A stretch of DNA of 64,000 nt, taken from contig JAPPBT010000020.1 in NCBI GenBank assembly GCA_026702745.1, positions 1 to 64,000 on the forward strand. The letters run 5' to 3'. A program made the position numbers and the translations under genes. The DNA is from Gemmatimonadota bacterium. Lineage in GTDB: Bacteria > JAAXHH01. Below the pieces are notes generated by a model, which was not told the DNA's origin, searched no databases, and saw only the letters and a program-made list of their open reading frames with translations. Below are positions 1-64,000 of this stretch, in pieces. Each line of letters starts with the position of its first letter. Positions within the stretch are counted from its first letter, which is position 1.

Positions 1-303
1 GGCGTCGAGCAGGTTGTCGTTCCGAAGGAAGTCGAAGACTGGTTCCGCCCGCAGATCGTAGATGTCCATGCCGCGGCCGATCTCGGCGCTCTGGGCAAAC
101 AGCCTTGCATAGCGCGTCAGGAAGGGTTCGTCCTCGTAGAGATCGATGATCTTGCCCTCGGCCTGAAGGTCCCGCGCCCGCCGGTCTACGAACTCGGTCA
201 TGGTCTCGATCACGGGATCCAGGTCCGCGTCGGTCAGCACGTCCTCGACGACCACCAGGCCGCGGTCGTGGAATTCCGCCAATTGCGCTTCGGTGAGGGC
301 CAT
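1..303 (-). CDS. Phytanoyl-CoA dioxygenase family protein, N-terminal fragment
   Basis: The first 101 codons of a PhyH-type Fe(II)/2-oxoglutarate oxygenase; the rest lies left of the window. The protein opens MALTEAQLAEFHDRGLVVV, the usual start of bacterial PhyH proteins, in which a 'F..G.vvv..vl' strand-helix unit comes first. The HxD...H iron ligands would lie in the missing part. The ATG at 303 follows an AAGGAG about 7 bases upstream. It lies last in a run of minus-strand sugar genes. The family hydroxylates diverse small molecules and the substrate is not predictable. The family call is firm for a fragment. Confidence 0.8.
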   Translation of the reverse strand, partial: MALTEAQLAEFHDRGLVVVEDVLTDADLDPVIETMTEFVDRRARDLQAEGKIIDLYEDEPFLTRYARLFAQSAEIGRGMDIYDLRAEPVFDFLRNDNLLDA

Positions 304-513
304 ATGCGTTCTCCTTCACTCTCCTTCACAAATAAACGATAGAGTCTTTTAGCCTTAACAATCCAATCGTTGTGCTGCTACCGGTAACATAACTGTAGCA
401 ACGACCATTGGCAACTTTGGAAATGCCAGGCCCGGTTGAAAACGCGTTGTCCTGCTTTTGCCCAAATTCGCAACTACGCGTCGCCTCATCCCAATGGCGA
501 TCGCGAATCGATA

Positions 514-870
514 TCAGTCCTGGTGGAACACCTCTTCCATCTCCGCCCACCATTCGCCTTCCTTCCGCGTCGGCAGCGGTTCCTGCATGGGCATCATGAT
601 GTCCCACCACTCCTGCGTGACCGGGTCGGCGGCCATCTTCGCCATGTCCGCCTCGAAGTCGTCGCCAACATATTCGAAATAGGAGAAGAGAAAGCCGTCC
701 TTCAGGTAGATGGAGTAGTTTGTAATGTTGCATTCCGTGATCATCTTGGCAACGCCGGGCCAGATCTCGACATGATATTCTTTGTATTCCTCGATCCGTT
801 CGGGCCTGACCTTGAGGACCATGCCGTAGCGCTGGGGCTTGGTTTCCGGTACGGGCCTGTGTGCGGTCAT
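514..870 (-). CDS. rhaM: L-rhamnose mutarotase
   Basis: 118 aa, close to the roughly 105 aa of the RhaM family plus a short N-terminal tail. It interconverts alpha and beta anomers of L-rhamnose in the cytosol. Seen: YGMVLKVRPERIEEY followed by HVEIWPGV (His33, Trp37) and later WWDIMMPMQE; the family places its catalytic Tyr/His and a Trp pair in these segments. Neighbours upstream on the same strand are an aldo/keto reductase and a MocA oxidoreductase, consistent with deoxy-sugar use. A promoter-like sequence lies about 75 bp upstream (947-974). No rhamnose isomerase, kinase or aldolase is in the window, so the pathway is incomplete here. Confidence 0.9.
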   Translation of the reverse strand: MTAHRPVPETKPQRYGMVLKVRPERIEEYKEYHVEIWPGVAKMITECNITNYSIYLKDGFLFSYFEYVGDDFEADMAKMAADPVTQEWWDIMMPMQEPLPTRKEGEWWAEMEEVFHQD

Positions 871-946
871 TGGGATCTCCTTTAAGATGCGGTGTGCTGG
901 CCGCCGGGCAGATGACGGGCCGCCGGGCGGGGGTATCCAAAACAGA

Positions 947-974
947 TTTATATGTTGATGGATATTTCAATCAA
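947..974 (-). promoter_or_regulatory. Candidate sigma70 promoter of rhaM
   Basis: Reading the minus strand, TTGATT (974-969) and TATAAA (952-947) are separated by 16 bp, placing transcription near 940 and giving a 5' leader of about 70 nt before the mutarotase ATG at 870. The surroundings are sharply AT-rich compared with flanking genes. It overlaps the 35-bp element described at 950-984. Confidence 0.55.
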
Positions 975-984
975 TATTGACAAT
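950..984 (+). promoter_or_regulatory. 35-bp element shared with the PfkB-SIS gene upstream region
   Basis: Aligning this stretch with the reverse complement of 11355-11389 gives 30 identical positions of 35. Both contain ATRTTGA-type half sites whose starts are 22 bp (two helical turns) apart, with an AT-rich spacer and a shared ATCAAT core. Two such sites in otherwise GC-rich DNA, each just upstream of a carbohydrate gene, suggest an operator for one regulator. The regulator is not visible in the window. Confidence 0.45.
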
Positions 985-1029
985 GCTATTTTCTGCGTTT
1001 TGGGACATATGCGCCGTCCCCCGCAAGTA

Positions 1030-2190
1030 TCACGCCGAAGCCGGCACATCAGGCGTCGGCGCCGCTGGCGGAGGCACCCCCGGCGTCGGCGCCTCCTCGG
1101 GAATCAATCCTTCCTCCCGCAATTCCGACCAGAAATCCGCAGGAATCTCGACTTCAAACATCCGCACGTTTTCGTCCACTTCCCCCGGAGACCGCGCGCC
1201 TGGAATGACGGCGGCCACCGCCGGATGAGCCGGGGGAAACTGCAGGGCAGCCGCCTTGAGGGGCGTGCCGTGGCGGCCACAGACCGCTTCGATGCGCCGC
1301 ACCTTATCCACGATATGCGAAGGCGCCTTGCGGTAGTCGAACTTCGCTCCGTCCACGGCGCCCTGCGCCAGGATACCGCTGTTGTATGGGCCGCCTATGA
1401 TGATACTAATGTTTCTTTCCTTGCAAAGGGGCAGAAGCCGCTTGAGCGCCGTATGATCCACCAGGGTGTACCTGCCCGCGCACAGAAAGCAGTCGAAATC
1501 GCCTTCGGCGGCGAAACGGGCGAGCATCTTCGCCTGGTTCATGCCGACCCCGATGGCGCGGATGACCCCTTCATCCCGGAGCCGGACGAGCGCTTTGTAG
1601 CTGCCCGTCATCGCTTCTTCGTAGTGATTGTCCGGATCGTGGATATGGAGGATATCGACCCGGTCGAGTCCAAGTCGGGCGAGGCTCTCTTCCAGGGAGC
1701 GCAGCGTGCCGTCGTAGCTGTAGTCGAAGACGGGGCCGACGGGCGGGAGATCGTCGGACCAGACGTCCTGGTCGCGTGCCGGATCGGGCACGAGGAGGCG
1801 CCCCACCTTGGTGGCAAGGACGAAGGAATCGCACGCGGGGGCGTTGCGCGCGTGGGCATTGCGCGCGGGGGCGTTGCGACCGTATCCGCGGTTTGAGAGT
1901 GCGGCCCCCAGGCGGGTCTCGCTCACGCCGCTGCCGTAGAGCGGGGCCGTGTCGAAGAACCCCAGGCCGTGGCCGAGGTAGGTGTCTACGACCCGGGCGG
2001 CAGCCTCATCGGTAACCCCCTGGTACAACCCCGCCAGAGGCGCGCCGCCGAGTCCCAGGCGGTTGACCTTGAGCCCCGTGCGGCCAATTACCGCTTCCGC
2101 GCGTTTGGTCTCCGATGCCGCGCGACCGCTCTCGGCTTCCGTGCGCACGGGCCTTACTGCACTGGTCCGGCGCTGTTCATCCTGCTTCAT
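1030..2190 (-). CDS. Aldo/keto reductase (D-threo-aldose 1-dehydrogenase-like)
   Basis: 386 aa cytosolic NAD(P)-dependent sugar dehydrogenase of the AKR superfamily. Seen: GRTGLKVNRLGLGGAPLAGLY at the start of the barrel, FDTAPLYGSG carrying catalytic Asp and Tyr, LATKVG carrying Lys, ILHIHDPD carrying His, and a late VIPGARSPGEV cofactor segment. The pattern best matches the L-fucose/D-threo-aldose 1-dehydrogenase branch. A low-complexity insert (about residues 106-120, NAPARNAHARNAPA) arises from a 15-bp tandem repeat in the DNA. The ATG overlaps the end of the upstream MocA gene by 14 bp, so the two are probably co-translated. An N-terminal charged tail of about 30 residues makes the start less certain. 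Confidence 0.82.
   Translation of the reverse strand: MKQDEQRRTSAVRPVRTEAESGRAASETKRAEAVIGRTGLKVNRLGLGGAPLAGLYQGVTDEAAARVVDTYLGHGLGFFDTAPLYGSGVSETRLGAALSNRGYGRNAPARNAHARNAPACDSFVLATKVGRLLVPDPARDQDVWSDDLPPVGPVFDYSYDGTLRSLEESLARLGLDRVDILHIHDPDNHYEEAMTGSYKALVRLRDEGVIRAIGVGMNQAKMLARFAAEGDFDCFLCAGRYTLVDHTALKRLLPLCKERNISIIIGGPYNSGILAQGAVDGAKFDYRKAPSHIVDKVRRIEAVCGRHGTPLKAAALQFPPAHPAVAAVIPGARSPGEVDENVRMFEVEIPADFWSELREEGLIPEEAPTPGVPPPAAPTPDVPASA
1831..1875. repeat. 15-bp tandem repeat inside the aldo/keto reductase gene
   Basis: Three 15-bp units (gcacgcgggggcgtt and two close variants) in frame with the reductase, encoding the Asn-Ala-Pro/His-Ala-Arg insert. It lies in a loop, not in a catalytic segment. 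Confidence 0.8.
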
Positions 2191-3277
2191 CTGGCTCGCC
2201 CTGCATCTCGTCCGGCGTCTCGCCCTGCATGGACTCCCCGCGCAACAGGAAGGCTCGGATGTCGTAACGACCGGGACGCTCCACGGGCAGGTCGCCCGCC
2301 TCGATCATCTCCTCGATGGGCGAACTGTGGGTGCGCACGGGCATCTGGACGACCTCGTGGAGTCGGGCGGATTCGTATATACCCATGATGATCTCCACGG
2401 CAGCCCGGCCGTTGGACGCTTCGCCCCGGTGTTCGGACTTGCCCTCGATCCAGTCCGCCAGTTCCACGGCCTGGTCCACGCTCGGGTCCTCACCGGTCGA
2501 GGGGCGCTCCTCCCAGCCGCCGGTCTTCGAATTAATGAGCAGGACGCGCTGTTCGTTCACGTCCATCATGCCGTCTGTGCCGTAGAGGTAGCCGCCCTGC
2601 CGCCGCTCCGGATGAAGCTCCTGAAGAAGCTGCCCCACGGCCCCGTTGTCGAAGCCCACGATGCCCGCGCTGCGGTCCTCGATCCGGATGTCGCGCTCGT
2701 ACCGGTCGGTCTTGCGTTCGATGTTCCCGAGCACCCATTCGGGCGCGGGATCGCTCATGACGTAGCGCATGAAATCGAACATGTGGGAGCAGTCGTTGAG
2801 CAGGCCCTGGCTGCCGCTGCAGTGGACGTGCCGTACGTCGCCGATGGCCCCTTCGGCCACCAGGTTCCGGGCATCGGTCCACACCGGGTTGAACCGGCGC
2901 TGGTGGGCGATGGCCAGCTTGACGTCGTTCCGGCGGGCCGCGATCATCATCTCGTCGCATTCGCCCATGTTGACGGCCATGGGCTTTTCGCAGAGAATGG
3001 CCTTGGGACGGCGCGCGCAGGCGGCAATGGTCAGGGGGGCGTGGAGCTTGTGCCAGGTACAGATGCTGACGACATCCAGCCCTTCCTCGTCCAGCATTTC
3101 CCGGGCGTCGGCATAGCGTTTTCCGATATCGTACCGGTCGCCGAAATCCTGCCTGGCATCGGCCACCGGGTCCGAAAGCGCCACGACCTCGAACCGCTCT
3201 TCTCCCAGGTATCCCTTCATGTGGAGGTGCGAGATGCTACCGCACCCGATTATGCCGACACGATAGACCGTGGACAT
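2177..3277 (-). CDS. Gfo/Idh/MocA family oxidoreductase
   Basis: 366 aa NAD(P)-dependent dehydrogenase of sugars or inositol-like polyols. Seen: the Rossmann motif VGIIGCGSISHLH at the N-terminus, an 'ILCEKPMAVN' signature (the EKP lysine is characteristic of the family), and a C-terminal alpha/beta domain with DYSH-like segment LLNDCSHMFDF. The ATG at 3277 is preceded by GGGAGGAG at good spacing. It is the first gene of a minus-strand unit leading into the aldo/keto reductase and probably the mutarotase. The substrate is not determined by sequence; a sugar or sugar acid fits the neighbours. Confidence 0.88.
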   Translation of the reverse strand: MSTVYRVGIIGCGSISHLHMKGYLGEERFEVVALSDPVADARQDFGDRYDIGKRYADAREMLDEEGLDVVSICTWHKLHAPLTIAACARRPKAILCEKPMAVNMGECDEMMIAARRNDVKLAIAHQRRFNPVWTDARNLVAEGAIGDVRHVHCSGSQGLLNDCSHMFDFMRYVMSDPAPEWVLGNIERKTDRYERDIRIEDRSAGIVGFDNGAVGQLLQELHPERRQGGYLYGTDGMMDVNEQRVLLINSKTGGWEERPSTGEDPSVDQAVELADWIEGKSEHRGEASNGRAAVEIIMGIYESARLHEVVQMPVRTHSSPIEEMIEAGDLPVERPGRYDIRAFLLRGESMQGETPDEMQGEPDEAG

Positions 3278-3311
3278 CTAAGACTCCTCCCAGGACGAAT
3301 TTTGCGTGTAT

Positions 3312-3376
3312 ACGCGTTGCGACAATATGTGTAGACGATGTGATGACGCGTTGCGACGATATGTGTAGACGATGTG
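3312..3376. repeat. Two 31-bp direct repeats, 34-bp period
   Basis: 3312-3342 and 3346-3376 match at 30 of 31 positions (acgcgttgcgac...tgtagacgatgtg). They lie 35-99 bp upstream of the MocA start codon and could be within its leader or promoter. Confidence 0.8.
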
Positions 3377-3529
3377 TGGACCCGTCGCGACGACGCGGCG
3401 AAGCGTTGCACCGATGCGGCGAAACTCGACGATCGGCCGCGCCAGACCTTTAGATGGTCGAAATCGAATATCGGAATATAGACGGCGGCATGGGCCGTGT
3501 CAACGGTCCCGAAGGGGGCGACGCGCGAC

Positions 3530-3626
3530 GTGTCTACGATGTCGCTATCGGCGCCTCGGAGGGGTGTCGACGATCCCGATGTCGGCGCCGCGAAGAGGTG
3601 TCGACGATCCCGATGTCGGCGCCGCA
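3530..3626. repeat. 34-bp tandem repeat, three copies
   Basis: Units at 3530-3563 (diverged), 3564-3597 and 3598-3626 (truncated); the last two match over 29 bp beginning gtgtcgacgatcccgatgt. The block ends 28 bp before the -35 box of the DUF2339 promoter. Confidence 0.8.
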
Positions 3627-3654
3627 CACCGCACATTAACCCGGCGGACATGAC

Positions 3655-3684
3655 TTGACACGGGACCCGGCATTAGCATAAGAT
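3655..3684 (+). promoter_or_regulatory. Near-consensus sigma70 promoter, probable leaderless transcript
   Basis: TTGACA (3655-3660) and TAAGAT (3679-3684) with an 18-bp spacer. Transcription would begin around 3690-3693, and the DUF2339 ATG is at 3693 with no Shine-Dalgarno sequence before it. Confidence 0.7.
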
Positions 3685-3692
3685 TCAGTACG

Positions 3693-5672
3693 ATGGAACT
3701 ACTGATCGTACTCAACGTAATTCTGCTCCTCATCCTCATCGGGACCTTCCTGTCTCTCTCGGGGCGCGTGAAACACCTCGAGGACACCATCCGGCGTTAT
3801 TTAAAGGATGTAACAGACCCGGTTGCGGGGATGTCCAGTAGTGGCACGCCGTGGCCAGACGACGTACCGGAGCCGGAGACTGCCGGCCCCGCACATCCGG
3901 CCGCGAGCGTTCCAGACCAGCCACGGACCGCACAACCTGTCGCGGACGTTCCAGGCCGGGCACGGGCTGCACATGCGCCCACCGAAGTGCCGGGCCAGGC
4001 GCGGGCCGGTGGCGGAACCAGCCGCTTGTCCCACATGCTCCGTCCCCGCACCCGCGAGGAGTGGGAGACCCTGATCGGCGGCAAGCTGTTGAATCGCGTG
4101 GGCGCCCTCGCCCTCGTCCTCGGCGTGGGTTTTTTCCTGAAATACGCCTTCGACAACGACTGGTTGAACGAGACGGCGCGCGTGGTCCTGGGCGGTGCGG
4201 CCGGCCTGCTGTTGGTTGCCGGTGGCCATCGGTTCCACCGGCGCGGCATGTCCGTATTCGCGCAGGGCCTGACCGGGGCGGGCGTGGGCATCCTCTACCT
4301 ATCGATTTACGCCGCCTACGATTTCTACCGCCTCGTTCCGCAACCCGTCGCCTTTCTGCTGATGGCACTGGTGACGGTCGCGGCCCTGCTGCTTTCCCTG
4401 CGCTATGACGCCCGGGCCATCGCCCTACTCGGCTGGGCCGGTGGATTCCTGACGCCGTTCCTGCTCGTCACCGCCCAGTTGAACACCCTCGGACTCTTCG
4501 TCTATATCACCCTGCTCGACGCGGGCCTGATCGCGGTGCTGCTCAGCCGGCGCCACTGGAGAGTGCTCGAGCCGCTGGGCATCGCGGCAACCTACGCCAC
4601 GTACCTGACCTGGTCGTTCCGGGCCGATCTGCCCGAAGGATTCGGAACGGCTTTGGCCTTCCTGACACTGTGGTGGGCGCTGTTCGCCTGGTTCAGTCTC
4701 TACCGGTCCGCGGCCGGCGATACGGGAAGGCGACGGTGGCGATGGATCGCGGTAACCGTCAACGCACTGGGTTTCTACGTAATGCTTATGCGCCTTTCGC
4801 GGCACACGGACGGCATATGGGATTTCATCGGGTTCCAGTCTCTTACTCCACAAAACTATCTGGTCTATTCAGAAGGGATCGCCACAGTCGTCCTTTCACT
4901 TGCGTACTTCGCGCTGACCGCGTGGATCACGCGCAATACAGTCGACCGGTCCGCGGCCGCCGTGCATGCGACCGCGGCCATTTTACTGGCGGTACGCGCC
5001 CCGCTGAGCTTTTTCAGCCCTTACGTCATCGTCGTCATCTGGGCCTTTGAGGCCCTGATCCTGTTCGGGTTCGGTGCATATCGCGAAGTGCGCGCCGTCC
5101 GACACGCCGGTACGGCCCTGTTGGCGCTTTCGTTCATCGGGATCTTTCTCTTTGGCGGGACCTACGTATCCAGCCTGGTTTCCGCATACGTGCCCGTGTT
5201 TTCGACACGCACCGCCGCATATTGGGTCGTGGGCGGAGCGCTGCTTGCCTGTGCCGGCTTGCTGCAGGGCCGCACCGAATCGACGAGCGAACGAAGGCAT
5301 TACACGGTTTTCCACCTGGCATGGACCTTCCTCTTCCTGGTATGGGGCACGGTGGAAGTGCTCAGCTATTTTCAATACCTGGTTGTCACGACGGAACGCG
5401 GCTTGACGGAGCAGCTGCAGAACCTGCGCCAACTCGCGGTCTCAGGCGCCTGGCTGATCGGTGCGGCGCTGGTCATGACGCTGGGACGGTGGCAGGACAT
5501 CCCCGCCCTGCGCGCGGCGGCCATCGTCTACCTCGGCTGCACCGTGGTGAAAGTCTTCGTCTTCGACCTCATGTTCCTGGACACCCTCTACCGGATCGCC
5601 GCCTTCCTCGGCCTGAGCGCCATACTCATCGCCGTCTCCTACCTCTACTACCGGAACCGCCCGGCTTCCTGA
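3693..5672 (+). CDS. DUF2339 family multi-pass membrane protein
   Basis: 659 aa. Residues about 1-22 form a hydrophobic helix followed by a short charged coil (VKHLEDTIRRYLKDV), then a Pro/Ala-rich cytoplasmic or periplasmic linker (about 45-110) with a 13-residue repeat (VPDQPRTAQ.., VPGRARAAH.., VPGQARAGG). The conserved DUF2339 core begins at EEWETLIGGKLLNRVGALAL and continues as many closely spaced transmembrane helices to the C-terminus. Members of this family are found in many Gram-negative bacteria as predicted membrane proteins of unknown function; none is assigned here. It stands alone, under its own strong promoter, and appears leaderless. Confidence 0.85.
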   Translation: MELLIVLNVILLLILIGTFLSLSGRVKHLEDTIRRYLKDVTDPVAGMSSSGTPWPDDVPEPETAGPAHPAASVPDQPRTAQPVADVPGRARAAHAPTEVPGQARAGGGTSRLSHMLRPRTREEWETLIGGKLLNRVGALALVLGVGFFLKYAFDNDWLNETARVVLGGAAGLLLVAGGHRFHRRGMSVFAQGLTGAGVGILYLSIYAAYDFYRLVPQPVAFLLMALVTVAALLLSLRYDARAIALLGWAGGFLTPFLLVTAQLNTLGLFVYITLLDAGLIAVLLSRRHWRVLEPLGIAATYATYLTWSFRADLPEGFGTALAFLTLWWALFAWFSLYRSAAGDTGRRRWRWIAVTVNALGFYVMLMRLSRHTDGIWDFIGFQSLTPQNYLVYSEGIATVVLSLAYFALTAWITRNTVDRSAAAVHATAAILLAVRAPLSFFSPYVIVVIWAFEALILFGFGAYREVRAVRHAGTALLALSFIGIFLFGGTYVSSLVSAYVPVFSTRTAAYWVVGGALLACAGLLQGRTESTSERRHYTVFHLAWTFLFLVWGTVEVLSYFQYLVVTTERGLTEQLQNLRQLAVSGAWLIGAALVMTLGRWQDIPALRAAAIVYLGCTVVKVFVFDLMFLDTLYRIAAFLGLSAILIAVSYLYYRNRPAS

Positions 5673-5701
5673 CCCGGTACGCATTCCTGAATTGATATGC
5701 C

Positions 5702-5760
5702 CAGCCTGGCTCGATCATCCCAGCCTTGCTCGATCATCCCAGCCTTGGATCGATCAATCC
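5702..5760. repeat. 19-20-bp tandem repeat, three copies
   Basis: Units cagcctggctcgatcatcc, cagccttgctcgatcatcc and a diverged third run downstream of the DUF2339 stop codon. The array begins about 30 bp after the stop. Confidence 0.75.
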
Positions 5761-5874
5761 GATTAAAAAACGTGCGAGAGGTTACAAAAAACCTCCGACT
5801 ACTTCGTTAGACCCTATCGAATTGGTCCATTCACTAGCGCGTCCATCTATACACCGACATAACGGGAGGCAATC

Positions 5875-6543
5875 ATGGGAGACGACAAGGTAAAGGAATC
5901 GACGGCTGAGGTGTTCGCCACGGTGGCGGAGGTGAACACACTCTTCCATTCATTGGAGGATATGCTGGCAACTCGATTCGAGGCGATCGATGGGAAGTTT
6001 GGGGTCGTCGTAGATAAGCTGGCCGAGATGGACGCCAGGAACGAAGGCAGGTTCGCCGCGATCGATGGCAGGTTCGGGGTCCTCGAGAAAAACCTGGCCG
6101 AGATGGACGCCAGGTACGAAGGCAGATTCGCCGCGATCGATGGGAAGTTTGGGGTCGTCGTAGATAAGCTGGCCGAGATGGACGCCAGGAACGAAGGCAG
6201 GTTCGCCGCGATCGATGGCAGGTTTGGGGTCCTCGAGAAAAACCTGGCCGAGATGGACGCCAGGAACGAAGGCAGATTCGCCGCGATCGATGGCAGGTTT
6301 GGGGTCCTCGAAGAAAAACTGACCGAGATGAACGCCAGGAACGGGGTTCAGTTCGCAGCACTAGAACAAATGATTGTGGAACTGGATACCAAAACCGAGG
6401 GGAAATTCGATCTGGTTGAGCAGAGTTTCAAATCACAGGAACAAAAGATCGAGCATTTCGTGACATCGGCGAACAACAAGTTGATGGCTATATTGCTCGT
6501 GATTGCCGGGTCGATCATTGCCGGCCTGCTTTACGGCGGTTAG
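5875..6543 (+). CDS. Coiled-coil protein with five 25-residue repeats and C-terminal membrane anchor
   Basis: 222 aa. Residues 34-158 are five consecutive 25-residue units beginning RFAAIDGRFGVLEKNLAEM; 25 residues equals 7+7+11, a period compatible with a long continuous coiled coil. Residues about 160-195 continue as a charged helix, and about 200-219 (LMAILLVIAGSIIAGLL) form one transmembrane helix, leaving a tiny tail. There is no signal peptide, so the rod should be cytoplasmic, tail-anchored to the inner membrane. GGGAGG before the ATG supports the start. It resembles generic DUF1640-like or phage-tail-like coiled-coil proteins only in architecture; function unknown. The repeats are nearly identical in DNA. 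Confidence 0.75.
   Translation: MGDDKVKESTAEVFATVAEVNTLFHSLEDMLATRFEAIDGKFGVVVDKLAEMDARNEGRFAAIDGRFGVLEKNLAEMDARYEGRFAAIDGKFGVVVDKLAEMDARNEGRFAAIDGRFGVLEKNLAEMDARNEGRFAAIDGRFGVLEEKLTEMNARNGVQFAALEQMIVELDTKTEGKFDLVEQSFKSQEQKIEHFVTSANNKLMAILLVIAGSIIAGLLYGG
5974..6348. repeat. 75-bp coding tandem repeat, five copies
   Basis: Five in-frame 75-bp units encode the repeated rod of the coiled-coil protein. Units 1/3 share one variant (KFGVVVDKL) and 2/4 another (RFGVLEKNL), which suggests duplication of a 150-bp pair rather than of single units. Confidence 0.9.
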
Positions 6544-6631
6544 TGCCGGGCCGACCGATCCACGGCCCAAGTGATCCGCACGCATAACGCGCGGGTCGGC
6601 CGGCCCGAGCGCTCCGCGGGCTGACCGATAC

Positions 6632-8500
6632 TTACCCAGGCTCTTCGCGCGCAGTGGCCTGCAGGGCAAACTCCGTCAGTTCAACCGTCATGGGATAACG
6701 GTTGAAGGGCGTGATCAGGTAGAGCCCGTTGAAGTACGCCAGGACGGACTCGATGAGTTCCCGGGCAATGGCGACGCCCTCTCGTCGGGCCTTGCGTCCA
6801 CGGCCCACGCGGGCCATGCGCGCACGCACGTCGTCGGGCACGACGAATCCGGGCACCTCGTTGTGGAGAAACTCCGTGTTGCCGTCGCTGACGAGCGGCA
6901 TGACGCCCGGGAATATGGGTACGCCGGCATCCCGGGTCGCCTCGTAGAGTTGCTTCGCCTGGCGGCGGTCGAAGAGGGGCTGCGTCATGATCATGTCGGC
7001 GCCGGCTTCGACCTTTCTTTCCAGCCTTCTGATCCTTCTGTCCAGGTTAGGTCCGTTGGGGTCGAAGGCCGCTGCGACGGTAAACGCGGTCCTGCCATTC
7101 AGGGTGCGGCCCGAAAACCCCACGCCGTCGTTCATTTGCTTGATCAGACTAATCAGTTCGAAGGACGAAACGTCGTAGACATTGCTCGCTCCCGGCTGAT
7201 CGCCGAACTTGACGGGATCGCCCGTGACGGCGAGGACGTGGTCGATGCCGAGGGCGTGCAGTCCGAGTACCTGGGACTGCAGGCTGGCGAGGTTCCGGTC
7301 CCGGCAGGTGATGTGCAGCAGCGGTCGGATGCCGGCCTCCTCCTTGACGATCTGCCCCACGGCCATGTTGCTGATACGCGTGACGGCAAGAGAATTGTCG
7401 GCCATGGTCAGGGCGTCGGCACCCGCCTTCTTGAGGGCTTGCGCGCCCCGGACGGTAGGTCCGTGATCCAGGTCCCGGGGCGGGTCGAGCTCGACGATGA
7501 CGGCCACCCTTTCCTTGACCAGGTCCACGATCGACGGTTCAACCGCCGGGGGCGGGGGTACGGGACGGGCAGAGCGGGCGGGAGGCGCTGGAACTCGTAC
7601 GTCTACCGGCAGGACCTTCTTGTGCGTGACGATCTCCCGTCCTTCCAGGGCCCGGGCCATGGCTTGCACGTGCTCGGGCAGGGTGCCGCAGCACCCACCG
7701 ATCAACCGCACGCCCTGGTCGCGCAACCGGAGCGCGCTCGTAGCGAAGTACTCCGGCGTCGCCTCGTAGATGAACCGTCCGTCAACGTATACGGGTGAAC
7801 CGGCGTTCGGGAATGCCGAGAGCACCAGCCCCTCCGACAGGGGTACCGGCGCCAGGGCGTCCAGCAGACCCTTGGGACCGCTGCGGCAATTGACCCCCAC
7901 CACGTCGGCGCCGGCCGCGCGAAGCTGATCGAAGGCCTCCACGACCTCGAACCCGTCGTCCGACTGTCCGTGCTGGTCCACCGCGAGCTGGCAGATCGTT
8001 GGCAGGCCGCATATCTCCTGGCAGACCTCAAGCGCCGCCTTGAGTTCGTCGAGCCGGAGAAAGGTCTCCAGGATGATCGCGTCCGCGCCGCCGCCGGCAA
8101 GGGCGGCGATCTGTTCCGCGTGAACCCGCCGGTGGTCCGCTTCGGTGTAATCCCAATGGGGCATACCCCGGGCCGGTCCGACGGCGCCGGCCACATAGGC
8201 GCGGGACCCTGCCGCCTCCCGGGCGATCTCCACACCGCGGGCATTCAAGGTTTCCGCCTGGTCTTCCAGGTTGTATTTCGACAGGGACAGGGCATTGGCC
8301 CCGAAGGTATTGGTTTCGATCAACCCGGCGCCCGCGTCCACGTATTCCTCGTGGATCTTCCGGATCAGGTCGGGCCGGCTCAGGTTGATCTCGTCGAAGC
8401 AGACCTCCATCGGCACGCCGCGGGCGTACAGCATCGTACCACTGGCGCCGTCCGCCACCAGCATGGAAGACTGGAGATGGTCGAGGAGTGATGAGTTCAT
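6632..8500 (-). CDS. Bifunctional homocysteine S-methyltransferase / methylenetetrahydrofolate reductase
   Basis: 622 aa fusion. Residues about 1-290 are a zinc-dependent homocysteine methyltransferase: VADGASGTMLYARG at the start, and the Cys ligands in GVNCRSGP (about 205) and GGCCGT (about 271-272). After a Pro/Ala-rich linker, residues about 335-615 form the FAD-dependent 5,10-methylene-THF reductase barrel (ITCRDRN, AVTGDPVKFGD, MTQPLFD, FPGVMPL). It would make 5-methyl-THF and methylate homocysteine to methionine in the cytosol. The same fusion is known from Bacillus YitJ and Thermotoga-type proteins. No SAM riboswitch is recognisable in the 88-bp gap upstream. Confidence 0.9.
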   Translation of the reverse strand: MNSSLLDHLQSSMLVADGASGTMLYARGVPMEVCFDEINLSRPDLIRKIHEEYVDAGAGLIETNTFGANALSLSKYNLEDQAETLNARGVEIAREAAGSRAYVAGAVGPARGMPHWDYTEADHRRVHAEQIAALAGGGADAIILETFLRLDELKAALEVCQEICGLPTICQLAVDQHGQSDDGFEVVEAFDQLRAAGADVVGVNCRSGPKGLLDALAPVPLSEGLVLSAFPNAGSPVYVDGRFIYEATPEYFATSALRLRDQGVRLIGGCCGTLPEHVQAMARALEGREIVTHKKVLPVDVRVPAPPARSARPVPPPPAVEPSIVDLVKERVAVIVELDPPRDLDHGPTVRGAQALKKAGADALTMADNSLAVTRISNMAVGQIVKEEAGIRPLLHITCRDRNLASLQSQVLGLHALGIDHVLAVTGDPVKFGDQPGASNVYDVSSFELISLIKQMNDGVGFSGRTLNGRTAFTVAAAFDPNGPNLDRRIRRLERKVEAGADMIMTQPLFDRRQAKQLYEATRDAGVPIFPGVMPLVSDGNTEFLHNEVPGFVVPDDVRARMARVGRGRKARREGVAIARELIESVLAYFNGLYLITPFNRYPMTVELTEFALQATAREEPG

Positions 8501-8588
8501 GGGATGAGGTCCGTTGGCGCAGCACTGTGGCCGCCGTTTTGTGGCGCCGCACTATGGCCGCCGTTCGGCACGTATAGACGCGTCCCGG

Positions 8589-9497
8589 TCAACGACCGTT
8601 GCTCAGCGCGTATCGACGGATCGCCCATGCGAAGCCGTTCTCGTGGTTCGGCGGGGCGATGACCAGGCCCTGCGCCCGGCCCGCTTCCTTGACCGCGTCC
8701 TGGGCGTTTTCCATGATCACGCCCAGGCCCGCGTTGAACAGCATGGGCAGGTCGTTGTCGCCGTCCCCGACGGCCATCACGTGATCCATGGATATCCCGT
8801 GCCCGCGCGCGACGAACTCGACGGCGACCTTCTTGTTGACGTCGGCATGCATGGCTTCGATCCGGTCCGGGTTCGTCTTGACGAGATAAAGGCGGGACGC
8901 GAAACGGTTCTTCAACTCCGCCAGGACTGCCTCGCGCCGGTCCAGGCCGGGCAGGATCAGCATCTTGGGCGGCGACGGATAGTCGCCCTGTCTCAGTCTC
9001 GCCATGAGATCGTCGTCCCGGTCGACGGCGGCGCGGCTTTGCTCCTCGATGGATGCAATGGAAGGGGTGTATTCGTTGGTGATCACGCTGTCCAGGGGAC
9101 CCTTTTCCGTGACGCGCAGCCAGCTGTATACGAAGTTGAATCCGTTTTCTTCGATGAAATCGAGCAGGTCCAGAAAAACGTCCCGTTGAATGCGCTTTTC
9201 GAAGAGCAAGGGCCTTTGTCCATGGCGAACCGGTCCGAGTATGATCCCGCCGTTATTGGCGATGACGTAAAGCCGGTCGAACAACGGCCGCGCATCGCTG
9301 AAGGGCTCGCTGCTTCGGTCGATGTTGCGGCCGCTCACGGAACTTACGACCAATCCCTGGTCGAGGGCGGCTTCGATGGCGCCCAGTCCCTCGGGGGAGG
9401 GTTTCCCGTCGGACCGCAGCGCCGTGTCGTCCTGGTCGAAGGCGATCAGCTTGATTTCTGGAGTGTCGTCGCTGGCTTTCAGTACTTCGGCGGTCAT
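8589..9497 (-). CDS. HAD superfamily sugar phosphatase, Cof subfamily
   Basis: 302 aa cytosolic phosphatase. Seen: nucleophile motif I as FDQDDTALR (Asp, with Gln replacing the usual Leu/Met), motif II in VVSSVSGRN, and motif IV in MAVGDGDNDLPML; a roughly 100-residue C2 cap lies between, typical of Cof/YbiV proteins. The ATG at 9497 is chosen because AAAGGA lies about 6 bases before it; an upstream GTG (9533) would overlap the previous gene. It follows the PfkB-SIS gene by 19 bp, so it probably acts on a product of that enzyme. Confidence 0.85.
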   Translation of the reverse strand: MTAEVLKASDDTPEIKLIAFDQDDTALRSDGKPSPEGLGAIEAALDQGLVVSSVSGRNIDRSSEPFSDARPLFDRLYVIANNGGIILGPVRHGQRPLLFEKRIQRDVFLDLLDFIEENGFNFVYSWLRVTEKGPLDSVITNEYTPSIASIEEQSRAAVDRDDDLMARLRQGDYPSPPKMLILPGLDRREAVLAELKNRFASRLYLVKTNPDRIEAMHADVNKKVAVEFVARGHGISMDHVMAVGDGDNDLPMLFNAGLGVIMENAQDAVKEAGRAQGLVIAPPNHENGFAWAIRRYALSNGR

Positions 9498-9516
9498 GGC
9501 GTTCCTTTCCAATCCT

Positions 9517-11292
9517 TCAGGTTTCTGCTTCACTATCCTTCATTCGCTTTCCGAGACTCCCTCCGGGATGGTACCGGGCGAAGTCCTCCCGGGTAAACCC
9601 GCGGCCGGCCTTCAGGGCCATGGCAAGCCCATCGGCCACGGCGAGTTGGCAGGACGTGCTTGCCGTCGGCGCGAGTCCTAAGGGACCGGCCTCGCCCGCC
9701 ACGGGCACGTGCAGGGTCGCTGCGCTCGACCGGGCCAGACTGGATGAAGGATTCCCGGTGATCGCAATGATTGTCGCGCTGTTCGTGGTGAGGGTTCGCA
9801 CGGCAGCCATCAGTTCCTCCGTCTCCCCGCTGTGGGAAAGGGCGATGACGACGTCCCCCTGCGCCACCTGGCCGCTGTCGCCGTGGTTGCAGTCGACCGG
9901 GTCGAGGAAATAGGCCTTCGTGCCGGTACTCTGCAGCGTGGCCGCCAGCTTGCGGCCAATATGGCGGGATTTCCCAACGCCGGTGACGTGTACGCGGCCT
10001 CCCGCTGCTTCCGACTTCCGTATGACGGAGATGGCTTCGTCGAAGTAAGCGCCGGACATGCCTTCATGCAGCGTGGATAGCGCCTCGGCGGTCCGCCGCA
10101 CCGCGTCCAGTCCGGCCGCGCCGGGGGATGCCGCGCCGGGGGATGCCGCGCCGGAGGATGCCGCGCCGGGGAATGCCGCGCCGGGGAATGCCGCGCCGGG
10201 GGATGCCGCGCCCTGAGCGGTCTCGTCCGAATCGTCTGCGTCCACTTTCACTGTTGCCGTTTCCGAGGCGGTCACGGTTTCAGCCGGGTTCCGGACCGGG
10301 ATCCGAGCGCCTTCGTACAGGGCCATCACGTCGTCCCGGCTCGATCCCAGTCGCGGGAAAGCCCCAGGGATGCGGCAACACACGGCGCCGCAGGCATTGG
10401 CGAGCGACGCGGTATCCCGCAGGGAAAGTCCGTGGAAGAGTCCCGCGATCAGTCCGCCCAGGAAGGCATCCCCGGCGCCGGTGGTGTCCCGGGCCTCCAC
10501 GGGATTCGCCGGCGCGCGGAGCGTCTCCATCCCGTCGGTGACGACCGAGCCCTGCGCCCCTTCGGTGATGGCCACCAGGCGGGCGCCGTACCGGCCGAAA
10601 ATTCCCTCGGCCCGTTTTTCGGAAGTGTCGGCTGCCACCATCTGCAAGGCGGCGGCCTTGGCGGGTTTCACGATGTCGGCGAGACGCAGGGCTTCCTCGA
10701 AATCTTCAGCCGATCCGAGTCCGGCCACCTGGATGGCGAAATCCGGGGGGACATCCACGTCCAGCACGGTGGGCACGCCGGCCTCCCAGGCAATGCGCAG
10801 CACGGCGATGACGGCGTCCAGCGGGAGTTGGGATATCTCTGTCGTCACCATGGCAGCCGACCTTATGTAGTCGGCGAAATGCGTCTCCACGTGCGCGGCC
10901 GTGGTCTCCGCCGTCAGGGCACGGGCCATGTAGATCGCACGGTCCGCGTCTTCGGCCACGTTCACCACCGAAAAGCCCGATGCGCGGTCCTCGAGGACCC
11001 GAACGGCCGACCGGTCGATGCCGTGACGGTCCATCTCGTCTCGGATCATCGCGCCGTACCGGTCGTCGCCCTGGTATCCGAAGAGCCCGGCGGGGACCCC
11101 CATCTGGGCCGTCCAGGCCAGGTGGTTGAGCGTCACCCCGCCCGTGATCTCGGTCACGACCGAGCCCGCTTCATCCGGCAGGATATAGGTTTTCTCCTCC
11201 GGTCCCGCGATCCGGTTCACCCGGTAGATCACGTCCACCACGTTGCTTCCGATGCCCACTACCCTGCGTGTGCGGTCGATGTCCTGGATCAC
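9517..11292 (-). CDS. PfkB carbohydrate kinase fused to SIS sugar-phosphate isomerase domain
   Basis: 591 aa. Residues about 1-335 are a ribokinase-type PfkB kinase (GGVTLNHLAW in the substrate half, signature DTTGAGDAFLGGL with the catalytic Asp near 270). Residues about 345-393 are a Gly-Ala-Ser-Pro linker encoded by a 15-bp tandem repeat. Residues about 395-591 are a KpsF/GutQ-type SIS domain (VTGVGKSRHIGRKLA, ALSHSGETEEL, final GGSLGKRM) without the CBS pair usually found in D-arabinose-5-phosphate isomerases. GTG start after AAGGTGG. A Cof phosphatase follows. A kinase, isomerase and phosphatase in a row suggest conversion of one sugar phosphate; the substrate is unknown. Confidence 0.85.
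   Translation of the reverse strand: MIQDIDRTRRVVGIGSNVVDVIYRVNRIAGPEEKTYILPDEAGSVVTEITGGVTLNHLAWTAQMGVPAGLFGYQGDDRYGAMIRDEMDRHGIDRSAVRVLEDRASGFSVVNVAEDADRAIYMARALTAETTAAHVETHFADYIRSAAMVTTEISQLPLDAVIAVLRIAWEAGVPTVLDVDVPPDFAIQVAGLGSAEDFEEALRLADIVKPAKAAALQMVAADTSEKRAEGIFGRYGARLVAITEGAQGSVVTDGMETLRAPANPVEARDTTGAGDAFLGGLIAGLFHGLSLRDTASLANACGAVCCRIPGAFPRLGSSRDDVMALYEGARIPVRNPAETVTASETATVKVDADDSDETAQGAASPGAAFPGAAFPGAASSGAASPGAASPGAAGLDAVRRTAEALSTLHEGMSGAYFDEAISVIRKSEAAGGRVHVTGVGKSRHIGRKLAATLQSTGTKAYFLDPVDCNHGDSGQVAQGDVVIALSHSGETEELMAAVRTLTTNSATIIAITGNPSSSLARSSAATLHVPVAGEAGPLGLAPTASTSCQLAVADGLAMALKAGRGFTREDFARYHPGGSLGKRMKDSEAET
10116..10212. repeat. 15-bp tandem array encoding the kinase-SIS linker
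   Basis: Six full units of ccgcgccgggggatg (minor variants) and a partial seventh, read on the minus strand as repeats of Pro-Gly-Ala-Ala-Phe/Ser. All units keep the reading frame. Confidence 0.9.
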
Positions 11293-11354
11293 GAAACACC
11301 ACCTTCTTCGGAATCACTTGAGCGACCGGTACCTCTTGAAATACTTAAAATTAT

Positions 11355-11389
11355 ATTGTCAACATTGATTAAAATAAGAATCAACATAT
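11355..11389 (-). promoter_or_regulatory. Second copy of the 35-bp element, upstream of the PfkB-SIS gene
   Basis: On the minus strand this reads ATATGTTGAT...ATCAATGTTGACAAT, 30/35 identical to 950-984, with two exact ATGTTGA half sites 22 bp apart. TATAAT follows immediately at 11355-11350, without a convincing -35 at the right distance. An activator bound just upstream of a promoter with a weak -35 would fit. It lies 63 bp from the GTG start at 11292. Confidence 0.45.
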
Positions 11390-11447
11390 GTTTCTGTGAT
11401 GGACGTACCTGCGCTATGGACAAGCTTTCGTTTTGGACATGCTTTGG

Positions 11448-11975
11448 TTATTTACTGTCTAGAAAATCGAGATACAAACGACTAGGCTGGATGCCCTTGT
11501 TGTTCTGATACTTTCCACTTACATAGGTCTCGAAATCGCCATTCAGCGTGTGGTAATAGACCTGGCAGATTTCCACGTTCGGATAGATCCTTATGGGCCG
11601 GACACAGAACATCTCCAGAGTCCAGTAGCCGGCGAATCCCACATCGCCGAAGCCTGCGGTTACGTGGACAAATAGCCCCAATCTACCCACGGATGACCGT
11701 CCCTCTAGCATGGGAACGTAGTTATCCGTCCTGGTAAATTCCGCTGTCCTGGCAAGATAGAGCGTCTGGGGGCGCAGTTCGTACCCTTCGTCCGGGATCC
11801 GAATGGATCGCGTGCGGTGTTGCTTCTTCATATCGAGCACGTCATCCTCGTAGATCAGGAGTTCATCGGCGAGTGAGAGATTGTAACTGTTCGGATTGAG
11901 CCTGGCGGGATCGAATGGCTCAATAAAAATGTCTTTCCCAATGCGCTCCTGGATCATTTTTCCCGATAGGATCAC
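11448..11975 (-). CDS. dcd: dCTP deaminase
   Basis: 175 aa, typical length is about 170-195. It deaminates dCTP to dUTP (some members also hydrolyse dUTP), feeding dTTP synthesis. Seen: MILSGKMIQERI, the nucleotide-binding LNPNSYNLSL segment, MLEGRSSVGRLGLFVHVTAG (phosphate-binding Arg-Ser-Ser and substrate loop) and WTLEMF with the catalytic Glu. The GTG at 11975 has AAAGGA about 8 bases upstream, supporting this non-ATG start. It lies between the PfkB-SIS gene and a transporter, with no evident functional link. Confidence 0.92.
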   Translation of the reverse strand: MILSGKMIQERIGKDIFIEPFDPARLNPNSYNLSLADELLIYEDDVLDMKKQHRTRSIRIPDEGYELRPQTLYLARTAEFTRTDNYVPMLEGRSSVGRLGLFVHVTAGFGDVGFAGYWTLEMFCVRPIRIYPNVEICQVYYHTLNGDFETYVSGKYQNNKGIQPSRLYLDFLDSK

Positions 11976-12005
11976 TACGATATTCCTTTCTGGGTTTAAT
12001 GTGTC

Positions 12006-12887
12006 TCAACCGCTGTTTACCAGGACTACGGCAACCAGGGTCAGGCCGATGCCGACGTAGGCCGGCCCGCGCACCTGTTCTTTCCAGTACAATATAGCCA
12101 CGAGCGTGGTGATGACAAGGCCGACCGCGCTGACGAAGGGAAAGACGACGGTGCCGGGAAGGTACTTGAGCGTGAGGACCAGAAGCCAGGTCCCCGCGAC
12201 GTTACAGGCGCCCAGGAAGACGCTCCACCGCACTTCGGGCAGGCGCGCCTGGATCGGTTTGCTCCAGAGGTAGAAAAGCCCCATGATGCCGGATACGGCG
12301 AAGAGGGTGAAGAGGTAGAGCGGCATCTGGCTCTGGGGCGCGAGTTCGCTGAAGACCTTCGGGGACAGGTGGCAGAACCCCGTCGTGATGAAGAGAGCGC
12401 CGACCAGCCAGGCTACGCCTCGCAGGGACAGTTCGGCCTGTCTTCCCACGCCGATCGTCAGGAGCGGCAGGGCGATGCAAACCGTAACGATGCCCGCGGT
12501 CTGCGTAAGGCTGGGGATCTCGTACCAGATGACGATGGAGCAGAGGATGGGAATGAGGACGGACAGGCGGACGATGGCCAGGGTCACGGCCACCCCGCCC
12601 TGCAGGAGCGCCTGGATCAGAAAGCGGAAGGCAACGAAATAGAAGAACCCGCTGGCCGCGCCGATCACCACGGTGGTCCAGTGCCAGACCCAACCCGGGT
12701 CCGCGAGCATCAACAGGCCGGAGATCACGGCGCCTGCGCCATAGTTGAGGCTGCCCACGGCCAGGGCATTGTGTCCGTTGTGATGGGCGGACTTCAGGAT
12801 CAGGCCGAAGCACGATGTCACGACGGTCGCCGTGATCAACAAAAGGAGTCCGAGCGCCGTAGTCTGTTCTCCGTCCTCAAATAGCAA
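12006..12887 (-). CDS. EamA-like (DMT superfamily) transporter
   Basis: 293 aa with about ten hydrophobic helices in two halves, the arrangement of drug/metabolite transporters of the EamA fold; the second half carries a late LKYLPGTVVFPFVSAVGLV helix as in EamA repeats. It should export or import a small metabolite across the inner membrane; the substrate cannot be told. The only start in frame before the first helix is a TTG at 12887, which sits inside a perfect 14-bp hairpin, so the start is uncertain; another TTG lies in the first helix. It ends 30 bp from the dcd GTG and may be co-transcribed with it. Confidence 0.8.
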   Translation of the reverse strand: MLFEDGEQTTALGLLLLITATVVTSCFGLILKSAHHNGHNALAVGSLNYGAGAVISGLLMLADPGWVWHWTTVVIGAASGFFYFVAFRFLIQALLQGGVAVTLAIVRLSVLIPILCSIVIWYEIPSLTQTAGIVTVCIALPLLTIGVGRQAELSLRGVAWLVGALFITTGFCHLSPKVFSELAPQSQMPLYLFTLFAVSGIMGLFYLWSKPIQARLPEVRWSVFLGACNVAGTWLLVLTLKYLPGTVVFPFVSAVGLVITTLVAILYWKEQVRGPAYVGIGLTLVAVVLVNSG

Positions 12888-12924
12888 GAAGCCGGCGAAC
12901 GAATACCGCCTCGCCGGCTTCTTG
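12885..12924. terminator. Perfect 14-bp inverted repeat between DUF1326 and EamA genes
   Basis: CAAGAAGCCGGCGA (12885-12898) and its exact complement (12911-12924) flank a 12-base loop. It could terminate the upstream DUF1326 transcript or control translation of the transporter, whose proposed TTG lies in the stem. The trailing sequence on the minus strand (CTATTTG) is only weakly T-rich, so a classic rho-independent terminator is not certain. Confidence 0.6.
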
Positions 12925-12978
12925 ATTCATGATCGCCGATTGTGCCGTTTACGGCGGGGCCGTTTACGGCGATAGCGC

Positions 12979-13623
12979 TTACGGGGTGAAGGCGAATGTA
13001 CCCACGTAGGCGCTGCGCTTGTTCGGAATGCTCCAGGTCGCGATCAGGTCCGATCCGCTATACGCGTGAGCGGCGGTCTGGACCAGCGCGGCCGATGCGT
13101 CTTTCGTGAAGGGATCGTACCACACCATGCGATCGCAGTTGGGCTCGTGGTCGGTCGCCAGCATGGTCCGGGTAGCCACGCGCACCTGGCCGTCCACCGT
13201 AACGGCGTAGGCGTCCCCGCCGTCGTGACGGAAGGAGATGTCCGTGGGCTTTACCGTTTTAACCGTGCCGAACAGCTCGCCATACCGGGCGGTGAAAGCG
13301 CGCTTCAGTTCCTGGCGCTGGCCTGGTGTGGCCCGGCTGTCGATCAACAGCACGGTCTCGCGGGCGTGATGACCGAGTTGCAGGTTGCCCTTGCCGAGAA
13401 TGACGGCGACGACGGAAAGGTCGGCCAGCGCGCCATCACGGATATGCCAGGCCACCACGGCCTGGTTGGCATCGCCTCCCGCTTCCGCCGAGTAGGTACA
13501 GCCGCCGCCCAGGATGTGGTTGGAGCGAACTTCCACGTAATCGCCGGCAATGGAAGGTGAGCCGGCCAGCGCCGGGGATGCCGCGAGGACGATCGCGGCC
13601 ATGAGTGCGAAACCGGTCTTCAT
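12979..13623 (-). CDS. Secreted DUF1326-like protein
   Basis: 214 aa. Residues 1-20 (MKTGFALMAAIVLAASPALA) form a Sec signal peptide. The mature part starts SIAGDYVEVRSNHILGGGCTYSAEAG, resembling DUF1326 proteins, in which a Gly-Asp-Tyr opening and an early Cys are characteristic; a second Cys occurs in PNCDRMVW. Tandem ATG codons at 13626 and 13623 follow GGGAGG; the second has better spacing and is used here. Longer readings to 13818 would bury the signal peptide. The family's function is unknown; a periplasmic location is inferred from the signal peptide. Confidence 0.75.
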   Translation of the reverse strand: MKTGFALMAAIVLAASPALAGSPSIAGDYVEVRSNHILGGGCTYSAEAGGDANQAVVAWHIRDGALADLSVVAVILGKGNLQLGHHARETVLLIDSRATPGQRQELKRAFTARYGELFGTVKTVKPTDISFRHDGGDAYAVTVDGQVRVATRTMLATDHEPNCDRMVWYDPFTKDASAALVQTAAHAYSGSDLIATWSIPNKRSAYVGTFAFTP

Positions 13624-13757
13624 CATATTGCCTCCCTGTTCGGAGTTTCTGGGTCTCTGTTTTGGGGGTTGGCGCGTCCGGCCTCGTAGTTCGTGACGAA
13701 GTCTGAGACTCCGCAGGCTCGAAACGGACAGCCACCCCGATTTCATGTCAATATCGT

Positions 13758-13786
13758 TTGGGCGCGTATCTGAAACGCGGTATATT
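13758..13786 (+). promoter_or_regulatory. Possible promoter of the aldo/keto reductase gene
   Basis: TTGGGC (13758-13763) and TATATT (13781-13786) with a 17-bp spacer, about 90 bp before the reductase ATG. The -10 is good, the -35 matches at only half its positions. Confidence 0.35.
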
Positions 13787-13876
13787 CTACCGTACCGGAA
13801 ACATCGCAGTATATTCAATATATGTGCTCCACGCCTATCAAGTCAATCGCATTTCGAATCGATCGGGGAAACGAAC

Positions 13877-14818
13877 ATGGAATACAGAGCGCTCGGTAAA
13901 TCGGGGCTGACGGTATCGGCCATCGGCATGGGCTGCTGGCCCATGGCCGGCGTGGGGTGGACCGGGATCGACGACAACGCGTCCCTGGCAGCGCTCGAGG
14001 CGGCCATGGACGGCGGCGTCACCCTCATCGACACCGCCTACATGTACGGGCGCAGCGGCGAATCAGAACGGCTGGTGGGACGGGCCATCGCGGGCAGGCG
14101 CGACCAGATCGTCCTGGCGACGAAATGCGGCATGCACTGGGACGGCACGACGATCATTCGCGACAGTTCGAGGAAATGCGTTCTGGCGCAGGTCGAGGAG
14201 AGCCTGCGCCGGTTGAATACCGACTACATCGATCTGTACCAGGTACATATGCCGGACGAGAACACGCCTTTCGAGGAGACGGCCGCCACGCTCGCCGAAC
14301 TGAAGGAACAGGGCAAGATCCGCGCCATCGGCGTGAGCAATTACGACGTGGCGCAGATGCGGGAATTCGCCCGCCACGCGCCGCTCCACTCGGACCAGCC
14401 GCCGTACAACCTGCTCAAACGCGACATCGAGGCGGAGATCCTGCCCTACTGCCGGGAAAACCGGATCGGCGTGATCTCCTACTGGCCGCTGTACAAGGGG
14501 CTGCTGACCGGGAAATACGGCCGGGGCCACCAGTTTCCCGAAGGCGACAACCGCAACGAGGACGTCCGGTTCCAGGGGGAGGAGCTCGATCGCACCCTGG
14601 ACATGCTCGACCGGATGAAGCCGATCGCGGACGAATACGGCAAGTCCATCGCCCAGCTCGTGATCCACTGGACGGCCCGGCAGCCGGGCATCACGTCGGT
14701 CCTTTGCGGCGCAACGCGGCCCGCCCAGGTTGAACAGAACATTGCAGCGGTGGGTTGGGAGCTGTCCGAAGATCACCGCGCGCAGGTCGACGAGATCGTT
14801 GCCGGCATGGGCGACTAG
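13877..14818 (+). CDS. Aldo/keto reductase
   Basis: 313 aa. Cytosolic NADP(H)-dependent oxidoreductase of the AKR superfamily, branch of general stress protein 69/YajO-like reductases. Seen: MEYRALGKSGLTVSAIGMG, DTAYMYGRSGESE with catalytic Asp and Tyr, VLATKCG with Lys, DYIDLYQVHMPD with His, GVSNYDVAQM and a late VLCGATRPAQVEQN cofactor loop. The ATG at 13877 is chosen because the family starts at this motif; reading further upstream would cross the promoter-like sequence. It is monocistronic and convergent with sufE, and its substrate is unknown. Confidence 0.88.
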   Translation: MEYRALGKSGLTVSAIGMGCWPMAGVGWTGIDDNASLAALEAAMDGGVTLIDTAYMYGRSGESERLVGRAIAGRRDQIVLATKCGMHWDGTTIIRDSSRKCVLAQVEESLRRLNTDYIDLYQVHMPDENTPFEETAATLAELKEQGKIRAIGVSNYDVAQMREFARHAPLHSDQPPYNLLKRDIEAEILPYCRENRIGVISYWPLYKGLLTGKYGRGHQFPEGDNRNEDVRFQGEELDRTLDMLDRMKPIADEYGKSIAQLVIHWTARQPGITSVLCGATRPAQVEQNIAAVGWELSEDHRAQVDEIVAGMGD

Positions 14819-14828
14819 GTCGGCAATA

Positions 14829-15251
14829 CTAGTTGGCCAGCGCGCTGCCGGCGATCGAGCGGATCTTCTTGACCATGGACCGGAAGCCGTTGCTTCGGCT
14901 CGGGCTGAGGTGGGACGCCAGGTCCAGCCGGCTGAAAATGCCTTCAATGTCGGCGTCCAGGATCTGGCGCGGCGTCTTCCCTGAATAGACCATGAGCAGG
15001 ATGGCCACGAGGCCGCGGACGATGTGGGCGTCGCTGTCGGCGTCGAATGTGATGGTCGGCGGAAGGGTCTCGGCCACGTGGGGTACGAGCCAGACCTGGC
15101 TCACGCAACCCTTGACCTTGTACACATCGGTCTTGTAGGCATCGTCCAGGGACGGGAGCTTCTTTCCCAGGTCGATGATCTCCTGGTACCGCTCTTCCCA
15201 GTCATCCAGGTATTCGAAGTCTTCCAGCACTTCTTCTATCGTCGTGTCCAT
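14829..15251 (-). CDS. sufE: SufE family cysteine desulfurase activator
   Basis: 140 aa from the ATG at 15251, close to the usual 135-145. SufE accepts sulfane sulfur from the SufS desulfurase for iron-sulfur cluster assembly. Seen: EDFEYLDDWEERYQEIIDLG, then VKGCVSQVWL with the sulfur-accepting Cys49, and a C-terminal SNGFRSMVKKIR helix. A longer reading to an ATG at 15302 adds 17 residues that run into the tandem array upstream; GGAAGGA near 15280 does not settle the choice and a GTG at 15257 is also possible. No sufS or sufBCD is adjacent. Confidence 0.88.
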   Translation of the reverse strand: MDTTIEEVLEDFEYLDDWEERYQEIIDLGKKLPSLDDAYKTDVYKVKGCVSQVWLVPHVAETLPPTITFDADSDAHIVRGLVAILLMVYSGKTPRQILDADIEGIFSRLDLASHLSPSRSNGFRSMVKKIRSIAGSALAN

Positions 15252-15287
15252 CGTCACGATCGTATATCCTTCCGGTATATCCACTCG

Positions 15288-15425
15288 ATTCAACGCGTCC
15301 ATGGCTGCCAGCTCAACGCGTCCATGGCGGCTGCCTGCTCAATTCGTCCGTGGCGGCGGCCTGCTCAACGCGTCCGTGCCCGCTGCCAACTCAACGCGTC
15401 CGTGGCGGCTGCCCAGCTCAATTCG
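15288..15425. repeat. About 26-bp tandem array between HupE and sufE genes
   Basis: Five units built on ctcaacgcgtccgtggcggc with variants. The right-hand end reaches the last codons and stop of the HupE gene (15418) and the left end overlaps the upstream start candidate of sufE, so the array fills the whole gene boundary. Confidence 0.8.
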
Positions 15426-15990
15426 CCCCGATCAACAGCATGGCCGAAACGCCGGCGGCCGCACCCGATACGAAGAGGTTCCACTGGCGGTGCGGCGTTC
15501 CCAGGATCCGCAGAATCACGAAGGCCACGGCCGCGAAGACCGCCACGATCATCAACTGGCCCAGCTCCAGCCCGATGTTGAAGGACAGGAGCGGCACGAC
15601 GATCGATTCTTCCATGCCGAGCAGTGCCCTCAGGTAGTTCGAGAAACCCAGGCCGTGGATCAGGCCGAAGAAAAGGGCCAGCCCGTAGCTCGTCTTCCGT
15701 CCGAGTTTACCCTCGAACGGCCGCCAAACGTTCATCAGGCAGGTCGCCAGGATCGTCACGGGGATGAGCGTTTCGACCAGGTCCGTCGGGACCAGAATGA
15801 TGCGGAGCGTAGCCAGCGCCAGGGTGACCGAGTGCCCGATCGTGAAGGCCGTGACCAGTACGATCACCGAACGCCACCGGTTCAGCGGATAGGCGGCGCA
15901 GAGCGCGATGATGAAGACGATGTGGTCGTAGGCGTTCAGGTCCGAAATATGGTCGAAGCCGAGTTGCAGATATACCTGGAATTCGGACAT
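15418..15990 (-). CDS. HupE/UreJ-like integral membrane protein
   Basis: 190 aa with six predicted membrane helices. Seen: FDHISDLNAYDHIVFIIAL, AFTIGHSVTLALATL and FGLIHGLGFSNYL, the conserved Asp-His and Gly-His helices of HupE/UreJ family proteins, which have been proposed as nickel/cobalt permeases in hydrogenase or urease operons. No hydrogenase or urease gene is here; instead it follows an M28 peptidase and a DUF6702 protein on the same strand, an arrangement also known in Bacteroidota-like genomes. Metal transport is therefore only a possibility. Confidence 0.8.
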   Translation of the reverse strand: MSEFQVYLQLGFDHISDLNAYDHIVFIIALCAAYPLNRWRSVIVLVTAFTIGHSVTLALATLRIILVPTDLVETLIPVTILATCLMNVWRPFEGKLGRKTSYGLALFFGLIHGLGFSNYLRALLGMEESIVVPLLSFNIGLELGQLMIVAVFAAVAFVILRILGTPHRQWNLFVSGAAAGVSAMLLIGAN

Positions 15991-16055
15991 CTTCCGCCCA
16001 AAGTTCAGCCGGTGCCGAGGTCCAAACCCCGACCCGGACGCGACCGGTCACCAAT

Positions 16056-16140
16056 GTCATGACCCGAGACGACCGGAACCGGACGAAGGGCCGGACCTCG
16101 CGTACGGTTCAGCCCCATCGTCATGACCCGAAACGAACGG
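16056..16140. repeat. 21-bp direct repeat copying the end of the DUF6702 gene
   Basis: 16056-16076 and 16120-16140 match at 19 of 21 positions (gtcatgacccgagacgaccgg). The right copy contains the final codons and stop of the DUF6702 gene, so the left copy looks like a duplicated gene end. Confidence 0.65.
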
Positions 16141-16708
16141 TCCCCGTGACGGTTTTCTTGCTCAGGTTGACGTATTTCTTCTCACCGCCGACTTCGAACC
16201 GCATGACGTTGGCCTGCGTGTCGAACATTTCGATCAGGATCCGATTCTCGACCTCGATCGTCTCCACGCGGTCCACACCTGTAATCTGCACCAGGCAGGC
16301 CGTGGCGTCAAGGGCGTCCTCCATGCCGGCGTAGGTCAGTTTCCGGTCTGCGCCGTTGACCCGAAAGGCCAGCCGGGAGGCCAGATACTCGGCCACGTGC
16401 CGTTCGCGGTCGGCGTGGGCCTGGTCGGTCCAGAGCCTGAGCCGGGGGCCGCCTTTCGCCACGATGGCCTCCTCCAGATCGTCCGTGAATATCCGTACGG
16501 ATACGTCGAGAAGGGCATCGCCAGCGTTCCACTTGACCCGCGTGATGCTCACGTAGAACACGTGGGCGTGTGCCGTGACTGGACCCGGGGTTGCGGTCGG
16601 ACCCGGGACGACGCCCGGAGATGCTACCGGCCCCGCGGCCGGAGTCGGAACGGCTGCGGCGGCAATCATCAGGCAGAGAAGGACCCCGAGCGTCTTCATC
16701 GCCACCAT
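16121..16708 (-). CDS. Secreted DUF6702 family protein
   Basis: 195 aa. A signal peptide (about residues 1-24) is followed by a Pro/Gly/Ala/Thr-rich segment (PGVVPGPTATPGPV, about 28-42) and then the DUF6702-like core: HVFYVSITRVKWNA, DVSVRIFTDDLEEAI and a C-terminal beta-rich half ending in VRFGS. The ATG at 16708 follows the stop of the M28 peptidase by one base, implying translational coupling; a second ATG at 16699 is possible. Its role is unknown; consistent pairing with HupE-like proteins and metallopeptidases suggests an envelope function. Confidence 0.78.
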   Translation of the reverse strand: MVAMKTLGVLLCLMIAAAAVPTPAAGPVASPGVVPGPTATPGPVTAHAHVFYVSITRVKWNAGDALLDVSVRIFTDDLEEAIVAKGGPRLRLWTDQAHADRERHVAEYLASRLAFRVNGADRKLTYAGMEDALDATACLVQITGVDRVETIEVENRILIEMFDTQANVMRFEVGGEKKYVNLSKKTVTGTVRFGS

Positions 16709-16709
16709 C

Positions 16710-18206
16710 CTACTGGGCCATATCGTCCCTCAGGCCGTACTTGTCGATCAGGTAGATCAGCGTGGCGATGGACGCGCCGCCCAGTTCCAGCTCCCGGCGG
16801 TTCACGGCTTCGAATACGTCGGTGGGCGCGTGATGGTAGTCGAACGCCCTTTGCGAGTCGGGGTTGAACCCGATGGTCGGTGTACCCGTCTCCCTGCGGA
16901 GCGGACCGATATCGGCGCCGCCGCCGCCCTTGTTGATGTAGGAGATGGTGCTCTGGGGAAACAGGGGCAGCCACGACCGGAAGCGTTCGATGACGTCATC
17001 GTCCGCAGACACGCCGAATCCCCGCGGGCTGAAGCCGCCCGCGTCGCTTTCGAGGGCGATCACGTGATTCTCGCCCGTTTCTTTCGCCACCTCGGCGTAC
17101 TTAAGGCCGCCGCGAAGGCCGTTTTCCTCGTTCATGAACAGGACGGCCCGGATGGTGTGGCGGGGCCGGATGCCCAGCTTCTGGAAGGTCCGCAGCACGC
17201 CGATGGAGTGGACCACGCCCGCGCCGTCGTCGTGGGCGCCTTCAGAAACGTCCCATGAGTCGAGATGACCGCCCACCAGGATGATCTCGTCCGGCCGCTC
17301 GCTGCCTCGGATCTCGCCGATCACGTTGTGCGAAAGGGCGTCGGGGTGCCACTTGCTGGCCAGGCGCATGTAGAGCATGGCTTCGGGCTGCTCCTCGAGA
17401 GCCCGTTCCAGGCGGTCGGCGGACTGGTAGCCCAGGGCCGCCGCGGGGATGCGCTCCACGTCTTCGAGATAGCGCAGACCGCCGGTGTGAGGCGCGTCGC
17501 CGAAGTCCGAACCGGCCGACCGGATCACCACGCCCACGGCGCCGAACCTGGCCGCCTGGGACGGACCGGCGGTCCGCTGGTCCACCGCTCCGCCATAGCC
17601 GGGCCCTGTGGCGATCACCGTCTGGTCGAAGCGCCGGTTGTAGAAGACGATCTTCCCTTCAACGGCCTCGCGGCCGAGTTCTTCCACTTCTTCCAGGGAG
17701 TGTGCCACCACGACTGGTGCCGTGATCCCTACCGGAGCGGTCGGAACCGATCCCCCGATGGCCAGGGCGGTCAGCTCGATCATGCCTTCGTTGACGTTGA
17801 CGATCCGCACCTGCTCCGGTTCGCCCCGTTCCCAATGGGGCACCATGACTTCCTGCAGGTAGACCCGGTCGAATCCGTAGCCTTCCATCACCTCTTTTGC
17901 CCATGCCACGGCGCGTTCAGCGCCTTCTGAGCCACTGAGGCGCGGTCCGATGTTCTTGCTCAGGTCTTCCAGGAGGTAGTACATCTCACCGGAAGTCAGC
18001 CGTTCGTTGAAGATCGCGGTGACCGTTTTCTCGTCATCGGTCTGCCCACGGGCCTCGCCGGGAAAGGCCGTCGTAAGCGCCAGCGTGAGCGCTACCGAAA
18101 AGGCCAGTGAAAGGGACAGGGTGAGCAGGGGGATGCGGGCCCAGAAACCGCACGGGCTGACACGGCGCGCGAGACCCGGCAGTGATCCGGTAAAAGCGGA
18201 CAGCAT
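16710..18206 (-). CDS. Secreted M28 family zinc metallopeptidase
   Basis: 498 aa. Signal peptide about 1-45 (long hydrophobic stretch LLTLSLSLAFSVALTLALTT). A PA-like insert lies around 140-270. The catalytic M28 domain has VGGHLDSWDVSEGAHDDGAG (zinc His and bridging Asp), FMNEENGLRGG (catalytic Glu-Glu), ALESDAGG (zinc Asp) and a late DYHHAPTDVFE (zinc His). This order matches carboxypeptidase Q-like dipeptidases. ATG at 18206 after GGAGG; the longer reading lacks a ribosome site. It leads the operon with DUF6702 and HupE genes. Confidence 0.9.
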   Translation of the reverse strand: MLSAFTGSLPGLARRVSPCGFWARIPLLTLSLSLAFSVALTLALTTAFPGEARGQTDDEKTVTAIFNERLTSGEMYYLLEDLSKNIGPRLSGSEGAERAVAWAKEVMEGYGFDRVYLQEVMVPHWERGEPEQVRIVNVNEGMIELTALAIGGSVPTAPVGITAPVVVAHSLEEVEELGREAVEGKIVFYNRRFDQTVIATGPGYGGAVDQRTAGPSQAARFGAVGVVIRSAGSDFGDAPHTGGLRYLEDVERIPAAALGYQSADRLERALEEQPEAMLYMRLASKWHPDALSHNVIGEIRGSERPDEIILVGGHLDSWDVSEGAHDDGAGVVHSIGVLRTFQKLGIRPRHTIRAVLFMNEENGLRGGLKYAEVAKETGENHVIALESDAGGFSPRGFGVSADDDVIERFRSWLPLFPQSTISYINKGGGGADIGPLRRETGTPTIGFNPDSQRAFDYHHAPTDVFEAVNRRELELGGASIATLIYLIDKYGLRDDMAQ

Positions 18207-18293
18207 GAAGACCTCCGTGTTGATATGGAAAGGGACCGCCCTGCGCATGGCCGGGCGGCCTTGCTGAATTCGAATTGCTTGATTCGAAGACGG

Positions 18294-18809
18294 TTACCGC
18301 GTCAGTTCCCAGCCCAGGTGGGCAATCTCCGGCGCGATCAGCTTCTCCCAGGCCAGTTCCACCGCGGCCGGGGAGCCGGGCGTGGAGATAACCACCGTGT
18401 TGCGGTACACGCCCGCGGTGGCGCGGGACAACATGGATGCGGCACCGACCTGTTCGTAGCTGAGCATGCGGAAAAGCTCGCCGAAACCGGTCAGCGGCTT
18501 TTCCAGCTTGCGGTTCAGCACGTCGAAGGTCCGGTCTCTCTTCGAGATGCCGGTCCCCCCGTTGAATATGACGATCTGGACGTCATCGCCGGTACTCGTC
18601 TCGAGGGCGGCTTCGACCTGGTCCGGTTCATCCTGGATCAGGTGATAGCCGGCGACCCGGTGGCCCGCTTCCTCGATGCGTGTCCGGAGGTAATTCCCGT
18701 TGATGTCCGTTTCCGGCGTGCGGGAATCGCTGACGGTTACCACGGCGACGGCCAGGGGTCCGAGCTCGGCCGCCTGGGACTTGTGGGATGAAGTGCTCTT
18801 GGACGACAT
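18294..18809 (-). CDS. moaB: MoaB/Mog family molybdenum cofactor biosynthesis protein
   Basis: 171 aa. MoaB/Mog proteins bind molybdopterin and, in Mog, adenylylate it before molybdate insertion. Seen: [15 protein letters not shown] at the first strand, [14 protein letters not shown], the signature GGTG...RD loop, and [16 protein letters not shown]. It follows rpmB by 11 bp in the same direction, so it is probably read from the ribosomal promoter. No other moa/moe gene is in the window. Confidence 0.88.
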
Positions 18810-18820
18810 GAGGCCGAATG

Positions 18821-19060
18821 CTACAGCACGTCCTGCAGCCGCAGTCCCTGTTTCTTCAGGAAGGGCATCAGCCCAATTTTCGTGACCGTCCGCAAGGCGC
18901 TGACGGACATCTTGATGCGCACCGTGCGGCCCAGTTCGGGCACGTAGATACGCTTCAACTGCAGATTTGGGTACTGACGCCGCTTGGTCTTGTTATGGGC
19001 GTGGGATATGTTGAAGCCGACCAGGGGTCCTTTTCCGGTCAACTTGCATTTTCTGGACAT
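18821..19060 (-). CDS. rpmB: 50S ribosomal protein L28
   Basis: 79 aa. Begins [20 protein letters not shown], with the family's conserved N-terminal Cys and [11 protein letters not shown] stretch, and ends with the [11 protein letters not shown] helix. GGAGG lies about 7 bases before the ATG. It follows rpmG, as in the common rpmG-rpmB order, and is followed by moaB. Confidence 0.96.
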
Positions 19061-19083
19061 GGAGCAAACCTCCAGGAACGACG

Positions 19084-19245
19084 CTACCGCGTCTCCCGGT
19101 ACATGACGTGCCGTCGCAGCGTCGGGTCGTACTTCTTGAGTTCGACGCGGGCGGTCGTGTTACGCCGGTTCTTCTTCGTGTAGTAGCAGTGCGCGCTTTC
19201 CGTGCTCTTGAGTTTCACCAGTTCGCGGTTCTTGCCCTTGGCCAT
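19084..19245 (-). CDS. rpmG: 50S ribosomal protein L33
   Basis: 53 aa, short enough to be missed by length-filtered gene finding. Translation begins [20 protein letters not shown] and ends [28 protein letters not shown] is the L33 core. Only one Cys is present, so this is the zinc-independent (C-minus) form. TAGGAG precedes the ATG. First gene of rpmG-rpmB-moaB. Confidence 0.95.
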
Positions 19246-19303
19246 GCTGTACTCCTAAGACGAGCCCATCTTCAAAATGCCGGTTTTTCCAATCAGGCGT
19301 TCA

Positions 19304-19332
19304 AATTTAAGCGGCTCGCCCGCCGAAATCAA
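19304..19332 (-). promoter_or_regulatory. Promoter of rpmG-rpmB-moaB
   Basis: On the minus strand TTGATT (19332-19327) and TAAATT (19309-19304) with a 17-bp spacer; start expected near 19297, giving a leader of about 50 nt before the L33 ATG. Local base composition is AT-rich. Confidence 0.55.
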
Positions 19333-19361
19333 GGAAATAAAACAAGACCCGCAACGTCCGA

Positions 19362-19405
19362 GTCGTCCGTGACGCCTGGCCGGGTCGTCCGTGACACCTG
19401 GCCGC
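19362..19405. repeat. 22-bp tandem repeat, two copies
   Basis: Two units of cgtccgtgacgcctggccgg type immediately beyond the stop codon of the DUF2237 gene (19410). Confidence 0.7.
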
Positions 19406-19409
19406 CGGT

Positions 19410-19769
19410 CTACGCCTCGTCCATGGCGCAGGCTTGCAGCTCTTCCAGCGACACGAATTCCAGGGACATGGCGTGGGTGGCGCTCAGCACCACCGGCGGC
19501 GCCACGCCCGCGTCATAGGCTTCTTTCCAACGGTTCACGCAAATGCACCAGCGATCTCCGGGCTTCAGGCCATGGAAGCCGAAGGCGGGTACGGGCGTGC
19601 TGAGGTCGTTTCCCGCCGCCTTCGAAAAGACCAGGAACTCCTCGGTCATTACCGCGCAGACGGTGTGGACGCCCGCGTCGCCCGATCCGGTGTTGCACGC
19701 GCCGTCGCGATAGAACCCGGTCAGGGGATCCATCGAACAGCCCGTGAGTGGTCCGCCGAGTACGTTCAT
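19410..19769 (-). CDS. DUF2237 family protein
   Basis: 119 aa, the usual length of the family. Seen: MNVLGGPLTGCSMDPLTGFYRD, then CNTGSGDAGVHTVCAVMTEEFL, PGDRWCICVNRWKEA and PPVVLSATH, all strongly conserved in DUF2237. Four conserved Cys residues are visible. The family is cytoplasmic with no established function. The ATG and first codons are part of a 20-bp tandem array that repeats the start codon upstream, so alternative short starts exist; only the 19769 ATG opens the full frame. Confidence 0.88.
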   Translation of the reverse strand: MNVLGGPLTGCSMDPLTGFYRDGACNTGSGDAGVHTVCAVMTEEFLVFSKAAGNDLSTPVPAFGFHGLKPGDRWCICVNRWKEAYDAGVAPPVVLSATHAMSLEFVSLEELQACAMDEA

Positions 19770-19819
19770 GGTCCGCCGAGTACGTTCATGGTACGCTAAG
19801 TACGTTCATGGTGCGCTAA
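19751..19819. repeat. 20-bp tandem array carrying duplicated start codons
   Basis: Units 19751-19770, 19771-19790, 19791-19810 and a partial to 19819. Each unit contains, on the minus strand, ATGAACGTACT, the first codons of the DUF2237 gene. The far end covers the stop codon (19816-19818) of the DUF5916 gene. The array is therefore the entire intergenic space. Confidence 0.88.
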
Positions 19820-22116
19820 ATGTCGAAAAGGTAGGCGAGCTTGACGATCAGCGTGCGGTCCAGCGGGTCGCCGAGCAGGGCTTCGGTGGCCTCCCCGTTG
19901 TCGCGCCGCTCGTTGTACACCACGTAGAGGTTGCTGCCCGGGCTGATGATGTAGTTGAACCGGAAGTTCGACACGAACCGGTCCTGGTTCGTATCCCACT
20001 GGACCAGCGCGTTGAGGGACACGTCGGGCGAAAAGGAATAGCTGGACCGGACGCCGAACAGATGGGCTGTAATATCCTGCTTGGTTCCGCCGGTGTCGGT
20101 GAGCGTCACGTCGTTCAACTCGTACCGGGGGCCGATGGTGAAACTCGAACCGGCGCGCAGCCCGCCCTCGAGATTGAGCGATCGCCGGTTCCCGTTGATG
20201 TACCGGCCGACAATGAGCTGGAAGTCGGCGAACAGCGGCTTGCTCAGGTTCGTCGTGTAATGCATGCGCGAAGAAGCGTCCGTGTAGTTCCCCGCGGGGA
20301 GCTTGACGCCCAGAATCGGGCGCGTGTCTTCGCTGATCCTTCTGAAGTCGCGGTCAAACGTGATCCCGGCCTGTTCGCCGCCGGTGAAGAACAGCTCCCA
20401 GTGGTAGTGCTCTCTCCGGGTCAATTGCGTGCCGTCGTCGCCGAAAGTCGCCGCGAGTACGACATGGGGAAAGTACCGGCGAACGATGCTGTTGGTGGGT
20501 TCGGGCGTGTAGAACGCACGGGCCGAAACCTCGTGGAATCCGCCGAAATTCCGGGCCAGGCTCCGGCGGCTGAAGAAGCCCATGCCGGGATTGAAGAACT
20601 CGGAAACGCCCATGTAAAGGCCCTCGAACTGCCACAGGGGCCCGTTCCAGCGCGACCACAGCCGTCCCGCGAATCCCGATTCGCTTTCCTCGCCTGCCTG
20701 GTAGGTGGTGCCTGCCAGGAACCCGCTGACGGCCAGCTTGGGACCGATGGCCAGGTTGAAGTCGCCGCCTGCCGCGCGGTTGAAGTCGCCGCCGCCGACC
20801 CGCTGGTTGGTGACGATGAATCCCACGTTGGATTTCTCACCCACGTCCTGGCTGATCCGCGCCACGGCGTAAATGTTGTCCTCGAGCTTTGTGTTTCCGA
20901 ACTGCTCGTCGCCCGTACGCATAAGCAGCAGGCCCAGGTTCGTGCGCCCGTGCTTGCCCGTCAGGCGGCCGCCGCCGGTGATCGGCACCTGTCTAAGCGC
21001 ACCGGAACCGTCACGCGCAAGGCCGACGTTTCGGCTGTAGAAAAGTTCCGTCTCCCGGGCTACGCCGAATCGGAACAGTCCGCCGTTCTCCAGGAAGAAG
21101 GCGCGTTTTTCGGGGAAGAACAGGTTGAACTGCGTAAGGTTGACCTGCGCGTCGTCCACTTCTACCTGGGAGAAGTCCGTGTTGTAGGTCAGGTCGAGGG
21201 ACAGGTTGTTGGTCAGGCCGTACTTCACGTCCACCCCGCCGTCGAAATCGTCCTCCCGCGTCGAAGGGCCGGGCTCGTAGGTCCACGTGGCCCCGCCCAG
21301 GGAGTAAGGCGTAATCTGCAGGTAACGTTGGTCGTGCCGCGTGAGGTTCAGGCCCGACAGCGTCCCGGCCACGGACACCTGGGAGATGTTGAAGGGGCGG
21401 ATGACGGGCGCCCAGAAGGACTGCTCGTTGCGGCGGCGGACCTGGCGCTCCAGGTTGATCCCGAAATCGACGTCGTCCCCGGTCTCGAAGCGCAGCGTGC
21501 TCCAGGGAATGGCCATCTCGGCGTACCAGCCCTCTTCGTTCCGGGAGGTGTACACGTCCCACACGCCGTTCCAGTCCGTCAGAACGTTGGTGTTGAAACG
21601 ACCCTCGGACCGGCCCTCGTTGCGCACCTGGGCGTCATAGCGGGCGCCGTCCGGATTGGTGGCGAAGAGAATGCCGTTCTGCCGGTCCATGTACGTATCC
21701 AGAATGATCTGGAAGTAGTCGTCGTCCGCCAGGTCTCCGTCCCGCGCCATCTGCGTGGCGATGATCTGGGCGGGGTTCGAGTCGTACGCCCAGACGCCGA
21801 TGTACAAGGTCTGTTCGTCGTAGAGGACCCGCACCTCGGTCCGCTCGGTCGCCGGCTGGCCCTCGTCGGGGCGTTGCTGGGTGAAGCCGCTGGCCGCCAG
21901 GGCGTTCTGCCATATACCCTCGTCCAGGACGCCGTCCATGTGCAACGATTCCAGGATGCGCAGCGGAACGATCTCCCGCTCTTGCGCCGACGCGGAGCCC
22001 GTGGTCAGCATGGTCTGCATAGCCAGCAGGACGGCCATCAGGACCGTGAAGCAGCAGGGGGTCACCGTGAAGCAGCAGGTAGTCAATGTACGCGCGTATG
22101 TACGCATACGGTACAT
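19816..22116 (-). CDS. DUF5916 family outer-membrane protein with CBM9-like domain
   Basis: 766 aa. A signal peptide (to about residue 45, ending GSASAQE) contains a duplicated CCFTV segment from a DNA repeat. Residues about 55-240 form a CBM9-like beta-sandwich (MDGVLDEGIWQNA, ADDDYFQIILDTY, YAEMAIPWSTLRF). The rest is DUF5916, a predicted outer-membrane barrel with alternating beta strands (FFPEKRAFFLENG is a strong signature) ending VKLAYLFDI, a typical barrel C-terminus. The ATG at 22116 lies 4 bp after the TonB receptor stop, with GGAGG inside the receptor's last codons, so translation is coupled. Its cargo is unknown; the operon suggests an outer-membrane partner of the receptor. Confidence 0.82.
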   Translation of the reverse strand: MYRMRTYARTLTTCCFTVTPCCFTVLMAVLLAMQTMLTTGSASAQEREIVPLRILESLHMDGVLDEGIWQNALAASGFTQQRPDEGQPATERTEVRVLYDEQTLYIGVWAYDSNPAQIIATQMARDGDLADDDYFQIILDTYMDRQNGILFATNPDGARYDAQVRNEGRSEGRFNTNVLTDWNGVWDVYTSRNEEGWYAEMAIPWSTLRFETGDDVDFGINLERQVRRRNEQSFWAPVIRPFNISQVSVAGTLSGLNLTRHDQRYLQITPYSLGGATWTYEPGPSTREDDFDGGVDVKYGLTNNLSLDLTYNTDFSQVEVDDAQVNLTQFNLFFPEKRAFFLENGGLFRFGVARETELFYSRNVGLARDGSGALRQVPITGGGRLTGKHGRTNLGLLLMRTGDEQFGNTKLEDNIYAVARISQDVGEKSNVGFIVTNQRVGGGDFNRAAGGDFNLAIGPKLAVSGFLAGTTYQAGEESESGFAGRLWSRWNGPLWQFEGLYMGVSEFFNPGMGFFSRRSLARNFGGFHEVSARAFYTPEPTNSIVRRYFPHVVLAATFGDDGTQLTRREHYHWELFFTGGEQAGITFDRDFRRISEDTRPILGVKLPAGNYTDASSRMHYTTNLSKPLFADFQLIVGRYINGNRRSLNLEGGLRAGSSFTIGPRYELNDVTLTDTGGTKQDITAHLFGVRSSYSFSPDVSLNALVQWDTNQDRFVSNFRFNYIISPGSNLYVVYNERRDNGEATEALLGDPLDRTLIVKLAYLFDI

Positions 22117-22120
22117 CAAG

Positions 22121-24469
22121 CTATTCCTCCATAGACTGCCCGAACGGCACCGACAGGCTGATCGTAACATTCCGACCCGGATCGTCGGTGAAATAGCGGA
22201 ACCGGCTCAGGTAGTCCCGGTAGCGCTTGTTGAACAGATTGTGCACGCCGAACTGCATGCGGACCGGTTGGTCGGCCACGGCCAGCTCCGCGTGCAGCAG
22301 CACGTCGAAGAGGTTGTAGCCGGCTGGCGGATCCGCAAAGTCGATGCCTTCGGGAAAATGATCCTGCCGCATGACGAAATGGCCCTCGAACCCTATCCCG
22401 GCTTCCAGCAGGCGCCCGGTGGGAGGCAGGCGGAAATCCAGGCCGGTGATCAACCGGGTGGGCGGCATCTGGAACAGAGGCTCGTTGCCCGACGTGTTTC
22501 GTCCACGGACGATTGAAGCGGAAAGATACGTGCCCACGTATCGGGTCAAGTCGTATTCCAGGTATCCGTCTACACCCTGGATCACCGCGTCAGACTGGAC
22601 ATAGGTAAATTTGGGGAACGCACCCCGGATTGTCAACACAAGATCGCCCGCCGGCAGCAGCGAGATGAAGTTGCGGTAACTCGACCTGAACAGCCCCAAC
22701 TCGCCGTGGCCCCGGTCCCCCCGGTACCGCAGGGTGAGGTCCGTGTTCAGGCTCGATTCCGTGTCCAGACCCTTGTCTCCGATCTCGAATTGCGCCGTAC
22801 CGTGATGAACGCCGTAACTGTACAGCTCGTTCACCCCGGGTGGACGCCAGGCCCTGCCGATGTTGGCGGCGACGGCCAGGGTCGGGGTCAGTTCCTGGAT
22901 CAGGCCGATCACCCCCGTCATGTTTCGGTAGGTGAAGATCCCTCCTTCGACGATCTCGGTGGCGCGCCGGCCTTCGTTCGAGTAGATCTCCGCCCAGCGG
23001 TAGTCGTATCGCAGACCGGTTTCCACCGTGGTCTTGCCCTTCGTCCAGGATTCCAGGGCGAACACCCCGGCGCTGTATGCCAGGAAATCGGGAATGAGGA
23101 ACCCCGTGCTGAACCGTGTGTTCCGCTGACGCATGCCGCTGACGCCGATCTTGCCGTACCAGTTTCCGAAGTTCCGGTGGTGGAAGATTACTTCGCCGCT
23201 GTGAGTCTGCAGTCCCAGGTCGAACCCGGGCCTGGTCGGCGGGGCGCCGCTCCGGGTGGAGTCCCACTCTTCGCGCCGGTTGTACTGCTGTCCGTACCGC
23301 ATTTCGAGATTGCCCACCCCTTCGAAGCGTACCAGGGACCGAACGGACAATAGATCGTGCTCCACCCGCTGACGTGGATTGTCGATTTCGTAGGTGAATT
23401 CGCCCGTGACCCATGGGTCGCCCCGCTCAATGGCCCGTCTCAGGTCCGTGGTATTGCCGATGTGGGCGCCTTTGTAGATCCCCAGCCAGGTACCGAAATG
23501 ACTGAAATAAGCCTCCGTGTCCATCCAGTCCGTCGTATAGCCCAGTGCCAGGGAGTAGTTTCGTTCGTCGAATCCGGAATTTCGTATGACGTGCTTCGGC
23601 GCCCGGGCGTCGCCCGCCCGGCGAAGACTGCCCTGCACCCGCCACTTGAGTCCCGGCAGCCGGTGAAGCGCCCCCTGCACGAGGAGGGAAGCGGCCCCCT
23701 GTTTGTTGTTGGAAAAGAGGTTCGTGTTGAACCTGCCGCCCATCCCCGGATCCTCGGGCAGCTTCGGCGGTTCGATGCGGATGACGCCCCCGATGGCACC
23801 AGCGCCGTACTGCACGCTGGCGGCGCCCTTGAGCACTTCGATGCGGGCGGGGGCAAAGGGGTCGATCTCCGGTGCGTGGTCCCCGCCCCACTGCTGTCCC
23901 TCCTGGGTCACCCCGGCGTTCAGTACCAGCACCCTGGCGCTGTGCACGCCGCGCACCACGGGCTTCGAAATGGCCGGTCCCGTGGTCAGGGAGGATACGC
24001 CCGGCAGGGATTCCAGCGTCTCGCCCAGGGTCTGGCCCCGGCGTTCCTCCAGGGCGGACGGGGGCAGGACGAGTACGGACTGGCTGGATCCGGTGAGTTC
24101 GCCCGCCAGGTCCCGATCGCCCGTGACGGTGATCTCATCCCCCATCAGGACCTCCGGCTCCATGCTGACTTCGAGCACGGGAGACTGGCTTTCGGTAATG
24201 ATGACCTCGCTCTGGATCGTCCGGTAGCCCACAAACCGGAACTCGATCGTGTGGCGGCCCTGTGGCACGTTTTCGAGACGTAATACGCCATTCTCGTCTG
24301 TAAATGCACCGATTTCGAGCGCGGGCAATACAACGGTCACCGCCGGCAACGGATCCCCGTGCTCGTTCAGCACCTTGCCGCTCACCGTGGCGGCGCGTGC
24401 TTCTGCCGGAAGTACGAGGCAGGACACGGCGAAAGCCAGGAGGGCACGCAGTACTTTCGTCGCTTTCAT
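22121..24469 (-). CDS. TonB-dependent outer-membrane receptor, possible zinc/metal type
   Basis: 782 aa. Signal peptide 1-27 (ending PAEARA), a carboxypeptidase-regulatory-like domain about 29-110 (VSGKVLNEHGDPLPAVTV), a plug about 115-240 (GETLESLPGVSS, VVRGVHSARVLVL, IEVLKGAASVQYGAGAIGG), then a barrel ending in VTISLSVPFGQSMEE. The plug loop GGDHAPEIDP resembles ZnuD-like receptors, which have a DHA segment here. ATG at 24469 after GGAG; an in-frame TTG at 24475 is less likely. The preceding gene encodes an Asp/His-rich lipoprotein, so metal uptake is the best inference; vitamin or siderophore transport remains possible. No TonB/ExbBD is in the window. Confidence 0.85.
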   Translation of the reverse strand: MKATKVLRALLAFAVSCLVLPAEARAATVSGKVLNEHGDPLPAVTVVLPALEIGAFTDENGVLRLENVPQGRHTIEFRFVGYRTIQSEVIITESQSPVLEVSMEPEVLMGDEITVTGDRDLAGELTGSSQSVLVLPPSALEERRGQTLGETLESLPGVSSLTTGPAISKPVVRGVHSARVLVLNAGVTQEGQQWGGDHAPEIDPFAPARIEVLKGAASVQYGAGAIGGVIRIEPPKLPEDPGMGGRFNTNLFSNNKQGAASLLVQGALHRLPGLKWRVQGSLRRAGDARAPKHVIRNSGFDERNYSLALGYTTDWMDTEAYFSHFGTWLGIYKGAHIGNTTDLRRAIERGDPWVTGEFTYEIDNPRQRVEHDLLSVRSLVRFEGVGNLEMRYGQQYNRREEWDSTRSGAPPTRPGFDLGLQTHSGEVIFHHRNFGNWYGKIGVSGMRQRNTRFSTGFLIPDFLAYSAGVFALESWTKGKTTVETGLRYDYRWAEIYSNEGRRATEIVEGGIFTYRNMTGVIGLIQELTPTLAVAANIGRAWRPPGVNELYSYGVHHGTAQFEIGDKGLDTESSLNTDLTLRYRGDRGHGELGLFRSSYRNFISLLPAGDLVLTIRGAFPKFTYVQSDAVIQGVDGYLEYDLTRYVGTYLSASIVRGRNTSGNEPLFQMPPTRLITGLDFRLPPTGRLLEAGIGFEGHFVMRQDHFPEGIDFADPPAGYNLFDVLLHAELAVADQPVRMQFGVHNLFNKRYRDYLSRFRYFTDDPGRNVTISLSVPFGQSMEE

Positions 24470-24551
24470 TTGCAATCACTCCAAGCCCGTTTCTAAGGGG
24501 AACAGGCCACGGCCGTGACCGTGCTGCTAGTGGACCACGGCCGTGTCCGTA

Positions 24552-25232
24552 CTATGAACGCACCTCGACTTCGAAGGTCACTTCGAAATCCGTCTCGTCG
24601 CTTCGCGTCACGCCGTCCTTGGGTCCGGCATCGTAATGACTCTGAGAGATCCGGAACTGACCGTTCCGCGCGTTAGCGGGGACCGTAAGCGTGAATTTGA
24701 GTCCGACGGGATGATCGACGCCCGTGTTCGTCACATAATCGGATTCCTTGTCCGCATAGGCGACGGTAGCAGGCGAAAATCCTCCGAGGGTTTCGAAGAA
24801 CACCTGGTGGGCCTCGGCTTCCTCCTTCACTTCCTCGGTGATGTCCTCCGGCGGGGTTTCCAGTTCGTTCAACTCCAGCAACCTTCCGTTGTAAACCGTA
24901 CCGGCGTCTACGACGATTTTGTCCACGACCGGGTCGTTGCCGCCTTCACCGTCGAGGTCCTGGAACTGTACGGTGATCGATGATCCCCCGCCCTGGGGCG
25001 TAAGCGTGACCTTGATCGTCGTGAAGAGCTCTACTTCGCCCGGACCGTGGTGGTGGCCGTGGTCGTCGTCGTGATCGTCATCGTCGGCGTGGTCGTCGTC
25101 GTCCTGATGTTCGTCATGATCGTCCGGACCCATTGGATTGGAGTCGTTGTCGTCGGCGCAGGAGAACGTCAGTGCTGCGGCCAACATCGCGGCGGTCATG
25201 ACGGACAGTAAGTTCCATCGGTATTTCAACAT
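24552..25232 (-). CDS. Asp/His-rich lipoprotein, probable metal binding
   Basis: 226 aa. Signal helix followed by LTFSC; Cys25 is the likely lipidation site, though the box is not canonical (Phe at -2). Residues about 37-62 are almost entirely Asp and His (for example DDDHADDDDHDDDHGHHH), a classic divalent-metal-binding stretch. The rest is a folded domain of beta character with segments FTTIKVTLTPQGGGSS and LKFTLTVPANARNGQFRISQSHYD. It sits upstream of the TonB receptor on the same strand. Inferred: periplasmic or surface zinc (or copper) capture feeding the receptor. Start ATG 25232; longer readings precede the signal peptide. Confidence 0.75.
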   Translation of the reverse strand: MLKYRWNLLSVMTAAMLAAALTFSCADDNDSNPMGPDDHDEHQDDDDHADDDDHDDDHGHHHGPGEVELFTTIKVTLTPQGGGSSITVQFQDLDGEGGNDPVVDKIVVDAGTVYNGRLLELNELETPPEDITEEVKEEAEAHQVFFETLGGFSPATVAYADKESDYVTNTGVDHPVGLKFTLTVPANARNGQFRISQSHYDAGPKDGVTRSDETDFEVTFEVEVRS

Positions 25233-25717
25233 TTTGGGCTTCTCTTCCTTTTCTGTGCTGCGTGAAGTGAATGATTTGTTTCTTCGATCGTGCACTGAAC
25301 TTCCCTGCTTGAAAACCGCCATCTCGATATCCCTGACTATAGATTCCGAATTCCGTTATAGGCCTGTGCAACTATCGTACACGTGCATCGGCCCGGTGGA
25401 ACAAGACTCCGGTCACGCGTCGAAGCGCGGCCCAGATTCCCCGATCGGCGGATCTGACACGGTCCGGATTACCCGGGCCGCCAATTGCATGTTCCATAAC
25501 CAATATTATGGCCGACTGAAGGGGGTGAACCCGGAGCCGTCGGCCAACGGTTTCAACTGTCTGACCGGGCGCTACGTATAGAACAGCCTGGACGGCCAGA
25601 ACAGTCTGATCGATCTGGAAGTCTGGAAACATGTGCCAGCGTTGTCCGTATTTGATCGCGGAACGCGCCTGATGGATTCAGAACGTTCGTCCGGAACATC
25701 CGGGCCGGCAGGATTGG
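25233..25717. other. Intergenic region, no supported gene
   Basis: 485 bp upstream of the lipoprotein. It must hold the promoter of the metal-acquisition operon, but I cannot place -35/-10 boxes with confidence. An AT-rich patch (about 25490-25510) and a short imperfect direct repeat (agaacagtctg-like, 25580-25615) are the only visible structure. Reading frames here lack ribosome sites and conserved motifs. Confidence 0.5.
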
Positions 25718-25996
25718 TCAGGTAAGGGGCGGCGCTCGGTTTCGGTGCTGCTTGCCCTGAATCCGGGGGTGACCGGGTTGCGACGCACCGGCCGCGGGGC
25801 CGACAACATCGTAGACCGGCAGGATTGCAGGAGTTTTCTCAGCCACCGCGGAGAATGTGGCGGCACAAAGGCAGGTCAGGCAGTGGTCCACATGATCGGC
25901 ATGATCGGCGTCGGTCTCCAACTCATCGCAGTCGTGCGGGGGACTCGCGAAAAACAGGGCAAACGCGACAGCGCAGGAAAGCGTGAAGAGTTTCAT
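25718..25996 (-). CDS. Small secreted His/Cys-rich protein (DUF2946-like)
   Basis: 92 aa. Residues 1-18 form a short signal helix (MKLFTLSCAVAFALFFAS), followed by HDCDELETDADHADHVDHC and LTCLCAA, a cluster of His, Asp and Cys that resembles small DUF2946-type periplasmic metal-related proteins. The C-terminal third is Pro/Arg-rich and unstructured. No strong ribosome site is visible. A candidate promoter lies 72-100 bp upstream. Being next to the lipoprotein and TonB receptor genes, it may sense or carry the same metal. The coding status is moderately certain. Confidence 0.55.
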   Translation of the reverse strand: MKLFTLSCAVAFALFFASPPHDCDELETDADHADHVDHCLTCLCAATFSAVAEKTPAILPVYDVVGPAAGASQPGHPRIQGKQHRNRAPPLT

Positions 25997-26067
25997 GGAA
26001 TACCCGTCACCAGGTGGCCTGATCTATCAAAGAATTGGATCTTTTTCGACGAAGTTCCAGTTGCGAA

Positions 26068-26096
26068 AAATTAAACGGGGAGCACCGGCTTGTCAA
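26068..26096 (-). promoter_or_regulatory. Candidate promoter of the small His/Cys protein
   Basis: Minus strand TTGACA (26096-26091), 17-bp spacer, TAATTT (26073-26068). Perfect -35, weak -10. It is back-to-back with the ABC-operon promoter at 26126-26154. Confidence 0.5.
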
Positions 26097-26125
26097 GTGA
26101 TTTCACGCCTTTGCTCAATACAGGC

Positions 26126-26154
26126 TTGACACGGACATGGCCCCTTGTTATTAT
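26126..26154 (+). promoter_or_regulatory. Promoter of the ABC transporter operon
   Basis: TTGACA (26126-26131), 17-bp spacer, TATTAT (26149-26154): near-perfect sigma70 consensus. Transcription should start near 26161, which excludes the upstream TTG (26145) as a start codon of the ATPase. Confidence 0.8.
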
Positions 26155-26231
26155 CCGACGCCGCGAAAAAAGCAATGCGAGAAGTACGCGGACATCTGCT
26201 TTTTACAGCAAGAAAAGGAGCGAGAACAGGG

Positions 26232-26969
26232 GTGTCCGGGAAAACCATGATCGAGGCGAAGGGCCTGAGCAAGTTCTACGGTTCCTTTGTCGCCGTGCAA
26301 GACATCTCCTTTACCATACCCGAGGGCCAGATCGTGGCCTTCCTCGGACCGAATGGCGCGGGCAAGTCCACGACGATGAAGATCCTCAGCGGCTACCTGG
26401 GCGCCAGCGCGGGTACCGCGGCCATCGCCGGACTCGATGTAAGTCGCGACCGCCTCTCCATGTCCAGGCGTCTTGGATACCTTCCGGAGAACGGTCCGCT
26501 TTACCAGAACATGACGCCGCTCGAACTCCTTCGGTTTTTCGGCGAGGCCCGTGGACTCGATCGGCTCCGGCTGTCCGACCGCCTGGACTACGTCATCGAC
26601 CGGTGCAGCCTTCACGAAGCGCTCGAAAAGCCCATTGACAAGCTGTCCCGGGGCAACAAGCAGCGGGTTGGACTGGCGCAGGCCCTGCTCCACGACCCCG
26701 ACGTGCTCATCATGGACGAGCCGACCGCCGGGCTGGACCCGAACCAGATCCGTGACTTCCGCCAGGACATCCGGTTGCTCGGGCAGACCCGGACCATCCT
26801 GCTCTCCACCCATATCCTTCAGGAAGTAGACCTCATCGCCGACCGTGTTCTCCTGATCAACGAGGGCCGGCTGGTCTTCGATGGGCCGCCTGACGATCTG
26901 CGCCACGACGGATCGCTCGAAGCGTCTTTCCACGCCCTGACCGGACACGGAGGGGAGGCGGACGAATGA
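26232..26969 (+). CDS. ABC transporter ATP-binding protein (GldA-like)
   Basis: 245 aa from a GTG at 26232, which has AAGGAG 11 bases upstream; an ATG at 26247 is the alternative. Seen: Walker A GPNGAGKSTT, Q-loop LPENGPLYQNMT, signature LSRGNKQRVGLAQAL, Walker B VLIMDEPTAGLD and the switch His in STHILQEV. It energises the ABC-2 permease encoded next; the stop and next start overlap as ATGA. The trio ATPase/permease-auxiliary/DUF4340 is the arrangement seen in GldA-GldFG type exporters. Confidence 0.92.
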   Translation: MSGKTMIEAKGLSKFYGSFVAVQDISFTIPEGQIVAFLGPNGAGKSTTMKILSGYLGASAGTAAIAGLDVSRDRLSMSRRLGYLPENGPLYQNMTPLELLRFFGEARGLDRLRLSDRLDYVIDRCSLHEALEKPIDKLSRGNKQRVGLAQALLHDPDVLIMDEPTAGLDPNQIRDFRQDIRLLGQTRTILLSTHILQEVDLIADRVLLINEGRLVFDGPPDDLRHDGSLEASFHALTGHGGEADE

Positions 26970-29713
26970 ACCTCGGCCCGGCAAGCCGGATCAACGTCCA
27001 GCTGGTGGCGGCCATCGTCCGCAGGGACCTGCGGTTGGCCTTCAGCAATCCCACGGGATACGTCTTCGTTACCCTTTTCATCTTCCTCAGCGCGGCCGCC
27101 GCGTTCTGGCAGGTCCCATTCTTCCTGAACAACCTGGCGAACCTCGACCAGTTGAACGCCGTGTTCCCTTACCTGCTCCTCTTCTTCATCCCGGCGCTGA
27201 CCATGGGCGTCTGGGCCGAGGAAACCCGGCAGGGAACCGATGAACTGCTGCTCACGCTCCCGGCAACGGACCTGGAAATCGTCCTGGGCAAATACCTCTC
27301 GGTGGTGGGCGTCTATACGGCCTCACTCGTGCTGTCCCTGACCCACGTGCTGGTCCTGATGTTCCTCGGCAGTCCCGATCTCGGGCTCATGGCCGGCAAT
27401 TACCTCGGATACTGGCTCGCCGGCGCCGCGCTCATCTCCGTCGGCATGCTGGCGTCCCTGCTGACCTCGCACGTGACCATCGCCTTCATTCTCGGCGCGC
27501 TGTTCTGCGCCGCCTTCGTACTCATCGGACCCATCGCCGGGGGTATCAGCGACGGGCTGCGGGACCTGCTTTCCCCCCTGGGACTGTTTACCGCCTTCGA
27601 CGACTTCGCGCGCGGCGTCGTCAGCTTCTCCGGACTGGTCCACTTCGTCTCCGTCACCGGTCTGATGCTGTACCTCAACGTCGTGCTGATCGGCCGGCGT
27701 CACTGGCCCGTACAGGCCGGCGGATACCGGATGGGGATCCACCATGGCGCGAGGGCGGCGGCCCTTGTCGCGGTGGTGATCGGACTAAACGTCATCCTGG
27801 GCCGGGCGGGCGTCCGCCTGGACGTAACCGCCGAAGGACTCCATTCCCTTTCCGACGAGACCGTGCAGATGCTGTCGGAACTGGACCCGGAGCGTCCCGT
27901 GTTCATCCAGGCCTTCGTGAGTCCGGAGGTGCCGGAGTCCTACGTACAGACCCGATCGGGCCTGATCGACGTGCTCAAGGAGCTGGACGCCGTGGGCGGC
28001 AGCCGGGTCCAGGTACGGATCCAGGCCACGGAAATGTACACTCCCGAGGCCCGGGAGGCCCGCGATCGGTTCGGAATCACCCCCCGCGAGCTGCCGGACC
28101 TGCGCAGCGCCCGGTCGGGGTTCACGAACGTCTTCGCCGGGATCGCCGTCACCTGCGGCCCCGAGGAACAGGTGATCGGGTTCCTGGATACGGGGCTTCC
28201 CGTCGAATACGAACTGGTGCGCAGCCTGCGCGTGGCCGCCCGGGCGGACCGCGCGAAACTCGGCATTCTCGCCACGGAGGTGCGGCTCTTCGGGGGATTC
28301 GATTTCAACACCATGCAGAGCCGCCAGCCCTGGGCCATGACCGAAGAGCTGCGCAAGCAGTACGACGTGGTGCAGGTCCAGCCCCAGGAGGACTATCCCG
28401 ACGATCTGGACGTGCTCCTGGCCGCCCTGCCCAACACCCTGACCCAGCCCGAAATGGACCGGCTGTCGGACTACATCGCCGCAGGGAACCCCACGTTGCT
28501 CCTGACGGACCCGCTGCCCTCCTTTAACCTGGCCCTTTCCCCTTCCGAGCAGAAGGGCGCAAGCGCCAATCCTTTCGCCGGCAACCAACAGCCCGCTCCC
28601 GTGCCGAAAGGCGATATCCAGGGCCTGCTGCGCGGGTTCGGCGTGGAATGGACCACCGGCCTGATCGTATGGGACCAGTATAACCCCCACCCCGGCATGG
28701 CCCATCTCCCGCCGGAAGTGGTCTTCGCGTCTCCGGGCAACGAGAACCCGGACACCTTCAACCAGGAAGCCGTCAGCACCGCGTCGCTGCAGGAACTCGT
28801 CTTCATCTTCCCGGGCCGGTTGCAGCATACCGGTTCGGCGGACTTCACGTTTACCCCCCTGGTGCAAAGCGGTACCATGTCGGGGCTGACCGCCTATTCC
28901 CAGCTCGTTCAGCGCAACTTCTTCGGCGGATCGCAACTGGTGCTCACCAATATCCCGCGTCGCGCGAGCCAGAACGCCTACACGGTGGCGGGCCACGTCA
29001 CGGGCAACGCGGCCGGCGCAGTGGCCGGCGAGGCCGCGGCCGGGGGAGGCGCGGCCGGAACTGCGGCCGGAGGAGCCGCGGCCGGAACCGAAGAGAACGC
29101 GCCGGTCAACCTGGTCGTCGTAGCCGACGTGGATTTCGCTTCGCAGCAGTTCTTCGACATTCGCCGCATGGGCGCCGGCGGGCTGCACTTCGACAACGTC
29201 ACCTTTTTCCTGAACCTTATGGACGTGCTGGTCGGGGACGAGTCCTTCATCGCCCTGCGCAGCAAGCGGGTTCGTTACCGCACGCTCGAGACCGTCGAGA
29301 GGCAGACCCTGGCCTACACCGAACAACGGGTCAGGGACGAGGACGCCGCCGAGGAGGAGGCCCAGGCGGCGCTGGACCAGGCCCGCCGCCGGCTCACGGC
29401 CCGAGTGGACGAGGTCCGTCAGCGGACCGACCTGGACGAACAGACCCGGCGGATCATGGTCCGCAACCTGGAGGAAGTGGAGAACCGGCGGTTCGAGACG
29501 CTGCGGACCAATATCGAGGCCGAGAAGGAAGCCAGGATCGAGGAAAGCAAGGAGATGATGGAAAGCCAGATCCGGCTGATCCAGAACACCATCAAGAACC
29601 TGGCCGCGCTGCTTCCGCCCGTGCCGGTCTTCCTCCTGGGCGTATTCATTTTCCTCCGGCGCAGGCGTCGTGAGAACGAGGCGGCCGCCGCCGCGCGGCG
29701 GCTGAGGAGCTGA
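26966..29713 (+). CDS. ABC-2 permease fused to GldG-like auxiliary domain (GldF-GldG)
   Basis: 915 aa. Residues about 1-250 hold six membrane helices of an ABC-2 (GldF) permease (WAEETRQGTDELLLTLP is the conserved cytoplasmic loop). From about 262 a new membrane helix leads into a GldG-like extracytoplasmic domain (LDVTAEGLHSLSDETVQ, TEVRLFGGFDF, DVLLAALPNTLT). A Gly/Ala-rich repeat linker occupies about 680-710, a helical coiled segment about 775-870, and a terminal helix about 875-905 with an Arg-rich tail. In Flavobacterium these are two proteins needed with GldA for gliding; here they are one. Motility itself is not implied. Confidence 0.88.
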   Translation: MNLGPASRINVQLVAAIVRRDLRLAFSNPTGYVFVTLFIFLSAAAAFWQVPFFLNNLANLDQLNAVFPYLLLFFIPALTMGVWAEETRQGTDELLLTLPATDLEIVLGKYLSVVGVYTASLVLSLTHVLVLMFLGSPDLGLMAGNYLGYWLAGAALISVGMLASLLTSHVTIAFILGALFCAAFVLIGPIAGGISDGLRDLLSPLGLFTAFDDFARGVVSFSGLVHFVSVTGLMLYLNVVLIGRRHWPVQAGGYRMGIHHGARAAALVAVVIGLNVILGRAGVRLDVTAEGLHSLSDETVQMLSELDPERPVFIQAFVSPEVPESYVQTRSGLIDVLKELDAVGGSRVQVRIQATEMYTPEAREARDRFGITPRELPDLRSARSGFTNVFAGIAVTCGPEEQVIGFLDTGLPVEYELVRSLRVAARADRAKLGILATEVRLFGGFDFNTMQSRQPWAMTEELRKQYDVVQVQPQEDYPDDLDVLLAALPNTLTQPEMDRLSDYIAAGNPTLLLTDPLPSFNLALSPSEQKGASANPFAGNQQPAPVPKGDIQGLLRGFGVEWTTGLIVWDQYNPHPGMAHLPPEVVFASPGNENPDTFNQEAVSTASLQELVFIFPGRLQHTGSADFTFTPLVQSGTMSGLTAYSQLVQRNFFGGSQLVLTNIPRRASQNAYTVAGHVTGNAAGAVAGEAAAGGGAAGTAAGGAAAGTEENAPVNLVVVADVDFASQQFFDIRRMGAGGLHFDNVTFFLNLMDVLVGDESFIALRSKRVRYRTLETVERQTLAYTEQRVRDEDAAEEEAQAALDQARRRLTARVDEVRQRTDLDEQTRRIMVRNLEEVENRRFETLRTNIEAEKEARIEESKEMMESQIRLIQNTIKNLAALLPPVPVFLLGVFIFLRRRRRENEAAAAARRLRS

Positions 29714-29715
29714 CC

Positions 29716-31152
29716 ATGGATGAAACACGCAAGACCCTGGCCTTCGTCGCAGCGGCGGCCGTGGTGACCGCCGCCGCCTTCCTCGCGGCTCCAGCCGATC
29801 CCACGCCGGAGGCTTTTTCGGACCGCGGCGAGGCTTTCTTTCCGGAATTCGTGGATCCGAACGACGCGGTCTCCCTCGAGGTCATCGACTTCGACGAAGC
29901 GACCGGAGGCATCAACGCCTTCAGTGTGGTATTCAAAGGAACGCGCTGGCGCATTCCCTCCCATCACAACTACCCTGCCGACGACAAGGACCGCCTGGCC
30001 CGCACGGCTGCCGGGCTCATCGAGGTCCGCAAGGACGACGTGGTCGCCGAAATCGCCGCGGACCACGAGGCCCTTGGCGTGGTGGACCCGCTGGACGAGT
30101 CGGTCGCCTCCCTGTCCGGACGCGGCAAGCGCGTTACGATTAAGGACGGAAACGACAACCTGCTCGCCGACCTCATCGTCGGCGGGAACGTACCGGGCCG
30201 GGAAGGCCAGTACCGCTACCTGCGGGTGCCCGGTCAGAAGCGGACCTACGCGGCGCGGTTCGACGTGGATGTCTCCTCCCGGTTCGGCGACTGGATCGAA
30301 AAGGACCTGCTGGAGGTGGACCAGGCGCGTATCGGACAGGTGATTCTGAAAGACTACTCCATAGACGAAGGTACCCGCATGCTGGACCAGCGCGACACGA
30401 TCGTGCTGTCTAAAGGGGATCCCGACTGGACGGCCAACCGCATGCGGACCGGGCAGAAGGTCGACGCGGTGAAGATGGAAGATCTGCTCAAGGCCCTGGA
30501 CGAGTTGACCATCGTGGGCGTCCGGCCCAAGCCCGCCGGTCTTTCCAGGAGCCTGGAGAATAACGACGAAGGCATCAGCATCACCCGCAGCGATCTGGCC
30601 TCGCTGCAGCAGAAGGGCTACTACTTCACCGGGGACGGCCAGCTGGTCTCCAACGAGGGCGAAACCCAGGTTAGCACGGAGGACGGGATCATTTACACGC
30701 TACGCTTCGGGGAGATCGTGTACGGCGCGGGAGACGAGGTCACGGCGGGTCTGGTGGGCGCGGGCAGTGCTGGCAGCGAGGGCAGTCCGGGCGGCTTGGG
30801 TGGTGCGGGCGGATCGGGCGGCCCCGGCGGGTTCGGCGCCGGAAGCCCCGCGGGACCGGGCGAGAACCGGTACCTGTTCATCACGACCGGATTCGACGCC
30901 GGCCTCTTCCCGGAGCCCCCCGGACCCGCCGACCTGGGATTCCAGGCCAGGGCGGACTCCCTCTGGACTGATGCCGACCGGACCAATGCCGATCTCTACG
31001 AAAAACACGAGGCCTGGCGGCAGCGCGTCGATACGGGACGCCGGACCTCCGCGGACCTGAACGCCCGTTTCGCCCAGTGGTACTACGTCATATCCGCGGA
31101 GAGCTTCGACCGGATCCGCCTGAGACGCGCAGACCTGGTAACCTCCGAGTAG
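29716..31152 (+). CDS. DUF4340 domain-containing protein
   Basis: 478 aa. A single N-terminal membrane helix (about 8-25) anchors an extracytoplasmic region of DUF4340 type (FKGTRWRIPSHHNYPADDKDRL, LIVGGNVPGREGQYRYLRVPG, FGDWIEKDLLEVDQARI). A Gly/Ser-rich linker (about 345-380) is encoded by repetitive DNA. GGAG lies in the last codons of the preceding gene, 2 bp upstream, so expression is coupled. DUF4340 proteins repeatedly accompany GldG-type ABC systems and are presumed to be structural partners; the transported substrate is unknown. Confidence 0.85.
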   Translation: MDETRKTLAFVAAAAVVTAAAFLAAPADPTPEAFSDRGEAFFPEFVDPNDAVSLEVIDFDEATGGINAFSVVFKGTRWRIPSHHNYPADDKDRLARTAAGLIEVRKDDVVAEIAADHEALGVVDPLDESVASLSGRGKRVTIKDGNDNLLADLIVGGNVPGREGQYRYLRVPGQKRTYAARFDVDVSSRFGDWIEKDLLEVDQARIGQVILKDYSIDEGTRMLDQRDTIVLSKGDPDWTANRMRTGQKVDAVKMEDLLKALDELTIVGVRPKPAGLSRSLENNDEGISITRSDLASLQQKGYYFTGDGQLVSNEGETQVSTEDGIIYTLRFGEIVYGAGDEVTAGLVGAGSAGSEGSPGGLGGAGGSGGPGGFGAGSPAGPGENRYLFITTGFDAGLFPEPPGPADLGFQARADSLWTDADRTNADLYEKHEAWRQRVDTGRRTSADLNARFAQWYYVISAESFDRIRLRRADLVTSE

Positions 31153-31155
31153 AAG

Positions 31156-32865
31156 GTGACCGGTTTGAATCCAAATCACACCTGCGCGGACGTCATCGCG
31201 CAGACCCTTCACGAAGCCGGCGTCCGATTCGCTTTCGGGCATCCCGGCGGTGAAGTGCTTGAGCTGATCGACGCACTGGAACGCTCCGGAATCCGGTTCG
31301 TCCTGACCGGACACGAGTCCACGGCGGCCTTCATGGCGGCGGCCGTGGGACGATTGACCGGCATCCCGGGGGTCTGCGTGGCGACCCTGGGACCCGGTGC
31401 GTGCAACCTGGTGCTCGGCGTGGGGACCGCCTACCTGGACCGCGACCCCGTCCTGGCCATCACCGCGCGGACGTCGACGGAAAGGCACCACCGGAGCAAC
31501 AAGCAGAACCTTCCCCTGATCGACCTGTTCACCCCCATCACCCGGTGGTCCGTCGACCTCGAAGGTGCGGACGTCGGAGAGACCGTAAAAACCGCGCTCT
31601 CCGTCGCGGCGGGGCCGCCGCGGGGTCCGGTGTACCTCTCCCTGCCGTCGGACGTGGCGGGAAAGCCGGCCGGCGGCCCGGATTCCTCGGCCAACCCGGA
31701 TTCCTCGGTCAACCCGGATTCCCCCGCAAGCGCGGCCGGCGCGGCCAGCCAGGAAGGCCAGGCCGGCCACGGGACCGCGCATCCACCGCATCCGGCCCCT
31801 GCGGACGAATCGGACCTGCCCCGCATCCTGTCCACGTTGAACGGCGCCGAACGACCCGTCGCCGTGGTCGGCATCGCCATGGACGCGGCCAGGGACGCTC
31901 AGGCGGTCCGGCGTTTCCTGCGCGATACCGGCCTGCCTTACGCGACGACCGTGCAGGCGAAGGGCATCGCCGATGAGCACGGAGACCGATTCCTGGGCAC
32001 GATCGCGCCGGCTGCCGGTGAAGACCGGATCATCGAATGGCTGCAGCAAAGCGACTGCGTCCTGGGCATCGGCTTCGATCCGGTGGAGGTCTCCCGGCTC
32101 TGGCATTTCGACGCGCCGCTGCAGATCGTCGCCAACGCCCCCGTGGGGTTCGGCACCTATACGCCGCCGGCGGCCTGCGTGGGCGACGTTTCCGCCCTTC
32201 TTGGCCGCATCGCGGAAGGATACCGCGGACGATGCCGGTGGACGGCCGACGACATCGGTTACCTGAAGGCGCGGGTCGACGCGGTCTACCACCCGCCGTC
32301 CGAGGAAGGACCGGAGGGCATGTCGCCCTATCACCTGGTGGGCGCCCTTCGGGAACTGCTTCCGGAAGACACCGTCGTCTCCTCGGACGTAGGCGCACAC
32401 AAGAATGTAATGGGACAGCGATGGCGGGCGCCGGAACCGGGCACCTTCCTCATGTCCAACGGCCTTTCATCCATGGGTTACGGGGTAGGCGCGGCCATGG
32501 GCGCGGCCATGGCCCTGCCCGATCGGCCGGTGGCGGCGATTACGGGTGACGGCGCCTTCGCCATGATGGTCCAGGAACTCGAGACGGTCAGGCGTACCGG
32601 CATCGCGCCGCTGATCGTCGTCCTGTATGACGCGTCGCTGGCGGTCATCAAGATCGCCCAGCAGGCCAGGAAACTCCCCGTGACGGGCGTCGATTTCGCG
32701 CCGGTGGACTGGGTGAAAGTCGCCGAAGGTTTCGGTATCGACGCGGAGGCCGTCAGCACCCTGGATGAAACCCGCGACGCCGTTTCGCGGTGGGTGCGCA
32801 GGCGGGAGGCGCGGGTCCTGGTCGCCCCCGTGGACGAGCGGCTTTACACCGGGTTGAAGTACTGA
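31156..32865 (+). CDS. Thiamine-diphosphate-dependent enzyme, acetolactate-synthase-like
   Basis: 569 aa. N-terminal pyrimidine-binding domain (FGHPGGEVLELIDAL, GHESTAAFMAAAVGR with the catalytic Glu), central domain about 200-360, and C-terminal ThDP domain (ITGDGAFAMMVQELE). The metal-binding loop normally ends in Asn-Asn/Asp-Asn but here reads LYDASLAVIK. A Ser/Asn-Pro-Asp repeat (NPDSSANPDSSVNPDS, about 178-195) from an 18-bp DNA repeat lies between domains. GTG at 31156 has no ribosome site; a TTG at 31165 has AGAAGG 8 bases before it and may be the real start. Reaction unknown: a 2-oxoacid decarboxylase, lyase or synthase. Confidence 0.8.
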   Translation: MTGLNPNHTCADVIAQTLHEAGVRFAFGHPGGEVLELIDALERSGIRFVLTGHESTAAFMAAAVGRLTGIPGVCVATLGPGACNLVLGVGTAYLDRDPVLAITARTSTERHHRSNKQNLPLIDLFTPITRWSVDLEGADVGETVKTALSVAAGPPRGPVYLSLPSDVAGKPAGGPDSSANPDSSVNPDSPASAAGAASQEGQAGHGTAHPPHPAPADESDLPRILSTLNGAERPVAVVGIAMDAARDAQAVRRFLRDTGLPYATTVQAKGIADEHGDRFLGTIAPAAGEDRIIEWLQQSDCVLGIGFDPVEVSRLWHFDAPLQIVANAPVGFGTYTPPAACVGDVSALLGRIAEGYRGRCRWTADDIGYLKARVDAVYHPPSEEGPEGMSPYHLVGALRELLPEDTVVSSDVGAHKNVMGQRWRAPEPGTFLMSNGLSSMGYGVGAAMGAAMALPDRPVAAITGDGAFAMMVQELETVRRTGIAPLIVVLYDASLAVIKIAQQARKLPVTGVDFAPVDWVKVAEGFGIDAEAVSTLDETRDAVSRWVRRREARVLVAPVDERLYTGLKY

Positions 32866-33055
32866 TTGTACCGGTACTCGGAAGCTTCCGTTCTCCATCG
32901 CTGCGGTACGGAATGTTATCCGCGGCGCAACGAAAAAAACCGTGGCGCTGAAGCGTCCTGTCGGTATATTGAACCCGCCTTTAACGGACCCGGTCCACCA
33001 CCGACCCGGACCGCCGTCTCACCACCCAACGGACACCTGGAGATAAACTGCATCT

Positions 33056-34318
33056 ATGGGGGGCGACTTTACCCTGTACCTGGCCGTAGCGCTCGGGTTG
33101 TACATGGCCTTCTCCATTGGCGCGAACGATGTGGCCAATGCCATGGGAACCTCGGTGGGTTCCAAAGCGCTCACGATCAAGCAGGCCATCCTGATCGCCG
33201 GAGTGCTCGAGTTTCTGGGCGCCTACCTGGTGGGAGGACAGGTCACTAGAACCGTTCGGGGAGGCATCCTGGACCCCCAGATATCGGCGACCGCGCCGGA
33301 GCTCATCGTGTACGGCATGCTCGCGGCGCTCATGGCCGCCGGTACGTGGCTCGTGGTCGCATCCAGGCTGGGCTGGCCCGTGTCGACCACCCATTCGATC
33401 GTGGGCGCCATCGCGGGATTCGGCATCGTCGCCTTCGGTTTCAACGTCGTACAGTGGGAACAAATAACGCAGATCGTCGCATCCTGGATCGTCTCGCCCC
33501 TGCTGTGCGGCGTCCTGGCCTACCTGATCTTCAGTGCGATCAAATGGACGATCCTCCGCCACCCGGATCCCGTGCGGCGGACCCGGAAATGGGCGCCGCT
33601 CTATATCTTCAGCGTCGTCGTCGTGATTTCGCTGGTCACCCTCTTCAAGGGATTGCGTAATGTCGACCTGGATCTGACGCTCGCCGAGACGCTCCTCTGG
33701 TCCAGCGTTCTGGGCATCTTCGCGGTGATCGCCGGACACTTCCTGCTCGGGCTGATCAATAATCGGCCGAGCGCCGAGACCGGTGACGCATCGTCCGGCG
33801 ACGGCCAGATGGCGGTCGTCGAGAAAATGTTCGGCGTGCTCCAGATCATGAGTGCCTGCGCCGTAGCCTTCGCACACGGGTCCAACGACGTGGCGAACGC
33901 CATCGGACCGCTGGCGGCGGTGGTGGACATCAGCCAGTCCGGCGTGGTCAATCCCGAGTCTCCCGTACCCAGCTGGCTCCTCCTGGTCGGCGGCATCGGC
34001 ATCGTCATCGGCCTGGCGACCATGGGCTACCGCGTCATGGCGACCATCGGCACCAGGATCACGGAACTGACGCCCACCCGGGGATACTCGGCCGAATTCG
34101 CCGCGGCCATCACTATCGTCCTGGCCAGCCGCCTCGGGCTGCCCATCTCGACGACCCAGACCCTGGTCGGCGGGGTCATGGGCGTGGGACTCGCCCAGGG
34201 CGTCAAGGCCCTGGACCTGAGTATCCTGGGCCGGATCGCGGCGTCCTGGATCGTTACCGTTCCCATCGGCGCCCTGCTGGCGATCGTCTTCTTCTACATG
34301 TTCCGGGCTATTCTTTAG
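33056..34318 (+). CDS. PiT family inorganic phosphate transporter
   Basis: 420 aa inner-membrane symporter. The two PiT signature repeats are seen: FSIGANDVANAMGTSVGSKAL at the N-terminus and FAHGSNDVANAIGPLAAV past a central hydrophilic loop (about 240-262). WPVSTTHSIVGAIAGFG and LPISTTQTLVGGVMGVG are the paired helices. About ten membrane segments. The 190-bp gap upstream may hold its promoter, but only a TATATT without a good -35 is visible. No phoU/DUF47 partner is adjacent. Confidence 0.92.
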   Translation: MGGDFTLYLAVALGLYMAFSIGANDVANAMGTSVGSKALTIKQAILIAGVLEFLGAYLVGGQVTRTVRGGILDPQISATAPELIVYGMLAALMAAGTWLVVASRLGWPVSTTHSIVGAIAGFGIVAFGFNVVQWEQITQIVASWIVSPLLCGVLAYLIFSAIKWTILRHPDPVRRTRKWAPLYIFSVVVVISLVTLFKGLRNVDLDLTLAETLLWSSVLGIFAVIAGHFLLGLINNRPSAETGDASSGDGQMAVVEKMFGVLQIMSACAVAFAHGSNDVANAIGPLAAVVDISQSGVVNPESPVPSWLLLVGGIGIVIGLATMGYRVMATIGTRITELTPTRGYSAEFAAAITIVLASRLGLPISTTQTLVGGVMGVGLAQGVKALDLSILGRIAASWIVTVPIGALLAIVFFYMFRAIL

Positions 34319-34374
34319 ATTTACGGCCGGCTCCGCTCATTCCCTGCAGGCCCTCGGATCGACGGAAACCCCGC

Positions 34375-35142
34375 ATGAACGAACCCCCTCTGGACGCCGT
34401 CGAACCTGAAGAGGTCCATCCGTCGCCGCGTCTCGGATTCACCCTCGTTTCCACCGCGCTTGTGCTGGGCGCCTACCTGGTGTTGCAGGTCGCCGTGACG
34501 GTCGTCCTGATCGCCGTGCTGGACCTGGATCCAACGGAACGCATGGGCGACCTGATCGCCCTGGGCGTGATCCTCTCCGCCATCCCCTGCACGTTCCTCC
34601 TGCTGCTCATCCTGGACCGCCCCGGCCGCGCGCGGGGCATGGACCCGGGAATCTGGCTGGCGCTCCGGCCGGTCCGGAGCTCGACCATGCTCGGTTGGGT
34701 GGTCTTCGCCTTCCTGCTGCTTCAGCTGGCCGACCTGGTCACCGTAGAGCTCGGACGGTCGCCGGTGCCGCCGGTCATGGAGACGATCATCGAAACGACC
34801 CGGTACACGGCGCTGCTCTGGTTCGCGCTCGTGATCGCCGCACCGGTCTTCGAAGAGGCGTTGTTCAGGGGGTTTCTCTACGAGGGGCTGCGCCGGACGA
34901 AGCTGGGCGCCGGGGGAACGATCGCCGTCACCACGCTGCTCTGGACTATGCTGCACGCCGCCCAGTACGACCATTTCTTCCTGACGCTGATCGCCCTGAT
35001 CGGCATCCTGCTCGGGATCGCCCGCGAGCGTACCGGTTCGCTCTACGTCCCCCTCGCCATTCACGGGGTGAACAATCTGCTCAGTACGCTTCAGATGACG
35101 GAAGAAGGGGACGCACTCGTCAACGCGTTGTTTTTGCGGTGA
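34375..35142 (+). CDS. CPBP family intramembrane metalloprotease
   Basis: 255 aa with about seven membrane helices. CPBP (Abi) motifs in order: APVFEEALFRGFLYEGL (the Glu-Glu...Arg motif), TTLLWTMLHAAQYDHFF (His), and LYVPLAIHGVNN (His...Asn). These residues bind the metal in the intramembrane CAAX-type proteases. It follows the phosphate transporter by 56 bp on the same strand. Function in this organism unknown; bacterial members process prenylated-like peptides or act in immunity to bacteriocins. Confidence 0.88.
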   Translation: MNEPPLDAVEPEEVHPSPRLGFTLVSTALVLGAYLVLQVAVTVVLIAVLDLDPTERMGDLIALGVILSAIPCTFLLLLILDRPGRARGMDPGIWLALRPVRSSTMLGWVVFAFLLLQLADLVTVELGRSPVPPVMETIIETTRYTALLWFALVIAAPVFEEALFRGFLYEGLRRTKLGAGGTIAVTTLLWTMLHAAQYDHFFLTLIALIGILLGIARERTGSLYVPLAIHGVNNLLSTLQMTEEGDALVNALFLR

Positions 35143-35185
35143 TGTATTTCGTGCGGTGAAGGTGGGAATTCTGCGGTGTCCGGTC

Positions 35186-35246
35186 GTGACGGAACTGCCG
35201 GCCGTGACGGAACTGCCGGCCGTGACGGAACTGCCGGCCGTGACGG
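35186..35246. repeat. 18-bp tandem repeat, three and a half copies
   Basis: Perfect units of gtgacggaactgccggcc at 35186-35203, 35204-35221 and 35222-35239, then a partial unit. Located in the convergent gap between the CPBP and 58-aa genes. Confidence 0.9.
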
Positions 35247-35298
35247 CGGTACCTGGTCGTGCCCGGTCGTGCGAGGGTCCGCCCGACCCGGTATGGCC

Positions 35299-35475
35299 TC
35301 AGACGCCCAGGGCTTTCTTGTTCTCGGGGGTCAGCCTGGTCAGCGTCCGCTTGAACTTGTAGTGACCCTCTTCGGACTTGACGGGTTTGACCAGCAGCAC
35401 GGTCTGGACCTCGTCCTCCTGGTTCTTGTCGCTCCCCTTGGCCATCTTGGCCGCAAAGCTTCGGTCCTTAGCCAT
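35299..35475 (-). CDS. Small hypothetical protein, 58 aa
   Basis: Starts MAKDRSFAAKMAKGSDKNQ and continues to ENKKALGV; Lys-rich, soluble, no Cys. The MAKD(R/K)SFAAK opening is one I associate with small conserved proteins of unknown function in several Gram-negative phyla. GGAGG lies 8 bases before the ATG, and a near-consensus promoter (35567-35595) is correctly placed upstream, so this is expressed despite its size. Function unknown. Confidence 0.72.
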   Translation of the reverse strand: MAKDRSFAAKMAKGSDKNQEDEVQTVLLVKPVKSEEGHYKFKRTLTRLTPENKKALGV

Positions 35476-35566
35476 TTCCGTTTCCTCCGTTACGGGTTCC
35501 GCGCGGGAACACGATGCCTCGCCGCACAATTCTGCTGTTCGTGTTCCTGTTGGTATTCCGGCTGGA

Positions 35567-35595
35567 AGTATACGCGCTCCGGAGGTTGAAATCAA
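35567..35595 (-). promoter_or_regulatory. Promoter of the 58-aa protein gene
   Basis: Minus strand TTGATT (35595-35590), 17-bp spacer, TATACT (35572-35567). Start near 35560, leader about 85 nt. Confidence 0.65.
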
Positions 35596-35748
35596 GGGAA
35601 TTGTCCACCGCTTCGTTTCACGGACACCAATACTTGTGTACAGGATATCGAATCGATTCCGACCGGCACGCATCCACTGCTTTTCAATAGACATCGACTA
35701 CGATCCACCGTATCTTCAGTCGGGTTTTGTCATCGACAGGAGCGGACT

Positions 35749-36834
35749 ATGCGGGCACCGGCATCACATACCCCGACGCGCGGAAAACCGGATCTGAGAG
35801 GCCTTACCTTGCCCGAGATCTCGCGTATCGTCGCCGAATTGAACGAGCCGTCGTACCGGGCAGGTCAGATCGCCTCGTGGGTGTACGAGAAGGCCGCGGG
35901 GTCTTTCGACGAGATGACCAACCTGTCCAAGTCGTTACGGACCGAACTGGCCGACCGTGCGTGTCTGAACCCCCTGACCCCTGTTAGCAGGTCGAAGTCC
36001 CGTCACGGACCGACCACGAAGTACCTGTTCGAACTTCAGGACGGCCAGAAGGTGGAAACGGTGCTGATCGGCGGGTCGCGGCGCAATACGCTTTGCATTT
36101 CTACGCAGGTGGGCTGCGCCATCGGCTGCCGGTTCTGCGCGAGCGGGCTGGAGGGCCTCGTGCGCAATATGACGTCGGCCGAGATCGTCGACCAGGTCGT
36201 GCAGGTAAAGAAGCAGGCCATGCTTGCCGGCGATGCCCGGCCCATCAACAACATCGTCGTCATGGGTATGGGGGAACCGCTGGCGAATTACCGCCAGGTA
36301 CTCCGGGCTGTGCGGATCATCAACGCCGACTGGGGGCTCGGAATCGGCGCCCGCAAGATCACGCTTTCCACCAGCGGGCTGGTTCCGAAGATCTACCGGT
36401 TGGCCGAAGAGAAGATCCAGTTCGAGTTGTCTGTTTCGCTCCATGCCGCCGACGACCGTACGCGGACCGCCATCGTCCCGATCAACCGGCGCTATCCGCT
36501 CAAGCAGCTCATGAAGGCCTGCCGCCATTACACCGGTACCACCGACCGCATCATCACCTACGAATATGTCCTGCTCAAGGGTGTGAACGACCGGTTCCAA
36601 GACGCGGAGAAACTCGTAAAGCTGTTGAAAAAGGACAAGTGCAAGCTTAACCTCATTCCCTATAACCCGGTACAGGGCCTGCCATACGAAACGCCCGACG
36701 AACACCGGCGAACGGCCTTCGCGGATGCGCTGCGGACGGGCGGCCTGCAGTTGACCATTCGCCGGGAGCGCGGACGGGACATCGACGCGGCATGCGGGCA
36801 ACTGCGCCTGGCCGAGTCCCGCAGATCCGGTTGA
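35749..36834 (+). CDS. rlmN: 23S rRNA (adenine-C2)-methyltransferase, radical SAM
   Basis: 361 aa, the usual size. It methylates A2503 of 23S rRNA (and A37 of some tRNAs). Seen: an N-terminal helical domain (YRAGQIASWVYEKAAGSFDEM), CISTQVGCAIGCRFCASG with the CxxxCxxC cluster at Cys123/127/130, the SAM motif NIVVMGMGEPLANY, and LKGVNDRFQDAEKL with LIPYNPVQGLPYETP near the end. AGGAG precedes the ATG by 7 bases. The C-terminal acceptor Cys is in DAACGQLRLAES. Confidence 0.93.
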   Translation: MRAPASHTPTRGKPDLRGLTLPEISRIVAELNEPSYRAGQIASWVYEKAAGSFDEMTNLSKSLRTELADRACLNPLTPVSRSKSRHGPTTKYLFELQDGQKVETVLIGGSRRNTLCISTQVGCAIGCRFCASGLEGLVRNMTSAEIVDQVVQVKKQAMLAGDARPINNIVVMGMGEPLANYRQVLRAVRIINADWGLGIGARKITLSTSGLVPKIYRLAEEKIQFELSVSLHAADDRTRTAIVPINRRYPLKQLMKACRHYTGTTDRIITYEYVLLKGVNDRFQDAEKLVKLLKKDKCKLNLIPYNPVQGLPYETPDEHRRTAFADALRTGGLQLTIRRERGRDIDAACGQLRLAESRRSG

Positions 36835-36867
36835 CCGTTGACTGACGGCCGAACAGACCGGACTGGC

Positions 36868-36957
36868 TAACCTGGCGGGGTCGGGCGGACCTGGCGGACC
36901 AGGTGGACGCGAGGACCAGACCGGCCAGGCTGCGGACCGGACGGACCTGGCGGACCG
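36868..36957. repeat. Degenerate direct repeats upstream of the first GT9 gene
   Basis: cgggcggacctggcggacc and cggacggacctggcggacc recur about 65 bp apart, with related shorter pieces between, filling the gap from rlmN to the GT9 ATG at 36968. Confidence 0.65.
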
Positions 36958-36967
36958 GAGTAACGCC

Positions 36968-37996
36968 ATGGATCATGTATCGTCACCCCGGATCCTCGTG
37001 GTGCGGCCCGACCGGATCGGAGACGTGGTGCTCTCCCTGCCGGTGCTGGACGCCCTCCGGCATCGCTGGCCCAAGGCCTACCTGGCCATGCTGGCCCGTC
37101 CCTACACCCGCGACGTACTCGAACGTAACTCCTGCCTGGACGCCATATTCGAAGACGACCCGGAGTCCCTTCACCGTGGACCGGCGGGCTTTTACCGCCA
37201 GGTGCGGCGGCTGCGCGCCCAGGCTTTCGACACCGCCCTCGTCCTCATGCCGACCATGCGGCATGTGTGGATGATCTGCCTGGCTGGCATCCCCCGGCGC
37301 ATCAGCGTGGGACGTAAGGTCTACCACGCGCTTACCCGCACCCGGTCCCTCAGCCGTCACCGCTATATTCCGCTCCGCCACGAATCGGACTTCTGCCTGG
37401 ACCTGGCCCGGGTCATCGACGCCCGGGAACCCGGGAACGGACCGCTGATCGAATTGAAGGAGGAAGAGCGCCAGGCGGCCCGCGCGGTCCTGGTCCGGAC
37501 GCACGGGCAGCCGGTCATCGGCATCCATCCCGGCAACGGGCGCAACGCGCCGAACTGGCCGGTCGAGCGTTACGCGCGGCTCGCGAGGACCCTTCAGGAC
37601 CGACACGGCGCAAAGATCGTCGTCACCGGGAGTGCGGAGGAGGGACAGCTCGCTGAATCCATCATGTCCCGCCTGGACGGTCCCGCCCTTTCGCTGGCGG
37701 GGCGGCTAACACTGGGCGAGCTCATTGCGGTGATCGGCGAAATGGATATCCTGGTGAGCAGCAGCACGGGGCCCATGCACCTGGCCGGGGCGCTGGGTGT
37801 TCCGACGGTGTCCGTCTTCTGTCCCCTGCCCGCCAGGTCGCCCGAACGGTGGCGGCCCCTGGGCGGCCGGGACCACAACCTCCTGCCGCCGGAGGGACAA
37901 TGTCCAACCTGCGACCGCGGTCCCTTCTGCGACCTGTCCGGCATCACCGTGGACATGGTCGGGGAGGCGGTCGGAGAGCAACTGGTCAGAGGGTAA
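36968..37996 (+). CDS. Glycosyltransferase family 9 (heptosyltransferase-like)
   Basis: 342 aa. GT-B fold enzyme that transfers ADP-heptose or a similar sugar to the lipopolysaccharide core at the inner membrane. Seen: ILVVRPDRIGDVVLSLPVL (acceptor-site Asp), VIGIHPGNGRNAPNWPVERYA between domains, and VSSSTGPMHLAGALGVP, the donor-binding segment. A Cys-rich end (CPTCDRGPFC) is like other family members. It is followed after 54 bp by a second GT9 gene, implying consecutive core-sugar additions. Confidence 0.88.
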   Translation: MDHVSSPRILVVRPDRIGDVVLSLPVLDALRHRWPKAYLAMLARPYTRDVLERNSCLDAIFEDDPESLHRGPAGFYRQVRRLRAQAFDTALVLMPTMRHVWMICLAGIPRRISVGRKVYHALTRTRSLSRHRYIPLRHESDFCLDLARVIDAREPGNGPLIELKEEERQAARAVLVRTHGQPVIGIHPGNGRNAPNWPVERYARLARTLQDRHGAKIVVTGSAEEGQLAESIMSRLDGPALSLAGRLTLGELIAVIGEMDILVSSSTGPMHLAGALGVPTVSVFCPLPARSPERWRPLGGRDHNLLPPEGQCPTCDRGPFCDLSGITVDMVGEAVGEQLVRG

Positions 37997-38050
37997 GGAC
38001 AGCATGGCGGTAAGCCCGTCACCGCACTGACCCGAATACCCGTATCTTCG

Positions 38051-39124
38051 ATGAGCGCAACGATGACCGTCTCCGGAACGCCATCCCGTATCCTCGTCAT
38101 CCGGTTCAGCTCGATGGGCGATATCGTGCTGACGTCGCCGGTCACCCGGCAGTTGGGCAGGCTCTGGCCCAATGCGGAGATCGAGTTTCTTACACGCGCG
38201 GAATACGCGCCACTGGCCCGCGCGCTCCCCGGGGTCGCCGCTGTGCAGTGCTTTGACCCCGACACCAGTCTCATGAGCCTCGTCTCCCGCCTGCGCGAAA
38301 GACGCTACGACCTGGCGTTCGACCTTCATGGGAACCTGCGCAGCCGGCTCGTCACCACGGTGGGCATCGCGGGGCGGGTGCTCCGGTACGACAAGCGCCG
38401 GTTTGCCCGGATGGCCATCGTCAGAAGGCGAATGCGGTCCAGGCCCGTCCCCCATACGGTCGACCGGTACCTGGAAGTGCTCGACCGGCTCGACGCGGCC
38501 GCCGCACCCGGCCTGGAAGGCCCACATGACGCGGCGGAGAAGCGGCTGCCGCAACTGAAAGTCGGCGGGGCGGCGGCGGCCGAAGTGGAGGAACGGCTGG
38601 CCGGGGCCGGCATCGGGCCGAATGTCCGGGTACTCGGCGTGGCACCGGGGGCCTCCCATGGTCCGAAACGCTGGCCGCCGGAACGGTTCGCCCGGGTTGC
38701 GGACCACATGGCGAAGTCCCGTGAACTGAAGTTACTGCTGCTGGGCAGCGAGACCGATCGGGCGGTTACCTGCGAGGTGTTGAACGCCATGGAGCGTCCG
38801 GCCGTGGACTGGACCGGTGCGACCGATCTCGCGTTGCTGCCCGCGGCCGTACAGCGGTGCGCACTCCTGGTCAGCAACGATTCCGGCCCCATGCACGTGG
38901 CAACGGCCGTGGGCACACCCGTAATCGGCCTATTCGGCGCTACCCATCCCCGCCTGGGGTTCGCGCCTGTCGGACCGGCGGACGCTGCCGTAACGCTCGA
39001 CCTGCCGTGCAGCCCCTGCAGCCTGCACGGGAACCGGGCCTGCCGGTTCCGCACCCATGCATGCCTGGTGGATCTCGATCCCAGCCGCGTCATTCTCGAA
39101 GCGGAGCGCCGAGTACCGGTTTGA
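38051..39124 (+). CDS. Glycosyltransferase family 9 (heptosyltransferase-like)
   Basis: 357 aa, second GT9 in tandem. Seen: ILVIRFSSMGDIVLTSPVTRQL, GVAPGASHGPKRWPPERFARV, and SNDSGPMHVATAVGTPVIGLFG, matching the acceptor, hinge and donor motifs of heptosyltransferases I/II. C-terminal Cys residues (CSPCSLHGNRAC) again. Sequence differs enough from its neighbour that they are not a recent duplication. With the first GT9 it supports an LPS-like core in this organism. Confidence 0.88.
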   Translation: MSATMTVSGTPSRILVIRFSSMGDIVLTSPVTRQLGRLWPNAEIEFLTRAEYAPLARALPGVAAVQCFDPDTSLMSLVSRLRERRYDLAFDLHGNLRSRLVTTVGIAGRVLRYDKRRFARMAIVRRRMRSRPVPHTVDRYLEVLDRLDAAAAPGLEGPHDAAEKRLPQLKVGGAAAAEVEERLAGAGIGPNVRVLGVAPGASHGPKRWPPERFARVADHMAKSRELKLLLLGSETDRAVTCEVLNAMERPAVDWTGATDLALLPAAVQRCALLVSNDSGPMHVATAVGTPVIGLFGATHPRLGFAPVGPADAAVTLDLPCSPCSLHGNRACRFRTHACLVDLDPSRVILEAERRVPV

Positions 39125-39163
39125 TGGCCCGCGTGAACAAAGGTTGAGGCTTTGAGGAGGGTC

Positions 39164-39691
39164 TTACTCGTCGGCGCCGTATTCGAGGAGTGAGAAGACC
39201 GGGCGATCGCCCAGTCGCTTCCGGCCGTCCAGGAAGGACAGTTCGATCAGGAACCCCACGCCGGCCACGACCCCACCCGCGTCTTCGACCAGTTGACAGG
39301 CCGCGGCCGCGGTTCCCCCCGTGGCCAGCAGGTCGTCCACGATGAGGATGCGGTCCCCGGGTCTCACGGCGTCCAGGTGCATTTCAAGCGCGTCCGTGCC
39401 ATACTCCAGTTTGAATTCGATCCGCCGCGTCTCTGCCGGGAGCTTGCCGGGCTTGCGCAGGGGAACAATGCCCTTGCCCATGTGGTAGGCCAGAACCGGC
39501 GCCAGGATGAAACCCCGGGCCTCGATGCCGGCCACGAGATCGATGGAGCAGTCCGAGTACTCGGTGACGAAACGGTCCACGGCCGTACGAAAGGCGGCGG
39601 GATCCTTGAAGAGCGTGGTCACGTCCTTGAAGTTGATCCCGGGTATGGGAAAGTCCGGCACGTTGCGGATCTTCTGTTTCAGAGCGTCCAA
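39164..39691 (-). CDS. apt: Adenine phosphoribosyltransferase
   Basis: 175 aa from a TTG at 39691, which has GAGG 6 bases before it; an in-frame GTG at 39715 without a ribosome site is the alternative. It salvages adenine with PRPP to AMP. Seen: VPDFPIPGINFKDVTTLF, the adenine-binding start, GIEARGFILAPVLAY, and the PRPP loop ILIVDDLLATGGTAAAA. The C-terminal FLIELSFLDGRKRL is typical. Convergent with the GT9 genes. Confidence 0.93.
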   Translation of the reverse strand: MDALKQKIRNVPDFPIPGINFKDVTTLFKDPAAFRTAVDRFVTEYSDCSIDLVAGIEARGFILAPVLAYHMGKGIVPLRKPGKLPAETRRIEFKLEYGTDALEMHLDAVRPGDRILIVDDLLATGGTAAAACQLVEDAGGVVAGVGFLIELSFLDGRKRLGDRPVFSLLEYGADE

Positions 39692-39745
39692 GTCACACCT
39701 CGATTCTGAATCCACTTAAGCCTGTGGAAGCGCAGAACACGCAGG

Positions 39746-42610
39746 TCACTTTTCGAATTCCCGCATCCAGTTCTGTATGATGGAGAGGGATGGACGGGAT
39801 TCTTCCGCGTTGGTTGCGATGATGAACGACGCCCCGCCCGCGGACACTTCGTATCCGGGGAACCGCAGATCATCGGCGCCGGCCTGGACGCCTTCGAAGA
39901 GCGCTTCGGGACGGCCGAACCGGAAACCCGGCCCATCCAACACCGGAACGACCATCAGCCGGTTGCCTTCAACGTAATACAGCTCATTACCCGACGGACT
40001 CCAACGGGGCGTCCAGCCACTGTTCGTCGAAACCTGCCATCGCCCGGTTCCATCAGGAAAACGGGTCACGTAAACCTGCCAGCCAACCCCCTGGTTCGAT
40101 ACGTAGGCCAGGAAACGATTGTCCGGCGACAGGGCCGCCTGAACCACCCGCCCCTGGTCATCCACGAGCACCTGGTGTTCGGTACCTTCCTCCATGGAAA
40201 CAAACCTTACCTGCCGCCCCTGGTGGAGATAGACGATAAACCGGCCGTCTTTCGAAAGCATGGGCCCCCAACCCCTCAGCGAATCGGCGGAGAAAGGCGT
40301 CATTACGCCCAGCACGTCGAGATCCATTCGCATGAAAATCGCGCTCCTGCGTGTACGGCCCGGATTCACGGCCGGGGATACCGTGAACACGACTGATCCG
40401 CCGTCTGGCGCAAAGCTCGGTCTGCTGTAGTTCAAATCCGCAGAGGTTAGCCGGCTGCCGATACCGCTTTCGATTTCGTACAGCCAAAGCGCGGCCAGTA
40501 CGCCTTCCTCACTCTCCACCATGACTTGCTTTTCATCAGGGGATAGTACCAGTTCGCGGATCCTGTCCTGGGGCTGGCCTATGATTCGGTCGATCCGGCC
40601 GCGGCGATCGACTACGGCCAGTTGCTGCGGTGACCTGAACACCTTCCGGTAGACCATGATGCCGTCGTCGGACACGCTGAGCGTGTTGACACGCCGGGCT
40701 ACCCGAAAGGCCTCGCCCGTTATCTCACCGGAACCCGGCGAAAAGGCCACGGCCCAGAGGTCGTCCTCGGGATGGGTCGTGGTCTCCCGGTAGTATAGTA
40801 GGTGGCCCGACGCATATCCTGCGACGGTGAGGAAATCGCCTTCCAGCGGAAGCAGGCGTCGAGAAAAACCAGGCGAACCGGACGTGCCGGGCGAAGCAGC
40901 CGGATCGGGGAATTCCACGGCAATGCGGGACGCCGTGATCCGGGCCATGGAGATCGTCATGCTCAGATCCCCGTTCCCCCGGTATCTTTCACTCAGTTCG
41001 GCAATCACTTGCGGATCGTCGGAGGACGAGACTACCGTGTACAGGTGCAAGTTGTATTCGGACAGGTAGAGTGGGGAAAGCAGTGCCCTTTCGTAGTTCG
41101 TCCCGTCCGGTTCCAGCAAAAGGACCGGATCACCCCCGTTTTCAGACACGGCATATAACCCGCCGCCGGGCCTCATGCCTGCCATGCTGAAGCGTATCCG
41201 GCCGTCACCACTCCATGAAACTCCCATCAGGTCCCGTTCCGGCAGGTCGCAGAGATGCACCTGGCCGCCTCCGTCCGCCGCGACCTTCCAGATCGACCGT
41301 CTGACCAGGTAGCCGATATGACGGCTGTCGGGCGACCAGAATACCTGACTGATTTCTTCCGTTCCGGGAATCTCCCGACCCTCGTCCTGGTCCAGGGAAC
41401 GGATCCAGAGACGGTTCTCATGGACATAGGCGAGCAGGGTACCATCCGGCGAGATGGCCGCGTTGTCCCGTCCCAGGTTGTCCAGGCTCACCTGGAACTT
41501 GCGCAGCGGCGCGGCGGGTTCTACGTCGAACGCACCCATCAACGCCGCGACGATCAGCGATCCGGCGACCAGGCATGCGGCACAGGCGCCGAGCACCACC
41601 GGACTCCTCAGGAGGGTTGCGGCAGACCCCTGTCGCGACACGCCGCCGACTGTACCGGCCGCCGGTCCCGTCTCGTACTCACTGCGGCTGTCGGACAGGT
41701 CATGGCCCACGTCGAGCACGGACTGGTACCGGGATCGGGGATCCTTGCCCATGCAGCGCCGGACGACCCGGTTCAGCAAGGCAGGCACTTCGCTGTTCGT
41801 CACGCTCACGGACTTCGGGTCATCCTTCAGGGTGCTGCTGATGACGGAAACGTAATTGTCGCCCGTGAAGGGCCGGACACCCGTAAGCGCCTCGTACATC
41901 ATGACGCCCAGGCTGAATACATCGCTCCGGTGATCGCCCCGGTCGCCGGTGGCCTGTTCCGGGGACATGTACGCCGGCGTGCCCAGGACCGTGCCGGCCT
42001 GGGTGAGACTCATCGTAGGTCCGGCGCCATCGCTTTCGTCAGAACTTTCGGTGACGACCCGGGCCAGGCCGAAGTCCAGGACCTTCGGTACGCCGTCGTC
42101 GGAAATCATGACGTTCGCGGGCTTCAGGTCCCGGTGCACGACGCCCCGCTCGTGGGCGTGGTCCAGGGCCTCCACGATGGGCATGAACCAGTCGTAGAAG
42201 GATTCCAGCGGAAGGGGCGTGCCGGTCAGGTGCTCATGGAGTGGCCGGCCGGACACGTACTCCATGGTGATAAAGTACACGGTGCCGGGGCCGCCGGGGC
42301 CGCCGCTACCGGGATCGGCGTCGGCAGGGGCGTCCGGGCCATCCGGCCCGCCGCTGCCCACGTCATCCAGCCGCGCCTCCTCGATCGCGTACACCTGGGC
42401 GATATTCGGGTGGTTCAGCTTGGCGGCCGCCTCCGCCTCGATCCGGAACCGCTGGAGCAATGCGGGATCACGGGCCAGGTCCTCCGGCAGCAACTTCAGG
42501 GCAACCGGTCGCTTCAGACGGGTGTCCTCTGCCAGGTAGACCTCGCCCATGCCTCCCCGTCCGAGGATGCGTTCGATGCGGTAATGGAGGACGGCATCGC
42601 CCTGCTGCAT
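39746..42610 (-). CDS. Membrane Ser/Thr protein kinase with TolB-like propeller sensor
   Basis: 954 aa. Residues 1-285 are a Hanks-type kinase: LGRGGMGEVYLAED (Gly loop), ALKLLPE (Lys), GVVHRDLKPANVMI (catalytic loop about 154-165) and VLDFGLARV, all intact. A Gly/Pro/Asp-rich insertion (about 82-107) sits between N-lobe strands. One membrane helix lies about 337-360, and the extracytoplasmic part (about 370-954) is a beta-propeller of TolB/WD40-like repeats (ISPDGTLLAYVHENRLWI, LSPDNRFLAYVSNQGVGW). Typical of Acidobacteria-like receptor kinases; ligand unknown. Confidence 0.9.
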   Translation of the reverse strand: MQQGDAVLHYRIERILGRGGMGEVYLAEDTRLKRPVALKLLPEDLARDPALLQRFRIEAEAAAKLNHPNIAQVYAIEEARLDDVGSGGPDGPDAPADADPGSGGPGGPGTVYFITMEYVSGRPLHEHLTGTPLPLESFYDWFMPIVEALDHAHERGVVHRDLKPANVMISDDGVPKVLDFGLARVVTESSDESDGAGPTMSLTQAGTVLGTPAYMSPEQATGDRGDHRSDVFSLGVMMYEALTGVRPFTGDNYVSVISSTLKDDPKSVSVTNSEVPALLNRVVRRCMGKDPRSRYQSVLDVGHDLSDSRSEYETGPAAGTVGGVSRQGSAATLLRSPVVLGACAACLVAGSLIVAALMGAFDVEPAAPLRKFQVSLDNLGRDNAAISPDGTLLAYVHENRLWIRSLDQDEGREIPGTEEISQVFWSPDSRHIGYLVRRSIWKVAADGGGQVHLCDLPERDLMGVSWSGDGRIRFSMAGMRPGGGLYAVSENGGDPVLLLEPDGTNYERALLSPLYLSEYNLHLYTVVSSSDDPQVIAELSERYRGNGDLSMTISMARITASRIAVEFPDPAASPGTSGSPGFSRRLLPLEGDFLTVAGYASGHLLYYRETTTHPEDDLWAVAFSPGSGEITGEAFRVARRVNTLSVSDDGIMVYRKVFRSPQQLAVVDRRGRIDRIIGQPQDRIRELVLSPDEKQVMVESEEGVLAALWLYEIESGIGSRLTSADLNYSRPSFAPDGGSVVFTVSPAVNPGRTRRSAIFMRMDLDVLGVMTPFSADSLRGWGPMLSKDGRFIVYLHQGRQVRFVSMEEGTEHQVLVDDQGRVVQAALSPDNRFLAYVSNQGVGWQVYVTRFPDGTGRWQVSTNSGWTPRWSPSGNELYYVEGNRLMVVPVLDGPGFRFGRPEALFEGVQAGADDLRFPGYEVSAGGASFIIATNAEESRPSLSIIQNWMREFEK

Positions 42611-42632
42611 GCGCTTACTCCATGGTGATGGC

Positions 42633-42727
42633 CAGTCCAGTTGGCGATGGCCAGGCCAGCCGACGACTGTCAGGCCAGGCGGCGACTGCCAGGCCAGCCG
42701 GCGACTGCCAGGCCAGCCGGCGATGGC
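42633..42727. repeat. 19-bp tandem array ending in a stop codon
   Basis: Five consecutive 19-bp units (caggccagccggcgactgc and variants) fill the gap between the kinase start (42610) and the MocA stop; the last base of the array is the first base of that stop codon. Confidence 0.88.
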
Positions 42728-43782
42728 TAATCCAGTTCGTCCAGGCGCACGGGCCGACCCTCCGACGCGGACCGGTCGGCCGCGAAGACTACGCGGTGGG
42801 ATTCGTAGGCCGTGGTCATGTCGGTCAGGGGCATGGGGCTACCGCTTCGGATGCTGTCCGCGAAGGCCTGGAACTGGGGCTCGTAGGGGTGGTCCTGCAC
42901 GTCGCCCGAATCGATCAGCGAGGTCTCGAGGATGCTCCACCGGCTTCGGTCCATCCCCCGGATCTTCTCAGAGTAGAACCGGTTGTCCAGCAGGCTGCCT
43001 TCGCTGCCCACCAGGTGCACGTGGAAATAGTAGGGCTGCAGGCAGTCGATGCAGGAGGTGACTTTCCCGATCCGGCTTCCGCCTTCGAACCTCAGGATGG
43101 ATACACTGGTCGTGTCGTACTCGTAGGGTGCGAAGTGGGGACTGGAAGATTTCGTATTGTAGCTGGAGACTTCCTCCACCGTGCCGTCCATGAAGAACAG
43201 CAGGGCGTCGAGGGCGTGGCAGCCGGCCGTCAGCAGGCTGGTCCCGCCCATGGCCTTCTTCACGTTCCAGTCGTACTGCCCGTACCACGGTCCGATACCG
43301 TGATAGTAATCGACCTCGGCATAGTGCAGGTCGCCGAGAAGCCCCTGGTCGATGACGGACCGGATCAGGGTGAAGTGGGCGCTGTAACGGCATTCGAAGC
43401 AGACGCAGACCGATACGCCGGCCCGGTCCACGGCGGACTGGATGCGCGCCGCGTCTTCGGGGGTCAGGGCGATGGGTTTCTCGATGATGAGGTGCTTGCC
43501 GGCCTCCGCGGCGGCCACGGCCTGGTCGGCGTGAAAGGGATGGGGCGTGCAGATGTCGACCACGTGGATATCCGGGTCGGTAAGCAGGTCGTTATAGTCG
43601 AGACAGGACTTCAGCGGCGTTCCGAATTGGGACGACAGGGCCGCGTCGTCATGGGTCCTGCGGGAACAGACGGCGGTGACGTCCGCCCCGGTCACGGCCT
43701 TGAACGCGTCGATATGCGCCCCGGCCACCCAGCCGAGGCCGACGATGCCTACGTTCAGTTGGTACGCGTTAAGTTGGTTCAC
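42727..43782 (-). CDS. Gfo/Idh/MocA family oxidoreductase
   Basis: 351 aa. Seen: Rossmann motif [30 protein letters not shown], and [16 protein letters not shown] with the EKP lysine; the C-terminal domain has [22 protein letters not shown] start at 43782 with GGAGG 6 bases upstream; the longer reading overlaps the previous gene by 43 bp and has no ribosome site. It is translationally linked to the isochorismatase-fold gene (its stop precedes this GTG by 2 bases). Substrate unknown. Confidence 0.87.
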
Positions 43783-43784
43783 GG

Positions 43785-44390
43785 TCAACCTCCGGGTCTT
43801 TCCAGGGCGTTCAACTGGGCCATCCACCGGCCGTGGTCGGTTTCCAGCTTGGCGAGGGAGGTCCGCTCGAAGACGAAGGGATATCCGTTGATCGCCGCTT
43901 CGTGTCTGGCGGGATCGTCGGCGCAGCAGTCCTCGACGACCGCGGCGAGAAACCCGCGCTGCACCGCGGAAGCCGCGGACAATAGCACGCAGACGGAAGT
44001 TTCCAGTCCCGCAACCAGTATAAAGGATTTACACGCGCGATGTAAACGGGTTAATAGGTCCGGCTGGAGGAAGGCGTCGAAGGTCTGTTTGCGCAGGACC
44101 GTTTCTCCGGTCCGTTCGGCGGCGCAGGGCAGCACGTCCGCGCCGGACGTTCCCCGGATACAGGGCGTCTCACCCTTGACGCAGTAAGACGTCATCCAAT
44201 CCGTACCGTCCGGTTCGAACTCCGCCCGGACGTGCACGATGTCGAGGCCGGACGATCTGCTGTATTCCAGCAGTCGTTCGATGTTCGACGGAAAGTCCGG
44301 AAAGGCTTTCGCGGTTGCTGCAGGCCAGAAATCCTGCTGGACATCGATGAGCAACAGCACAAACCGGCGCCAATCTAACTGGGCGGACAT
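43785..44390 (-). CDS. Isochorismatase-family cysteine hydrolase
   Basis: 201 aa. Catalytic triad visible: Asp16 in [13 protein letters not shown], Lys in [10 protein letters not shown], and Cys in [15 protein letters not shown]. Family members hydrolyse nicotinamide, ureidoacrylate, N-carbamoyl compounds or isochorismate; the sequence does not choose. ATG at 44390 after AAGGA; a longer frame to 44483 would cross the candidate promoter at 44471-44499. First gene of a two-gene unit with the MocA oxidoreductase. Confidence 0.88.
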
Positions 44391-44470
44391 AGATGATCCT
44401 TCGTCTAACCGAGGTGCCACGCTCGGAGACACGATGGAGCAGGACGATTTAAGTGAAAATCCAGGCCCGT

Positions 44471-44499
44471 AATCTAAATTCACCGCGGGCTCCGGGCAA
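44471..44499 (-). promoter_or_regulatory. Candidate promoter of the isochorismatase-MocA unit
   Basis: Minus strand TTGCCC (44499-44494), 17-bp spacer, TAGATT (44476-44471). Start near 44464, leader about 75 nt. Confidence 0.4.
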
Positions 44500-44593
44500 G
44501 TCGATATACTCAGCCGTCGCAGCAGCGGCCGGCGGATTTATGTGCCGGTCTAACAACCTTTTGATGAATGCGGATATTTCTGCCTTCACACCC

Positions 44594-44621
44594 TTGACAT
44601 TCCCATAAGCCGGTGTAGATT
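44594..44621 (+). promoter_or_regulatory. Promoter of the plus-strand PhyH/enolase gene run
   Basis: TTGACA (44594-44599), 16-bp spacer, TAGATT (44616-44621). Start near 44628. This excludes an upstream ATG at 44624 and places the PhyH start at 44690. Confidence 0.65.
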
Positions 44622-44689
44622 GAATGCTAACCCTGTACCACGGCGCGGGCATCGTTCTGCGTCGAATCTTTTTTAATGGTTATCCATAC

Positions 44690-45883
44690 ATGCATTTCGA
44701 TCCTCGTCAACTGATCGAAGACGGATTCATCGTGCTTCGCGAGGTGGTTCCCCCCGACTGGCTCGGTCCCCTGAGGGACAGCTTCGAACGCATGGTGGAC
44801 CGCCAGCGGGAGATCTGGGCCAGGGATAGAAAACCGGACGATCCGCCCGGTGGGGAGTGGGAAATCGGCCACCAGCCCAGGCTTCATTTCGAAAGCCTCG
44901 TGGACGGGGATACGGCCAATACAATGGCCTTCTGCCTCCACGAGCACACCATGGGCGTCAGCCGGCGCATCATGGGTTCGGAAGCGGCAGGTAACACGGG
45001 GTTCATGTTCATGTGCAACCCGGTGACCGACCGCGGGCCGGCGTCCTGGCACCGGGACATACACCCCATCGACCAGGCTCCGCTGCGGGGTCTTCAGGAC
45101 GACCTGATCCAAAACGCGCCCGGTTACCTCCAGTGGAACATCCCCCTCTACGACGACAACGTGTTATGGGTCGTGCCGAAGAGCCACCGCAGGGGGAATA
45201 CGGCCGAAGAGAACCGCTGCCTGGCAAAGGATCCCCGGAAGCCGCTGCCCGGCGGCGTCCAGGTAGAACTGAACGCGGGCGACGGCGTGGTCTACACCAA
45301 TACGATCCTGCACTGGGGAAGCAACTACAGCGCCAGGACCCGGCGCACCATCCACCTGGGCTACCGTGCCTACGGCGGTCCGGTCTTCCCCTACGTCAAC
45401 CGGACGTTTCGCGACCTCGCCTTCATCGAACGCCTGCCCGCTGATCTGCAGGCGGTTTTCGGGGACATCCGGCGCAGGTATGACGAGGAGTCCGACCGGA
45501 TCGAATTCGTTTTCCGCGCCGCCATCGACGGCGACGAGGACGCTTTCCTGGAAGGTGTCGCCGCGCTGCATCCCGGTGAAGCGGGCCGGATCGTATGCGC
45601 CATCCTCCTGTCCAAGATCGTGTACAAGATGAGGTTCGCCACCCATCCGGTCCGACCGCATTACGGCAGCGACATCTCGCACGACGAAGACTTGAAGCCA
45701 CGGTTCACCGACAGCGAGCTGGATACGCTCTGGCGGCGCTTCGTACCGCTGGACGAACAGATACAGTCCGACGCGCTCCAGTACGTGCCGGGATTCCAGT
45801 CGGATCCCATGCACTACTATTTCGAGAAAATGCCTTCCGGTCTGAATATGGAATCTTTCATGGCGGGATGGCGGAACAACTGA
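44690..45883 (+). CDS. Phytanoyl-CoA dioxygenase family protein
   Basis: 397 aa Fe(II)/2-oxoglutarate-dependent oxygenase. Begins MHFDPRQLIEDGFIVLREVV, the PhyH opening. Iron ligands: ASWHRDIHP (HxD) and NTILHWGSNYS with distal His; RRTIHLGYRA supplies the Arg for 2-oxoglutarate. Longer than usual, with an extra C-terminal helical part of about 110 residues (IRRRYDEESDRIEFVFR onward). First gene after a good promoter and followed by an enolase-family gene; hydroxylation of a sugar-acid-like molecule is one possibility. Confidence 0.87.
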   Translation: MHFDPRQLIEDGFIVLREVVPPDWLGPLRDSFERMVDRQREIWARDRKPDDPPGGEWEIGHQPRLHFESLVDGDTANTMAFCLHEHTMGVSRRIMGSEAAGNTGFMFMCNPVTDRGPASWHRDIHPIDQAPLRGLQDDLIQNAPGYLQWNIPLYDDNVLWVVPKSHRRGNTAEENRCLAKDPRKPLPGGVQVELNAGDGVVYTNTILHWGSNYSARTRRTIHLGYRAYGGPVFPYVNRTFRDLAFIERLPADLQAVFGDIRRRYDEESDRIEFVFRAAIDGDEDAFLEGVAALHPGEAGRIVCAILLSKIVYKMRFATHPVRPHYGSDISHDEDLKPRFTDSELDTLWRRFVPLDEQIQSDALQYVPGFQSDPMHYYFEKMPSGLNMESFMAGWRNN

Positions 45884-45917
45884 CGAGCCGCTTACGCGCC
45901 CTTCGGGGGAGAGCACG

Positions 45918-47036
45918 ATGAAGATCACCGCAGTTTCCGTATGGACCGTTGTCGTGCCCATCATTCCGGGCCGTGTGCACAGTCCGATATACACCGACAA
46001 GTCCGGGTGGGACCTGGTGCCGAAGCACCTCATCCGGATCGATACGGACACCGAGTTCTCCGGCATCGGGGAAACCTGGCGGGGCATGCCCATCGAGGAG
46101 GTCAGGGAAGGGGCGGGACTGTTGATTGGACGCGATCCGGAGACCATCACATTGCAGGACATCTTCGCCCGGCGCGCCGACCGGGCGGACGACGACATCA
46201 CGGTGGGAACAGGTCCGGCCTACGACGCCTATGAGATGGCCGTGCTCGACCTGGTGGGACGGGTCCACCGGCTGCCCGTGCACACGCTCCTGGGCGGAGC
46301 CGTGCGGGACCGCGTCCGGGCCGACTACTGGATGGGCCACCAGACGCCCGAGGACGGTCGCAGGGCCGTGGAACGGGCGTTGCGGCACGGTTTCAAAGGT
46401 GTCAAGATCAAGTGCCGGATCGAAGAGCCCATGTACGAGCGCCTGAAGGCCATGCACGACGTGGGCGGTTCCGAATTCAAGGTCACCGTGGATCCCAACG
46501 AGCGGTTCCACACGGCCGCCCAGACCATCGAACTGGCCGAGCGCCTCGAGCCACTAGGGAACGTGGAGGTCTTCGAGGATCCCATTCCGAAGTCGGATAT
46601 TGAGGGCTACGAAGAAATACACCGGTCCATCCCCTTCCCCCTTGCCATGCACCTGGGAGACGGTCCGGGCGTGGTCCGGGCCCTTCAGGCCGACGGGGGC
46701 CGGGGCGTGGTGGACTGCGTGAACCTGGGCGGCAGCATGTTCGGGTTCCAGCGCAACGCCGCAACGGCCGCCGCGGCCGGCCTGCCCTGCTGGCACGGAT
46801 CGGGGAATGACCTGGGCATCGCCGACACCTCCTACGTCCACGCCGCGGCCGCGGCGCCCAACTGCACCATGGCCTCCGATTTCGTGGGTGGTTGGACCCG
46901 GGAGGACGACCTCATCGTCGAACCGATTACCTATGAGAACGGATACGTGCCCACGCCGATGAAGCCGGGACTGGGATGCGACCTGGACTACGACGCGCTG
47001 CAGCGGTACACGCAGGGCCATGAAGAACTGAACTGA
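45918..47036 (+). CDS. Mandelate racemase/muconate lactonizing enzyme family protein
   Basis: 372 aa enolase-superfamily enzyme. N-terminal capping domain (MKITAVSVWTVVVP), then the barrel with GVKIKCRI (catalytic KxK), VTVDPNERF (metal Asp), EVFEDPIPKSD (metal Glu) and AMHLGDGPGV; near the end LPCWHGSGNDLG supplies a possible His. GGGGGAG precedes the ATG. Acts as a dehydratase, racemase or cycloisomerase on a carboxylate; acid-sugar dehydration fits the many sugar dehydrogenases around it. Confidence 0.87.
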   Translation: MKITAVSVWTVVVPIIPGRVHSPIYTDKSGWDLVPKHLIRIDTDTEFSGIGETWRGMPIEEVREGAGLLIGRDPETITLQDIFARRADRADDDITVGTGPAYDAYEMAVLDLVGRVHRLPVHTLLGGAVRDRVRADYWMGHQTPEDGRRAVERALRHGFKGVKIKCRIEEPMYERLKAMHDVGGSEFKVTVDPNERFHTAAQTIELAERLEPLGNVEVFEDPIPKSDIEGYEEIHRSIPFPLAMHLGDGPGVVRALQADGGRGVVDCVNLGGSMFGFQRNAATAAAAGLPCWHGSGNDLGIADTSYVHAAAAAPNCTMASDFVGGWTREDDLIVEPITYENGYVPTPMKPGLGCDLDYDALQRYTQGHEELN

Positions 47037-47064
47037 TACCCGCTGTACCACGAAAGGAACGTCC

Positions 47065-47676
47065 ATGCGGCTGATCGCCGTGGGCTGCGAATACTCGGGG
47101 GTCACGACGCTGATCGACGGCCTCTACGCCTGGGGAAACGAACGGGGCGTGCATCACCACCTCGACGACCACTTCACCATACCGGACGCGTACCACCTCG
47201 ACGAAGCGGAACAGCAGGGATTCATCGACATGCTGCCGGCCATCAAGGAGCGGTTCCAGCGGTTCCAGATCGTGTACCACGTCCGCCTGATGCACAAGTT
47301 CGATCACATCCTGCTCGGCGGGTTCCACATAGAGGAGATGGTGTACGGGCCCCGCTACTACTACCCGGGAATCAACATCGCTGTGCGGGAATACGAGCCG
47401 GACATGCCGGACGACGCGATCCTGGTCCATCTCCACGCCCGTCCGGAAGTCATCCTGCGGCGCATGGAGGCGAACCCCCATCCCCGGCAGCTGGTCCCGG
47501 CGGAGGACGTCGAACTCATCCTGGAGCGGTTCGATGAAGAGGTCGCGCAGTCGTGGATCCACCGGAAGTTCGCCATCGACACGTCCGATCTGACGCCCGG
47601 AGCACTGCTGGATACGTTCCTGGAACGATCGGTTCCCTATCTCAACACCCGGGATGCATTGACCAGGATGCAATAA
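47065..47676 (+). CDS. P-loop kinase-like protein lacking the Walker lysine
   Basis: 203 aa. Starts MRLIAVGCEYSGVTTLIDGL: the GxxxxG-x-T layout of a Walker A loop is kept (Gly7, Gly12, Thr14-Thr15), but Val13 stands where Lys is required. The rest has the look of a nucleoside/adenylylsulfate-kinase fold: helical lid, ILVHLHARPEVILRRME (strand plus Arg helix) and a C-terminal FAIDTSDL strand. AAAGGA precedes the ATG. It lies between two enolase-family genes, with 2 bp to the second. It may bind nucleotide without hydrolysis, or act in an unrelated way. No function is assigned. Confidence 0.72.
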   Translation: MRLIAVGCEYSGVTTLIDGLYAWGNERGVHHHLDDHFTIPDAYHLDEAEQQGFIDMLPAIKERFQRFQIVYHVRLMHKFDHILLGGFHIEEMVYGPRYYYPGINIAVREYEPDMPDDAILVHLHARPEVILRRMEANPHPRQLVPAEDVELILERFDEEVAQSWIHRKFAIDTSDLTPGALLDTFLERSVPYLNTRDALTRMQ

Positions 47677-47678
47677 AA

Positions 47679-48803
47679 ATGAAAATAACACACGTGGGGG
47701 CTGTGCTGCTCCAGCCCATGCCCTGGGTGCTGGTAAAAGTGAAGACCGACGAGGGGCTGGTCGGCATCGGCGAGGCCTATCACGGCGCCGGGGTCCACCA
47801 GATCGCCACCGATCCCAGGCTGGTCGACCGGGCGCTCCTCGGCCAGGACCCGCGGAACGTGGACAAGCTCTTTCACGACATGATGGGATCCATGTCCGCC
47901 TCCGGTTTCTACCAGGGCGCGGTCATGAGTGCCATCAGCGGGATCGAGATGGCCCTGTGGGACATCACGGGCCAGGCCTGCGGCGTGCCCATCTGGCAAC
48001 TGCTCGGCGGCAAGTTCAGGGACCGCATCCGGGTATACAACGACTGTCACGCGGGCGACGAAGAAACGCCGGAAGCCTACGCGGAGAAGGCCCGGGCCGT
48101 GGAAGCGCGGGGCTTCGACGCCATCAAGTTCGACATCGATCCGCAGCCTTCCCGGCGGGACCGGTACAACCGGACCATCAGCAACCACGACGTGGCCTAC
48201 TTCGTCGACGTCATCACCGCCTTGCGGGAGGCCCTGGACCCCAACACCGACCTGCTCATCGACGCCCACTGGAACTACGCCCCGGTCGATATACTCAAGG
48301 TGGCCTACGCCATCGAGGACCTCGACCTGATGTGGCTGGAGGACCCCGTGCCGCCGGAGAACATCGAGGCCATGGCGAAGGTCACCCAGGCCACCCGTGT
48401 CCCCATCTGCACCGGGGAAAACTTCTACACGCGCCATGGCTTCCGGGACCTCATCGAGGCGCAGGCGGCGGACATCATCTCACCCGATCACGCCAAGGCG
48501 GGCGGGCTGCTGGAGGGCCGGAAGATCGCCGACCTGGCCGACATGTACTACATCCCCATTTCGCCCCACAACATCTGCGGCCCCATCGGGACGATGGCCG
48601 TGTGCCACCTGTGCGCGGCAGTGCCCAACTTCCAGGTGCTGGAGTTCCACCACCTGGACGACGAGGTGTGGAATACGCTGACGGTGCAGCGGGACCTGAT
48701 CCGGGACGGGCACATCGACCTGCCTGTGACGCCGGGACTGGGCGTGACGCTGGACGAGGAAGTGGCCCGGCGCGCAGCCCGGGAGGACCTCGGTTTCTTC
48801 TGA
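47679..48803 (+). CDS. Mandelate racemase/muconate lactonizing enzyme family protein
   Basis: 374 aa, second enolase-superfamily gene. MKITHVGAVLLQPMPWVLV begins the cap. Barrel motifs: AIKFDIDP (K then D in place of KxK), LLIDAHWNYA (metal Asp), MWLEDPVPPENI (metal Glu), CTGENFYTRHG (metal Glu) and PISPHNICGPIG (His), matching the D-galactonate/mannonate dehydratase-like branch. ATG at 47679, 2 bp after the P-loop gene. Likely an acid-sugar dehydratase; exact substrate not settled. Confidence 0.87.
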   Translation: MKITHVGAVLLQPMPWVLVKVKTDEGLVGIGEAYHGAGVHQIATDPRLVDRALLGQDPRNVDKLFHDMMGSMSASGFYQGAVMSAISGIEMALWDITGQACGVPIWQLLGGKFRDRIRVYNDCHAGDEETPEAYAEKARAVEARGFDAIKFDIDPQPSRRDRYNRTISNHDVAYFVDVITALREALDPNTDLLIDAHWNYAPVDILKVAYAIEDLDLMWLEDPVPPENIEAMAKVTQATRVPICTGENFYTRHGFRDLIEAQAADIISPDHAKAGGLLEGRKIADLADMYYIPISPHNICGPIGTMAVCHLCAAVPNFQVLEFHHLDDEVWNTLTVQRDLIRDGHIDLPVTPGLGVTLDEEVARRAAREDLGFF

Positions 48804-48819
48804 TACGGCGCGAGGGACT

Positions 48820-49797
48820 ATGAGCGAACTGTCCATGATGGATATCCACCGGGCCGAAATGCCTGTACGCATCGGCATTTCGTCCTGCCTGCTCGGCGAG
48901 CGGGTCCGCTACGACGGCGGACACAAGCGCGACGACTACCTCGTGGACGTGGTCGGCCGTTACGTGGAGTGGATCCCGGTCTGTCCGGAGGTGGAAGCGG
49001 GCATGGGTACGCCACGGGAGACCGTGCAGTTGACCCGGGTCGACGGCGATGTCCGGATGCTGACGAAGAACGGAGTCGACCACACCGACAGGGTGGACTG
49101 GTTCGCCCGGCAACGCGTGCAGACCCTGGAGCAGGCCAGGCTCAGCGGCTACATCCTGAAGAGTCGGTCGCCCTCCTGCGGCATGGAAAGGGTTCCCGTG
49201 GTCCAGCCCGAGGGCGCCGCGCTGCGAAGCGGGCGCGGGATATTCGCCCGGCGGCTGATGGATGCCCTGCCCCATCTGCCCGTGGAAGAAGAGCGGCGTC
49301 TAAACAACCCGCGGGTCCGGGAGAACTTCATCAGCCGGGTTTTCGCCTGCTACCGCTGGCTGCAGCTCGCCGATTCGGGCCTGACCCGGCAATCATTGAT
49401 GAGCTATCACCGGGCCTACAAGTACCTCCTCATGGCGCACAGCCAGGAAGGCACGCGCCGTCTCGGACGGCTGCTGGCAAAACCGGAGCGTTATGCCACC
49501 ACCCGGGAACTGGCGGACGCCTACCTGGGCGAATTCAACCGGGTCATGAAAAGAACGCCGTCCCGGCGGAACCACACCAACGTGCTGCAGCACATGGCGG
49601 GCTATGTCTCCGACCGGCTCGACGGCCGCACACGCCGTGAACTGACGCGCATGATCCAGAAGTACCACGAGGAACTGCTGCCCCTGATCGTGCCCGTGGT
49701 CATGCTGCGGCATTACGTGCGGGAGTTCGACATCACCTACCTGCAGGACCAGACCTACCTCCATCCCTTTCCCGGCGAACTGATGCTGCTCAACTAG
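48820..49797 (+). CDS. DUF523 and DUF1722 (YbgA) domain protein
   Basis: 325 aa. DUF523 (about 16-165): IGISSCLLGERVRYDGGHK, VCPEVEAGMGTPRE, SYILKSRSPSCG with conserved Cys residues (SSCL, VCPE, SPSCG) that may hold a metal or cluster. DUF1722 (about 190-310): SYHRAYKYLLMAHSQE and the long helices to the end, ending TYLQDQTYLHPFP. Same fusion is known in many bacteria, often near photolyase-like genes; none is near here. Function unsettled. The first 14 residues may not be translated (ATG at MPVRIG is an alternative). Confidence 0.87.
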   Translation: MSELSMMDIHRAEMPVRIGISSCLLGERVRYDGGHKRDDYLVDVVGRYVEWIPVCPEVEAGMGTPRETVQLTRVDGDVRMLTKNGVDHTDRVDWFARQRVQTLEQARLSGYILKSRSPSCGMERVPVVQPEGAALRSGRGIFARRLMDALPHLPVEEERRLNNPRVRENFISRVFACYRWLQLADSGLTRQSLMSYHRAYKYLLMAHSQEGTRRLGRLLAKPERYATTRELADAYLGEFNRVMKRTPSRRNHTNVLQHMAGYVSDRLDGRTRRELTRMIQKYHEELLPLIVPVVMLRHYVREFDITYLQDQTYLHPFPGELMLLN

Positions 49798-49818
49798 TTG
49801 TAGTGCCCCGGATTCGCG

Positions 49819-49928
49819 GCGTCGGGCGGCCGGTATGTCTGCGTCGGGCGGCCGTCATGTCTGCGTCGGGCGGCCGGTATGTCTGCGTCGGGCAGCCGTC
49901 ATGACTACAACGGGCAGCCGTCATGGCT
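49819..49928. repeat. 22-bp tandem array, five copies
   Basis: Units of gcgtcgggcggccggtatgt plus two bases at 49819, 49841, 49863, 49885 and 49907; the last two diverge. It begins 21 bp after the DUF1722 stop codon. Confidence 0.9.
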
Positions 49929-50051
49929 GGGACATACTCCTTGACCGGAAACTGCCAGGCCGTTTTCTTAGGTTGATTGTCTTCCGACGCGAATCCACGC
50001 CGCGTTGAGTGTACTTTTCTTCGCTTGATGCCTTCGAGGCCACGGCGGAAC

Positions 50052-50828
50052 ATGACGCAGAAAGCCCTGCCCATCCAGCTCACCGACGCGCAGGTCGCCC
50101 GGTTCCACGACGAAGGCTACCTCGTCGTCCCGGACCTGCTGGCGGCGGATGAGGTCGAGGCCTTCGTCCGGCACCAGGCCGATCCGGAAGCCGAGTCCCT
50201 GCGGCAGGGGCTTCGTACCCATCTTTCGGACCCCTTCTGGCAACGGCTGGCTCACCATCCCAACGTGGCCGGCGTCGCCCGCCAGATCCTGGGTGGACGG
50301 CCCCGCATCGTACAGACCATGTACATGGCCAAGGAACCGGCCAAACCGGACGAGGAACTGGGCGGCGCCGGCATCTCGCTGCACCAGGATTCCCACTACC
50401 TGCCCAACGAGCCCGATACGCTGATGGCCTGCTGGATCGCCATGAGCGATACCGATCCGGAGAACGGCGGCCTGTGCGTGGCGCCGGGCAGCCACAAGGA
50501 CACTCTGCGGGAAACGACCCTGAATACCAATCCGGAGCACATGAGCTGGGAGAATGACTACGGCATGAGATCGCCGGACGGCCGCGAGTGGACCGAGAAG
50601 CTCTACTCATTCGACGTGGTGGGCATCGAGGAAGACGACCTCGTCCGGCTGACGGTGCCGCGCGGCAGCGGGGTGTTCTTCACCAGCAGGACGGTACACG
50701 GTTCCTATGCCAACCGTTCCCACACGCGGGCGCGCCTGGCCTTCGCCGTCCACTACGTGAAGGAAGGCACCTGGGTGTTCCGGACCGACGTGCAGGATAC
50801 GACCCCGGTGGACCTGCCGGGGGCCTGA
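50052..50828 (+). CDS. Phytanoyl-CoA dioxygenase family protein
   Basis: 258 aa, the typical compact size. Begins MTQKALPIQLTDAQVARFHD; HxD in GISLHQDSHYLP, a conserved GGLCVAPGSHKD, distal His in TVHGSYANRSHTRARLA, with the 2-oxoglutarate Arg. All iron-binding residues are intact. The ATG at 50052 is chosen since the family begins here; an upstream in-frame GTG/ATG stretch from 49977 lacks homologous character. Followed by a 2-hydroxyacid dehydrogenase. Confidence 0.88.
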   Translation: MTQKALPIQLTDAQVARFHDEGYLVVPDLLAADEVEAFVRHQADPEAESLRQGLRTHLSDPFWQRLAHHPNVAGVARQILGGRPRIVQTMYMAKEPAKPDEELGGAGISLHQDSHYLPNEPDTLMACWIAMSDTDPENGGLCVAPGSHKDTLRETTLNTNPEHMSWENDYGMRSPDGREWTEKLYSFDVVGIEEDDLVRLTVPRGSGVFFTSRTVHGSYANRSHTRARLAFAVHYVKEGTWVFRTDVQDTTPVDLPGA

Positions 50829-50881
50829 CCCGGGTATTTACTGTAGCATCAATTGCCGGAGATACATTTCCTGGAGAATCC

Positions 50882-51853
50882 ATGAAGCGCCTGAACGTGC
50901 TGCTGCTTCCCGTACGCCCCATTTACAGCCCGTGGTGCGTGGACATCCGGGAAGCCATCGGAGATCGCCACGATTTGAGGGACCTTGACGATGCCAAACC
51001 CCTGGCGCCCCAGTTCGCGGGCGTGGATGTGGTGATCGACCAGGGCGGAAGCCGGGGTACGCGGGAGATGATGGACGCAGCGGCCGACTGCCGGCTGTGG
51101 CAGATCGTGGGCACGGGATTCGACCACTTCGACCTGGCCTATATCAAGACGAAGGGCATCCCCACGGCCAATACCCCCGGCCTGTTCAGCGACGTCGCCC
51201 TGGCCGAGACCGCCATGATGTTCATCATTATGGTTTCGCGGCGTTACCGGGAAGCGGTGGACAATTTACGACAAGGCCGTATGTACAATCCGCTCGGATA
51301 TGAGCTGGAGCACCAGACACTGGGCATCGTGGGATTCGGCGCGAGCGGACAAGCGCTGGCCCGCCGGGCGAAACCTTTCGGCATGCGGATCCTGGGCATC
51401 GACGTCCGGGAGATCGAATCCGAGGTGCTCGACGACATTCAGCCGGACTTCATCGGCGGCCCGGACGATCTGGACCGGGTCGTAGCCGAAAGCGACTTCC
51501 TCTCCCTGCACCTGCATCTGAACGACGAGACCCGCCATATCATCGACGGCCGGAGGCTGGGCCTGATGAAACCGACGGCCAGCGTCATAAACGTGGCCCG
51601 CGGCGCCCTCGTGGACGAAGCGGCCCTCTACGACGCTTTGGTCCAGGGGAAGATCGGCGGGGCCGGCCTCGACGTCTTCGCCCAGGAACCGCCCGATCCG
51701 TCCCTGCCCGTCTACCAGTTGCCCAACGTGGTCGTCACGCCCCATATCGCCGGGGTGACGGACGGTACCTCCCGCCGGCGGGCCGCCGCGGCCGCGGAGA
51801 ACACGGACCGGGTCGCCCGGGGCCTGGAACCCCTGTACCGGATCGACCAGTGA
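50882..51853 (+). CDS. D-2-hydroxyacid dehydrogenase
   Basis: 323 aa NAD(P)-dependent enzyme of the phosphoglycerate/glyoxylate reductase family. Seen: catalytic substrate loop VGTGFDHFDLAYIKT, the Rossmann GIVGFGASGQALARR, LHLHLNDETRHIID, the Arg in INVARGALVDEAAL, the Glu in LDVFAQEPP, and the His in VVTPHIAGVT. GGAG lies 6 bases before the ATG. Located between a PhyH and a ThDP enzyme, it could reduce a 2-oxo acid made by either enolase-family dehydratase. Confidence 0.88.
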   Translation: MKRLNVLLLPVRPIYSPWCVDIREAIGDRHDLRDLDDAKPLAPQFAGVDVVIDQGGSRGTREMMDAAADCRLWQIVGTGFDHFDLAYIKTKGIPTANTPGLFSDVALAETAMMFIIMVSRRYREAVDNLRQGRMYNPLGYELEHQTLGIVGFGASGQALARRAKPFGMRILGIDVREIESEVLDDIQPDFIGGPDDLDRVVAESDFLSLHLHLNDETRHIIDGRRLGLMKPTASVINVARGALVDEAALYDALVQGKIGGAGLDVFAQEPPDPSLPVYQLPNVVVTPHIAGVTDGTSRRRAAAAAENTDRVARGLEPLYRIDQ

Positions 51854-51887
51854 CCGGCCGGCCATCATTCCCGGAAACCCGCCCTCC

Positions 51888-53546
51888 ATGCCACAGATGA
51901 CCACCGCCGAAGCTATCGTCCGGACACTGATTGCACATGGCATCGATACCGTCTTCGGACTGCCGGGCGTGCAGAACGACGCCCTCTACAACGCGTTCTA
52001 CGACCATCGGGACGATATCCGCGTCGTCCACACGCGCCACGAGCAGGGCGCGGCGTACATGGCCCTTGGGTACGCACTCTCAACCGACCGGACGGGGGTC
52101 TACAACGTGGTCCCGGGACCGGGGTTTCTCAACGGGACCGCCGCCCTGTCCACGGCCTATGCCACCAACGCAAAGGTGCTCTGCCTGACGGGCGAGATCC
52201 CGACGAAGTACCTCGGGCGCCACACGGGCCAGCTGCACGAGATCAACGGCCAGCTCGACGTGCTGCGGTCCCTGACCAAGTGGGCCGCCCGCATCGACAG
52301 CACCGCCGGTGCGCCTTCCAGGACGGCCGAGGCCATCCGGCAGCTGAACTCCGGCCGGCCGCGCCCTGTCGGCCTGGAATGCCCCTGGGACGTGCTCGCG
52401 TCCGAAGGCGAAGCACCAGGCATTCCCGGACCGTTACCCATATCCAATCCCCCGGTGGACGCGGAGACGCTGGAAGCCGCCGCGCGGAAACTGGGCCGGG
52501 CCAAAAACCCCATGATCTTCGTAGGCCGGGGCGCCATGAACGTTTCCGAAGAGATCACGCGGCTCGCCGAGCTGCTCCAGGCGCCAGTCATCGGGTACCG
52601 AACGGGCCGCGGCGTGCTCGACAGCCGCCACTACCTGAGCCATCCCAACCCCACGGCCCACAAGCTTTGGCCGAAGGTGGACGTCGTCCTCGCCGTGGGG
52701 TCCAGGCTGGCCATCCCCCAGCTCTACTGGGGCGTTGACGAGCACCTGACGACCATACGGATCGAGGTGGACGCCCGGGCCCAGGACCGCATCGCCCGGC
52801 CGGACATCGCCATCACCACGCGGTCCGAAGACGCCATGCCACTGCTGGTCGAAGCGGTGGAAAGACACAACCGCGTCCGCCCGTCCCGGGAAGCCGAAAT
52901 GCGCGCCCTGAAAGCGGAGACCGATGAGATGTTCGCGTTCCTGGAACCCCAGACCTCCTTTCTGCGGGTGATCCGGGAAGAACTGGGCGAAGACGGCCTC
53001 TTCGTGGAGGAACTGACCCAGGTGGGTTACGCCGCCCGGCAGATCATGCCGGTGTACAAGCCCTACACCTTCATCTCCACGGGTTACCAGGGCACCCTGG
53101 GCTGGGGCTTCCCCACGGCTCTCGGCGTGAAGGTCGCCCACCCGGACAAGCCCGTCATCTCCGTTACCGGCGACGGCGGGTTCATGTTCGGCGTGCAGGA
53201 ACTGGCCACGGCCGTCCAGCACCGCATCGGCCTGGTGACGCTCCTCTTCAACGACAACGCCTACGGCAACGTAAAGCGGATGCAACAGAAGCTGTACGGC
53301 AACCGGGTGATCGCCTCCGACCTGCACAACCCCGATTTCGTCCGGATGGCCGAATCCTTCGGCGCACGGGGCATCCGGGCGGAGACCCCGGAGGAGATGC
53401 GCCGGGCCATCCGCGCGGGATTCGCCGAAGACGGTCCCACCCTGGTGGAGATCCCGGTGGGCGAGATGCCGGACGTGGACCGTTTCAAGCGGGGAGCCCG
53501 CGTGCGGGGCACGGCCGAACGCTCCGAACACGCCCTGCAGTGGTAG
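51888..53546 (+). CDS. Thiamine-diphosphate-binding enzyme, acetolactate-synthase family
   Basis: 552 aa. Three domains: pyrimidine-binding (FGLPGVQNDALYNAF, HTRHEQGAAYMALGYA with catalytic Glu), central (FVGRGAMNVSEEI), and ThDP-binding with ITGDGGF-like VTGDGGFMFGVQELAT and the metal pair in LLFNDNAYGNVKRM. Unlike the ThDP enzyme at 31156, the metal loop is canonical. It may carboligate or decarboxylate a 2-oxo acid. Three-gene run with the PhyH and 2-hydroxyacid dehydrogenase. Confidence 0.87.
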   Translation: MPQMTTAEAIVRTLIAHGIDTVFGLPGVQNDALYNAFYDHRDDIRVVHTRHEQGAAYMALGYALSTDRTGVYNVVPGPGFLNGTAALSTAYATNAKVLCLTGEIPTKYLGRHTGQLHEINGQLDVLRSLTKWAARIDSTAGAPSRTAEAIRQLNSGRPRPVGLECPWDVLASEGEAPGIPGPLPISNPPVDAETLEAAARKLGRAKNPMIFVGRGAMNVSEEITRLAELLQAPVIGYRTGRGVLDSRHYLSHPNPTAHKLWPKVDVVLAVGSRLAIPQLYWGVDEHLTTIRIEVDARAQDRIARPDIAITTRSEDAMPLLVEAVERHNRVRPSREAEMRALKAETDEMFAFLEPQTSFLRVIREELGEDGLFVEELTQVGYAARQIMPVYKPYTFISTGYQGTLGWGFPTALGVKVAHPDKPVISVTGDGGFMFGVQELATAVQHRIGLVTLLFNDNAYGNVKRMQQKLYGNRVIASDLHNPDFVRMAESFGARGIRAETPEEMRRAIRAGFAEDGPTLVEIPVGEMPDVDRFKRGARVRGTAERSEHALQW

Positions 53547-53637
53547 GACCCGGCCACGTACCCGGCACCAGACCCGGTCCGCGCACCCGGCAGGCGGTCC
53601 GGTGGACACCCGTGAACATGTACGGACATGCGCAGAC

Positions 53638-54522
53638 ATGTTTCTGATACCCGAAGACAGCGGACTGTTTCGGGCCCTTGAGCGCCTGGTGGACACCCGG
53701 AAGATGGTTTTCCTCGCCGGACTGCCGGGCACCGGGAAGAGCCTCCTGCTGCAGCAGCTGGCCATCCTGGCTCACGGCCGCGGGCGAACGCCCCACCTGC
53801 TCCAATGGGACGTCTGCCGGCTGCCGTTCTTGACAAACGACCGCGTGAAGGAACATTATCACGAGCAGGACGGGATCACCCACGCCGGCGTCCGCAAGGC
53901 GGTGGGCCTGTGGGCCAGGCGCGCCGTCGGGCTCTGGGCCGAAGCGCACCGGGACGACCGGGATATCCTCATCGGCGAGGTCCCGATCATCGGCAACCGG
54001 TTGGTCGAACTCGTCCGCAGGGAACAGGACCCCGTCGAACCCCTGCTTTCGGACGGGGAATCCGCCTACTTCGCCATACCCACGCCCTCCCGGCGGGTCA
54101 GGCGGCTCATCGAGGCAAAGCGCAAGGAACGGAGCGTCAGCCCGCTGCACGAACGGGAGAAGGGGGACGCGCAGCCCGACATCATGTATGCGCTGTGGGA
54201 AGACCTGCGCGCGGTGGCGTCGCGGTTCGGCCTGCTCGATGAAGCGGGGAAGGCATGCGGGACGGGCGCGGGGGCGGGCGCGTACGATCCGGACCTGTAT
54301 AGCGATACCTACTCCGCCCTGCTCAAGCGCCGGCCCGCGGGCCGGATCGACCTGGATATGCTCCTGTCCACGGAAGGCTGGTCGGTCTACGACCTGTCCG
54401 CCGGACAGCGGGACCTCGTCCCGTCGGCGCAGGAAGTGGAAGCCGCCATCCGGGAGATGGAAGAACAGTACGCCCGTCCCGAAGCGCTGGCGCGTGCCGT
54501 GGAACGGTGGTATGAGGTATAA
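53638..54522 (+). CDS. P-loop ATPase-like protein, function unknown
   Basis: 294 aa from the ATG at 53638 (a GTG at 53602 adds 12 residues; neither has a strong ribosome site). Walker A GLPGTGKSLLL at residues 28-38; a Walker B candidate is DILIGEVPIIGN (about 112-123). A charged linker (RLIEAKRKERSVS) and a Gly/Ala patch from repetitive DNA lie near 205-215. No recognisable transporter, helicase or restriction signature. It lies between the ThDP enzyme and the homocatechuate-type genes, about 40 bp from the next start, so co-transcription is likely. Role in the pathway is unknown. Confidence 0.72.
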   Translation: MFLIPEDSGLFRALERLVDTRKMVFLAGLPGTGKSLLLQQLAILAHGRGRTPHLLQWDVCRLPFLTNDRVKEHYHEQDGITHAGVRKAVGLWARRAVGLWAEAHRDDRDILIGEVPIIGNRLVELVRREQDPVEPLLSDGESAYFAIPTPSRRVRRLIEAKRKERSVSPLHEREKGDAQPDIMYALWEDLRAVASRFGLLDEAGKACGTGAGAGAYDPDLYSDTYSALLKRRPAGRIDLDMLLSTEGWSVYDLSAGQRDLVPSAQEVEAAIREMEEQYARPEALARAVERWYEV

Positions 54523-54562
54523 CAGTGGTATGAAAGGTAATCGTGCATAACGGAGATCAAGC

Positions 54563-55314
54563 ATGAAAACTGCGCGCTTCGCCTGCAACGGCCAGGTCCT
54601 GGAGGCCGTCTTCGAGAACGGAAAACTCATGGTGGGCACGGTCGCCTACGATCCGGAGGACGTCATGTTCCTGCCGCCGGTAGACCATACGAGCAAGGCC
54701 ATCGGCGTGGCGCTGGGGTACACCGAGCACGCGAAGGAACTGAACCTGGACCTGCCCGAGGAACCCATCCTGTTCAACAAGATGCCCCAGACCTTCATCG
54801 GCCACCGCGCGAAGATCGTCGTCCCCCCGGAATTCGACTACCTGCACTACGAATGCGAACTCGTCGCCGTGATCGGACGGCCCGCCCGGAAGGTAAAGGT
54901 CGCACAGGCCCTGGACTACGTGGGGGGCTATACCATCGGCAACGACCTGACGATCCGGGACTTCGTCAGCAACTACTTCAGGCCGCCGATCAAGGCCAAG
55001 GGTTTCGATACCTTCGGACCGCTCGGTCCCTTCCTGACCACCGCGGACGAAGTCGATCCCACGGACGTACACCTGCGCACCTACGTCAACGGGGAACTCC
55101 GCCAGGAGGGCTGGACCGGCGACCTGCGCCACGGCGTCGCCGAACTCATCGAGTACATCACCGCCTACATGACCCTGAACCCCGGGGACATGATCTGGAC
55201 GGGCACGCCGGAAGGCATATCCCACATCCACGCGGGCGACAGCCTCCGGCTGGAAGTGGACGGACTGGGTGCCCTGGAGAACGACGTAGTGGCCAGTCTC
55301 AAGGAGGGCGGATC

Positions 55315-55318
<4 letters not shown>
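54563..55318 (+). CDS. Fumarylacetoacetate hydrolase family protein (HpaG/HpcE-like)
   Basis: 251 aa, the length of a single FAH domain. Seen: metal-binding Glu pair in YLHYECELVAVIG, GGYTIGNDLTIRDF with Asp, MTLNPGDMIWTGTPEG and the final GLGALENDV. In the homoprotocatechuate route HpaG/HpcE performs decarboxylation and isomerisation of the ring-cleavage product. Adjacent aldehyde dehydrogenase and extradiol dioxygenase support this. GGAG is 8 bases before the ATG. The TAA stop overlaps the next gene's probable ATA start. Confidence 0.85.
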
Positions 55319-56844
<1,526 letters not shown>

Positions 56845-56855
56845 GAGGACACATC

Positions 56856-57851
56856 GTGGCCCTTCCCGCAGCGAATCCCTCCCCGCCCTTCAACATCGTC
56901 CGCGCCAGTCACGCGGAGTGGGGGGTGACGGACCTGGACTACGCCCGTGACTTCTATATCGACCTGCTGGGGTACGTCTGCGAGGACGACGCGGGGGACG
57001 CACTCTACCTGCGCGGGATGGAGGAACGGAACCACCATTCGCTGGTCCTGTCGAAGGCGGACGAACCGGTCGTGCATCGCATTGCCTTCAAGGTCGCCGG
57101 CGACGCCGATCTGGACCGGGCCGAAGCCTTCTATGACGGCGCCGGCTGCCGGACGGCTTTCGTCGACCGGTACGCCCAGGGCCGCACGCTGCACGTGGAC
57201 GATCCCTTCGGCATCCCCCTGGAGTTCTACCACGAGATGGAACGCCGGGACTTGCTGCTGCAGGAGTACCACCGTTACCGCGGCGCCCACATCCAGCGCA
57301 TCGACCATTTCAACCTGTTCTCCCATGATGTGAACGGGATGACGGCCTTCTACGCCGAGTCGCTCGGGTTCCGGCCGACGGAGGTGACCGTGGCCGACAT
57401 CGCAGACGAGGACTCTGACCTCTGGGCCACCTGGCTGCACCGCCGGGGTGGCGTCCACGACATCGCCTTCACCAACGGGCTGGGGCCGCGACTGCATCAT
57501 ATCGGCGTCTACGTGCCCACGGCCATGGACATCATCCACTTCTGCGACCGCCTGGTCAGCTCGCAGCACCGCGACGCCTTCGAGCGGGGACCGGGGCGCC
57601 ACGGCATCTCGAACGCCTTCTTCCTGTACCTGTTCGACCGGGACGGCCACCGGATCGAGCTGTTCACGGGAGACTACGTCACCGTCGACCCGGACCATCC
57701 CGCGCGGGTCTGGGACCTGAAGGACACCCGGCGGCAGACGCTGTGGGGACAGGCCGCCCCGCGGTCCTGGTTCGAGCACGGCACCCGATTTCACGGGGTC
57801 GAGCCCGTCCCTCCGCGACTGGATGCCGCACCGGTCATCGCGCCGGAATGA
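56856..57851 (+). CDS. hpaD: Homoprotocatechuate-type extradiol ring-cleavage dioxygenase
   Basis: 331 aa vicinal-oxygen-chelate dioxygenase, GTG start after GAGG. Segments resemble the Brevibacterium/Arthrobacter homoprotocatechuate 2,3-dioxygenase: IVRASHAEWGVTDLDYARD, MEERNHHSLVL, RIDHFNLFSHDV (Fe/Mn His), GPRLHHIGVYV (His), and RGPGRHGISNAFFLY followed by DGHRIELFTGDY (metal Glu). It would open 3,4-dihydroxyphenylacetate at the proximal position. No hydroxylase (hpaBC) lies in the window, so the upstream step must be elsewhere. Confidence 0.82.
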   Translation: MALPAANPSPPFNIVRASHAEWGVTDLDYARDFYIDLLGYVCEDDAGDALYLRGMEERNHHSLVLSKADEPVVHRIAFKVAGDADLDRAEAFYDGAGCRTAFVDRYAQGRTLHVDDPFGIPLEFYHEMERRDLLLQEYHRYRGAHIQRIDHFNLFSHDVNGMTAFYAESLGFRPTEVTVADIADEDSDLWATWLHRRGGVHDIAFTNGLGPRLHHIGVYVPTAMDIIHFCDRLVSSQHRDAFERGPGRHGISNAFFLYLFDRDGHRIELFTGDYVTVDPDHPARVWDLKDTRRQTLWGQAAPRSWFEHGTRFHGVEPVPPRLDAAPVIAPE

Positions 57852-57893
57852 GTACACGACGCACATCCAGGCCGCAATTCAACAGGAGCGCTC

Positions 57894-59279
57894 ATGTCAC
57901 ATACCCATGACGACGAACTCGTAGAAGAGATATTGCCGGCGGGCCAACCCCGGCTGCTCCGGGTACTGACGGCAAAAACCGGTACGGCGGTAATCATCGG
58001 TGCGATCATCGGATCGGGCATCTTCATGGTGCCGAGCACGGTGGCCTCGCAGGTCGGTTCGCCCGCGCTCAGCCTGTTCGTATGGATCATCGGCGGCGTG
58101 CTGGCCCTGGCGGGCGCCCTGTGCTACGCGGAACTCGGCGCGGCCATACCGCGTAGCGGGGGCACCTATGCCTTTTTGAGGCGCGCCTACAACACGGACC
58201 TTGTCGCCTTTCTTTTCGGGTGGGCCTTTCTCTTCATCATCATCACCGGGGCCATGGGCGCGGTGGCCACCGTATTCGCCCGGTACGCCGGCGGACTCTT
58301 CGGCATTGAAGACCTCTGGACCGAACGGTGGCTGGCCGTGGGATGCATCCTCTTCCTGACCGTGGTCAACTGCCTGGGTGTCAAGATCGGCGGATCGGTT
58401 CAGAACGTGTTTGCCTTCATCAAGGTCGGAGCCGTCCTGGCCGTCATCCTCCTCGGGTTCTCCCTGGCATCGGGAACGGAAGTCTCCTGGACCCCGCTGG
58501 TGCAGGAAAAGACGGGAACCGCGCTGCTCGGCGGCCTGAGCCTGGCGATCCTGGGAGCGCTGTTCGCCTACAACGGCTGGTTTTTCGTGACGTTCATCGC
58601 GACCGAGATCAAGGACCCGGCGCGGAGCATTCCACGGGCGATTTTCGCCGCGCTGGCGATTGTGGCCACGGTCTATATCCTGGCCAACGTCGTCTACCTG
58701 ACGGTTCTTTCCTTCGAAGAACTCCAGGCGTCCCGACGGCCGGCCGCCGATACCCTGCAGGCCCTGGTGGGACCCTCGGGCGCGATGGCCATTTCGGCGG
58801 CCATCATGCTGACCACTTTCGGCACGGTCAACGCCCAGCTGATGGTGGCGCCCAGGGTCTATCACGCCATGGCGAACCACGAGATCTTCTTCCGCGTGTG
58901 CCAGTACGTGCACCCCCGATTCCGGACGCCGGTGGTTTCCATCGTGATGCAGGGACTGTGGGCTTCGGTCTTCGCGCTGACCGGCACCTTCGTCGAGATC
59001 GTCAGTTTCGCCATGTTCTACACCTATATTTTCCTGACGCTGGCGGTGATCGGCCTCATGATCCTGCGGAGGAAGGAACCGGAACTGCACCGGCCGTACC
59101 GGGTGTGGGGCTATCCCGTAACCCCAGTCCTGTTCCTCCTGATCGCCGCGGGCGTGCTGGCCAACGCCCTGATCGGCGACTACACGCGTCCGTTGCTGGG
59201 CGTTCTGATCCTGGCCGTGGGCCTGCCCTTCTATTTCTACTGGAAGCGGCAGCAGCGGGCGAAACCGACGGCCGGCTAA
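57894..59279 (+). CDS. APC family amino acid permease
   Basis: 461 aa with about twelve helices. Seen: GTAVIIGAIIGSGIFMVPS (the substrate-binding unwound helix 1 GSGIF), CYAELGAAIPRSGGTYAFL and FAYNGWFFVTFIATEIKDP, as in LAT/L-type exchangers and related bacterial permeases. C-terminal RRKEPELHRPYRVWGYPVTP is diagnostic of the family. AGGAG is 7 bases before the ATG. Its place within an aromatic-catabolism block suggests uptake of an aromatic amino acid, which is an inference. Confidence 0.88.
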   Translation: MSHTHDDELVEEILPAGQPRLLRVLTAKTGTAVIIGAIIGSGIFMVPSTVASQVGSPALSLFVWIIGGVLALAGALCYAELGAAIPRSGGTYAFLRRAYNTDLVAFLFGWAFLFIIITGAMGAVATVFARYAGGLFGIEDLWTERWLAVGCILFLTVVNCLGVKIGGSVQNVFAFIKVGAVLAVILLGFSLASGTEVSWTPLVQEKTGTALLGGLSLAILGALFAYNGWFFVTFIATEIKDPARSIPRAIFAALAIVATVYILANVVYLTVLSFEELQASRRPAADTLQALVGPSGAMAISAAIMLTTFGTVNAQLMVAPRVYHAMANHEIFFRVCQYVHPRFRTPVVSIVMQGLWASVFALTGTFVEIVSFAMFYTYIFLTLAVIGLMILRRKEPELHRPYRVWGYPVTPVLFLLIAAGVLANALIGDYTRPLLGVLILAVGLPFYFYWKRQQRAKPTAG

Positions 59280-59304
59280 GGCCGTCACGGAGTAAATCCG
59301 GCAC

Positions 59305-60714
59305 ATGTCCCGACCGCACGTCATCTACATCCTGTCCGACGAACACGCAGGCCAGGCCATGGGCCACGCGGGGGACCCCAACCTGCGGACCCCCAACATG
59401 GACCGCATGGCCGCGGAGGGCGTAAGTTTCGTGCGCGCCAGGGCCAACTGTCCCGTATGCACACCTTCGCGGGGCACTATTTTCTCGGGCCGCCATGCCC
59501 ACGCCGGACCGGTGCAGGGGTTCCACGACGTGTACAAGCCAGCGGCACCGAGCACGGCTACGCTGCTCCGTAAAGCCGGCTACCATACCGCCTATTTTGG
59601 AAAGTGGCACTGTGGGACGGTGCGGGACCAGATCCCCCCGGAGGTGCGACGCGACCCGGGCTACTACGACCTCGAAGCCGCACCGCGCACGCCGGAGTTT
59701 CACCGGGGCGGTTTTCAGGACTGGTACGGATTTGAGATGAATAACGCGCCGTTCAAGGGATTCTACTATCGGAACGGCGACCTGAATCCCACGCGCATGC
59801 CGGGTTACCAGACCGACGCGTTGACCGACATGGCCATCGCGTACCTGCGGGACTACGACGGCGATCGGCCGCTCTTTCTCGTCCTCAGTGTGGAGCCGCC
59901 CCACTGGCCCCTGGAAGCGCCGGATGCCTTCATGCGGTTCGATCCCGCATCCCTGAAGACCCGCCCGAATTTCGGCCGCCAGGCCGGCCTCCTCGAGCGG
60001 CTCGCGGCCTACTACGCCATGATCGAGAACCTGGACGGGAACATCGGCCGCCTGCTTGACGCGGTGGGCGGCTTGGATGGTTTCCGGGACAACACGGTCA
60101 CGGTGTACTTTTCGGATCACGGCGACTTCATGGGAAGCCACGGTCAGATGGAGGACAAGGGGCATCCCCACGAGGAGTCCGTCCGGGTACCCGCGGTCTT
60201 TCACGCTCCGGGGATCCTCGAGCCACAGGGTGCGCGGCCGGACCTGTTCAGCCTGGTGGACATGGCGCCCACGACCCTGGGCCTGGTGGGGGTGCCCGTG
60301 CCGGATCACATGCAGGGCGCCGACTTCTCTCCGGCTCTGAGAGGCGCGGACTTCGACGGACCCGGGGAAGTGTTGCTCGAAATGGTGGGCGCGCCGAGGG
60401 TGCACTTCGACTACGCGGACTGGCGCGGGCTGGTTACGGACCGGTGGAAGTACGCCTTCTACGAGACCGGCCACGAAGTGCTCTTCGACCTGTGGAAGGA
60501 CCCCTACGAAACGCGAAACCTGGCGGACGCGCACCCGCCTGTGCTGGCGGACCTGAGGACCCGCCTGCTAAGCCTGCTGGAAGCCACGCGGGAACCCTAT
60601 TTCGACGTGATCGTCCAGCACGGCGTCCGTCCCGACGGCCCGGCCCTGAACATATCCCGGCGACGGCGGGACGGCATCGCGCCGTCGTGGGACGACCTCA
60701 TTCGCAACGCCTGA
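59305..60714 (+). CDS. Sulfatase (formylglycine-type)
   Basis: 469 aa. Metal-binding start VIYILSDEHAGQAMGHAG, then CPVCTPSRGTIFSGRHAHA: Cys52 in the C-x-P-S-R motif is the residue converted to formylglycine. Further: FGKWHCG, YFSDHGDFMGSHGQMEDKG with metal Asp-His, and YDLWKDPYETRNL near the end. No signal peptide, so it is presumably cytosolic unless exported another way. Arylsulfatase/choline-sulfatase-like; the substrate is unknown. A maturase (FGE) gene is not in the window. Confidence 0.9.
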   Translation: MSRPHVIYILSDEHAGQAMGHAGDPNLRTPNMDRMAAEGVSFVRARANCPVCTPSRGTIFSGRHAHAGPVQGFHDVYKPAAPSTATLLRKAGYHTAYFGKWHCGTVRDQIPPEVRRDPGYYDLEAAPRTPEFHRGGFQDWYGFEMNNAPFKGFYYRNGDLNPTRMPGYQTDALTDMAIAYLRDYDGDRPLFLVLSVEPPHWPLEAPDAFMRFDPASLKTRPNFGRQAGLLERLAAYYAMIENLDGNIGRLLDAVGGLDGFRDNTVTVYFSDHGDFMGSHGQMEDKGHPHEESVRVPAVFHAPGILEPQGARPDLFSLVDMAPTTLGLVGVPVPDHMQGADFSPALRGADFDGPGEVLLEMVGAPRVHFDYADWRGLVTDRWKYAFYETGHEVLFDLWKDPYETRNLADAHPPVLADLRTRLLSLLEATREPYFDVIVQHGVRPDGPALNISRRRRDGIAPSWDDLIRNA

Positions 60715-60747
60715 CGCAGACGATCCTGCCCGATCCAGGGAGGCGAC

Positions 60748-61698
60748 ATGCTGGAACAATTTCAACGCGACGGATATGTCCTGGTGCCCGGCGTTTTCGA
60801 CGACGAGGAAATGGACGCCGCGCTGGAAGCCATGGAGCGGAACTTCTATGGGAAACCCTACGCTTCCTGGCTGGAAGACTTCGAACGCGGCAAACAGAGA
60901 TCCGTGGGCGACGGGTTCACCACGAAGCAGGACGAAGTGGTGGGTCGGTCCCAGTTTCCCGTCGGCGATCCGGCCCTCGACCGGCTCATCGAGAACGACC
61001 GCTACCTCGATCTTTACGAGCTATTACTGGGGGATCGGGCGAGTTACTGCAACGCCCACCTGTTCATGCGCACCGGACCGGTAGACGAGCGGTATCCCGA
61101 TGAATCCTGGAGCGGATACCACGTCGACCACAACACGAACTGTGTCCTTCCCCCATCCGTGGACGCCTCGCGATTCTCGTACATCAACTCCGGGGTCTAT
61201 CTCCATGACGTCGACGACGACGGCGCACCCATGCTGCTCGTACCCGGTTCGCACACGCGGGCGGCCGAGGTCTTCGCCGAGGGATGGGAAACAGGCAACA
61301 TGGCGAGCGTCAGCCACGTCCGGGACATCCGCAAGGCCGGCCTGCAAGATCCGGTCCCGGCCGTGGGCACGAAGGGAACCGCCGCCTTTTATTCCTCCTA
61401 CTTGCTCCATTCGGCGCAGCCCTTTCAAAACAAGCAAAAGCAGCGGGCCTTCTGGACCCTTTCCATGTGCCGCCGCGACGCCGATCGGTGGACCCGGTTT
61501 GCGAATCCATTCATCTACGGCGAGCGGGAATACATGATTCCCTTCATAACGGATACGAACCCACGCGTCCGGTCGTTGTTCGGCTGGCCCGAGCCCGGCC
61601 ATCCCTACTACACGGAACAAACCCTGGGTCTTCTCGCGCGGGCCTTCCCGGGTATCGACCTGGTCCCCTATCGCCAGGCTTTGCACCGGGCATCATGA
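60748..61698 (+). CDS. Phytanoyl-CoA dioxygenase family protein
   Basis: 316 aa. FQRDGYVLVPGVFDDEEMD at the start; iron ligands in SGYHVDHNTN (HxD) and YLLHSAQPFQN (distal His), with RAFWTLSMCRRD supplying the Arg. GGGAGG precedes the ATG. Distinct from the other PhyH genes here in its long C-terminal segment after the catalytic strand. Follows the sulfatase by 33 bp. Confidence 0.86.
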   Translation: MLEQFQRDGYVLVPGVFDDEEMDAALEAMERNFYGKPYASWLEDFERGKQRSVGDGFTTKQDEVVGRSQFPVGDPALDRLIENDRYLDLYELLLGDRASYCNAHLFMRTGPVDERYPDESWSGYHVDHNTNCVLPPSVDASRFSYINSGVYLHDVDDDGAPMLLVPGSHTRAAEVFAEGWETGNMASVSHVRDIRKAGLQDPVPAVGTKGTAAFYSSYLLHSAQPFQNKQKQRAFWTLSMCRRDADRWTRFANPFIYGEREYMIPFITDTNPRVRSLFGWPEPGHPYYTEQTLGLLARAFPGIDLVPYRQALHRAS

Positions 61699-61700
61699 CC

Positions 61701-61730
61701 TTGACAATACCGCGTGTTCCCCGTTATCCT
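61701..61730 (+). promoter_or_regulatory. Promoter of the ACMSD-kynureninase operon
   Basis: TTGACA (61701-61706), 18-bp spacer, TATCCT (61725-61730). Start near 61737, leader about 100 nt. This gives the two-gene kynurenine unit its own promoter. Confidence 0.55.
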
Positions 61731-61836
61731 GATCCTGTATCGTCCGTCCCTTTCAGGATGCGGAACGCGTCGCCCTGATCGCTTCGGGAAGGCGATCCGG
61801 AGGTCCCGTCGCCACCCCAGAACCTCTCCTGTAACC

Positions 61837-62889
61837 ATGTGCGTATACACCGGCCCCAATCCCATACCCAAGATCGACATCCACACCCATATCCTGCCGG
61901 AGAACTGGCCGGACCTGCACAAGCGCTACGGATACGGCGGATTCGTCGAACTGGACCACTACCAGCCGGGATGCGCGCGCATGATGATCGACGGCAGACA
62001 GTTCCGCGAGATCCAGGCCAACTCGTGGGACCCGCCGACCCGGATCGGGGAATGCGACCACGCCGGCGTGCAAGTCCAGGTCCTCTCCACCGTCCCGGTG
62101 ATGTTCAGCTACTGGGCGCAGCCGGCGGACGCGCTGGACCTGTCCCGCATGCTCAACGACCATATCGCCGATGTAGTCCGTACCTGGCCCCGGCGTTTCA
62201 TCGGCCTGGGGACCGTGCCCATGCAGGCGCCCGAACTGGCCATCCGGGAAATGGAGCGGTGCGTCCGGGAGCTGGGACTGTCCGGCATTGAGATCGGGAC
62301 CCACATCAACGGAAACAACCTGAGCGAACCCCACCTTTTTCCGGTGTTCGAAGCGGCGGCTGAACTCGGCGCGGCGGTGTTCATTCATCCCTGGGACATC
62401 ATGGGACAGGAGTCCATGGAGAAGTACTGGCTGCCCTGGCTGGTGGGCATGCCCGCCGAGACCTCCCGGGCGATCTGTTCCATGATCTTCGGCGGGGTGC
62501 TCGAGCGCCTCCCCGACCTGCGCGTGGCCTTTGCCCACGGCGGCGGGTCCTTTCCCGCGACCATCGGACGGATCGACTACGGCTTCAAGATCCGGCCCGA
62601 CCTGTGCGCGGTGGACAACGACGTGCTGCCGAGCGACTACCTGGGCCGGTTCTACCTGGATTCCCTCGTCCACGACAGCCGCATCCTCGACTACCTGATC
62701 CAGCTCATCGGACCGGACCACATCGCTATGGGATCGGATTATCCCTTCCCGCTGGGTGAAGCGGTGCCGGGCAGGATGATCGAGTCCATGAGCCACCTGG
62801 ACGATGACGTCAAGTCCAGGCTGCTGTACCGCTCCGCGCTCAACTGGCTGAACCTGGAAGCAGACCGATTCTTCGGTGGGAACGACTAG
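61837..62889 (+). CDS. ACMSD-family amidohydrolase/decarboxylase
   Basis: 350 aa, near the 330-340 of 2-amino-3-carboxymuconate-6-semialdehyde decarboxylase. Zinc ligands His16/His18 in [11 protein letters not shown], His in [11 protein letters not shown], and Asp in [25 protein letters not shown] fits ACMSD. It would divert the 3-hydroxyanthranilate cleavage product away from quinolinate. Next gene, 3 bp on, is kynureninase, which strongly supports the kynurenine route. The start is set at the motif MCVYTGPNP; a longer reading to 61714 overlaps the promoter region. Confidence 0.85.
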
Positions 62890-62892
62890 ACC

Positions 62893-64000
62893 ATGGACAC
62901 GCGATCCGACCAGCGAACGGACGCCGTCGAGATGGACGCTGTCGAGATGGACGCCAGGGACGGACTTGCGGGCTTCCGGCCGCGCTTTCATTTCCCGAGG
63001 GCCGGAAACGGGACGGAGGCGGTCTACCTGGTGGGCCATTCGCTCGGACTCCAGCCCATCGCCGCACGCGATTACGTGGAACGGGAACTCGACGACTGGC
63101 AGAGCCTGGGCGTCGAAGGGCATTTCAAGGGGGAGAACCCCTGGATGCCCTACCACGAAGCGCTGGCGGACCCGCTGGCCCGATTGGCCGGCGCCCTGCC
63201 CGGGGAAGTCGTCGCCATGAATACGCTCACGGTGAATCTCCACCTGATGATGGTCTCCTTCTACCGTCCGACCCCGAAGAGGTACCGCATCCTCGTCGAG
63301 GGCGCCGCCTTTCCCTCCGACCAGTACGCCGTCGCTTCCCAGGCGGCCTGGCACGGTTACGATCCCGACGAGAGCGTGATCGAACTGCATCCGCGGGAAG
63401 GGGAGGACACGATCCGCACCCGGGACATCGAGGACCTGCTCGAACGGGAGGGCGAGTCCATCGCCCTGGTTCTCCTGGGCGGGGTGAACTACCTGACCGG
63501 CCAGGCCTTCGACCTGGGCCGGATCACGGCGGTGGGCCATCGGCAAGGGTGCGTCGTGGGATTCGACCTCGCCCACGCCATGGGAAACCTGGAGCTGCGG
63601 CTGCACGACTGGGACGTGGATTTCGCCGTCTGGTGTTCCTACAAGTACCTGAACGGAGGGCCCGGCTGCGTAGGCGGGTGCTTCGTTCACGAACGGCACG
63701 GAAGGAGAGATGACCTGCCCCGGTTCGCAGGATGGTGGGGACACGAAAAGTCCACCCGGTTCCGGATGCCCTCGGCTTTCGAGGCGATCCCGGGCGCGGA
63801 AGGCTGGCAGCTGAGCAATCCGCCCATTCTCCCGCTGGCGGCCCTGCGCGCCTCGCTGGAGCTCTTCGACGAGGCGGGCATGGACCGGCTGCGCGAAAAG
63901 AGCATGAGGCTGACCGGGTACCTGGAACACCTGCTGCGGGAACGCTTCCCCGATGAACTGGCCATCATCACCCCGGCGGATCCGGAAGCGCGTGGATGCC
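62893..64000 (+). CDS. kynU: Kynureninase, 3' end missing
   Basis: 369 codons are visible; the C-terminus is beyond the window. PLP enzyme that cleaves kynurenine or 3-hydroxykynurenine to alanine and (3-hydroxy)anthranilate. Seen: VYLVGHSLGLQPIAARDYV, GVEGHFKGENPWMPYHEAL, MNTLTVNLHLMM, and WCSYKYLNGGPGCVGG, in which Lys251 forms the Schiff base. A duplicated VEMDA at residues 12-21 comes from a 15-bp DNA repeat. It follows the ACMSD gene by 3 bp; they form an operon. Tryptophan 2,3-dioxygenase and kynurenine hydroxylase are not visible. Confidence 0.92.
   Translation, partial: MDTRSDQRTDAVEMDAVEMDARDGLAGFRPRFHFPRAGNGTEAVYLVGHSLGLQPIAARDYVERELDDWQSLGVEGHFKGENPWMPYHEALADPLARLAGALPGEVVAMNTLTVNLHLMMVSFYRPTPKRYRILVEGAAFPSDQYAVASQAAWHGYDPDESVIELHPREGEDTIRTRDIEDLLEREGESIALVLLGGVNYLTGQAFDLGRITAVGHRQGCVVGFDLAHAMGNLELRLHDWDVDFAVWCSYKYLNGGPGCVGGCFVHERHGRRDDLPRFAGWWGHEKSTRFRMPSAFEAIPGAEGWQLSNPPILPLAALRASLELFDEAGMDRLREKSMRLTGYLEHLLRERFPDELAIITPADPEARGC
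62926..62955. repeat. 15-bp tandem repeat in the kynureninase N-terminus
   Basis: Two in-frame units of gccgtcgagatggac type encode the duplicated AVEMD, ahead of the conserved fold. Confidence 0.7.

Follow-up and report, generated by a model that had tools for sequence, protein, structure and literature searches.

As far as we know, the arabinose 5-phosphate that bacteria use for Kdo comes from ribulose 5-phosphate through the action of stand-alone isomerases. These belong to the KdsD/KpsF/GutQ type (TIGR00393; solved structure 2xhz), built on a SIS domain that usually, though not universally, is accompanied by two CBS domains. Shorter relatives, 5uqi and 3etn, consist of the SIS domain only and are presumably natural CBS-less phosphosugar isomerases. 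A second set of well-described proteins comprises the PfkB sugar kinases, ribokinase among them (4x8f, 6ilr, 1gqt; TIGR02152, TIGR04382). Each fold has a precedent for being joined to a pathway partner: in HldE a PfkB kinase is combined with a nucleotidyltransferase, and in HxlAB a SIS isomerase with a synthase. Each of these is recognized by its own models, and neither unites a PfkB kinase with a SIS isomerase.

Such a union is encoded in the window, the whole stretch of 64,000 nucleotides that was analysed. The gene and its parts are as follows.

9517–11292, minus strand: PfkB–SIS fusion gene, one open reading frame of 591 amino acids with a GTG start
10360–11253, minus strand: PfkB kinase domain (amino acids 14–311; PF00294, 143.6 bits)
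9541–9999, minus strand: KpsF/KdsD-type SIS domain without CBS domains (TIGR00393 model positions 1–153; alignments with 5uqi and 2xhz)
10115–10212, minus strand: 15-bp tandem repeat coding for the linker (TRF, 6.5 copies, 95% matches)

The original prediction of a PfkB kinase and a KpsF/GutQ-type SIS domain in a single polypeptide was borne out, both domains lying well above their Pfam cut-offs (25.8 bits for the kinase; 83.6 bits against a cut-off of 25 for SIS, amino acids 433–558). Its further remark that it knew of no described pathway with this layout agrees with the literature searched, which leaves out most subscription journals. A term search of a paper on sponge Latescibacterota (PMC12993501) gave no match to arabinose, rhamnose, fucose, lipopolysaccharide, sugar kinase or Kdo. 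Each half comes from a known family; what appears to be new is their combination.

Domains and active sites of the fusion

The kinase half is a PfkB family member by score and by its DTxGAGD motif with the catalytic aspartate D275, and shares the domain, the DTTGAGD sequence and this aspartate with ribokinase and its relatives. Its best curated model, the IolC-type 5-dehydro-2-deoxygluconokinase (TIGR04382), gave 109.8 of the 300 bits required, and the ribokinase model (TIGR02152) gave 104.2 of 299.65, so that neither score comes near its equivalog threshold. Ribokinases lead among the solved relatives when a nine-row profile is used (6.7e-26), but where ribokinase has GGKGAN the fusion reads GGVTLN. 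Across nine aligned kinases, D20, GGVTLN (51–56), E152 and D275 (within DTTGAGDA) are invariant.

The nearest solved structures to the SIS half are those of phosphosugar isomerases, with 5uqi at 2.3e-37 and the arabinose 5-phosphate isomerase 2xhz at 1.6e-34. Against the kpsF model TIGR00393 it scored 175.1 bits, below the cut-off of 203.7, because the C-terminal part of the model is absent: only positions 1–153 of 268 are covered. The end of the SIS domain is the end of the protein, and Pfam detected no CBS domain in the fusion. The predicted lack of a CBS pair is therefore correct, but it is unremarkable in itself: of the four solved proteins that match best, three (5uqi, 198 amino acids; 3etn, 220; 3fxa, 201) are also too short to hold one. 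Both 5uqi and 3etn have the motifs of the fusion in a chain similar in length to its isomerase half, but stand alone, without a kinase.

The two halves are joined by a linker encoded by the tandem repeat, as had been proposed, which reads Gly-Ala-Ala-Ser/Phe-Pro. Linker length and sequence vary between species and the repeat is absent from the fusions of a second phylum (see below), so that we regard it as incidental. A structure prediction of the fusion, with eight close relatives as input, reached a mean pLDDT of only 50 and was set aside.

Residue conservation was assessed in 17 distinct fused sequences from two phyla (25 rows before removal of duplicates), and no catalytic residue was found to be lost in either half. 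All 17 keep D20, GGVTLN, a T-E-I/V-S-Q-L stretch and TGAGDA in the kinase, and K441, H470 (in HGD), E493, E534 and H575 in the SIS half. Thus the catalytic Lys, Glu, Glu and His of an arabinose 5-phosphate isomerase (K441, E493, E534 and H575) are in place. The fusion also shares the YHPGG end motif with the KdsD/KpsF/GutQ proteins. The first four SIS residues align with 2xhz and 5uqi and H575 through 5uqi; the 2xhz chain carries Ala at the position matching the catalytic lysine. We take their counterparts in Escherichia coli KdsD to be K59, H88, E111, E152 and H193, with the corresponding catalytic roles.

One position sets the fusions apart. R443, two residues past the catalytic lysine, is present in 17 of 17 fusions and in none of the 20 stand-alone SIS rows, all of which have Gly, nor in any of the four solved chains. 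In SIS folds the loop bearing this position lines the sugar pocket, and for this reason R443 may mark a changed substrate. Another study (PMC10448790) names as likely catalytic in KdsD two cysteines, which differ from the residues used here.

Distribution and ancestry

The complete fusion is present in 14 of 16 genomes of its phylum, which is Latescibacterota to judge by named relatives, 12 of them in one genus and two in other genera of the same family. It was recovered in full in 7/7 close relatives, metagenome-assembled genomes labelled Candidatus Latescibacterota (four) or Gemmatimonadetes bacterium (three) and 77–86% identical in the best segment. In G015 the match extends over query residues 4–168, where the contig ends, and in G014 (83% complete) the fusion was not found. 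A KpsF match at C162 of G014 was rejected, the open reading frame encoding a CBS-pair protein only.

No fusion occurs among the matches listed for 43 genomes outside the phylum. One candidate, a 538-amino-acid frame at the KpsF match of G044, was rejected as a stand-alone isomerase with a spurious upstream extension; inspection by eye also placed a KdsC-like gene next to it. Nor was a fusion listed for 368 genomes covered by another search, in which the kinase matches at 1e-24 or better (eight genomes) all lie in frames of 300–359 amino acids.

A second phylum does contain the fusion, in three of six genomes (G384, G386 and G388) of one family, f168, to which G199, one of these eight, belongs, the kinase being 60–64% and the SIS half 50–54% identical to those of the window. 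Among the 84 genomes of this phylum, matches at 1e-45 were confined to these three and G199, which has the kinase alone (52% identical). Since the fusion is intact in these three genomes as well as in 14 of the 16 of Latescibacterota, it is no assembly accident. A third phylum contributes two genomes, G296 and G479, in which a kinase 39–40% identical to that of the window immediately precedes a gene with a pair of SIS regions; Pfam scores the second region only, while TIGR00393 scores both in G296. The pairing of kinase and SIS therefore recurs. The first SIS of both genes also carries R443.

A tree built from 34 SIS rows divides at a branch supported at 100/100: on one side lies a fused group (10 fused rows and the first SIS of G296 and G479), on the other a stand-alone group (20 rows and the second SIS of G296 and G479). 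This division fits one fusion event; the two fused groups themselves are separated with low support. Long branches met in the kinase tree, whose resolution was poor, and substrate inference made no use of it.

Neighbouring genes and a dispersed 35-bp element

Around the fusion and at the start of the window lie the following features.

6632–8500, minus strand: homocysteine methyltransferase/MTHFR fusion, the next gene downstream (NF006396, 773.5 bits)
8589–9497, minus strand: Cof-type HAD-IIB phosphatase, 302 amino acids from its ATG (PF08282, 123.3 bits)
11355–11389, plus strand: AT-rich 35-bp element located upstream of the fusion and containing a TTGAT-N10-ATCAA dyad (30/35 identical to 950–984)
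12006–12887, minus strand: EamA-family transporter, upstream of the fusion (PF00892, 39.8 bits)
514–870, minus strand: rhaM-family gene, 118 amino acids (PF05336, 120 bits)
950–984, minus strand: the 35-bp element again, here upstream of rhaM, matching 11355–11389 on the other strand

The phosphatase was correctly placed 19 bp downstream, its ATG at 9497 leaving a gap of that length from the stop of the fusion. It falls within Hydrolase_3 and displays FDQDDT (DxD) and GDGDND (GDGxND) motifs; its TIGR00099 score of 105.2 bits is below the cut-off of 137. The homocysteine methyltransferase/MTHFR gene is not thought to be part of the PfkB–SIS function. A dCTP deaminase gene (Pfam) also lies upstream of the fusion on the same strand. 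The EamA transporter is a possible metabolite carrier and would fit substrate uptake, although the cargo of EamA proteins is diverse.

The 35-bp element had been proposed to tie the fusion to the rhaM locus. The element itself is real and conserved: in 300 dinucleotide shuffles of the 35-mer the best match anywhere in the window was 24/35, as against the 30/35 observed. It precedes the fusion in the 12 genomes of the genus with at least 32/35 identities in seven and at least 26/35 in nine; among the other three, none was detected in G003, and only 159 and 59 upstream bases are covered in G009 and G006, respectively. Upstream of rhaM it was present in five of six genomes examined and not found in the sixth, G001, where the fusion-side element is worn to 26/35. 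A third copy (30/35), detected in a 400-kb sample of G005, lies between a D-Ala-D-Ala ligase (ddl-type) gene and tRNA-Gly. As this copy stands beside a tRNA gene, the tie is not specific to rhaM, and the idea that the element marks a sugar regulon was dropped. An ILVD/EDD dehydratase gene is located 2.5 kb from the third copy.

The element is thus a real, dispersed, regulatory-looking site, and TTGAT-N10-ATCAA is perhaps the dyad of a regulator; by itself it does not place the fusion in rhamnose metabolism. RNA folding of the region upstream of the fusion revealed nothing (z −0.29), and promoter and terminator scans were near chance level.

Kdo synthesis and candidate functions

The reading that we put first, tentatively, is that of a bifunctional sugar kinase and phosphosugar aldose–ketose isomerase which, in the Latescibacterota family, would replace a stand-alone KdsD and feed KdsA for Kdo synthesis. 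The N-terminal, ribokinase-like half would phosphorylate a free sugar, most likely a pentose, at the expense of ATP; the SIS half would interconvert aldose and ketose phosphates; and in this family the arabinose 5-phosphate so formed would pass to KdsA in place of the product of the missing KdsD.

The genome of the window encodes KdsA (330 bits; cut-off 314) and KdsB (TIGR00466, 204.7 bits; cut-off 155.2). Clusters of kds, lipid A and Lpt-type genes include kdsD and kdsC in many bacteria; here the kdsB–kdsA cluster does have lipid A and Lpt-type genes, but neither kdsD nor kdsC was seen in it, and the fusion lies outside it. The order of the cluster in the relative G005 is kdsB, kdsA, a lipid A acyltransferase-like gene, an LptA/OstA-type gene, an ABC ATPase gene and an rpoN-like gene, the last two named by eye. 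KdsA exceeds its cut-off in 12 of the 14 family genomes with the full fusion; the search detected none in the other two, G006 and G009. In all 14 the fusion is the only strong SIS match to TIGR00393; extra SIS matches in G001 (21.9 bits) and G007 are weak, and further matches to the model in G012 and G013 are CBS-only. With KdsA present and no other strong KpsF-type SIS protein, the fusion should by elimination supply arabinose 5-phosphate. In the five outgroup genomes with a completeness of 82% or more, KdsA and a strong KpsF match are either both present (G018–G021) or both lacking (G017).

The elimination is not tight, because mismatches occur in both directions. G395 (92% complete) has KdsA at 396.7 bits and G014 at 308.8, just under the cut-off, and neither has a SIS match to TIGR00393; KdsA can therefore occur without a KpsF-type enzyme visible to these searches. 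Conversely, KdsA is above the cut-off in none of the three f168 genomes with the fusion: G384 reaches 297 bits, just under 314, but the best matches in G386 (92% complete) and G388 (95%) are only 77.9 and 69.1 bits. A role in Kdo synthesis alone therefore does not describe the fusion in every genome.

G386, G388, G395 and G014 favour a somewhat less likely alternative, namely that the protein salvages or catabolizes another sugar, the kinase acting first and then a SIS domain whose specificity is altered by R443; it would not isomerize arabinose 5-phosphate, and the Kdo precursor would be made otherwise. That R443 is particular to the fusions points the same way, as does the pairing of a related kinase with a tandem-SIS gene in G296 and G479, the first of which was searched for KdsA and has none above the cut-off. 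The EamA gene that precedes the fusion in the window and in G012, G013 and G015 is a further point in favour. Against it, every catalytic position of KdsD is kept, and the KdsA-bearing Latescibacterota genomes offer no other strong KpsF-type candidate; these two observations speak for the replacement of KdsD that we prefer.

We consider it unlikely that kinase, isomerase and Cof phosphatase form three steps of one pathway, in which Cof would free a rare sugar or act as a non-orthologous Kdo 8-phosphate phosphatase. Such a module had been suggested from the layout, and the Cof gene does adjoin the fusion on the same strand in 14/14 family genomes, while KdsC exceeds its cut-off in 0/16 genomes of the phylum. 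However, Cof lies beside the fusion in none of the three second-phylum loci (open reading frame lists inspected by eye), and a three-step pathway is therefore not the conserved unit. The absence of KdsC is also common, since only 10 of 23 genomes outside the phylum have it above the cut-off and 13 do not. In the genome of the window the KdsC model (TIGR01670) gave two matches, of 28.1 and 25.0 bits, both to other HAD genes and not to Cof. The constant neighbourhood and the lack of KdsC in the phylum suggest the Cof protein as a candidate for the Kdo 8-phosphate phosphatase that is missing. This is only a lead, because two or more other HAD-IIB genes are present in the same genome, at C102.

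It is very unlikely that only one half is active, for example a working kinase with a SIS domain that senses a phosphosugar: SIS domains do serve as such sensors in MurR/RpiR regulators, and MurR chains are among the weak matches, but the best SIS matches are enzymes rather than regulators and both active sites are preserved across two phyla.

An extended form of the KdsD-replacement reading would have one protein convert a free pentose such as D-arabinose or D-ribulose to arabinose 5-phosphate, KdsD being replaced family-wide, Cof serving as an unrelated Kdo 8-phosphate phosphatase and Kdo deriving partly from salvaged sugar; we hold this whole chain to be improbable. The fusion could fill the missing KdsD step, and perhaps the KdsC step too, in Latescibacterota. 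Both of its steps are directly assayable on one protein, and a kinase–isomerase fusion kept in two phyla would link sugar salvage to Kdo or to another pathway in a new way.

Kinase and tandem-SIS genes in a third phylum

In the phylum of genomes G296 and G479, a kinase gene related to the kinase of the PfkB-SIS fusion is followed by a tandem-SIS gene:

L087 7081-9368, kinase and tandem-SIS genes
L139 5917-8138, kinase and tandem-SIS genes

At both loci the first SIS half keeps the His end and has Arg in place of Lys. In the second half Lys, HGD and SGET are present and the His end is missing. Judged from these residues, a single active site may be common to both halves.

Kdo and phosphatase genes

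L039/L040 (G000 C73, the window's own genome) and L042, kdsB-kdsA-acyltransferase-lptA-like-ABC ATPase-rpoN-like cluster
L082 (G000 C102 84941-86614), tandem Cof-type HAD genes

Neither kdsD nor kdsC lies in the kdsB-kdsA cluster at these loci. KdsA was found in genomes G395 and G014, in G014 just under the cut-off, and no SIS protein of either matched the kpsF model. The Cof-type HAD pair, which recurs in genus relatives, provides further candidates for the missing phosphatase steps.

The 35-bp element and the rhaM neighbourhood

The conserved, AT-rich 35-bp element carries a TTGAT-N10-ATCAA dyad and precedes the fusion and rhaM; in the relative G005, 400 kb sampled held one extra copy, which lies close to tRNA-Gly.

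Window 11355-11389 and 950-984, element
L149 12850-12884, element; also L143, L144, L146 and L147
Window 5875-6543, gene containing five direct copies of a 75-bp unit (25 residues each), without a Pfam match
L147 12274-17680, aldo/keto reductase, PhyH, NHL, Amidohydro_2 and epimerase genes around rhaM

The Amidohydro_2 gene is fuconolactonase-like (62 of 400 bits), and the L147 neighbourhood has the appearance of an oxidative sugar pathway.
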